Virus record (IMG/VR): IMGVR_UViG_3300011113_000047
Span: 1 to 31,228 of that record
Length of the DNA stretch: 31,228 bases
Source: a virus
Direction: 5' to 3' (one strand)
Position numbers and translations under genes: made by a program. The notes beneath the pieces were generated by a model. That model saw nothing but the letters and a program-made list of their open reading frames with translations. It was not told the DNA's origin and did not search any database. How positions within the stretch are numbered: the stretch's first letter is position 1; the number at the start of each line of letters is the position of its first letter. Of the stretch, positions 1 to 31,228 are shown piece by piece.

Positions 1-339
1 GAGAAGATCGCCGTTTACTTCATTATTCTCTCCTGGTAAATCGCCAACCTGAGTATGCCTCCAAACTTGACCGGCTCGGAGCTTGGCGATTGCATCGCAT
101 AGCCCATCGAACGTCGTCCCACGTTCCGCACGGTCAACGGCGTTCCAATGGAAAATCATGGGGCCGCTTTCCCCATAACATCCGCCGCCATTGCTACGCT
201 TTAGGGGGCAAGCATCAGGGCAAGTTGACCGGCCGGACGTTGTCGCCGGCATAGGTCCGATTTTAATGTTTGCACTACTCGCCGTGAAGTGAACAAGCGG
301 GGGCGCATCATTCAAACCAATAATTTTTGCGGGGATCAT
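1..339 (-). CDS. Cys-containing phage protein, DUF7227-like, 3' end cut by window
   Basis: Reads leftward from ATG at 339 and is still open at base 1, so only the first 113 residues are visible. The core is a Cys-Pro-rich stretch, TCPDACPL (residues 39-46) followed by GCYGESGPM (53-61) and FHW, so Cys40, Cys44 and Cys54 could bind a metal or an Fe-S cluster. I recall this TCPxxCPL...GCYxExGP pattern from a widespread phage family of unknown function that I believe is catalogued as DUF7227; the number is from memory. The start codon overlaps the stop of the upstream gene as ATGA, so it is the third gene of a leftward operon and is probably translated by coupling. No enzymatic role can be given. 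The gene call is firm; the family label is moderate. Confidence 0.72.
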   Translation of the reverse strand, partial: MIPAKIIGLNDAPPLVHFTASSANIKIGPMPATTSGRSTCPDACPLKRSNGGGCYGESGPMIFHWNAVDRAERGTTFDGLCDAIAKLRAGQVWRHTQVGDLPGENNEVNGDLL

Positions 340-533
340 TTGGGTTCACCCTTCAATTTTTTTTTAAGAAGTAAGGATTTATAAACGTCAAGTCTGCCCT
401 GCCAGTATCCTATGTCATAAGACATGGAACAAGTCCCCATGCGCGTCCCATCGCAATGTTCTGCTATGTCCTCCTTATCCTTCAAGATGCGCTCGCATTC
501 TTTAATAAATTCCCAAACAAGTTTTTTTGTCAT
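336..533 (-). CDS. Hypothetical 65-aa phage protein
   Basis: Encodes 65 aa beginning MTKKLVWEFIKECERI. A longer in-frame start exists at 605, but ATG 533 is preferred: it lies one base after the stop of the small upstream ORF and has a GAGG-type ribosome binding site inside that ORF's last codons. The sequence is helical and charged, with a short SYDIGYWQGRLDVYKSLL segment like that in small phage proteins of unknown role, and a basic C-terminus. A run of nine A (coding strand) gives the Lys-Lys-Lys stretch near the C-terminus and could be slippage-prone. Its stop overlaps the next start (ATGA). No function is recognised. Confidence 0.6.
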   Translation of the reverse strand: MTKKLVWEFIKECERILKDKEDIAEHCDGTRMGTCSMSYDIGYWQGRLDVYKSLLLKKKLKGEPK

Positions 534-534
534 G

Positions 535-624
535 TTATTTTGCCTCAACTTTCTTTTTGCGATCTTCAAACTCGCGGGAAACTTTAGCCGTTTCCGCTTC
601 GGCATTGGTGAGTGTGCTTTTCAT
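535..624 (-). CDS. Possible 29-aa microprotein heading the leftward operon
   Basis: A short leftward frame from ATG 624 to TAA 535-537 encodes 29 residues: MKSTLTNAEAETAKVSREF, then a Lys/Glu-rich tail ending VEAK. It is predicted to be one charged helix. Its stop is separated by one base from the start of the next gene, the compact spacing seen throughout this genome, which is the main support. No Shine-Dalgarno site precedes its ATG. It may act only as a leader that couples translation of the genes behind it. No homologue is recognised. Confidence 0.4.
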   Translation of the reverse strand: MKSTLTNAEAETAKVSREFEDRKKKVEAK

Positions 625-698
625 GCCGACAACATACCCAACCGGCTTGCGGACTCAATCACTTTTTATTGTCTCAGAATATGGTATAAGCTTTCTTA
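625..698. promoter_or_regulatory. Divergent promoter region between leftward and rightward operons
   Basis: This 74-base gap separates genes transcribed in opposite directions, so promoters for both are expected here. Leftward, a TTGAGT-like -35 (complement of 653-658) and a TATGTT-like -10 (complement of 631-636) are 16 bases apart, each matching sigma-70 consensus at four of six positions. Rightward, TATAAG at 685-690 is a plausible -10 only 8 bases before the terminase start; no good -35 is visible. Neither flanking start codon has a Shine-Dalgarno site. The location is reliable; the exact boxes are guesses. Confidence 0.45.
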
Positions 699-1325
699 AT
701 GGATGAAATTAGCGCAACTCCTAGCGCACCGAAGAAAGCGAAGAACGGGCGCGAGATATTCACAGAAAAGATCGCGGATGAAATTATTTCCGCATGCGGT
801 TCCGGATTCACAATTGAAAAGGCCGGCGCGCTTGTGGGCGTGAATGCTTCCACAATAAGAACGTGGGCGCAGAGGCGGCCAAAGTTTGCCCAGGCTGTGG
901 AGACGGCGAGAAAAAAGCACGAACTTTCCCTGCTACGTGACATAGAACTTGCCGGTCAAAAATCATGGCAGGCTAAGGCATGGATGAGTGAGCGAGTTTA
1001 TGGGTATGCCCAACCTAGTGCGCGTCAACATGTTACACAAGAAGTGACGCATGGAATCAGCGGGAACCTTGCGCAATTGTTAGCAGGCATTGCAATGAAA
1101 AAGAAAGCGCAAGTTATTGATTCGGAAGTAGTTAAGGAGAAACCGGCACTTACAAATCAATACAATAGCTATTGTACGACAGATGGCACGCAAATACCTA
1201 TAACCACAACACCTGGGAAGATTTCTAAACCTAGAAAAATGAGCATGAGAAGGCGAAAGCCAAGGGCGGAAAGCTTGGCCAAGTACACCACCACGCCACC
1301 TGCCACTCCCCCAGCCCCCATTTAA
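699..1325 (+). CDS. Terminase small subunit-like DNA-binding protein
   Basis: 208 aa. Residues about 36-60 form a helix-turn-helix (GFTIEKAGALVGVNASTIRTW), followed by a helical segment and the pattern SWQAKAWMSERVYGYAQPS, which matches the W-x-A-x-A-W-x-x-E-R signature common in small terminase-type proteins. Small subunits bind packaging sites on phage DNA and regulate the large subunit. The C-terminal third is basic and Pro/Thr-rich and likely disordered. It lies directly before the large subunit with a 61-base gap. ATG 699 has no Shine-Dalgarno site and follows a -10-like TATAAG by 8 bases, so a nearly leaderless transcript is possible. Function rests on motif and position. Confidence 0.8.
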   Translation: MDEISATPSAPKKAKNGREIFTEKIADEIISACGSGFTIEKAGALVGVNASTIRTWAQRRPKFAQAVETARKKHELSLLRDIELAGQKSWQAKAWMSERVYGYAQPSARQHVTQEVTHGISGNLAQLLAGIAMKKKAQVIDSEVVKEKPALTNQYNSYCTTDGTQIPITTTPGKISKPRKMSMRRRKPRAESLAKYTTTPPATPPAPI

Positions 1326-1368
1326 TACGCATATACCCCCCCAAATTATTGTGGCTCAAAATAAAAAG

Positions 1369-1386
1369 AGGTGTTAAACATCACCT
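1369..1386 (+). promoter_or_regulatory. Hairpin that could mask the ribosome binding site of the large terminase
   Basis: AGGTG (1369-1373), the likely Shine-Dalgarno core, can pair with CACCT (1382-1386), which ends right at the ATG of the large terminase gene. The loop is 8 bases. If formed, it would hide the ribosome binding site and lower translation of the large subunit. The stem is only 5 bp, so this is suggestive only. Confidence 0.3.
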
Positions 1387-2811
1387 ATGCCAAAGCCCCC
1401 CAAGCGTAGTCAAGACGAGATACTTGAAGACCTATCCAAACCAGCCAATTTCGCTGCTAACGTATTGGGAATCAATTTATATGATTGGCAGAGGAAGGTA
1501 TTGCGTGACCTAGAGGCTAAGGACTGTCGCGTAGCTCTGCGTGCAGCCAACGGCTCCGGCAAGACAAGCACAGTAATTTCATCGATTCTTATATGGCACG
1601 CTCTGGTTTTCCCTCGCTCAATTGCTGTAACAACAGCAGGCGTTTTCCGCCAGGTCGAAAGTCAGCTTTGGCCTAGCCTGCGCAATCACATTGCCAAGCT
1701 TGGTGGTGCATGGGAGGTCACATCCGGCGAGATCCGCTACCTGCATCCAAACGGCAACACATCGCGCATCATAGGCTATTCCGCCACCGACCCTGGACGG
1801 GCTGAAGGCTGGCATGCCGAGGATCACGAATACCACCCTTTGCTTATGGTCGTAGACGAAGCCAAGACTGTCGCAGACCCGCTGTTCGAGGCCATCAGCC
1901 GGTGTCAACCAACCCGTTTGCTAATTGCATCCAGCCCAGGCGGAACCAGCGGCGCGTTCTATCGAGCATTCACCAAAGAGGCAAACATGTGGTCAAAGCA
2001 TGCTGTCACAGCCTTTGACTGTCCACACATAACCCAGAAGCAGATTGATGAAATAACCCAGCGGTACGGCGAGAAACATCCACTAACCCGATCCATGATC
2101 TATGGCGAGTTTGTGGACATAGGTGTGGAAAGCCTGGTCATCAATCTAAATCAGCTTCAAAACTGCTATAACGCCCCTCCAAGGTTCAAGCCAGGTGTGC
2201 GGATTGCTGGAGTTGACTTTGCAGCCGGAGGCGATCAGAACGTAATCTGCATCAGCGATGGCAACAAGATCCTACCAATGATCGCATGGCGCGAAAAGGA
2301 TACGATGGCTGCTGTGGGTAGGTTTATAGTGGAATTTAAGAAGGCTGGGTTAGAAGCCAACAACATCTATGCTGACGCGAGTGGTATGGGTATGGTCATG
2401 TGTGATGCCCTGGCCGAATCCGGATGGGTAGTCAACAGGGTTAACTTTGGTGCGGCTGCATATGACAACAATGCCTATACCAACCGGTCAGCAGAGATGT
2501 GGTACGGCATGGCAAAGAAGATTGAGGATGCAGAGATCATCCTTCCGGAAGACGAGGACTTAACTGCTCAGTTGACATGCAGGCGGACTATCACCAACAG
2601 CAAGGGTAAGTTGGGCGTGGAATCAAAAGATTCTATGCGCGCCAGAGGCATAGCCTCACCGGATAGGGCGGATGCTTTGGCACTATGCCTTAGTAGCTCA
2701 AATGTTGGACTTGACTTGACTTTCCAAATAGAGCGTCCAACTTGGAAGTCACTTCAAGAAATGATGGTGGCACACGACCCCGTCATGGCTGGATTTGACC
2801 CTGGAGGATAA
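1387..2811 (+). CDS. terL: Terminase large subunit (packaging ATPase/nuclease)
   Basis: 474 aa, a normal length for TerL. The N-terminal ATPase has a Walker A-like AANGSGKT (residues 53-60, with Ala in place of the usual first Gly), a Walker B LLMVVDE with D157/E158, and an ASSPGG coupling motif near 181-186. The C-terminal RNase H-like nuclease has likely metal ligands D277 (GVDFA), D330 (YADASG) and D426/D429 (PDRADAL). The protein pumps DNA into the prohead through the portal and cuts the concatemer. It follows the small subunit, and its last codons contain the GGAGG ribosome binding site of the next gene. The assignment is secure. Confidence 0.95.
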   Translation: MPKPPKRSQDEILEDLSKPANFAANVLGINLYDWQRKVLRDLEAKDCRVALRAANGSGKTSTVISSILIWHALVFPRSIAVTTAGVFRQVESQLWPSLRNHIAKLGGAWEVTSGEIRYLHPNGNTSRIIGYSATDPGRAEGWHAEDHEYHPLLMVVDEAKTVADPLFEAISRCQPTRLLIASSPGGTSGAFYRAFTKEANMWSKHAVTAFDCPHITQKQIDEITQRYGEKHPLTRSMIYGEFVDIGVESLVINLNQLQNCYNAPPRFKPGVRIAGVDFAAGGDQNVICISDGNKILPMIAWREKDTMAAVGRFIVEFKKAGLEANNIYADASGMGMVMCDALAESGWVVNRVNFGAAAYDNNAYTNRSAEMWYGMAKKIEDAEIILPEDEDLTAQLTCRRTITNSKGKLGVESKDSMRARGIASPDRADALALCLSSSNVGLDLTFQIERPTWKSLQEMMVAHDPVMAGFDPGG

Positions 2812-2815
2812 AACA

Positions 2816-2986
2816 ATGAATGTATGGAACTGGATTACTGCTAACTGGACAAGCATCGTTGCCGCTATTGGTGGCATCGTTCTTTCCGCTCGCATCATCG
2901 TCAAGCTCACACCTACTCCTGCTGACGATTCTATTTTGGAAAAAGTTGTAAACTTTCTAAAGTCGGTTGGTCTTAAAATCGACTAA
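2816..2986 (+). CDS. Small one-TM membrane protein, holin candidate
   Basis: 56 aa from ATG 2816, chosen over an upstream in-frame start at 2795 because GGAGG lies at 2803-2807 at good spacing. One hydrophobic segment (about residues 11-30, TSIVAAIGGIVLSARIIV) is followed by a soluble tail with a short amphipathic helix ending FLKSVGLKID. I recall near-identical small proteins between terminase and portal in related phages. Position next to a lipoprotein of spanin type suggests a lysis cassette, with this protein making the inner-membrane lesion. One TM with a cytoplasmic tail would fit a pinholin or class III holin, but function is inferred only. Confidence 0.6.
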   Translation: MNVWNWITANWTSIVAAIGGIVLSARIIVKLTPTPADDSILEKVVNFLKSVGLKID

Positions 2987-2994
2987 TTGATTTT

Positions 2995-3183
2995 GTGCTG
3001 CGTGCAATCTTTGAGATCATCGCAGCCGTGTTTCGACTCATCCCTAGCTGGCGCGAAAAGCGTGTCCAGAACATTGAAGGTGAATGGAAGCATAATCGTG
3101 ACGCTATTGAGCGTGATCTGCGTGGTGACTCTTGGTGGGTGCGCAACAACGACACCAGTAACCCACACGACAGGGATAGTTGA
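2995..3183 (+). CDS. Small amphipathic protein overlapping a lipoprotein gene
   Basis: 62 aa from a GTG start at 2995, eight bases after the previous stop; no Shine-Dalgarno site is visible. The N-terminus (LRAIFEIIAAVFRLIP) is a hydrophobic amphipathic helix with charges, and the rest is charged and Trp-rich (WKHNRDAIERDL, DSWWV). The last 104 bases overlap, in another frame, the lipoprotein gene at 3080. That layout resembles Rz/Rz1, where the outer spanin gene lies inside or overlaps the inner spanin gene, but this protein is short and lacks a clean TM and a long coiled coil. It may be a reduced inner spanin or an unrelated peripheral membrane protein. Confidence 0.5.
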   Translation: MLRAIFEIIAAVFRLIPSWREKRVQNIEGEWKHNRDAIERDLRGDSWWVRNNDTSNPHDRDS

Positions 3184-3313
3184 GGAACTGATGAAAGATC
3201 CTAACTACATTGAAATCCGCCGTGGTACGCCTGGGGCCCGTGAGTGGGCAAGAAAAGCTTTGAATGCTGTAAACGATCTTTCATACGAACTTAAAGTGGA
3301 GCGCAATAAATGA
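3080..3313 (+). CDS. Small lipoprotein, outer-spanin-like
   Basis: 77 aa from GTG 3080. A hydrophobic signal (SIIVTLLSVICVVTLGGC) ends in the lipobox LGGC with the lipidated Cys at residue 21, leaving a mature protein of 57 aa that starts CATTTPVTH and is helical and charged towards the C-terminus. An upstream in-frame TTG at 2987 would put the signal too far inside, so a start near 3074-3080 is preferred. Outer spanins sit in the outer membrane and disrupt it at the last step of lysis. It overlaps the preceding gene out of frame, and its stop overlaps the portal start (ATGA). The lipoprotein call is good; the spanin role follows from context. Confidence 0.65.
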   Translation: MNGSIIVTLLSVICVVTLGGCATTTPVTHTTGIVEELMKDPNYIEIRRGTPGAREWARKALNAVNDLSYELKVERNK

Positions 3314-5190
3314 ACGCCAAAGATACTCGCAGAACAGAATATTATTCCAGAATCATCGACTCGCTTAATCAGCGCGAGACATGGGAGAACCGACAGAGGT
3401 TGTTTTACCAAGCTCGCTACTTTGGTGTTCGCCGTAAGGTTAAACCTTGGCCTACCGCAGCTGACCTTCACGTTCAGTTAATTGACACGGCGATTGAGAA
3501 GCTGAAGCCTTCCTTCGTCAACAGCGCAATTGGAAACGACATTCTTTCCAGCTTTGTACCCATGCGCCAGCAGTTGACACCGTTGACTGTTTCTGCCGAG
3601 CGTTGGTTTGATTACAACATGCGCGAGCGTACAAATTTCCAGAAAGAGATTGTTTCAGTAATTGACAACATTCTGCTCTACGGGCGCGGAGTTGCGAAGA
3701 TCATTTGGAACGAGGACAAGAAGCGCATTGACTTCGAGGCCATTGATCCTTTCCACATCATTGTTCCGGCCTACACAAAGGAGTTTAAGGATGCAGATTT
3801 CATCGTTCACATCGTCTCGACAAGTGTCGATTCCTATAAGGCAAATCCCCTGTACAAGCAGGATGAGGAGTTTATCAAAACAATTTCTGGTAAACCCTCC
3901 AAATCGGTGGGCTTACGAAGTGAGATTCAAGATGAGATTTATAGACGGGAAGGCATTACTCAGGAAGCTGAAAATGATCGCATCATTCTTTGGGAGATGT
4001 ACACGCCTTCTGAAGACGGATGGAAGGTCGAGACATATAGTCCGCTTGTCGTAACCGAAGATGTCCGCAAGCCCTTTACTTTGCCGTATCGTCATGGTGA
4101 ACCACCTTTTGTAGATTTCCCCTATGAGGTCACAGGGGGCGGTTGGTACAGTCCGAGAGGAGTTGCAGAGATCCTGCTCCCGAACGAGAACCTACTAAAT
4201 AAACTAAAGAACTCCCTCTCCGATTACGTTGAACTGGCCAACCGACCCGTTTTCGAGGCACAGAATCCGATCTCGCTGAACACATCGAATTTGAAGATGC
4301 AGCCTGGGCAGATCCTTCCGCAGGGATTGAAGCCTGTTCAGTTCAGCCAGCCTCCGTTTGATTTCCAGAAGTTGATGCTCGAAGAGCGTCTGCTGTCTGA
4401 ACAGCGGATGGGTAATCCTGACTTTGGCGCAGGATCGCAATTCCAGGTGTCGGATCGCAAGACTGCCACCGAGATCCAAGCGTTGCAGTCTCAGGCTGCT
4501 GCTTCCGGAGACCTTCGTAACCGCATGTTCCGGATGGGTCTTGCACATCTATTCAAACAATGCTGGTCGCTTTACACGCAGTACAACAAGAAAGATTTGA
4601 TGTATCGGTATGCCGAGGAGACAGGCTCCATGCCTCCGGAAGGTATCCATGATGAATATTCAATCGAACCCAAGGGTGGATTGGACTTCATCAACCGGCA
4701 GTTTGCATTGCAGAAGTCGGTTGCTCGGATGCAGATGTTCCAAAATAATCCTTTCGTAAATCAGGCAGAACTGGTTAAATCGGTTCTTGAACAAGATGAC
4801 CCCAGCCTGGTTCGCAGACTATTCCAAGATCCTAATCAGGCATCAGGCGATCAGTCTGAAGACCAAGCGATTGAAATTGCCACGATGCTTGCAACCGGAT
4901 TCCCTGTCGCAATCAAGCCTAGCGATGATCACAAAGCGCACATATCCGTTCTCTTCGCATTTAACCAAGCAGCTCAAGCAAGGCAGCAACAGGTCGATCA
5001 GAGTGCAATGCAAGTTCTGATGGCTCACTTACAACAGCATTTGGCGGCTCTCGAAAAGATTGACCCAAATACCTCCCGCGCGATTCAGAAACAGCTTCGT
5101 GATGCAGGCAAGGCTCAAATGCAACAGCAGGCACAACAGTTGCCTTCTGGTGCGATGCAAGGCCAACAAGCCGGTCCGATGCCTGCTTGA
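3310..5190 (+). CDS. Portal protein (head-to-tail connector)
   Basis: 626 aa. The sequence has the layout of podoviral portal proteins: an N-terminal helical region (WENRQRLFYQARYFG), a segment on membrane-free core beta strands (DNILLYGRGVAKIIW, residues about 122-136), the ...FPYEVTGGGWYSPRGVAE... region before the long helices (LPNENLLNKLKNSLSDYVEL), and a Gln-rich, coiled C-terminus. Twelve copies form the ring at one head vertex through which DNA is packaged and ejected. It follows the terminase genes and is ATGA-coupled to the lipoprotein gene. The family is recognised from overall pattern and synteny. Confidence 0.88.
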   Translation: MNAKDTRRTEYYSRIIDSLNQRETWENRQRLFYQARYFGVRRKVKPWPTAADLHVQLIDTAIEKLKPSFVNSAIGNDILSSFVPMRQQLTPLTVSAERWFDYNMRERTNFQKEIVSVIDNILLYGRGVAKIIWNEDKKRIDFEAIDPFHIIVPAYTKEFKDADFIVHIVSTSVDSYKANPLYKQDEEFIKTISGKPSKSVGLRSEIQDEIYRREGITQEAENDRIILWEMYTPSEDGWKVETYSPLVVTEDVRKPFTLPYRHGEPPFVDFPYEVTGGGWYSPRGVAEILLPNENLLNKLKNSLSDYVELANRPVFEAQNPISLNTSNLKMQPGQILPQGLKPVQFSQPPFDFQKLMLEERLLSEQRMGNPDFGAGSQFQVSDRKTATEIQALQSQAAASGDLRNRMFRMGLAHLFKQCWSLYTQYNKKDLMYRYAEETGSMPPEGIHDEYSIEPKGGLDFINRQFALQKSVARMQMFQNNPFVNQAELVKSVLEQDDPSLVRRLFQDPNQASGDQSEDQAIEIATMLATGFPVAIKPSDDHKAHISVLFAFNQAAQARQQQVDQSAMQVLMAHLQQHLAALEKIDPNTSRAIQKQLRDAGKAQMQQQAQQLPSGAMQGQQAGPMPA

Positions 5191-5717
5191 AAGTACCGGT
5201 AATGCGGGATGCCTTCCAGCAGGAAGGCTTAGCAGAACTTTGCAAGTGGGCTAATGAGCAAGGCGCAACAGGGAAAGCAATTGAAATTGGTGCCTACAGC
5301 GGTGAAGGAACCATTGTCCTAGCAAAGTATTTCAAAGAAGTTTTGGCAGTAGATCCGTGGATTAACGGGTACGACATTAACGATAGGGCAAGCCAACAAT
5401 GTCCGATGAAGTTTGTATTTGAGAAATTTCAAGAAAATACCAAGGACCTTGGTAACGTCATGTTTAGCCGTGGGAAAAGCCTGGATGCCCTAGAATTTGT
5501 CCAAGATGGATCATGCGATCTTATTTATGTTGACGGAGATCACAGATATGAAGGTGTGCTGGCTGACCTAAAAGGATGGCGTAAAAAGCTTAAAGTAGGC
5601 GGGATTATGTCTGGACACGATTGGAGTTGGGAATCCGTAAAGAAAGCTTTGAAGGAGGAGATTGGTGACAAAGAATATACTCTGTTTAATGGTGATTCTT
5701 GGGCTATAAAACTATAA
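5187..5717 (+). CDS. Class I SAM-dependent methyltransferase (Methyltransf_24-like)
   Basis: 176 aa. Motif I IEIGAYSGEG (residues 32-41) forms the SAM-binding loop, AVDPW (54-58) holds the acidic residue that contacts the ribose, and DLIYVDGDHRYEGV (111-124) plus SGHDW (142-146) match the methyltransferase 24 family, often found with sugar or glycan modification. The substrate is unknown. The start could be TTG 5187, overlapping the portal stop (TTGA), or ATG 5202; neither has a clear ribosome site. Its position between portal and scaffold is unusual for an enzyme and suggests an inserted accessory gene. The fold is confident; the target is not. Confidence 0.85.
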   Translation: MKVPVMRDAFQQEGLAELCKWANEQGATGKAIEIGAYSGEGTIVLAKYFKEVLAVDPWINGYDINDRASQQCPMKFVFEKFQENTKDLGNVMFSRGKSLDALEFVQDGSCDLIYVDGDHRYEGVLADLKGWRKKLKVGGIMSGHDWSWESVKKALKEEIGDKEYTLFNGDSWAIKL

Positions 5718-5725
5718 ATAATCAT

Positions 5726-5851
5726 ATGAAAAAAGGTCTATACGCAAATATCAATGCCCGCCGGAAGGCTGGAATAAGCCGGAGCAAAAAGAACTCAACA
5801 ATCAAGCCTAAGATTTGGCGCATGATGAAAGCAAAAAAAGGTACGTTTTAA
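5726..5851 (+). CDS. Small basic phage protein (KKGLYANI family)
   Basis: 41 aa beginning MKKGLYANINARRKAG, ending in a basic KAKKGTF tail. I recall the opening MKKGLYANIxAKRKR from many small, very basic proteins encoded in phage structural regions, function unknown. The net charge is strongly positive, so nucleic acid or scaffold binding is plausible. No good Shine-Dalgarno site is seen before ATG 5726. The sequence match to the remembered family is the main evidence. Confidence 0.65.
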   Translation: MKKGLYANINARRKAGISRSKKNSTIKPKIWRMMKAKKGTF

Positions 5852-5856
5852 CGTAC
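5841..5856. repeat. Perfect 7-bp inverted repeat around a stop codon
   Basis: GTACGTTTTAACGTAC consists of GTACGTT and its exact complement AACGTAC separated by TT. It covers the stop codon of the small basic protein and precedes the next ATG by a few bases. The loop is too small for a stable RNA hairpin without opening inner pairs, so it may be a protein binding site or chance. Confidence 0.35.
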
Positions 5857-5862
5857 GCAATT

Positions 5863-6186
5863 ATGAGAAAGCTAAGAGCAGCATTGGCGTTTATTCGTGA
5901 CCAGGAGTGGGTTGACGAACCGAAGTGGGAAGATGAGGACGAGAAGGCCTGGACTGGATTTCTTTCCACACCCACCGGAAGGCGTTTAAGCCTTATCCTT
6001 TTGAACCTAACTTTGCGTCAAAATGGTACCGCAGTAATGAAGAAATCAGAGGCACTTGCGGACGCTTGTGGTTATGCTAAAGGTTTTCGTGGTTGTGTCG
6101 CGATCTTAGAATCGCTCGCAACCCAAAAACTTAACTCCGCCGTTCTTGGCTATGAGGACGGATCGGATGATACAATAGCCAACTAA
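5863..6186 (+). CDS. Hypothetical phage protein before the scaffold
   Basis: 107 aa from ATG 5863. A TTG at 5815 would add 16 residues and overlap the basic protein; neither start has a clear ribosome site, so the ATG is preferred. The sequence shows Trp-rich acidic residues (DEPKWEDEDEKAW), then FLSTPTGRRLSLILLNLTL and an Ala/Gly segment (ALADACGYAKGFRG) with a terminal ILESL. I recall this W-x-x-F-L-x-T-x-x-G-R-x-L pattern from small phage proteins next to scaffold genes, without known function. Likely a virion-assembly accessory protein. Confidence 0.65.
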   Translation: MRKLRAALAFIRDQEWVDEPKWEDEDEKAWTGFLSTPTGRRLSLILLNLTLRQNGTAVMKKSEALADACGYAKGFRGCVAILESLATQKLNSAVLGYEDGSDDTIAN

Positions 6187-6234
6187 CCTTTAGGCAGAAT
6201 GACTCCCTGCCGAAAAGTGTAAGAAAGGGTCAAA

Positions 6235-7206
6235 ATGGCAGATTCAAATAACCTGACCGAGGCGGATGTATTGGCAATGGCGCAAGCGGCTGACGAAGGA
6301 CGGGACTTTAGTCCCACTCCCAAGGAAGACGAAAAAGCCAAAGTAGAAACAACTGTACCGGATAAGGCCAGCGGAGATACCGAGCAGACACCCGCGCCTG
6401 CTGAAAAAGCCGAAAAAACAAAACTAGAAGCCTCGGATGAGGTTTCAGCTACCAAGGAGAAATCCGAGGAAGCCAAAAGTTCTTTAACAACGCAACCTTC
6501 AGAAGACAAGTCGGAGTCGGCTTCCGAAAAGAAGCCTACCCGTTACGAGAAGGCAAAGTCGCGACTTGAGAAAGAGTGGGAAGATGTCCGAGCAGAGAAA
6601 GCCAGAATCAAAGCTGAACGAGAGCAGATCGAGGCCGAAAGAGCAAGGAAGACTTCAGAAACTACTCAAAGCGAGACAAAGGCGAGCAATCGCAAGTTTA
6701 GCGCGGAAGATTATCGGGAAGCGGCAAAGAGCTATCGTGACGAAGGCCGCGATGATCTTGCAAAACTCGCTGAACAAAAAGCTGGTGAAGTCGAAGTTGA
6801 GGATAGGCGCGAGATTGAGCAGAAAACACAAGCAGAATTAAAGTCTGCCTGGGATAAGAATCTGCTTGATGAAGTAGAAGCCAATCCGGAACTTAAGGAT
6901 TCAAACAGCACTTTGTATAAAGCCGTATCGGAAATGTTGCAAAACCACGCCATCCTGCGCAATTATCCTGCTGGGATTAAGGATGCGGTTGGAATTGCAA
7001 AGGTAAAGCTTCAAGCGGAGTCCGCCTCCGATTTGTCCAAAAAGGTTGCAGAGTATGAGCGTGAACTCGCTCAACTCAGAAAAGCGACTACTCCGGCATC
7101 TGGACAACCCAAAGGTCCTTCCAAAACTAAAGCTTTTCACGAACTTTCGCTAGACGAACAGGAACGTGAATTGATGAAGATGGCAAGCGAAGTTGACAGA
7201 GGTTGA
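6235..7206 (+). CDS. Scaffolding protein
   Basis: 323 aa, strongly charged. The first 100 residues are Glu/Lys/Thr/Ser-rich and disordered; residues about 103-140 (RYEKAKSRLEKEWEDVRAEK...) and 255-285 are long coiled-coil heptads; the C-terminus (FHELSLDEQERELMKMAS) is helical, as in capsid-binding tails of scaffolds. Scaffolds guide capsid assembly and leave or are digested before DNA enters. An AAAGGG ribosome site precedes ATG 6235. It sits directly before the major capsid gene, the standard place. No conserved catalytic motif is visible, so no internal protease is indicated. Confidence 0.8.
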   Translation: MADSNNLTEADVLAMAQAADEGRDFSPTPKEDEKAKVETTVPDKASGDTEQTPAPAEKAEKTKLEASDEVSATKEKSEEAKSSLTTQPSEDKSESASEKKPTRYEKAKSRLEKEWEDVRAEKARIKAEREQIEAERARKTSETTQSETKASNRKFSAEDYREAAKSYRDEGRDDLAKLAEQKAGEVEVEDRREIEQKTQAELKSAWDKNLLDEVEANPELKDSNSTLYKAVSEMLQNHAILRNYPAGIKDAVGIAKVKLQAESASDLSKKVAEYERELAQLRKATTPASGQPKGPSKTKAFHELSLDEQERELMKMASEVDRG

Positions 7207-7237
7207 GTGGTCATAACAAACAAGGATACTTAATTAT

Positions 7238-8266
7238 ATGGTAACTACTGGCTCAGTCAGCGCACAGTTCCAGACGTACTTCTCGAAGGCGTTGTTGGAA
7301 CGTGCAATCCCGCTCCTCCAAATGGAGCAGTTCGCAATGAAAACCCCCTACCCGACCAAAACGGGTGGAAACAAAACGATTCGGTTCTTCCGCTTCGGTG
7401 ATCCCAGCATCTCTGCGATCGCTGCTCTTTCGGAAGGAACGACTCCTGGTTCCGGTGACGAGCGTGATCTCACGCTGTCCTCGGTTGAAGCAACCCTGGT
7501 GCAATATGGTTCTAAAATCATCCTCACGGATGTCGTGCTAGCCACGGAACTTTTTAGTCACCTCGCCCAGGCCACTAAACAACTTGGCGAAGATGCCGCC
7601 CTTCACGCTGACACCCTGTGTCACCGCGCATTGGTGCAGGATTCCTCGACCAGCACCGGAACCGGTGTAGCCACCAAGTCTTATGCCCGTTATGCTCAGA
7701 ATACGACTAACGGCACGACCTGGGCTACCTCGTCCGTTGCTAATAGCGCGATGACATCCACCGACTTGCTCGATGGTGCCACTTCGTTATTCATCGCCCG
7801 CGCTCCCAAGATCAAGGACGGCTACGCGCTTGTCGCGCACCCTGCCGTTATCCGTGACTTGCAGCAGGATGACGATTGGTTGAAGGTTTCGAGCTATTCG
7901 AATCCTGATGCCATCTTCAAAGGTGAAATTGGCAAGTTGTTTGGCGTGTCGGTCATTTCTTCGACCAACGTCCAGACCTTCAATACCTCCGCCTCCGGAA
8001 TCGCTGAAAACAGCGTTGGAACAACTGGTGCTAACACCGGCTACGCCAACGTTCTCCTCGGTGGTGGCGCGTTTGGTGTTCCTAGCTTGTCCTCCCTCGC
8101 GGCTTCCGGCTCGCCCTTCGCTCCGAAGGTGTCGATCCTCGATGCTCCCGATAAGAGCGACCCGTATGGACAGCGTATCGTTGCGTCCTTCAAGACGTTC
8201 TACGCAGCCAAGCAACTCGATCCTCGGTTCTTCCGAGTCATCGTTGCGAAGTCCAACTACAGCTAA
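7238..8266 (+). CDS. Major capsid protein, N4-gp56 family
   Basis: 342 aa. The N-terminal pattern QFQTYFSKALLERAIPLLQMEQFA followed by KTPYPTKTGGNKTIRFFRF and LSEGTTP matches the N4-gp56 type of HK97-fold capsid proteins. The central ...ALVAHPAVIRDL... and FGVSVISS segments are also typical of that family. It forms the icosahedral shell. A weak AAGGA ribosome site lies upstream. GC content is higher than in surrounding genes and codons look well chosen, as expected for the most abundant virion protein. Assignment is firm. Confidence 0.93.
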   Translation: MVTTGSVSAQFQTYFSKALLERAIPLLQMEQFAMKTPYPTKTGGNKTIRFFRFGDPSISAIAALSEGTTPGSGDERDLTLSSVEATLVQYGSKIILTDVVLATELFSHLAQATKQLGEDAALHADTLCHRALVQDSSTSTGTGVATKSYARYAQNTTNGTTWATSSVANSAMTSTDLLDGATSLFIARAPKIKDGYALVAHPAVIRDLQQDDDWLKVSSYSNPDAIFKGEIGKLFGVSVISSTNVQTFNTSASGIAENSVGTTGANTGYANVLLGGGAFGVPSLSSLAASGSPFAPKVSILDAPDKSDPYGQRIVASFKTFYAAKQLDPRFFRVIVAKSNYS

Positions 8267-8273
8267 TAATTAA

Positions 8274-8645
8274 ATGGGAACCATGCTAGTTATTGGTATG
8301 GGACCTCGGAAAGGCGGGGAGGGTGAAACCTCCCCGTCTTCTCCTTCATCTGAAAAACCTATGAAAAAAATGGCGAAAGCCGGTATGGTGATGCTTCCTG
8401 TTTCCAAGTTCGAAATGAACGATGGGACAGAAGATGTATCTCCAGAAGTAGGTGATTCCGTTGAACTCTCCGGAACGATTCACATGATCGAGAATGGTAT
8501 TGCCCACGTTAATGTGGAACATGCTATGACCGAGAATGAATCCAAGGACAAGTCGGAAGACATGTCCGAGGGTGAAGATTCGTCCTCCGAAGAAGAGCGG
8601 ATGATGAAGATGGCAGAGGAATCGGACAAGAAGAACTATAGCTGA
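8274..8645 (+). CDS. Acidic, Met-rich hypothetical protein after the capsid gene
   Basis: 123 aa. It has a short hydrophobic start, a Ser/Pro-rich linker, a compact middle (VGDSVELSGTIHMIENGIAHVNV, residues about 63-85) that looks like a small beta fold, and a very acidic C-terminus of Glu, Ser, Lys and Met. ATG 8274 and ATG 8283 are both possible starts, neither with a good ribosome site. The position just after the capsid gene suggests a capsid-associated or assembly protein, but no family is recognised. Confidence 0.7.
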   Translation: MGTMLVIGMGPRKGGEGETSPSSPSSEKPMKKMAKAGMVMLPVSKFEMNDGTEDVSPEVGDSVELSGTIHMIENGIAHVNVEHAMTENESKDKSEDMSEGEDSSSEEERMMKMAEESDKKNYS

Positions 8646-8646
8646 T

Positions 8647-8937
8647 ATGCCTGTTTACCAGTACGAAGACACCAGAAATGGTAATGTTGTCGAACTGGAA
8701 AAGGCAGTAGCCGAAAGGGACTCTGTCCCTAGTTATCTTAAAAGATTCACAGTCCCTCAAAGATTGGCCCTAGTGGGGGTTGGCGAACCCCTCGACAACC
8801 CGCTGGGAGTTAATCAAACAAATTTGATGAAGGGGTACTACCGCCAGGAGCAAAAGCTTGGCAGTAGATTCAAAAGTAAGTTCACGCCAGATAGCATCAA
8901 ACGTGCAACTTTAAGGAGAAAAAAATATGGCGAATGA
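8647..8937 (+). CDS. Hypothetical protein with FmdB-like N-terminus lacking Cys
   Basis: 96 aa. MPVYQYEDTRNGNVVE looks like the first strand-turn of the FmdB zinc-ribbon family (MPxYxYxCxxC), but all zinc-binding Cys are absent, so any similarity is structural at best. The middle (VPSYLKRFTVPQRLALVG) is basic, as is the C-terminus (IKRATLRRKKYGE). It overlaps the next gene by 11 bases, and its end carries that gene's AAGGAG ribosome site. No function is known; a small head or tail attachment protein is possible. Confidence 0.65.
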   Translation: MPVYQYEDTRNGNVVELEKAVAERDSVPSYLKRFTVPQRLALVGVGEPLDNPLGVNQTNLMKGYYRQEQKLGSRFKSKFTPDSIKRATLRRKKYGE

Positions 8938-9121
8938 ATTTGCACGAAGCGCACGAAAGGCCAAGGGAAAAGCTATCCGCTTTGATACCCAGGGTCAGAC
9001 AAACGTAATTGAGTTTACGGCAAGCTCCAGCGGCGGCACGGTTAATACTGTTGCGACATCCCCCGCATCCTTGAACGTAACGCTCAACGGAACGTCTTAC
9101 AGAATCGCATTGCACACTTAA
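8927..9121 (+). CDS. Small beta-rich hypothetical protein
   Basis: 64 aa beginning MANEFARSARKAKGKAI, a basic N-terminal arm, then Thr/Ser/Asn-rich alternating strands (GGTVNTVATSPASLNVTLNG). A strong AAGGAG ribosome site precedes ATG 8927 although the gene starts inside the previous one, which shows it is meant to be well translated. It could be a minor virion or decoration protein. It is the first of three small beta-rich proteins in a row. Confidence 0.65.
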   Translation: MANEFARSARKAKGKAIRFDTQGQTNVIEFTASSSGGTVNTVATSPASLNVTLNGTSYRIALHT

Positions 9122-9125
9122 TTGT

Positions 9126-9362
9126 ATGCGACTCTTATCCCGCCTTACGCTTGGTAATGCTGGGACAATTATCGCATCGTCAGCTTCCACTAATACTGGA
9201 AGCTACGATGCGGTGACTGCTCTTACATTATCCACAGCTACGCTTGTTATTAGTGGTGCTACAAGCACGGCTACATTTAATGCAGGCGTAACAGTTTATG
9301 GTGACATTGATCAAGTTGCACTTACCGGCGGGGCAATGGCAATTTACAACCGCAAGGATTAA
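9126..9362 (+). CDS. Small beta-rich protein, related to the next gene
   Basis: 78 aa, almost free of charged residues, rich in Thr, Ser, Ala and Gly. Its C-terminal half (NAGVTVYGDIDQVALTGGAMAIYN) aligns by eye with GSGNVIYGEFDSYTAGTGTVIGYKAG of the following gene, so the two are probably paralogues or share a fold. ATG 9126 follows the upstream stop by four bases and has no ribosome site, so translation probably depends on re-initiation. A role as a small head decoration or fibre-base protein is plausible but unproven. Confidence 0.6.
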   Translation: MRLLSRLTLGNAGTIIASSASTNTGSYDAVTALTLSTATLVISGATSTATFNAGVTVYGDIDQVALTGGAMAIYNRKD

Positions 9363-9370
9363 GGAGAAAT

Positions 9371-9610
9371 ATGTCGAGAGCATTAGATAAATTTCAAGGT
9401 CAATACGGGTTTTCAGTTGGTACGCAAGGAACAGCTACGGCTGGATATTGGGCAATTCAAATGCTCACAGACACCACGTTTAGTGCAATTAGTGGAAGAT
9501 ATGATGGAACACTTACTGGAATTACCATTGGATCTGGTAATGTGATTTATGGTGAATTTGATAGTTACACTGCCGGAACTGGCACTGTGATTGGCTACAA
9601 AGCTGGGTAA
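9371..9610 (+). CDS. Small beta-rich virion-type protein, paralogue of the preceding gene
   Basis: 79 aa beginning MSRALDKFQGQYGFSVGTQG. It carries strands separated by Gly/Thr turns, including GSGNVIYGEFDSYTAGTG near the end that resembles the upstream protein. AAGGAG lies 4 bases before the ATG, a slightly close but strong ribosome site. I recall similar small proteins between capsid and fibre genes in environmental phages. Function unknown; a decoration or fibre-linked role is inferred from position and composition. Confidence 0.65.
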   Translation: MSRALDKFQGQYGFSVGTQGTATAGYWAIQMLTDTTFSAISGRYDGTLTGITIGSGNVIYGEFDSYTAGTGTVIGYKAG

Positions 9611-9627
9611 TTTTGGGAATAGTCAAA

Positions 9628-9655
9628 GTGCCAAATGGATTTAATTCATTGGCGC
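9628..9655 (+). terminator. Terminator-like stem-loop after the small beta-rich genes
   Basis: GTGCCAA-ATG (9628-9637) pairs with CATTGGCGC (9647-9655), giving about nine pairs including one G-T pair and one bulged A, around a 9-base loop. It is followed by AT-rich sequence with a TTTT at about 9664 rather than a long U tract, so termination would be partial. It lies in the 64-base gap before the AT-rich LamG gene and could mark a transcript boundary. Confidence 0.4.
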
Positions 9656-9674
9656 ATGATTAAATTTTAATTAT

Positions 9675-10418
9675 ATGCCAAGATTAGCATTAGGACTTGG
9701 GGTTCAAAGCTTGCGCAAAACTGGTGGTGGCTCACAAATACCTCAATCTGGCTTATCTCTTTGGCTCAAGGCCGATGCTGGAGTTACTCTTTCCGGATCT
9801 GATGTAACAGCATGGTTGGATCAAAGTGGAAACGGTAAAAATTCTACATCAGAAATAAGTCCAACATTTGTAAGTAATGCAAAAAATGGAAAGCCAGCAT
9901 TCGCTTTTGCTGGTAGCAGAATGGTAGGGCAAGGAATATTTAGCGGATCAGCAGCAAGAACATTTTTTGTTGTTTATTATACTGATAACGAAGAAACAAA
10001 TTCCAATACAGTATGCGGCCAGAGCAATCTTAATGCTAATGATTCTGGAACATTCTTTATGATCCAAGCAAGGAATGATGGTCTAAATTCAAGTCCATAT
10101 TTAGCTGGATATGGAGCAGACATAGCAGGACCATCATACGAAAATAATGTATGGAAAATTGCTACTGCTGATTATGATGGAACGACTGCAAATCTTTATT
10201 CAAATGGTACTATTGCTGGATCTTCCGAACTTTCACTTGATACATATAATTCTGGAAATTGTTTTATTATAGGAGCTTATTATGACATGAATCAACAAGA
10301 TTATCTTGAATATTTTTATGGAAAATTATGTGAAATTATATCTTATAGCAGAAAATTAAGTGGTACAGAACGCCAGCAAGTTGAGGCGTATTTAAATACA
10401 AAATATGCGATTTATTAA
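9675..10418 (+). CDS. LamG/concanavalin A-like carbohydrate-binding protein
   Basis: 247 aa. After a short basic start and Gly linker, GLSLWLKADAGV..., TAWLDQSGNG and later ...NVWKIATADYDGTTANLYSNGTIAG and YFYGKLCEIISYSRKLSGTERQQVEAYLNTKY follow the LamG/ConA-like sandwich pattern with its typical closing helix. Such domains bind glycans, so an adhesin or virion surface role in host recognition is likely. The gene is clearly more AT-rich than its neighbours and uses many AAT, GAT, ATA and TTA codons, which suggests recent acquisition. No ribosome site is seen before ATG 9675. Confidence 0.8.
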   Translation: MPRLALGLGVQSLRKTGGGSQIPQSGLSLWLKADAGVTLSGSDVTAWLDQSGNGKNSTSEISPTFVSNAKNGKPAFAFAGSRMVGQGIFSGSAARTFFVVYYTDNEETNSNTVCGQSNLNANDSGTFFMIQARNDGLNSSPYLAGYGADIAGPSYENNVWKIATADYDGTTANLYSNGTIAGSSELSLDTYNSGNCFIIGAYYDMNQQDYLEYFYGKLCEIISYSRKLSGTERQQVEAYLNTKYAIY

Positions 10419-10536
10419 ACCAATTTTAATTTCTGTTCTTTTATCGTCCTGCTCGCCTAATGTGAAATCTAAAACAGACCTTCCACGCTATAGCGACATG
10501 GGCGCAGCCGAGGATGCTGGAAAGGTTAAACCATGA
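10405..10536 (+). CDS. Second small lipoprotein (43 aa)
   Basis: Starts at ATG 10405 inside the end of the LamG gene in another frame. The sequence MRFIKPILISVLLSSC is a compact lipoprotein signal with lipobox LSSC and lipidated Cys16, leaving a mature peptide of 28 aa (CSPNVKSKTDLPRYSDM...). Its stop overlaps the next start as ATGA. The pairing with an XhlA-like membrane protein suggests a second lysis-type or envelope-active gene pair. The mature part is shorter than usual for an outer spanin. The signal is convincing; the role is inferred. Confidence 0.65.
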   Translation: MRFIKPILISVLLSSCSPNVKSKTDLPRYSDMGAAEDAGKVKP

Positions 10537-10760
10537 GCGAAGACCAGGTATGGGAGCTTGAAATCAGGCTTGCAAGGATGGAGGAGCGTCAAGTCCAATT
10601 ATACGCTATGGTGGAAAGGTCACTTGCTTTCCATGGGGATGTTGCTAATAGATTAGGTGCGCTGGAGCATCTTCGGACGAAGGTTCTGGCTGTAGCTGGG
10701 CTAATAGGGCTTGCCTGCTCAATGGCCTGGGATGTCCTTAAAAACCGCCTTTCTAACTAG
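10533..10760 (+). CDS. XhlA-like membrane protein: coiled coil plus C-terminal TM
   Basis: 75 aa. Residues 1-45 are charged heptads (WELEIRLARMEERQVQLYAM...), then a hydrophobic segment (TKVLAVAGLIGLACSMAWDVL, about 48-68) and a short basic end. This layout, a cytosolic coiled coil followed by one TM near the C-terminus, is that of XhlA-type proteins that help holins in lysis, and of some inner-membrane spanin parts. It is ATGA-coupled to the lipoprotein gene upstream and its end is followed by an AGGAG site for the fibre gene. Family similarity is by layout, not by a decisive motif. Confidence 0.6.
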   Translation: MSEDQVWELEIRLARMEERQVQLYAMVERSLAFHGDVANRLGALEHLRTKVLAVAGLIGLACSMAWDVLKNRLSN

Positions 10761-10768
10761 GAGACTAA

Positions 10769-11473
10769 ATGCCTACCCTCGGAACACAGACAATCAGCAG
10801 TAGTTACGCACAGCTTATCAAGACGTTCACTACTGGTGGTCTTGACGGATCATTGCAGGTTATTACTGATGGCGATAATACGTCCTCAGCCTTATCTCTT
10901 AGCACTACTGGAGTAAGCAGTACCGGATCTTTCTCGGTTGATGGAGCGTCAACACTTTCTGGACTTGTTACTTTTGGAACAAGCCTTACGGCCTCTACTG
11001 GTACGGCTACAATTGGCACGTTGTTTGCATCTGGCCCAGCGACATTTGGAACTAGTTTTACGGCTTCTACTGGTACGGCAACGATTGGTACTCAGATTGT
11101 AAACACATCCACGATTGGCACGCTTGGCGTAACAAATACTGCAACAGTTGGTACTTTGAGGGTTGGAGCATCTGGCCCAAAGCTTACAGCAGTTAGTTAT
11201 GGGACGGCAGCGTTTACATCTGCTACAGTTAGCGCACATAACGTAGCAGACTCTACAACTGGAACCTTCGCTCTAACTGGCGTGACTCTTGGTGACATCG
11301 TTTTCGGCTCGCTCAACTCTTTAGGCTCGGCTACTGGCACAGTTAATATCGGTTTGTCACTATATCCACAAACAACAGATGTTGTTCGCTACTCTATCCA
11401 AAACCAGGGCGCAACCGCTGGCACAATCCCTGCTGGTACGTTCTTCGCAACCGCAATGAGGTTTACAGCTTAA
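10769..11473 (+). CDS. Thr/Gly/Ala-rich fibre-like protein with internal repeat
   Basis: 234 aa with very few charges. The middle is built of short beta units of the form TGTATIGT and SGPATFGTS, with a clear 24-residue tandem repeat near residues 69-116 (FGTSLTASTGTATIGT... then FGTSFTASTGTATIGT...). The C-terminal part (GTVNIGLSLYPQTTDVVRYSIQN...) looks globular and could be a tip or collar domain. These features suit a trimeric fibre shaft. An AGGAG ribosome site precedes ATG 10769. It lies two bases from the next fibre gene, and both share the TAGTTTGTA-like repeat style. Confidence 0.72.
   Translation: MPTLGTQTISSSYAQLIKTFTTGGLDGSLQVITDGDNTSSALSLSTTGVSSTGSFSVDGASTLSGLVTFGTSLTASTGTATIGTLFASGPATFGTSFTASTGTATIGTQIVNTSTIGTLGVTNTATVGTLRVGASGPKLTAVSYGTAAFTSATVSAHNVADSTTGTFALTGVTLGDIVFGSLNSLGSATGTVNIGLSLYPQTTDVVRYSIQNQGATAGTIPAGTFFATAMRFTA
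10973..11116 (+). repeat. Two tandem 72-base repeats in the fibre gene
   Basis: The unit starting TTTGGAACAAGCCTTACGG at 10973 recurs at 11045 as TTTGGAACTAGTTTTACGG, exactly 72 bases (24 codons) later. The first 48 bases are strongly conserved, mainly with third-position differences, while the rest diverges. GCATCTGGCCCA also occurs twice (about 11028 and 11169). This reflects shaft growth by duplication. Confidence 0.75.
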
Positions 11474-11474
11474 T

Positions 11475-13100
11475 ATGGCAAACATAATCAATCGTCAGCA
11501 GACGTTCTCCACAAATGGTACTGTTACTGCGGCTGGACTACATAACCTAATTGATACTGCGCTTGTCAACTCTGCGATCATTAAGAATCAGCAAGAAGTA
11601 ACAACGATTGGTACCGCCGATTTGTTGCTCATTGCACCGGACAGCGTTGACGCTTCACTAGCTCCACGGAAAGTAACAGTCCAGAATCTTCTTGATGATG
11701 GACTTACTTCTGGAACTTTTACAAGCCTAAACCTTACAGGTGCGTTGACCTATGGTACTGCAACTGGAAACAATACAGTTAGCACTACTGCCACAATTTC
11801 TACCGCCACAATTTCAAGACTTACGGCTGGTACAACCACATCAACTGCGGCCACGATTACTAATGGAACGATCACTACTGGATTAATTCCAACCCTGACT
11901 GCCGGAACTACAACTGGAACTGCTGGGATCTTCACATCTGGAACAGTTTCCACGCTCAATAGCACAACTGGAACAATTGGAAATCTGTCCACAACCCTTG
12001 CTGGTGACTTCACCATCAGTCAGGGAACTGGAACGCTCGGAACAACTGGTGCAACACTTGGAACTTACGGCGGATCAACATCTGTTCCAGTTCTTGCTAT
12101 TAACGCAAAGGGGCAAGTTACAAGCACTGGCACGGCTGCAATTTCAAGTGGATTAACCGGATTCCGCAACCGCATCATCAATGGAGACATGCGGATCGAT
12201 CAGAGGAATGCTGGGGCAAGTCAGACCTTCACGGCTGCTGCTGCCTTGGCCTATTCGGTAGATCGTTTCTACGGCTACTGCACAGGTGCGAATGTAACAG
12301 GTCAAAGAGTTGCTGGAACATCTCCAAATGAATTTGTTTATCGTTTTACTGGTGCGGCATCAGTAACTGCAATTGGATTTGGAACTAGGCTTGAGGCCAC
12401 CAATACTACTGATCTCGCTGGCTCAACAGCCACTTTGTCAGTCCAGCTTGCAAATAGTTTGCTTACATCTGTTACATGGACTGCTTACTATGCCAGCACT
12501 AAAGACGCATTTGGAACATTAGCAAGTCCAACTAGAACTCAAATTGCTACTGGAACATTTACAGTTACATCAACCCTTACAACCTATAATACTCAAATTT
12601 CAATTCCTTCGGCAGCAACAACAGGAATTGAGATTGTATTTACAGTTGGAGCGCAAACCAGCGGAACCTGGACGATTGATAATGTGCAACTCGAAGCAGG
12701 CTCAACCGCAACCGAGTTTGAGCGCAGGCCGTATGGGACGGAGTTGGCGTTGTGTCAGAGGTATTATTCTAAGTCGTATGATGACGGAACTGCCGTTGGG
12801 ACGGCGACAACTCTTGGTTTAGTTCACGCTGGTAAACTCTCAGCCTCTTCTTATGGGTATGCGTCTGTAAATTATGACGTTAAAATGAGAACTATCCCAT
12901 CCGTTCAATACTGGGACGGTGGAGGAAACGCCAATAAGTTTTCTTATCTACCAGAAAGTTCAGCAGGAACAACTTTTACTCATAATGTTTCACCAGCACA
13001 ACCGCCATTCAACACTTCGTCCAGATCATTTTGCGTAGCCGCAAGTGCTGATATTGTTAGTACATCATTCTTACACTATGCGTCATCTGCGGAGTTATAA
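11475..13100 (+). CDS. Tail fibre / receptor-binding protein with carbohydrate-binding-like C-terminus
   Basis: 541 aa. Residues 1-75 form an attachment-type N-terminus; about 76-225 are Thr/Gly/Ala shaft repeats (LTAGTTTSTAATITNGTITTG and similar). At 229-246 comes GFRNRIINGDMRIDQRNA, a motif I recall from many phage tail proteins, opening a beta-sandwich domain. Near 405-430 the pattern VQLEAGSTATEFERRPYGTELALCQRYY is equally typical, and the last 110 residues are unique, likely the host-contact tip. The protein probably recognises the cell surface. It follows the smaller fibre protein immediately and precedes a short companion gene. Confidence 0.85.
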   Translation: MANIINRQQTFSTNGTVTAAGLHNLIDTALVNSAIIKNQQEVTTIGTADLLLIAPDSVDASLAPRKVTVQNLLDDGLTSGTFTSLNLTGALTYGTATGNNTVSTTATISTATISRLTAGTTTSTAATITNGTITTGLIPTLTAGTTTGTAGIFTSGTVSTLNSTTGTIGNLSTTLAGDFTISQGTGTLGTTGATLGTYGGSTSVPVLAINAKGQVTSTGTAAISSGLTGFRNRIINGDMRIDQRNAGASQTFTAAAALAYSVDRFYGYCTGANVTGQRVAGTSPNEFVYRFTGAASVTAIGFGTRLEATNTTDLAGSTATLSVQLANSLLTSVTWTAYYASTKDAFGTLASPTRTQIATGTFTVTSTLTTYNTQISIPSAATTGIEIVFTVGAQTSGTWTIDNVQLEAGSTATEFERRPYGTELALCQRYYSKSYDDGTAVGTATTLGLVHAGKLSASSYGYASVNYDVKMRTIPSVQYWDGGGNANKFSYLPESSAGTTFTHNVSPAQPPFNTSSRSFCVAASADIVSTSFLHYASSAEL

Positions 13101-13103
13101 CTT

Positions 13104-13247
13104 ATGTATAAGCTAACAAATACAAATTCAGTTTTTAGAATAGCGGACAATTCAATTATACCGTTTTGTGACGAAAATTCAGACTACCAAGCCTATCTCA
13201 AATGGCTTTCCGAAGGTAATACTCCTCTCCCTCCAGACCAAGAGTAA
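13104..13247 (+). CDS. Short tail-fibre companion protein (47 aa)
   Basis: Begins ATG 13104, three bases after the fibre stop, and encodes MYKLTNTNSVFRIADNSIIP ... DYQAYLKWLSEGNTPLPPDQE. The ending W-L-x-x-G-N-T-P-L-P-x-D is one I recall from small proteins and fibre-assembly C-termini encoded just behind phage fibre genes. It may help fold or attach the fibre. No strong ribosome site is visible, so coupling with the fibre gene is likely. The gene is supported by fit between neighbours and the motif. Confidence 0.65.
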   Translation: MYKLTNTNSVFRIADNSIIPFCDENSDYQAYLKWLSEGNTPLPPDQE

Positions 13248-13250
13248 TCA

Positions 13251-13949
13251 ATGACCCTAACTGAAATCGCCCAATACGCAGGCGAGAAGGTTGGTAAAAC
13301 CGACTCGGATACGCTTACCTTCTTGCAGAAAGCAGCAAGCTTGGCCTATCGGCGCGTATGGGATTTTGCGCCCTGGCGTGAGACTGTAACAAATTCGACA
13401 TATTCTGTTGGAACAACCCGTCTTATTACTTTGGGGACAAATGTAGAAACGCCTCTTTCGGTTGCTTACAATGATGCAGAGGTTGACCCAATTGACCTAG
13501 CAACAATCATTAGCCAAGACCCTGGATTGCTTTCCGATGATCGAACAGGAGATCCGGATACATATCATTTTACAGGCCGCAATAGCAACGGAGTTGCAGA
13601 ACTAAATCTTTACCCAAGGCTAAAAACGGCTGGAACAACTCCTTTGCGTGTGGTGGAGAAGCTAAAATGTCTAACCCGCACAAACATCATTGTTGACTTC
13701 CCGCCATCTCAAGCCGCGCTGGATGACGAACTTCGATTGCCCCACGTCCATCACCTGGTTCTTGCTTTGACTCATTCTGATGCCCTGGAGCGTGAACGGC
13801 AGTACGCAAAAGCACAGGCAATTACACAGAGTGCAAACGCTGATTTGGCTTTGATGGCTAACTATGAGTTGAGCCAAGTTGGTGGCGTGAAGCAGATCAC
13901 ACCACAGAGTCTTGGCGAGTTAACCATCGAAGAAATGTTTTCGGCCTAA
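13251..13949 (+). CDS. Neck adaptor / tail tubular A-like protein
   Basis: 232 aa. The opening (MTLTEIAQYAGEKVGKTDSDTLTFLQKAASLAYRRVWDFAPW) is helical and of the type seen in gp4/gp11-like head-to-tail adaptors of podoviruses, followed by beta segments and a C-terminal helical bundle (HHLVLALTHSDALERERQYAKAQAI) that would pack on the portal. Such proteins form a ring below the portal and receive the tail nozzle. Directly followed by the nozzle protein, with GGGAGG ribosome site between. Assigned by layout and synteny. Confidence 0.75.
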   Translation: MTLTEIAQYAGEKVGKTDSDTLTFLQKAASLAYRRVWDFAPWRETVTNSTYSVGTTRLITLGTNVETPLSVAYNDAEVDPIDLATIISQDPGLLSDDRTGDPDTYHFTGRNSNGVAELNLYPRLKTAGTTPLRVVEKLKCLTRTNIIVDFPPSQAALDDELRLPHVHHLVLALTHSDALERERQYAKAQAITQSANADLALMANYELSQVGGVKQITPQSLGELTIEEMFSA

Positions 13950-13958
13950 GGGAGGCTT

Positions 13959-15809
13959 ATGCCCTACTACTCGGATAATCTGGACGATGTTCTATCGTTT
14001 GACGGAATCCGTAATTTTACGGGTGGTCAAGCCAGCGGTTTACAATCTGACCTACTATCAGAAAACCAGGTACAGGAGTTGTACAACATGACCCTTTCTC
14101 CAAAGGGTAATCTTGAGACTCGCGTAGGAACAACAAGCTTTGCAACAGGAGCGACTAGCGCGGTAACTTCAGTTGGTGGAATGCGCTATTATGAGACATC
14201 AGCAAACCAGCAATTAGTTACTGTTACTGGCGGAAGATTTTATAGCATTGAGTCGAATGGAAGCGCAACAGTCCATACTCCGTATGCAGAATGGGCAAAT
14301 ACAAATATAACCTGGACAGCTGCCACAAGCCAATGGCGTGATGGATACAGCGTTTCCGAAGACATTGAAGTATCTTTTGCGCAGTTTGTTGACAAAATGT
14401 ACTTATCCGATTCTGATAGCGATTTACATTTTTGGGATGGAACCGCCGTTGAAAGGCAGGGCGGGAAGGTTAGAGCAATCACAGTAACAACTGGTGGTAC
14501 TGGATATACCAGCGCAACTGCAATTATTACTGGCCCAACACTTGGCGGAACGATGCCAGAACTGATTACGCTTGTAGCTGGTGGTGTTGTTACTGGCGTT
14601 ACTGTTGTAAATGGTGGTTCTGGTTATCTTACTGCTCCTACAGTTACAATAATTGGGAATGGGTCTGGTGCTACGGCTACAGCCACAGTCAGTCCTCCTC
14701 CAGCTAACCTAAGGCTTTTGGTCAATGCTGAAAACAGATTGTTTGGCGTTGGCTCTGGTGCTAATCGGAACACGCTTTATGCCTCCGACATTCTTGATCC
14801 ATCCGTATGGGATTTGACCAATAGCATTGTTGTAAACGGGGATGATGGCGATGCGATTACCGCAGTTGTCCCATACTACAAGAACAGGCTGATTGTATTT
14901 AAGAAGCGAAGGGTGTTCCAAGTTGATATTCCAAACGATGCTGCGTCAGGGGCAGATTGGATTGTTTCAATTATTTCAAATAATACTGGATGCGTTGCAA
15001 CCGGAACAGCAGTCCAAGTAAGCAGCGATATTCTGTTCCTATCCGATAACGGAATCAGATCGCTTGTTCGGTCTGTTGCGGACGATTTTAGCTCAGTTGG
15101 GATACCTATTTCAGAGGTAGTAAAGAATGTTATTCAAAGTATCAATACGGATGCGATCAGGGTAGCTACTGCAATTTATTACGATAATCGCTATTTCCTT
15201 GCCATACCCACCGGATCGAACGACTACAACGATACGCTATTGGTTTACAATACTGCATTGGGTGCATTCGAGGGAACTTGGAGTCCACAAGTAATGCAGT
15301 TTACTTTGACAAATTTTGACCAAGAAGGTTCTAGGGCAATGTTCAAGAAGACAAATGGAATCATTGAGAAGTATGCTGGCTACAAGTCTCCCGCTGGAAC
15401 TACTTCGGCAGACTATCAAGACGCTGGAACTGACTACGAATCTTATGTCCGTACCAAGGACTTTAACTTTGGCGATCCATTCTCGCTGAAATATGGCTCA
15501 CATTTTGAGGTAATCTTTGACAATTCATTTTCATCTGATGCCACTGTTTCAATCCAGCGGGATACGGATGTGGGAGATATTGATGTTCAGTCTAATATTG
15601 ACATTTCAAGTTCAGTATTGACACTTCCATTTGTGCTTCCAGCCGTACTTCCAACATCAGTCAAAAAGAAGTTGGCGGCAGATTTGAGAAAGTACGAAAA
15701 GTGGCGTTTGCTTAATATTAAGATTTCCACTCCGGCAAACAAAATGGCAATACGCCAGATTACGGCTGCCGCCAATCCGGATACAATTCAGATCCAGCAG
15801 ACAATATGA
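13959..15809 (+). CDS. Tail nozzle / tail tubular B-like protein with GGxGY insert
   Basis: 616 aa. The start (DGIRNFTGGQASGLQSDLLSENQVQELYNMTLSPKGNLETRVGT) and repeated strands such as NRLFGVGSG...LYASDILDPSVW and FLSDNGIRSL are typical of beta-propeller nozzle or stabilisation proteins that close the podovirus tail. Residues about 171-245 hold two Gly-Tyr units (GGTGYTSATAIITG and GGSGYLTAPTVTIIGNGSGATATA), a beta module recurring in phage surface proteins, here inserted in the propeller. A GGGAGG ribosome site lies before ATG 13959. The stop overlaps the next start (ATGA). Confidence 0.82.
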   Translation: MPYYSDNLDDVLSFDGIRNFTGGQASGLQSDLLSENQVQELYNMTLSPKGNLETRVGTTSFATGATSAVTSVGGMRYYETSANQQLVTVTGGRFYSIESNGSATVHTPYAEWANTNITWTAATSQWRDGYSVSEDIEVSFAQFVDKMYLSDSDSDLHFWDGTAVERQGGKVRAITVTTGGTGYTSATAIITGPTLGGTMPELITLVAGGVVTGVTVVNGGSGYLTAPTVTIIGNGSGATATATVSPPPANLRLLVNAENRLFGVGSGANRNTLYASDILDPSVWDLTNSIVVNGDDGDAITAVVPYYKNRLIVFKKRRVFQVDIPNDAASGADWIVSIISNNTGCVATGTAVQVSSDILFLSDNGIRSLVRSVADDFSSVGIPISEVVKNVIQSINTDAIRVATAIYYDNRYFLAIPTGSNDYNDTLLVYNTALGAFEGTWSPQVMQFTLTNFDQEGSRAMFKKTNGIIEKYAGYKSPAGTTSADYQDAGTDYESYVRTKDFNFGDPFSLKYGSHFEVIFDNSFSSDATVSIQRDTDVGDIDVQSNIDISSSVLTLPFVLPAVLPTSVKKKLAADLRKYEKWRLLNIKISTPANKMAIRQITAAANPDTIQIQQTI

Positions 15810-16036
15810 GTGACCTTCCCTGCAATAGTCCTAGAAGGACACCAGGCGAGCGTAAGAAGTTTGTTGTTCGCGCCTGCCAGAATGGTCAGTCCAAGACCAT
15901 CCGGTATGGTGATCCTGACATGAAGATTAAAAAGAGCAATCCAGGTCGCAGGCGTAGCTTTAGGGCTAGGCATGGTTGCGATTCAAATCCGCCAAGCAAG
16001 ATGACGGCTAGGTACTGGTCTTGCAAGAACTGGTAA
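15806..16036 (+). CDS. Small basic protein, DUF5754-like
   Basis: 76 aa. The pattern KKFVVRAC...KTIRYGDPDMKIKKSNPGRRRSFRARHGCD...KMTARYWSCKNW is one I recognise as DUF5754, a small Cys-containing phage family (family number from memory). Conserved Cys at residues about 24, 58 and 73 and the RxSFRARHxC core suggest a metal site or a nucleic acid-binding element. Function unknown. ATGA-coupled to the nozzle gene and followed one base later by the next gene, so it is part of the late operon. Confidence 0.8.
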   Translation: MSDLPCNSPRRTPGERKKFVVRACQNGQSKTIRYGDPDMKIKKSNPGRRRSFRARHGCDSNPPSKMTARYWSCKNW

Positions 16037-16037
16037 C

Positions 16038-16406
16038 ATGACAGCGATTGAATATATTGAGAAAAGCGGTGTTCCGGAGGGTATGTGGCAGAATCTGGCT
16101 GCATGGTTTGGCTGGTTTGAGAAGCAAGATATGGTTGGGATCGTAAGGGATGGGGATGAGATTGTTGGTGTAGCTCTTGCTAGGTGCATAAAGGATGGGC
16201 AAAAGCCTGACCATTATGTGCATAGCGAGGATGGAGAGAATGTCTTTGTAGACTTGACGATCTCCTCAAAGGGTGCTAAATCCTTAAAGTGCTTGCTGTT
16301 GCTCCTATTGGAGCGTTTTGGTCCCCGCAAGCGGATCACTTTCAATCGTTCCGGCAAACCAAAGGAGTATGATTACATGAAGTTTATGAGAAAGGCATTA
16401 CGCTAA
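16038..16406 (+). CDS. Hypothetical protein, possible GNAT-like fold
   Basis: 122 aa. MVGIVRDGDEIVGVALARCI, then VFVDLTISSKGAKSLKCLLLLLLERF and RITFNRSGKPKEYDYMKFMRK suggest a GNAT-type order of strand, strand, helix and final strand, but the acetyl-CoA loop (Q/RxxGxG/A) is not clear. In T7-like phages a small GNAT-like protein is also encoded between tail tube and internal virion genes, which makes that comparison attractive. It could be a structural relic rather than an enzyme. The start follows the previous stop by one base. Confidence 0.5.
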   Translation: MTAIEYIEKSGVPEGMWQNLAAWFGWFEKQDMVGIVRDGDEIVGVALARCIKDGQKPDHYVHSEDGENVFVDLTISSKGAKSLKCLLLLLLERFGPRKRITFNRSGKPKEYDYMKFMRKALR

Positions 16407-16888
16407 TGGGCGGAAGTCCTAAAATTCCATCAGCTCCGCCGCCCCCAGATCCGGCTGCTGTTGCGCAGGCTAATGCTGCTGCGTATAAAATGAATATTGA
16501 TACTTATATTGAAAAGGCACCAGAAATGGCCGCGCTTGAGAATAAACTTCGCATTCAATATACTCCTCAACAGAGAGCCTTAGAAAGACAGCTTTCAGCA
16601 CTTGACCAACAAAATGCAACCCTAGCTGCACTTCAGCTTGAGCGTCAATATGGTGGTCAAAGGACACTTGAGGGATTGCGCAGGAACTATGAAATGAATC
16701 CGCAAGCGTATGCCCTAAATAGGGGTCTTGGCACACAGATGACAAGGCAGTTTGAACGTCTTTATGGAACATCGCCATTCCAATCCGTCGAGCAGAATGT
16801 GGCAATGAATCCAAGGTCGATGCCTCCGGTTGATTTTTATGGAACAATTGGAACAAATATTTCAAATCCAGAATTAACAGCAAAATGA
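16406..16888 (+). CDS. Internal virion protein-like, Pro-rich N-terminus
   Basis: 160 aa. MGGSPKIPSAPPPPDPAAVAQANAAAY is the Gly/Pro start typical of small podovirus internal virion proteins, followed by Gln/Ala-rich helices (TPQQRALERQLSALDQQNATLAALQLE). Proteins of this sort are ejected with the DNA and help build a channel through the envelope. The start overlaps the upstream stop (TAATG) and the stop overlaps the next start (ATGA), so it is translated with its neighbours. Call based on composition and order. Confidence 0.65.
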   Translation: MGGSPKIPSAPPPPDPAAVAQANAAAYKMNIDTYIEKAPEMAALENKLRIQYTPQQRALERQLSALDQQNATLAALQLERQYGGQRTLEGLRRNYEMNPQAYALNRGLGTQMTRQFERLYGTSPFQSVEQNVAMNPRSMPPVDFYGTIGTNISNPELTAK

Positions 16889-18486
16889 CAGCAAAAGAAT
16901 TACAGGACAAAATAAGTAATGTAACCGCTGGGATAGCTGGCGATGGTGCAACCAGATTCAATTATTATGCCGGATATACTAATGGTGATGGTAATTTTGG
17001 TCGTTGGAGTGGACCATCTAGTGAAGATGTTAAAACAAGAATATCATCACTTGATCTTGATCCTAAAGAATATTCCATAGGAAACGGAAGATATAATTTC
17101 AGCAAGGCATTGGATGATGCAAGAACAAAATTAACTGATCTAAAAATAGAAGAACAAATTTCTGGAAGAATTGATCCAATCATCTCAAAAGAAAAACAAT
17201 ACGATACGCTTGCAGAACAGATTGCTGCACTAACCGGAAGTGGACAGCAGGCATCTGCTTCTGGTGATGGAGCTGGAACTCAGAATACATTGGTCGGCTT
17301 GTCTGCTGACAGAAATTACGGTGCGTCTGACCTTGCAAGCAAATTAAACTTCCAAGTATCCGATCAACAGATTTTAGACGATTACAACAACAGCAAGATT
17401 AGCAGGCTTAATTCAGTTGTTGATCGCGGAAATACTCAAATTGCTGGGATTCAAGAAAGATTAAGCACAGCTCAAGGATTGCTTGATCAGCTTCCATCTG
17501 ATGATGCTCGCCGTAAATCTAGTGAAGTTTACGTCAATCAATTGAAGTCAGACCTTGCCAGTGTGCAGAGTGCTGTTACGGATGCGACAAATCAGATTAA
17601 AAATTTTAAGCCTATTGCCTATGGATCTCCGGAGGCATCGAGCCAGATCACTTCTTTCCGCGAATACTTGCAGTTGCCGGAAGAGAAGGCCACGCAACAA
17701 CTCCGCCAGATTGATCCAGAGTCATACAAGACTGCTGTTGGACTTGGCCGTCAATATCGCCAGATGGCAACTCAGCCTCTTGGCGCAACGACCACACAGC
17801 AGACTGAGGATATTCGCAACACGATTGAACAGGAAGCACTCAACCAGCTTCGCCTTGGCTCCACTCTTGGGGCCGAGGAACGGCGCGGATACGAGCAGGC
17901 TGCAAGGGCAGCACAGACAGCCCGTGGTAACGTGTTTGGTCTTGGACCGGCAGTACAAGAAGCAGCGCAGATCGGCGCAGCGGGAGAAGCCAGGAAGCTT
18001 GCTCGTTATGGTGCTGCACAGAGTTTCCTTGGGTCTGGAGAGACAACCGGCGCAGCAGCAGCGAGAGACTTGGCATTGCGTGAAGGATTACAGCAGAATC
18101 GCCTTGGTGCAGCCGCCAACTTTATTGGTGGAGGACCATCTTTGTATAATCTTGCACAAGCAAGGACAGCAACACAGCAAAATCAATTTCAGAATTATAT
18201 TAACGCAAATCAAGCTCAGCCTGGCCAGTTTGGGCAAACTCCTAGCACTGCTGCGAACTTCTACCAAGCGGTTGATCAAAATATTCCAGTCGCACTTACG
18301 AATGCATTTAATCAACTTTATAATTCTCAGGCTGACTATCAAGCCAGAACTTATGGGGCGCAAGTCGGCGCACAAGCTGCAACATATACTTCACCAAGCA
18401 GAGCATTTGGAAATATTGCAAGCGGTCTATCTGGATTTACCGGATTGTTTGGTGGACCAGGAAGCAATGCATTCTTTAGGGGTTAA
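16885..18486 (+). CDS. Internal virion (ejection) protein
   Basis: 533 aa. Mostly helical and rich in Gln, Ala, Gly and Asn, with coiled-coil segments around residues 180-240 (QERLSTAQGLLDQLPSDDARRK...) and an Ala/Gly-rich region with RGNVFGLGPAVQEAAQIGAAGEARKLARYGAAQSF near 345-385. The C-terminus ends in a Gly/Phe-rich tail (SGFTGLFGGPGSNAFFRG). No catalytic motif is visible. The position between the small Pro-rich protein and two further helical proteins fits the ejection-protein cluster of podoviruses. Confidence 0.68.
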   Translation: MTAKELQDKISNVTAGIAGDGATRFNYYAGYTNGDGNFGRWSGPSSEDVKTRISSLDLDPKEYSIGNGRYNFSKALDDARTKLTDLKIEEQISGRIDPIISKEKQYDTLAEQIAALTGSGQQASASGDGAGTQNTLVGLSADRNYGASDLASKLNFQVSDQQILDDYNNSKISRLNSVVDRGNTQIAGIQERLSTAQGLLDQLPSDDARRKSSEVYVNQLKSDLASVQSAVTDATNQIKNFKPIAYGSPEASSQITSFREYLQLPEEKATQQLRQIDPESYKTAVGLGRQYRQMATQPLGATTTQQTEDIRNTIEQEALNQLRLGSTLGAEERRGYEQAARAAQTARGNVFGLGPAVQEAAQIGAAGEARKLARYGAAQSFLGSGETTGAAAARDLALREGLQQNRLGAAANFIGGGPSLYNLAQARTATQQNQFQNYINANQAQPGQFGQTPSTAANFYQAVDQNIPVALTNAFNQLYNSQADYQARTYGAQVGAQAATYTSPSRAFGNIASGLSGFTGLFGGPGSNAFFRG

Positions 18487-18489
18487 TTT

Positions 18490-19245
18490 ATGCCAGCATT
18501 AACAGCAGAAGCTCGCGCCTATGATCAGGCGTATCAACAGATGAAATCAAATCAAGCAATCAAATCAGAGCTTGAAATGCAGAAGTTGCAACTTGATCTT
18601 CAGAAAGCAATGAATGAAAATCAATTGCAAACTCCGCAGGGCAGGGCTGCAATTGCAGCTGAAAATGCAATTGCACTAGAACAAATGCGCCAGAAGGAAG
18701 AGGGTGTAGATATTTCAAGGACACCAAATGTTCCTGGCAAAAGCTTAATTGACATGAGCAAGGAAGAGGGGCAAAGGCTTGTTAATCTACGCGCCGGCGA
18801 AGCAAGGCAAATGGCTATTCAAAATTATCTTGCTGGTGAGAAGTCAATATTACCATCTGCCAATATTGATATGGGTGGAGTAAAACGTACTGTCTTGGCA
18901 CCTCAAGCAGGGCAGGCAATGGGTGATGCTTACGAGCAAACATATCAAAGCATTGTTCCAAGGGCGGCAAATACATATATGGCGGAAGGATATGATAGTG
19001 ATACCGCATATAAAATGGCTTCTGCTGACGCAAGGAATCTTCTTTTGAAAGAAAGATCGCGTGGTAATGTAACGATTATGAGTGCTGATATGCAAACTAG
19101 CTACCCAATTCCATATTCACAAGCAGAAGCAATGTGGCGTGATCCTAAAACTCCTCCGGCACAAAGAAAGCAATTAAATAAAGTATTTGGAGAACCAGAA
19201 CAGCCTAAAGCACCAAGTTGGATTCAAACAAGATTAGGTAGATAA
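18490..19245 (+). CDS. Helical internal virion protein
   Basis: 251 aa. Starts MPALTAEARAYDQAYQQM and continues as Gln/Glu/Lys-rich helix to about residue 75, then has a mixed middle (GEARQMAIQNYLAGEKSILPSANIDMGGVKRTVLAPQAGQAMGD) and a basic Pro-containing end. No known enzyme motif. It lies three bases after the previous gene and one base before the giant gene, so a role in the same ejection complex is likely. AT content is high in this part of the window. Confidence 0.6.
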   Translation: MPALTAEARAYDQAYQQMKSNQAIKSELEMQKLQLDLQKAMNENQLQTPQGRAAIAAENAIALEQMRQKEEGVDISRTPNVPGKSLIDMSKEEGQRLVNLRAGEARQMAIQNYLAGEKSILPSANIDMGGVKRTVLAPQAGQAMGDAYEQTYQSIVPRAANTYMAEGYDSDTAYKMASADARNLLLKERSRGNVTIMSADMQTSYPIPYSQAEAMWRDPKTPPAQRKQLNKVFGEPEQPKAPSWIQTRLGR

Positions 19246-19246
19246 A

Positions 19247-22200
19247 ATGGCTGAAGCCCAAGTACCGGAGCTATCTTCAGCTAATAAGATTCGTCAATTG
19301 GCCGGAGTACCTATTGAGCCGCAGCCTGCTCCGCAAATAGAAGAGCCGCCAGCCTGGAATGAGATCAAGGATTCTGAGGAGTACAAGAAACTAACCTATC
19401 CGGAACAAGTTAATCTTGCCCGTCAATGGGGTGCGGAAACAAAACAGTATGCATCCACGCTTCCTGATTACGATCCAAAGCAGGATTCTGAAATTGATGA
19501 TTTTGTAAATAAAGAGGCGGTTGATGTTCCAACAAACGTAAAGGTTGCAGCCGGTGCTGCTGGTCTTTATGTGGGGGCAGCTGGAGTTCTTGGTGGATTA
19601 GCTGGTGCTGGAGCAGGAACACTTACCGGTCCAGCCGCTCCTGTTGCTGTTCCAGCGTTGGCTGTTGGAGGATCAATTGCAGCAAGCACACTAGCTGAAA
19701 AGGCAATACAGGAATACTTTCCAAATGTATCTGCTGCAAGAAAGTTTGCGCTTGGATACGCAAAAGCTGGAGAGATTGCTCCATCTGCCTTAGTTGCTGG
19801 AGCAGGGGCAAAGCAACTCTATACATCAGGAAGAACATTATTTTCAGAACTTGGCGCTAAAAAGGCATCTGAAGAAATGCTTAAATTTGCTGGTAAAGGT
19901 GCTGCTGCTGGTGCTGGTGTTGGTACAGTTGCAAGGGCTGTAACTGGTGGAGAAGTAACACCAGGAACAATTACTGAGGATGCATTGTTTGGCGCGCTTT
20001 ATCAGGGTCTTGGAGCAAACACACGGGTTAAGGGATATAATTTTGAGGAATTCAAGAATCTTAATTATAAGGTAAAGAATGGTTCTGCAACAAAAGCAGA
20101 AAGATCGGATTGGGCAAACATTCTCAATGAGGCGCAGAATGTAAATGCAAAAGGTGTCCAACGCGCAGAAAGAACGACTGTTGATCTTGGCAAAAAGAAT
20201 GTCCTAGATAGGACAAGGTTCCAGCAAGGCGAGCAGCCAGTAGAGGTTAAGCCATACTACGAACCGCTTCCGTCTGCACCCACAACTCAATCCACAGAGA
20301 TTGAGCTATCTCGCCAGCCACAGGCGCGCCAAATGAAACCGGCAACTGTTGTTACTCCGGAAGCATTGCCTGAGTCTGGCGTACGTGGAAACGTACGTGG
20401 AACGCAGGCTGACACGGCAGAGATGCAACGGCGTGGTATTCCTACCAATATCCAGGGTGAGTTTATAGATCTAACCCAACGCCCCCCAAGACAGAACATT
20501 TTCTCGGTTGAATCCCAGGGCATCAATCCTGATGCAATCGCACCAAGCACTCGCGGGTTGCAAGGCGAGATTGTGCGCGAAGGACCGATTATCACTCCAA
20601 GGACTCAGTTGCCTAGCGGTGAGAAGCTGGCGTTGCCAGCCCAGGGTGAGTTTAGACCACAGACATCTGCGCTTGAAGCCGCGAAGGTTATTGAAGCTGA
20701 AAAGGGTATTGAAGAAAGAATAAGACAATCTCCGCAAGGTGCAAAAGCTTTAACAAGCGAACTTGGTGCTGGTAAAACAACTATCCCTCGCCCTATGGGT
20801 GGATCGCAAGGCCAAGGTGGGTTTGTGTCCACGGACGTAACCAAGCTGATAAAGAATTACATGACATCAGCCGGAGCGTTGAGCAATGACATGGCCGACA
20901 CACTCTTGGCATCCAAATATAACAAGGCTCAATTGCAATATGAGGCTCAATTTAGGTTGCGTGATTTTAACAGGGCATTAATCAAAGAAACAGGATCAAG
21001 CAATCTCACTCCGGAATTAAGCAATGCAATAAAACAGTATATGTACGGAGAGTCTGAAGATGCATCTTTAATTCCTCCGGAGACTCTTGCTGCCACAAAA
21101 AGATTAAGATCATTCCTTGACCAGGGTGCGAGCAAGATTGCAAACGAACCTGGGCTTTTAAGCGAAAGCCAGAGAGAGACTGTACTTGGAAATATTGGGT
21201 CTTATGTAAGCCGTGATTACGCCAAGTTTAATGATCCCAACTTTACGATGGATAAGCTTCAAGCGAAGGATAAGAAAAGATTTGCGCAGAGCGTTGATTT
21301 TGTTCGTAGGCAATTTTTAGACCGAGCCAAGCAGGAGGTTGATGATGCTGCAGAGGCTGGAAGGCCTCCGATTGAATGGCTCCGTAAAATACATGAAACT
21401 CAATCAGTACCAATGGAAAGGCTGATGGGTGAGGTTCAAAGGATAGTCGAACAGGGCGGAGTAAGAGAGCTTGGTCAAAAGGCAAAATTTAATCCTGAAT
21501 CATATGGAATATCTAAAGACCTAGCCGGACTAAAGCAGCGCAAGGATATACCCGAAGAGATAAGATATTTGATGGGCGAATATGATGACCCAAGGATTGG
21601 ATTCCTAAAGGGTGCAATGAAGCAGATTAATCTTTATGTTGATAATCGCACGTTGACCAAGTTGCGCGACCAAGGTTTTGCTGCTGGACTATTTTTTGAT
21701 TATCCGGCACCGAACACAGTTGAAATTGCGCCCAAAGGTAGCGAGGTAATGTCTCCGCTCAATGGCGTTTACGCAGATCCAATGGTTGCTAGGGCATTGA
21801 ATAATTTTGATGTTGCGTTCACTTCAAACATCCCAGGGCTATCAACCTTCTCAAAAATAAACACTATTATCAAATGGTCAAAGACAGTTGGATCTCTGAG
21901 AAGCCAAGCCAGAAACTTCATATTCAATATTCCAATTCAAATCCAAAACGGCAATTTTGACTTCCTTGCTGGAAAGGATTTTGGCAGGACAACAGCCATG
22001 ATTATGGCTGATTACGGACTTTCCGGAGACACCCAACAGATCAGAAACCAATTACGCCGCGCTGTTGGGCTTGGCGTGATGAACAATGCGAAGTTTAACG
22101 AGATGGAAGCATTGATGAAAGATGCAGCGATTGATAGGGGTGACATACAAAACTTTGTTGAACGTAATTTCTTTGGAAAGCTTTCCGGTCCAGCCACCAA

Positions 22201-23518
22201 GGTAATTGATTCGGCTGTAAATATTAAAAACTTTCTTGATTTTATGTATCGCACCGGTGACAACTTCCATAAGATAGCTCTTTGGAGATATAGGGTTAAT
22301 GCCCTTATGGACGGAAAGAAGATGAGCGAGGCAGATGCCGAGATTGAGGCCGCTGATTGGGTCAATGACAGGTTTGCAACTTACGAAAAACTCCCTCCAA
22401 TGCTAAAGGCTTTTCGTGCTAATCCTTTTGCAAAAAACTTTATATCGTGGAATGCCGAAAGAATCAGAAATTCATACCACAGCATAAAGGGTGCAATCGA
22501 GGACATGAAGACTCCAGGCATGGAGAAGTACGGCATGCGCACGATTATTGGAAATATTCTTGGACTTACAATTTCACTTGGTTCACAGATGATGGCGGCA
22601 TATGCGCTGGGATGGTCATATGAAAAGATCAAGCAATTAAACGATCTTGCTCCAGGTTACCAGAAATTGGCAACACTTCTTCCGGTTGGATATGATCCAA
22701 AAAACCAGGAAGTAACATATATTGATATATCCTATTCTGATCCTTTCGATATTATTAGACAGCCAATCAACGCATTCATGTCCGGTGATACATTGGACAA
22801 GAAATTGATCGGAGCGGTTGGCACATTCTTTGGAGATTTCCTTGGATTCAGTATTGCAACAGAAACATTGGCCGGTGTTATGAAGAATGAGCGAGCGGAT
22901 GGCACTCAAATTGTAAATCCAAAGGCAAGTCCTGCTGCAAAACTTGGGGCATGGGGTGAATATCTTGGAAGAACAATTGAGCCTGGGACAATTTCAGACA
23001 TGCGACAGCTTTACTTTGCAATTAAGGGCCAGCCCGATCCTTTCTTTGGCCCTCGCGCGCCTGTGCCATCTATCCCTGGAATGCTTTCTTCATTTGGAGG
23101 ATTTAGGGTTCAGAAATTAAATCTTGGCGACGAGCTATTCAAGAAATCTAGGTCGTTCAACAATGCGATGGGTCAATCCACAAAACTATTTACAGGAGGA
23201 TTGGTAAGCAGGGGTACTCCCAATAAAGATATGCTTGCAAGCGGTGCAGAACAGATGGATCGAGCAAGAATTGAGACATTCAAAGACATGAGCAAGATTT
23301 ACAATTCGGCACTATCATGGGGATTGAGCCAGGACCAGGCTGTTTCTGAAATGCGTAGGGGCGGAATTAGCAGGGAAAACATTGCCGCAATTATTTCTGG
23401 AGAGGTTCCGAAATTTAGGGTTGGAAGATCAATGCTTAAAGAGCTTTACAGGGACATGCCAGAGGATTCTGAAAGAAGAATGCAGATAACCAGAGAGCTT
23501 TTGAACCAAGAACAATAA
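19247..23518 (+). CDS. Giant internal virion protein (1423 aa) with LPD38-like region
   Basis: Residues 1-95 are Pro/Glu-rich; 99-150 form Gly/Ala-rich hydrophobic stretches (AAGAAGLYVGAAGVLGGLAGAG) that could insert in a membrane. About 300-500 is Pro/Gln/Arg-rich linker. From about 560 a long helical domain begins, and 990-1090 (YRTGDNFHKIALWRYRV..., AADWVNDRFATYEKLPPMLKAFRANPFAKNFISW) resembles the LPD38 domain of large polyvalent phage proteins, as I recall it. Another hydrophobic helix lies near 1097-1125. Such proteins are the largest ejection proteins and likely form the trans-envelope conduit. No lytic transglycosylase motif is seen; the muramidase is the next gene. Confidence 0.75.
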   Translation: MAEAQVPELSSANKIRQLAGVPIEPQPAPQIEEPPAWNEIKDSEEYKKLTYPEQVNLARQWGAETKQYASTLPDYDPKQDSEIDDFVNKEAVDVPTNVKVAAGAAGLYVGAAGVLGGLAGAGAGTLTGPAAPVAVPALAVGGSIAASTLAEKAIQEYFPNVSAARKFALGYAKAGEIAPSALVAGAGAKQLYTSGRTLFSELGAKKASEEMLKFAGKGAAAGAGVGTVARAVTGGEVTPGTITEDALFGALYQGLGANTRVKGYNFEEFKNLNYKVKNGSATKAERSDWANILNEAQNVNAKGVQRAERTTVDLGKKNVLDRTRFQQGEQPVEVKPYYEPLPSAPTTQSTEIELSRQPQARQMKPATVVTPEALPESGVRGNVRGTQADTAEMQRRGIPTNIQGEFIDLTQRPPRQNIFSVESQGINPDAIAPSTRGLQGEIVREGPIITPRTQLPSGEKLALPAQGEFRPQTSALEAAKVIEAEKGIEERIRQSPQGAKALTSELGAGKTTIPRPMGGSQGQGGFVSTDVTKLIKNYMTSAGALSNDMADTLLASKYNKAQLQYEAQFRLRDFNRALIKETGSSNLTPELSNAIKQYMYGESEDASLIPPETLAATKRLRSFLDQGASKIANEPGLLSESQRETVLGNIGSYVSRDYAKFNDPNFTMDKLQAKDKKRFAQSVDFVRRQFLDRAKQEVDDAAEAGRPPIEWLRKIHETQSVPMERLMGEVQRIVEQGGVRELGQKAKFNPESYGISKDLAGLKQRKDIPEEIRYLMGEYDDPRIGFLKGAMKQINLYVDNRTLTKLRDQGFAAGLFFDYPAPNTVEIAPKGSEVMSPLNGVYADPMVARALNNFDVAFTSNIPGLSTFSKINTIIKWSKTVGSLRSQARNFIFNIPIQIQNGNFDFLAGKDFGRTTAMIMADYGLSGDTQQIRNQLRRAVGLGVMNNAKFNEMEALMKDAAIDRGDIQNFVERNFFGKLSGPATKVIDSAVNIKNFLDFMYRTGDNFHKIALWRYRVNALMDGKKMSEADAEIEAADWVNDRFATYEKLPPMLKAFRANPFAKNFISWNAERIRNSYHSIKGAIEDMKTPGMEKYGMRTIIGNILGLTISLGSQMMAAYALGWSYEKIKQLNDLAPGYQKLATLLPVGYDPKNQEVTYIDISYSDPFDIIRQPINAFMSGDTLDKKLIGAVGTFFGDFLGFSIATETLAGVMKNERADGTQIVNPKASPAAKLGAWGEYLGRTIEPGTISDMRQLYFAIKGQPDPFFGPRAPVPSIPGMLSSFGGFRVQKLNLGDELFKKSRSFNNAMGQSTKLFTGGLVSRGTPNKDMLASGAEQMDRARIETFKDMSKIYNSALSWGLSQDQAVSEMRRGGISRENIAAIISGEVPKFRVGRSMLKELYRDMPEDSERRMQITRELLNQEQ

Positions 23519-24252
23519 TGGCAAAGTTTGACATCGCCGGATCTGCCAGCCGATTCAATCAGCTTGAATCGGATATGCGCAACAATGCAATTAAGAGCCA
23601 ATTTGAGGCATATACCCGTGCTCCTAGACAGGAGTCGCAACAACCGGTGCAGAAGACCCAAGAAATATCACAACAAGAGCCTATGAACACAAAACCACAG
23701 CTAGATCAACAGGGTCTTCCGGACCCATACCAGACAGTTGAGTGGGAGGGTCGCAAGGATAACCAGGGTAATCTTGCAATCTACAAGTTGCCATCCGGCG
23801 ATCAGGGGGGAAGTTATGAAGTAGCTGGAATCAATGACAAATACCATCCGGAAGCATTCAAAGCCATCTCGGCGTTGCCTGCGCAAGATAGAGCGGCAGC
23901 AGCGGCAGAATATATCAAAGCATATACAGCCCCATTCGTGTCACAATTGCCAGAAGCAATGCGCCCCTTCGCGCAAGATCTTGCGTTCAATCGAGGGATG
24001 GGCGGTGCAACGAAGTACATCCAACAAGGGCTGAATACACTAGGTCAGAAGGTTGCTGTTGATGGCGGTCTTGGCCCAAAGACATTGCAAGCAATCGGAA
24101 TGGTGCAGCCGCAGGCTTTGATGCGAGCGGCAAGCGATGCGCAGTTGCAGGATGAATATAGAAAAGCTGAGCTAGATCCCAACCGTCGTAAGTTTATCCC
24201 TGGACTAGAAGCGAGAATCCGCAACAGGTTATCTGTTTTTGGACAAGGTTAA
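23518..24252 (+). CDS. GH108-like muramidase with C-terminal peptidoglycan-binding domain
   Basis: 244 aa. A disordered Gln-rich arm (1-65) precedes VEWEGRKDNQGNLAIYKLPSGDQGGSYEVAGINDKYHPEAF, which matches the glycosyl hydrolase 108 layout of catalytic Glu, D-x-GG and GIxxxYxP; E75 or E77 is the likely acid. Then LPEAMRPFAQDLAFNRGMGGATKYIQQGLN and VDGGLGPKTLQAI form the usual peptidoglycan-binding half. It would cut the glycan strands. Starting at the stop of the giant internal protein (TAATG) and carrying a linker, it may be a virion-associated lysozyme used at entry, or the lysis endolysin, as none is in the 2.8-3.3 kb cassette. Confidence 0.75.
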   Translation: MAKFDIAGSASRFNQLESDMRNNAIKSQFEAYTRAPRQESQQPVQKTQEISQQEPMNTKPQLDQQGLPDPYQTVEWEGRKDNQGNLAIYKLPSGDQGGSYEVAGINDKYHPEAFKAISALPAQDRAAAAAEYIKAYTAPFVSQLPEAMRPFAQDLAFNRGMGGATKYIQQGLNTLGQKVAVDGGLGPKTLQAIGMVQPQALMRAASDAQLQDEYRKAELDPNRRKFIPGLEARIRNRLSVFGQG

Positions 24253-24614
24253 GGCTTGCGAAGTACTACTGGATTTTTATTTACAACAAAAGTTTGTACA
24301 CCAGAACCAGAATAGAAAGATCCGTTCCCAACCACAGTCCCACCGGCTCCGTTGAATATATCGCGATCCCTAACCACTACACCAGTTGGACCGGAATAAT
24401 TTCCATTGTCATTAACATACACGCCTCTGGGGGTTGCGAAAAGATCACGATCTCTTGTGATTAGCCTTCCATTCACAATTGCGGTGTCCTTGTCCAAGAC
24501 AACAGCACATCCGCTTTGTCTGTAAACTCCACCAACGAAATCGCTCATTTCAGAATCATCAGCAAATGCAACCGAAGCCAAAACTATCATCAATAACATT
24601 TGAATTGTTTTCAT
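24249..24614 (-). CDS. Leftward secreted protein with signal peptide and RDRD repeats
   Basis: 121 aa from ATG 24614 (an upstream in-frame start at 24701 would bury the signal). MKTIQMLLMIVLASVAFA is a clear signal peptide, cleaved before DDSE. The mature part repeats: ITRDRDLF...GVYVNDNGNYSGPTG, then VVRDRDIFNGAGGTVVGNGSFYSGSG, so a small beta-repeat fold is likely; one Cys remains (Cys36). No family is recognised. It is the only leftward gene in the main block and its stop shares TTAA with the stop of the muramidase gene. This is typical of a moron-type gene with its own promoter, possibly acting in or outside the envelope of the infected cell. Confidence 0.7.
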   Translation of the reverse strand: MKTIQMLLMIVLASVAFADDSEMSDFVGGVYRQSGCAVVLDKDTAIVNGRLITRDRDLFATPRGVYVNDNGNYSGPTGVVVRDRDIFNGAGGTVVGNGSFYSGSGVQTFVVNKNPVVLRKP

Positions 24615-24651
24615 GTGAAAACTATTCAGCATATTCAAAATGGAGTCAAGC

Positions 24652-25035
24652 ATGAAATTAGGCTCACGACAAGTTGGTGCAATCGGTGTGGCTCGCGTCA
24701 CCGGCGCGTTGCTACGATGTGGCTACAATGTGCTCGAACCATACGAGGACTTTTCCGGCTATGACCTAGTAGCAGAAAAGAACGGAAAGTTCTTTCGCAT
24801 TCAAGTGAAGACGGCGCAAGTAATTGAACCTGGTAGGACGAAGTACAGGTTCACGACATCCATTGGAAATGGTTTTAATATCCCAAAGAGGCCGATCAGC
24901 GGGGTAGATTATGTTGTGTGCTGGGCGATGCACGATGACATTTTCTGGTTGTTACCAATAGCCAAATGCAGAACATTGACCACAAAGCTTTGTCCCTCGA
25001 CAGGGCAAAGCTGGCGTGTATTTCAAAACCTATGA
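24652..25035 (+). CDS. PD-(D/E)XK endonuclease-like protein
   Basis: 127 aa from ATG 24652, preferred over ATG 24640 because GGAG at 24642-24645 is well spaced. The core GYDLVAEKNGKFFRIQVKT places D38 and Q51-x-K53 as the PD-(D/E)XK catalytic set (Q instead of D/E occurs in several members), preceded by helical GAIGVARVTGALLRCGYNVLEPYE. This is the layout of small intron-type and resolvase-type nucleases that act on branched or foreign DNA. It opens the rightward replication operon and overlaps the next gene (ATGA). Exact substrate unknown. Confidence 0.75.
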   Translation: MKLGSRQVGAIGVARVTGALLRCGYNVLEPYEDFSGYDLVAEKNGKFFRIQVKTAQVIEPGRTKYRFTTSIGNGFNIPKRPISGVDYVVCWAMHDDIFWLLPIAKCRTLTTKLCPSTGQSWRVFQNL

Positions 25036-25211
25036 CCGAAGAACAAGCTTGGGCAAAGTTTGAGGAGGCCATGAGAGATGTGCAATCTTTCGATGAGGCT
25101 ATCGCATGGTTGAACAAGCATCCGGAGATCAAGGAAGGCCTTACCGTTTACGAGATGATGCGCCAGTTCAATAGGGATATTAGCGAAGCTAATAAGTATT
25201 ATCGTAATTAA
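25032..25211 (+). CDS. Hypothetical 59-aa acidic helical protein
   Basis: ATG 25032 overlaps the stop of the nuclease gene (ATGA); a longer frame from 24966 exists but would overlap it by 70 bases. The sequence MTEEQAWAKFEEAMRDVQSFDEAIAWLNKHPE is two amphipathic helices with conserved-looking Trp residues. No family recognised. The coupling suggests that it works with, or is made in step with, the nuclease. Confidence 0.6.
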   Translation: MTEEQAWAKFEEAMRDVQSFDEAIAWLNKHPEIKEGLTVYEMMRQFNRDISEANKYYRN

Positions 25212-25240
25212 AATTGGTTGTTGACCCGATATGGGGTGTT

Positions 25241-25256
25241 CCGCTAGAACCAGCGG
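25241..25256 (+). promoter_or_regulatory. Hairpin abutting the start codon of the second nuclease
   Basis: CCGCT (25241-25245) and AGCGG (25252-25256) form a GC-rich 5-bp stem with a 6-base loop, ending directly at ATG 25257. No Shine-Dalgarno site is visible before this start. A TTGACC box lies just upstream (about 25221-25226), so the gap 25212-25256 may hold a promoter or translational control site. The evidence is short-range pattern only. Confidence 0.3.
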
Positions 25257-25718
25257 ATGGGCAAAATAAATAGCAGGGCAAAGGGCGCAGCGGGAGAGCG
25301 GGAGTTAGCAGGATATTTACGCGAACAGGGCTGGCAGAAGGCTAGGCGTACCCAGCAATACGCAGGCAATCCGGAGGGTGGTAGCGGGGATGTGGTTTGC
25401 GAGAACTTTCCATTTCACATTGAGGGCAAGCGTTGCCAGCAGTTAAAGCCGGAGGCCTGGATGCAGCAGGCCATGCGTGATTGTCCTAATGGGAAGATCC
25501 CAGCCGTGTTCTTCCGGCGCAACGGAGAGAAGAGGTGGCTAGTCATTTTGACGGCGGATGATATTTGCGAACTTGCCAGAACGATTGCTCCTCCTCGCAT
25601 GGAGATTGAGCATGCAAATGCTTTAACACATACCGCAGTAGGCGCAGGCTTTTGGGTTAAAAAGCCAGACGAACTTCACCCCACATACATACAACCAATA
25701 CAAAACCAAAATAAATAA
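25257..25718 (+). CDS. PD-(D/E)XK Holliday-junction-resolvase-like nuclease
   Basis: 153 aa. GAAGERELAGYLREQGW (E14) followed by GNPEGGSGDVVCENFPFHIEGKRCQQL gives the set E14, D45, E56-x-K58, the PD-(D/E)XK core as in small resolvase-type phage endonucleases. The C-terminus is Pro/Gln-rich and probably disordered. It likely resolves branched intermediates during recombination or packaging. No ribosome site precedes ATG 25257; a hairpin lies there instead. It is followed by the SSB-like gene, whose AAGGAG site sits after its stop. Confidence 0.82.
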   Translation: MGKINSRAKGAAGERELAGYLREQGWQKARRTQQYAGNPEGGSGDVVCENFPFHIEGKRCQQLKPEAWMQQAMRDCPNGKIPAVFFRRNGEKRWLVILTADDICELARTIAPPRMEIEHANALTHTAVGAGFWVKKPDELHPTYIQPIQNQNK

Positions 25719-25730
25719 AGGAGAAATAAC

Positions 25731-26378
25731 ATGGCACTAACCCTAAGCGAAACATCAAAAAACACGGAACGCAAGTTGCCCGAAGCCGGTGCAACAGTTG
25801 GCGTTCTTTATAGCTTGGTCGACCTCGGTCACCAGGAAACAAATTGGGAGGGACAAAAGAAATTTTCCCCCAAGGTTCGGCTTACATTTGAGCTTCCGGA
25901 TCAAACGGATGAGTTCGAGGTTGAGGAGAACGGCAAGCGCACCAAGGTTACCAAGCCTATGGTCGTATCCATTGAGCAGACCCGCAGCCTTGGTGAGAAA
26001 GCCAGCCTGCGGAAACTCTTGGAGCAATGGCGCGGTCAGACATTCACGGCCAAGGAACTACAGGCATTCAGCTTGAAGAACCTTCTTGGCAAGCCAGCCA
26101 TGCTTACCTTGATCCACAAGACCAGTCAACAGGGTAGGCAGTATTGCGCGATTGCCGGAGCTTCCAAGCTTCCCAAGGGCATGACTGCTCCTTCCAAAAC
26201 TACCAACGATCTCATGTACTACGAGATTGAGGAGAAGGAGGGTGGTCAGTTTAAGGATATGCCGGAATGGTTGCAGGATAAGATCCGCGCATCCAAGGAA
26301 TTTGGTGCATCCGGATCTTCCTCTGGTCCTGTTAAAATCGGAGACAAAGACGGCAACGGCGAAAACGTACCGTTCTAA
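25731..26378 (+). CDS. Phage single-stranded DNA-binding-like protein
   Basis: 215 aa. GATVGVLYSLVDLGHQETNWEGQKKFSPKVRLTFEL and LGKPAMLTLIHKTSQQGRQYCAIAGASKLPKG are OB-like strands of a phage family annotated as replication or SSB-like proteins, and the end is a disordered acidic tail closing GENVPF, like the terminal D-x-x-P-F tip of SSBs that recruits partner enzymes. An AAGGAG ribosome site of high quality precedes ATG 25731, so strong expression is expected. Placed between two nucleases, it probably coats ssDNA during replication and recombination. Function is by layout. Confidence 0.7.
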   Translation: MALTLSETSKNTERKLPEAGATVGVLYSLVDLGHQETNWEGQKKFSPKVRLTFELPDQTDEFEVEENGKRTKVTKPMVVSIEQTRSLGEKASLRKLLEQWRGQTFTAKELQAFSLKNLLGKPAMLTLIHKTSQQGRQYCAIAGASKLPKGMTAPSKTTNDLMYYEIEEKEGGQFKDMPEWLQDKIRASKEFGASGSSSGPVKIGDKDGNGENVPF

Positions 26379-26383
26379 GTTAT

Positions 26384-27202
26384 ATGGCACTTACTATTAC
26401 AGGTAAGGAGCCATCCAATACCCGTCTGGTCCATAGTGACCAGGCGGGTCATTGGTATACAGCAGAGGGTGAATCCGCCCATACTGTACTAGGCAAAAAT
26501 GGAAATTTTCGTAACACGACTGTGGCCGATGCCAGGAAGATGCTTCTCTACCCGTCAGTCACAAGCATCCTTTCAATCATGGACAAGCCACAGCTTACGA
26601 ATTGGAAGATCGAACAGGCAATCATGGCATGCTTGACGCTGCCAAAGGAGGAAAATGAAACACTTGAAGAATACGCAAAGAGGGTCGTTAAAGACTCGAA
26701 AGAATCTACCAGCAAAGCGGCTGAGCATGGAACCAAAATGCATGAATGCATGGAGAACATCCTGCTCGGAAGACCTGTATCCGGAGATGAGACACTTGAT
26801 CCGTATATCGAAACCTTTAAGAAGTGGGCCGATGCAAACATTGAGAAAACGTACTGGTGCGAAAAGGGTCTTGTCGGCGCAGGCTATGCGGGAAGGTGTG
26901 ATGCCTACGTCAAGCTACGCAATGTGGGTGACGCTATCATCGACCTAAAGAACCGGAAGGTTAATCCAAAGTACGATCCGTTCTACGATACGGACTGCGC
27001 CCAGCTTTGGGCCTATAGGTCGGCAAGTGAGAATCCAAAATGCGCCTGCGTGTCGGTTGTCCTAGCATCGAATGACCCAACCAAGTTGATGACGAAGGTG
27101 TGGGACGATGACGAACTTTACCAAGCCGGAATAGCTTTTTGCGCTATGCAGAAGGTTTGGTCTTGGGTAAAGCAATACACGCCACCTGGCATGAAGTTAT
27201 GA
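26384..27202 (+). CDS. RecB/Cas4-type PD-(D/E)XK exonuclease
   Basis: 272 aa. Key residues: H115 and H120-E121 in AAEHGTKMHEC, D173 in GYAGRCDAY, D187-x-K189 in AIIDLKNRK, and Q207-x3-Y211 in CAQLWAY. This order is that of the RecB/lambda-exonuclease-like nuclease family in phages, usually acting with an SSB or annealing protein in recombination or end processing. The start lies six bases after the SSB-like gene, and the stop overlaps the next gene (ATGA). No Fe-S Cys cluster of the Cas4 type is evident. Confidence 0.85.
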   Translation: MALTITGKEPSNTRLVHSDQAGHWYTAEGESAHTVLGKNGNFRNTTVADARKMLLYPSVTSILSIMDKPQLTNWKIEQAIMACLTLPKEENETLEEYAKRVVKDSKESTSKAAEHGTKMHECMENILLGRPVSGDETLDPYIETFKKWADANIEKTYWCEKGLVGAGYAGRCDAYVKLRNVGDAIIDLKNRKVNPKYDPFYDTDCAQLWAYRSASENPKCACVSVVLASNDPTKLMTKVWDDDELYQAGIAFCAMQKVWSWVKQYTPPGMKL

Positions 27203-27270
27203 TTGACCCAGCGGATGTCCTATGGCTCGAAGAGTTGCTTGACAAATTCTATAGGAGTTTGGCCAAATGA
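27199..27270 (+). CDS. 23-aa microprotein linked by ATGA at both ends
   Basis: ATG 27199 overlaps the exonuclease stop and its own TGA (27268-27270) overlaps the next start, both as ATGA. It encodes MIDPADVLWLEELLDKFYRS plus three residues, one amphipathic helix. Without it the next gene would have a 64-base gap in an operon where gaps are rare, so it is either a true microprotein or a translated coupling leader. No family is known. Confidence 0.45.
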   Translation: MIDPADVLWLEELLDKFYRSLAK

Positions 27271-27563
27271 ACGCACCCACAATCCAGGAGATGGGCAATG
27301 CCGCACAAGAAATTGTCTGGCGTGTTATGGGAAAAGGATCGGATAAGTCTGCCTACGGAGATTGGTTGGAGAAGGATCGGCCTACCCACGACTACCATAT
27401 TGCTAGGGCGATTAGGCATCTAGCCACAGCGCAGATGCAACTTCATAAATCTTCGCCATGTCCGGACAACAATGGTGAAACAAGTGTTGACCACTTGGAA
27501 CGTGCGTTGGTAAGGTCGCTATTCGTGTTAGCGCAAATAAAGAAAGAGGTACCAAGATTATGA
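27267..27563 (+). CDS. Hypothetical helical His-containing phage protein
   Basis: 98 aa. The central part, DYHIARAIRHLATAQMQLHKSS, and the later SVDHLERALVRSLFVLAQIKKE form helices with regularly placed His and Arg. I recall a similar H-x2-RAIRH-LxTxQxQL pattern in small phage proteins but cannot assign a family or function. ATGA-coupled on both sides, so it belongs to the accessory part of the replication operon. Confidence 0.65.
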   Translation: MNAPTIQEMGNAAQEIVWRVMGKGSDKSAYGDWLEKDRPTHDYHIARAIRHLATAQMQLHKSSPCPDNNGETSVDHLERALVRSLFVLAQIKKEVPRL

Positions 27564-27742
27564 GATGGATTAAGAAAGAATTTGACGATGATGGAAAGCC
27601 AGAGTGGGCTGTTTACATTGACGAAGCTGGTGAAGGAAGAGAAGAGGATTGGTCCCACTTCGATACCTATGCTTCGAGAGATGAAGCAGTCAAGGCATGC
27701 TGGAATTACACTTGGGAAGACTACGACTGTAACGACAAATGA
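27560..27742 (+). CDS. Hypothetical 60-aa acidic protein
   Basis: MRWIKKEFDDDGKPEWAVYIDEAGE, then DWSHFDTYASRDEAVKACWNYTWEDYDCNDK. Trp- and Asp-rich; the pattern of two strands followed by a helix resembles small phage proteins with a mini alpha-beta fold (strand-strand-helix, ending ASRDEAVKAC). No known function. Its ends overlap both neighbours (ATGA). Confidence 0.6.
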   Translation: MRWIKKEFDDDGKPEWAVYIDEAGEGREEDWSHFDTYASRDEAVKACWNYTWEDYDCNDK

Positions 27743-28404
27743 AACGCGCATTAGTCACTCAAGCTTTCGGGGACGATTGGAAGAAGGTTCTGGATCTTAC
27801 CAGGCCAAGGATGGAGGCTTACTGCAAGCGGCATAAGATTGATTTCATTGCGTTTGAGAAGCCATTGGTCGAGCCGGTGCAATACAGCAAATCTGCTATC
27901 GGGAATATCATGGCAACTAAGGGATATGAGCAGATCACATTTGTTGACTCTGATATTCTGATTGCAAACGACTGCGATGATATGGGTGATGGAATTGAGA
28001 TGTTCTGCGCCTTCGATGAAGGTGCATTCTTGGATCGCAAGTATGAGATGGGAAAACTTGCAAGCGCATTCGGTGCAAGGATTGATCCGAGATTCTACGT
28101 CAACACTGGCGTGTTTATAATTTCATCCAAAGCTGTTGGCGTGTTGTCAATGCCTCCGCTTGGATTGTTGCCAAACCATTTTGCCGAACAGACATGGATG
28201 AACATTATGATCCATCTGTGGAATGTTCCGCTGGATAATCTTGATCCATCATACAACTGCATGACAAGCGTTGAATCGCACTTTGGTTTGGACCGCTACA
28301 AGGATGCGTATTGCATACATTACGCAGGACAGTCCGGAGACATGGCAAAGTTGATTGAGCAGATCAAGTCTGACGATGCCAAGCTTGTGGAACTTGGCCG
28401 ATGA
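27739..28404 (+). CDS. Glycosyltransferase, GT8-like (GT-A fold)
   Basis: 221 aa. The DSD metal site lies at residues 70-72 (ITFVDSDILI), the nucleotide-sugar region near KSAIGNIMAT (51-60), YVNTGVFIIS at 120-129, EQTWMN at 150-155 and HYAGQS at 194-199. These are the landmarks of GT8-type transferases that move a sugar from a nucleotide donor. The acceptor is unknown; DNA base, host glycan and protein are all possible. It is in the same operon as a 2OG-Fe(II) oxygenase and a C5 cytosine methyltransferase. ATGA overlap on both sides. Confidence 0.78.
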   Translation: MKRALVTQAFGDDWKKVLDLTRPRMEAYCKRHKIDFIAFEKPLVEPVQYSKSAIGNIMATKGYEQITFVDSDILIANDCDDMGDGIEMFCAFDEGAFLDRKYEMGKLASAFGARIDPRFYVNTGVFIISSKAVGVLSMPPLGLLPNHFAEQTWMNIMIHLWNVPLDNLDPSYNCMTSVESHFGLDRYKDAYCIHYAGQSGDMAKLIEQIKSDDAKLVELGR

Positions 28405-28625
28405 CAACAGTCAAGGTAGTGGCCGAATGCGGTAAGTGGCGCATCCATACAACTGCCGGATATACGATTGGTCCGCGATTATGGGGGGCTGTACCAGCCA
28501 ATGGCCTGCCACCTCTGACTGACATATTTGACACAAAACAAGAGGCCCAGGACGCAGCCTTCCTGTGGAACGAATATGCCAAGTGGATTGAGCATCACAA
28601 GAAGAAAGGCAAGAGGAGATATTAA
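28401..28625 (+). CDS. Hypothetical 74-aa protein
   Basis: The sequence opens MTTVKVVAECGKWRIHTTAGYTIG and closes in a Lys/Arg-rich helix (EYAKWIEHHKKKGKRRY). A strand-strand start followed by FDTKQEAQDAAFLWNEY, a helix after a Thr-Lys-Gln-Glu-Ala turn, resembles the small alpha-beta protein upstream at 27560 in layout. No family recognised. Coupled to both neighbours (ATGA and TAATG). Confidence 0.6.
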   Translation: MTTVKVVAECGKWRIHTTAGYTIGPRLWGAVPANGLPPLTDIFDTKQEAQDAAFLWNEYAKWIEHHKKKGKRRY

Positions 28626-28939
28626 TGCGCTCTACCCATCTTACGAAGGGTGACTACGATGAGAAACTACAGCAGTTGGCCGGAGAGGTTGCAAAACGAG
28701 CGATTGACGATGTAAGGCTACTACAACGGCGGGGAGTGATTAATGGAATGAAGATTCTACGCCGGAACCTTGGCAAAAGATTCTTCCTTGGTGATTGCGA
28801 GGAGTATAAGAATGTTCATCAGATCCAGAAGCTGATCCGAGACTTTAAGATCGGAGCGGTTGGATTCTGGTGCCGAGCCTCTGGAGTTCCAATTGATAAT
28901 AAAACTCTTATTAGGCGAGTCTTCAAGGCTACAAAATGA
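28625..28939 (+). CDS. Hypothetical 104-aa basic helical protein
   Basis: Helical and basic: DEKLQQLAGEVAKRAIDDVRLLQRRGVI, then ILRRNLGKRFFLGDCEEYKNVHQIQKLIRDF. Trp and two Cys lie in the C-terminal half (GFWCRASGVPID). DNA or RNA binding is possible from the charge alone, but no motif confirms it. It is coupled to the previous gene (TAATG) and to the membrane protein that follows (ATGA). Confidence 0.6.
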   Translation: MRSTHLTKGDYDEKLQQLAGEVAKRAIDDVRLLQRRGVINGMKILRRNLGKRFFLGDCEEYKNVHQIQKLIRDFKIGAVGFWCRASGVPIDNKTLIRRVFKATK

Positions 28940-29085
28940 TGCTTACGGCAATAGCAGATTTTGCATGGGTTGCGTGTTGGGTTGTGCTTTACATGTCCCT
29001 GCTTGCATCTTTACTGGCATTCCTGTTCTTTAGTGTTTACGCATTGTTCTGCTGGATTAAAAAGGAGATCGACAATGGAAAATAA
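28936..29085 (+). CDS. Small hydrophobic membrane protein (49 aa)
   Basis: From ATG 28936: residues 3-40 are almost wholly hydrophobic (WVACWVVLYMSLLASLLAF and on to ALFCW), enough for one long or two short membrane segments, and the C-terminus is IKKEIDNGK. The gene is ATGA-coupled upstream, and its last codons contain the AAGGAG ribosome site of the oxygenase gene that starts inside it. A role in membrane perturbation, or as an anti-holin-like protein, would be speculative. Confidence 0.6.
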   Translation: MMLTAIADFAWVACWVVLYMSLLASLLAFLFFSVYALFCWIKKEIDNGK

Positions 29086-29641
29086 ATATGTTCAGAAGTT
29101 GATGGGCGCAGCGGTTGAACGATATGTTCTTACACCAGCGCAATGCACGATGCTGCGTGATGACGCACAGATCATTGGTATGAAACGTGCAACTGTGATG
29201 AATAAGGATGGCACAGTCAAAAGATCATTTGCCAGAACATGCTCGTCATGCTGGGTTCCAAACAGCCAGCATCATAAATGGATCTACAACATTATGAATG
29301 AGCTTACCAGAGCTATTAACGAGGAGAACTGGAAGTTTGATATTACAGGAGTGCAGCAGTTACAGATTCTAAAGTACAACGCATTCCAGCGGTTTATGTG
29401 GCACTATGACCTGTACAACGGAAGCGATAGGAAACTTACTGCTGTGGTCAACCTTTCCGATCCAACCGAGTATTTGGGAGGCGGATTACAGATCAAGGCC
29501 GACATTGACAACTCACAATTTATCCGAGAGCAGGGAGCCGGATGCTGGTTCCCATCATACTTGGAGCATCGCGCCCGTGCTCCTATATGGGGTACCAGGT
29601 GGGTGCTGGTTGGTTGGTTTACAGGTCCAGCATGGCGATGA
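29075..29641 (+). CDS. 2-oxoglutarate/Fe(II)-dependent oxygenase (prolyl hydroxylase-like)
   Basis: 188 aa from ATG 29075, which has AAGGAG at good distance; an earlier in-frame start at 28961 is rejected because it lacks one. The iron triad is H110 and D112 (MWHYD) and H165 (LEHRARA), and R175 (GTRWVLVGW) binds 2-oxoglutarate. VNLSDPTEYLGGGLQI between them is typical of the prolyl-4-hydroxylase-like family found in phages. Substrates of these phage enzymes are usually unknown; protein hydroxylation is most likely, base hydroxylation possible. It overlaps the membrane-protein gene and is ATGA-coupled downstream. Confidence 0.85.
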   Translation: MENKYVQKLMGAAVERYVLTPAQCTMLRDDAQIIGMKRATVMNKDGTVKRSFARTCSSCWVPNSQHHKWIYNIMNELTRAINEENWKFDITGVQQLQILKYNAFQRFMWHYDLYNGSDRKLTAVVNLSDPTEYLGGGLQIKADIDNSQFIREQGAGCWFPSYLEHRARAPIWGTRWVLVGWFTGPAWR

Positions 29642-29865
29642 TCCAGTTAAGTCCGGAGATATGGGTCATTACACCAAAGGGCTATGGATTGGCTTTTCTG
29701 GTTACTGATTACGGACTCGACCACAATAAAATTTTTACTGTGCTACTCGACTCCGGTGATGTTCTTGATTTCGACATTAAAGACATTCGCAGGACGGAGA
29801 ACCCAAGCTTCGGGGTAAAAGCACCTGAGGTGCCAAATCCCTATTACAACAACAAGGAGAAATAA
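29638..29865 (+). CDS. Hypothetical 75-aa protein
   Basis: MIQLSPEIWVITPKGYGLAF, then a DYGLDHNKIFTVLLDSGDVLDFDIKDIRR segment, is a short all-beta protein with an SH3-like run of strands (WVxTxxGxGxA ... VxLDxGxxxxxDxxDI), a common small-barrel layout in phage proteins. The C-terminus is disordered (VPNPYYNNKEK). The start ATG 29638 overlaps the oxygenase stop. No specific function is known. Confidence 0.65.
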   Translation: MIQLSPEIWVITPKGYGLAFLVTDYGLDHNKIFTVLLDSGDVLDFDIKDIRRTENPSFGVKAPEVPNPYYNNKEK

Positions 29866-29866
29866 A

Positions 29867-30046
29867 ATGCCATTAGGTAAAGACGTATCAAAGAACATGC
29901 ATGAACTTGCTATGGATAACCGCAAGAAGGGCAGCGAGCGTGGAGCAGGCGGGAAGGCTCGGTCACGCAAGCAGATGATTGCCATTGCGCTGTCGGCTGC
30001 TGGGAAAAGCAAGCCTCGCAAGTTTCGCATGCGGTCAGGAATGTGA
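29867..30046 (+). CDS. Small basic protein, DUF6496-like
   Basis: 59 aa. MPLGKDVSKNMHELAMDN, then KKGSERGAGGKARSRKQMIAIALSAAGK, is the pattern of small phage proteins that I recall as DUF6496 (K-x-MxEx...SRKQAIAIALSxAG). Very basic, with a Gly-rich middle. Function unknown; association with nucleic acid is plausible. AAGGAG lies upstream of ATG 29867. Its TGA overlaps the next ATG by one base. Confidence 0.72.
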   Translation: MPLGKDVSKNMHELAMDNRKKGSERGAGGKARSRKQMIAIALSAAGKSKPRKFRMRSGM

Positions 30047-30225
30047 TGGAAGTAGAGGCAAAGAACCGCCTCAAGTGGGCGTGCGATATCCTTCTCTCTG
30101 CCAGGGAAAAACTGGCAGTTGAGAGGGATCGCGCGAACCACGGACATGCGATTGACATTATTCAGATCATTGCTCTTGTCGATGCAGCGGCCTTGGTTTG
30201 CAAGGAGATTGCTGGAAGTGAATGA
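30046..30225 (+). CDS. Hypothetical 59-aa helical protein
   Basis: MEVEAKNRLKWACDILLSAR, then VERDRANHGHAIDIIQIIALVDAAALVCKEIAG, two or three amphipathic helices. The start overlaps the previous stop (TGATG). Its stop overlaps the ATG at 30222 of the alternative frame as ATGA, and the GTG start of the methyltransferase lies seven bases inside. The gene therefore also carries the AAGGAG (30202-30207) that serves what follows. No family is recognised. Confidence 0.62.
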   Translation: MEVEAKNRLKWACDILLSAREKLAVERDRANHGHAIDIIQIIALVDAAALVCKEIAGSE

Positions 30226-31123
30226 AAAAACACACCTCGACTTATTTAGCGGGATCGGAGGATTTGCCTTGGCAGCAAAGTGGAATGGATATAGAACCGT
30301 TGGCTTCTGTGACAACGAACCATACGCCCAAGCCGTCATCAAAAAGCACTGGCCGGACGTGCCGATCCACAAAGACATCCGCGAAGTACGAGGCGAGCTA
30401 TACGCAGGAGTCACTCTTCTCACGGGAGGATTTCCCTGCCAACCATTCTCCAATGCTGGGAAGCAAAGAGGCAAGAACGATGACCGCTATCTCTGGCCAG
30501 AAATGCTTAGGGTCATACGCGAGGCAAGGCCAACTTGGATCATTGGTGAGAATGTTGCTGGGATCGTCAACTTGGCACTCGACCAAGTGCATACTGACTT
30601 GGAAAGTGAAGGTTACGAAGTCGAATCGATCATTATTCCAGCTTGCGGTGTCGATGCCCCGCACAGGAGAAACAGAGTCTGGATTGTCGGACGTAACAAA
30701 AACAACAATGTGGCCGACTCCGAGGGCTTGCGACTTGGAGGGTGGAGTGAGCAAGGCAACCAATATGGGGGGGGGATGGTACAGGGAGAATCAAAAGGGA
30801 GAAAGGTGGGGAGTCAAATTGAAGGATGCTGTTCATTCTGCGGAGAGATTGTGGCCAACTCCGAGCAGTCGAGACGGCAAGGGTGGGTACAGGGGGGGGC
30901 GAATGAGGAACGGAAAGATTTCAATGGACACACTAGATGTTGCTGTACAGCACGAGGAGAATCAGGGGAAGCAGTCTGGCCAATTGAACCCAGAGTGGGT
31001 CGCCTGGCTCATGGGATACCCAACCGAGTGGCTAAATTGCGTGGACTCGGAAATGCCATCGTCCCGCAAGTCGCGGCGGAAATCATCAGATGCATCAACA
31101 AAGTAATGGAGGATAACAAATGA
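30218..31123 (+). CDS. dcm: DNA C5-cytosine methyltransferase
   Basis: 301 aa from GTG 30218, with AAGGAG ten bases upstream. Motif I DLFSGIGGF (residues 8-16), motif IV GGFPCQPFS with catalytic C74, motif VI GENVAG (110-115), motif VIII PHRRNRVWIVG (148-158) and motif X GLGNAIVPQVA (276-286) are all intact. The region between VIII and X is Gly/Arg/Cys-rich, with VADSEG and VANSEQ repeats, where the target-recognition domain should be. The enzyme transfers a methyl group from SAM to cytosine C5, usually protecting phage DNA. Nearly its whole length is overlapped by another open frame. Its stop overlaps the next start (ATGA). Confidence 0.92.
   Translation: MNEKTHLDLFSGIGGFALAAKWNGYRTVGFCDNEPYAQAVIKKHWPDVPIHKDIREVRGELYAGVTLLTGGFPCQPFSNAGKQRGKNDDRYLWPEMLRVIREARPTWIIGENVAGIVNLALDQVHTDLESEGYEVESIIIPACGVDAPHRRNRVWIVGRNKNNNVADSEGLRLGGWSEQGNQYGGGMVQGESKGRKVGSQIEGCCSFCGEIVANSEQSRRQGWVQGGANEERKDFNGHTRCCCTARGESGEAVWPIEPRVGRLAHGIPNRVAKLRGLGNAIVPQVAAEIIRCINKVMEDNK
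30222..31106 (+). CDS. Overlapping second frame inside the methyltransferase gene (294 aa)
   Basis: This frame runs 885 bases without a stop inside the methyltransferase gene, from ATG 30222 (ATGA with the upstream stop). It has recognisable features: DFPANHSPMLGSKEARTMT (residues 70-88), TWHSTKCILTWKVKVTKSNR near 117-136, two WPTP-x3-D units (164-171 and 211-218) and QLNPEWVAWLMGYPTEWLNC (254-273). I recall free-standing phage proteins with this order of motifs next to cytosine methyltransferase genes, which suggests a genuine product, but database entries could themselves be out-of-frame readings. Function unknown; a methyltransferase partner is possible. Confidence 0.5.
   Translation: MKKHTSTYLAGSEDLPWQQSGMDIEPLASVTTNHTPKPSSKSTGRTCRSTKTSAKYEASYTQESLFSREDFPANHSPMLGSKEARTMTAISGQKCLGSYARQGQLGSLVRMLLGSSTWHSTKCILTWKVKVTKSNRSLFQLAVSMPRTGETESGLSDVTKTTMWPTPRACDLEGGVSKATNMGGGWYRENQKGERWGVKLKDAVHSAERLWPTPSSRDGKGGYRGGRMRNGKISMDTLDVAVQHEENQGKQSGQLNPEWVAWLMGYPTEWLNCVDSEMPSSRKSRRKSSDASTK
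30767..30775 (+). repeat. G9 homopolymer in the overlap region
   Basis: Nine consecutive G lie in the middle of the methyltransferase gene and encode Gly-Gly-Gly in both overlapping frames. Such a tract is prone to polymerase slippage and sequencing error, and one base gained or lost would switch the reading frame between the two overlapping proteins. Confidence 0.85.
30892..30899 (+). repeat. G8 homopolymer in the overlap region
   Basis: Eight consecutive G, 116 bases after the end of the G9 tract. It encodes Gly-Gly in both frames. With the G9 tract it brackets a segment that could be read in either frame if slippage occurred at both. Confidence 0.85.
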
Positions 31124-31228
31124 AACTATGGACTAATCAAACAAACTCAATCCACAAGGTGGATGACAACCTACTTCATGTTCGTAATACTTACGTTCTT
31201 CCGGATGAATTGACCGGAGGGATATGGA
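31120..31228 (+). CDS. Hypothetical protein, 3' end cut by window
   Basis: ATG 31120 overlaps the methyltransferase stop (ATGA) and has GGAGG at 31108-31112. Thirty-six residues are visible, opening MKLWTNQTNSIHKVDDNLLH and continuing VRNTYVLPDELTGGIW. Too short to classify; no motif is recognised. It shows that the rightward operon continues beyond the window. Confidence 0.6.
   Translation, partial: MKLWTNQTNSIHKVDDNLLHVRNTYVLPDELTGGIW

Follow-up and report, generated by a model that had tools for sequence, protein, structure and literature searches.

A viral DNA record of 31,228 bases, taken here over its whole length and called the window, carries at its right end a gene for a C5-cytosine DNA methyltransferase that is overlapped by a second open reading frame on the same strand. 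The question is whether this second frame is a gene and, if so, what its product contributes to an enzyme already encoded by the first. Ordinary m5C methyltransferases consist of one chain, in which motifs I-VIII, the recognition domain, motif IX and motif X follow each other in this order. For the phage family considered here, neither a description of dual coding nor a function for it was found in the literature searched.

The locus and its neighborhood

The window also carries genes for a large terminase subunit, a portal protein and a tail fiber; a second C5-methyltransferase was not found elsewhere in the 31,228-base record. The frame with the catalytic motifs, referred to as alpha (30218..31123; all features given here are on the plus strand), starts with GTG, stops with TGA and encodes 301 amino acids. 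The frame at +1 relative to alpha, referred to as beta (30222..31106), starts with ATG and encodes 294 amino acids; to it we assign below the target-recognition modules and motif IX. A Shine-Dalgarno-like AAGGAG read from the sequence (30202..30207) lies 10 nt 5′ of the alpha GTG and 14 nt 5′ of the beta ATG. The latter is located 4 nt inside alpha, in an ATGA at 30222 that combines the start of beta with the stop (30223-30225) of the upstream gene, which encodes 60 amino acids; a further ATGA joint is present at 31120. Both frames had been placed at these coordinates in the original prediction, which had also described the two joints and quoted the motifs of beta; all of these were recovered from the sequence.

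Upstream of the methyltransferase there is a gene for a 2OG-Fe(II) oxygenase (PF13640; window 28961-29641). A gene starting downstream (window 31120-31228) has a full-length relative (L012:3881-4987) that matches glycosyltransferase family 9 (PF01075).

The alpha frame

Alpha matches phrog_363 over almost its full length (E = 1.5e-77) and PF00145 over residues 7-165 only (E = 7e-42). Motif I (DLFSGIGGFAL; 30239..30271) is almost invariant in alignment A1, from which, together with the sequence, motif IV with the catalytic cysteine in PCQ (GGFPCQPFSNAG; 30425..30460), motif VI (ENVAGI; 30548..30565) and motif VIII (APHRRNRVWIV; 30656..30688) were also recognized. Motif X (GNAIVPQVAAEI; 31049..31084) is conserved and was predicted by AlphaFold2 to lie in a helix (residues 283-299; pLDDT about 85). 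AlphaFold2 reached a pLDDT of about 85-95 over much of residues 1-164, and with Foldseek the catalytic domain was matched to M.HhaI (E = 1.8e-12) and M.HaeIII (for both, E about 2e-12 over about 170 columns). Motifs I, IV (PCQ), VI (ENV), VIII and X and the M.HhaI-like catalytic fold identify alpha as a C5-cytosine DNA methyltransferase. Its start is conserved, with ATG, GTG or TTG at the same place in 52 of the 53 loci of the window's clade.

The alpha frame showed neither a target-recognition domain nor motif IX between motifs VIII and X. Residues 165-278 were predicted with a pLDDT below 50 (mostly 31-43) and with almost no secondary structure; this linker (residues 165-277; 30710..31048) is under no alpha-specific constraint as far as motif IX. 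The original prediction had assigned all core motifs to this frame; only I, IV, VI, VIII and X are recognizable there, and the PF00145 match ends at residue 165. Alpha is not a single-chain enzyme of the Dcm type, because its frame evolves neutrally between VIII and IX, is unstructured between VIII and X and lacks the recognition domain and motif IX, the latter being found in the +1 frame. The functions absent from alpha appear to sit in beta.

The beta frame

Beta matches phrog_1008 (annotated as "DNA methyltransferase") with its residues 42-279 (E = 5.5e-35). No Pfam or NCBIfam model matches it, nor does any PDB chain credibly, and the AlphaFold2 model of beta alone (pLDDT 47, pTM 0.21) was too poor for a structure search. 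In alignment A2 a conserved core (STWHSTKCILTWKVKVTKSNRSLFQLAVSMPRTGETESGL; 30567..30686) lies opposite alpha motifs VI-VIII and is constrained in both frames. The same alignment of 39 beta sequences contains the segment LNPEWVAWLMGYPTEWLN (30984..31037), in which P257, M264, G265 and P267 are invariant. Its alignment with motif IX of M.HhaI, which we take to be KLHPRECARVMGYPDSY, is weak (E = 0.015, probability 3%). Because of this weak direct match, the identity of the segment rests on the invariant residues, on its position and on its continuation into motif X in relatives (L115, L222 and the phages Commander and Samora, in which a motif IX-like segment precedes motif X in one chain); on these grounds it qualifies as putative motif IX. 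The best reading of beta is that it carries recognition modules and motif IX (LNPEWVAWLMGYP). The original prediction had missed the identity of beta, which belongs to a PHROG family already labeled as a DNA methyltransferase and appears to hold the recognition region and motif IX that complement alpha.

Openness and recurrence of the overlap

One objection is that beta codes for no protein and only shadows the methyltransferase frame, its motifs mirroring the conservation of alpha. Part of beta indeed lies opposite the conserved alpha motifs IV, VI and VIII, and the absence of beta from Pfam and NCBIfam would fit such a frame. The openness of beta was compared with four chance models of alpha (synonymous permutation, two synonymous redraws with different codon usages, and codon permutation; 5,000 shuffles each). 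Beta remained open over 294 codons in none of the 5,000 shuffles under any model, which excludes chance openness; the longest open run in the beta register averaged 83-105 codons and never exceeded 288. The other same-strand frame of alpha is unremarkable (56 codons).

Relatives were collected with beta queries, and 254 loci were classified by profiles of the alpha N part, alpha motif X, the beta core and the region of beta motif IX. Both alpha parts are located in one open reading frame and both beta parts in another at +1 in 228 of the 254. In 212 of 218 intact loci the observed length of beta was reached by no more than 5 of 100 permutations (median 0); the control frame in these 218 loci is unremarkable (median 15/30). 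A tblastn search with beta found 205 phage records at E ≤ 0.01 and nine plasmids. Scans of sequence collections yielded 137 and at least 522 confirmed encoding stretches in viral contigs (two overlapping scans) and at least 432 in bacterial genomes. The overlap of alpha and beta thus recurs across hundreds of phage and bacterial genomes. A sequencing artefact was rejected because the arrangement is found in hundreds of assemblies.

Both frames have been annotated by depositors in Paenibacillus phages (e.g., Tadhana), in coliphage K1ind2 and in Xanthomonas phage PhiXhv-18. In K1ind2 the annotations are "C-specific methylase" and "Mte8-like protein." The latter, found in K1 coliphages, and phrog_1008 represent the same beta family, known by annotation only.

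Selection on the two frames

In the register of the overlap, codon position 1 of alpha is position 3 of beta, alpha position 2 is beta position 1 and alpha position 3 is beta position 2. In 24 independent pairs from the clade, alpha position 3 changes fastest up to motif VIII (0.118 vs. 0.030 and 0.017), and between VIII and IX the fastest is alpha position 1, which is beta position 3 (0.161 vs. 0.052 and 0.056). The dN/dS values, which are uncorrected, overlap-aware pairwise counts with bootstrapping over pairs, are for alpha 0.06-0.14 up to VIII, 1.03 [0.81-1.29] between VIII and IX and 0.14 at motif X, and for beta 0.66, 0.51 and 0.33 along the gene and then 0.30 [0.15-0.50] between VIII and IX, where the control +2 frame gives 2.28. 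A further 69 pairs, taken from 165 loci of other viruses, phages, plasmids and bacteria, replicated the result (VIII-IX: alpha 1.26, beta 0.57, control 1.73).

Selection changes frame at motif VIII, acting on alpha before it and on beta between VIII and IX. Since alpha is neutral and beta constrained in the latter region, the alpha frame is a passive passenger there. The values of 0.66 and 0.51 belong to beta residues 1-120 and indicate a mild constraint; the N-terminal extension of beta in the window's clade may therefore contribute little. Both alpha and beta are under selection, and beta is a real gene. The frame-specific pattern of substitution, with a constraint between VIII and IX that falls on beta and not on alpha, rules out the shadow frame; the presence of beta where stops close alpha and the enrichment of start signals, both described below, also speak against it, and we give this explanation almost no credence.

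The original prediction of a dual-coding gene, in which the second frame would be the main target of selection from motif VIII to motif X, is supported by these values for VIII-IX. It had proposed to tell a gene from a shadow by the openness of beta in homologues, by a constraint beyond that of alpha and by occurrence apart from alpha. The first was observed in the classified loci and the second in both sets of pairs; as to the third, in the four relatives mentioned above beta occurs without alpha over the recognition region.

Start signals of beta and relatives with an interrupted alpha frame

The sequence RTGAATGA is found at the starts in 51 of the 53 loci of the clade, with the beta ATG 4 nt after the alpha start. 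In most other lineages beta opens about 55-60 codons into alpha, often right after a stop. An example of an embedded start signal for beta is taAAGGAGttagctaATG, within the alpha codons for DVKELANDP. A Shine-Dalgarno sequence followed by ATG or GTG precedes the beta core in 57 of 154 loci, as compared to 5.1 (sd 2.2) expected from synonymous permutation, an enrichment of about 11-fold. This argues for beta being translated as a separate protein; beta is presumably expressed in the phage of the window, too.

Alternatively, the two frames could yield a single protein by programmed frameshifting, with the ribosome reading alpha to motif VIII, the beta frame for recognition and motif IX, and alpha again for motif X, so that beta would not be made alone. 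Selection does run along such a path, and a few loci have G tracts close to the switch. Two shifts would be required, however, most intact loci are without such tracts, and beta is open upstream of the switch with its own Shine-Dalgarno sequence and start. We regard frameshifting as improbable and retain beta as a protein of its own.

In L115, in L222 (Brevibacillus borstelensis), in Mycobacterium phage Commander (L089; gp77/76) and in Streptomyces phage Samora (L091; gp34/35) alpha stops after motif VIII. From the recognition region onward these four loci have 3-11 stops in the alpha frame and none in the beta frame, which passes through PTP modules and the motif IX-like segment and then through motif X. 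The profile of the overlapped betas matches that of Commander gp76 and Samora gp35 in hhalign (95.9%, E = 5e-9), and the Commander and Samora proteins belong to phrog_1008 (Commander gp76 at 4.4e-79).

These loci also bear on a further explanation, namely that beta is a separate protein of other function, such as an inhibitor or an anti-restriction protein, which merely overlaps alpha. The literature searched yielded no experiment that connects the beta of this family with methylation, as would be expected if the functions were unrelated. Yet among the classified loci beta was never found apart from an alpha N part, it has a motif IX-like segment and continues into motif X in four loci, and alpha is without exactly the recognition region and motif IX. 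An unrelated function of beta is, in our judgment, quite unlikely.

Other interruptions were seen. In L107, L240 and L205, read by eye, the alpha frame is interrupted by a stop in the VIII-X interval or immediately ahead of X and beta is intact, as if alpha could do without its link to motif X; classification alone placed L127 and L221 in the same group. In L090 (Mycobacterium phage Llama, gp74/gp75) the alpha-type gene is split into two overlapping open reading frames inside the catalytic domain, and beta is in a further frame. In L226 (Paenibacillus macquariensis) both frames are broken, motif IX is joined to the alpha frame and motif X is out of frame; this bacterial copy is probably decayed.

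Putative recognition modules and simple repeats

In the window's clade, beta before motif IX divides at WPTP-like sites (WPTPxxxD) into units of about 40 residues. Clustering of these modules gave 25 classes and 24 architectures with 1-4 units per gene, counts that are approximate because the units were split by a fixed rule and clustered at a cut-off of 60% identity. The window has the architecture E-D, with module 1 of class E (WPTPRACD...; 30708..30848) and module 2 of class D (WPTPSSRD...; 30849..30983), the latter class recurring in other combinations. Class A was found in the contexts B-A-D, B-A-C, A-D, K-A-D, A-M and A-N, and class C in E-C, B-C and B-A-C. Several exchangeable recognition modules, as in the multispecific enzymes, are thus present; the TL consensus published for target-recognition domains, P[STCA]PT[ILV] (PMC2413257), is strictly matched by only 18 of the 486 beta modules. 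From their position, their variability and the precedent of the multispecific enzymes, we infer that the modules set the sequence specificity.

Module 1 contains a G9 tract (30767..30775), at which indels swap frames in the relatives L011, L018 and L021, and in module 2 a G8 tract was read from the sequence (30892..30899). L058, L062 and L065 have (GA)n repeats of 36, 18 and 32 nt, respectively, just past motif VIII. Differences in repeat length join either the alpha N part to the recognition part of beta or the N part of beta to motif X, and the six shifted contigs include both directions. These swaps could be phase variation or assembly error. Scans with DNA patterns for the G tract and for the (GA)n repeat revealed no new contigs. 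In L103 (2120-2350) an extra cassette of recognition region and motif IX (RLWPTPTTRDYKGG...LNPDWVEWLMGYP) stands on its own past the point where alpha ends; judged by eye, it resembles module 2 of the window.

It is conceivable, although we put this forward as a rather doubtful proposal, that the locus represents a widespread family of split methyltransferases with an array of exchangeable recognition modules that the catalytic gene encodes in its second frame and, in some lineages, with repeats as a phase switch of modification. Each imported module would then have to stay open in both frames, and the junction repeats (G9-10, (GA)n) would alter the joined parts in some lineages.

A probable methyltransferase made of two proteins

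Taken together, the locus very probably encodes one m5C methyltransferase split into two proteins from two frames of the same DNA. Alpha would provide motifs I-VIII, for AdoMet binding and catalysis, and motif X at its C terminus, bridged by an unstructured linker of roughly 115 residues. Beta, starting at its own ATG and coupled via ATGA to the stop of the upstream gene, would provide motif IX and one or more WPTPxxxD modules, each about 40 residues long. The two proteins presumably assemble into the active enzyme, in which alpha would flip and methylate the cytosine and beta would read the site; the target sequence is probably chosen by beta. Most likely, the methylation would protect the phage DNA from restriction by the host. 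As candidate histories, the simplest are that two frameshifts flanking the recognition region disrupted a gene for a single chain, or that motif X changed frame in a gene pair split like that of M.AquI.

Comparison with known systems

In M.EcoHK31I the small polypeptide is encoded inside the gene of the large one, in another frame. According to PMC3404938, in this m5C methyltransferase (recognition sequence YGGCCR) motifs I-VIII and X are on the large polypeptide and motif IX is on the small one (citing Lee, Kam and Shaw, 1995), and the predicted recognition domain is on the large polypeptide. By described motif architecture, the window is alike in having I-VIII and X on alpha and IX on beta. 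It differs in that selection on the region between VIII and IX, which consists of modules about 40 residues long, acts in the second frame, so that the recognition domain is not on the large polypeptide, and in that beta begins 4 nt after alpha and spans nearly all of it.

M.AquI is a two-subunit m5C methyltransferase split near the variable region into I-VIII and IX-X, the recognition sequence and IX being on the C-terminal subunit (PMC3404938). Commander, Samora, L115 and L222, with IX and X together on beta, resemble M.AquI; in the window, by contrast, motif X is on alpha and the genes overlap almost completely.

In multispecific m5C methyltransferases of phages (SPbeta type) a single chain holds, between VIII and IX, several recognition modules that can be exchanged. 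For these enzymes domain swapping is described in PMC2413257 with reference to Trautner et al. The window shares the exchangeable modules between VIII and IX and differs in that these are in an overprinted frame and rarely have the strict TL motif. A two-polypeptide m5C methyltransferase is thus of a kind already known; new are the breadth of its occurrence, the placement of the modules in the overprinted frame and the mosaic way in which they are reshuffled, with 24 architectures in a single clade.

Long overlaps on the same strand with demonstrated selection in both frames have rarely been documented, and the hundreds of loci in which selection changes frame within the gene make the origin and persistence of such overlaps testable. 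The findings also suggest that many "dcm" annotations in phages and bacteria cover only half an enzyme, so that a prediction of specificity based on the VIII-X interval of the annotated frame would use the wrong frame.
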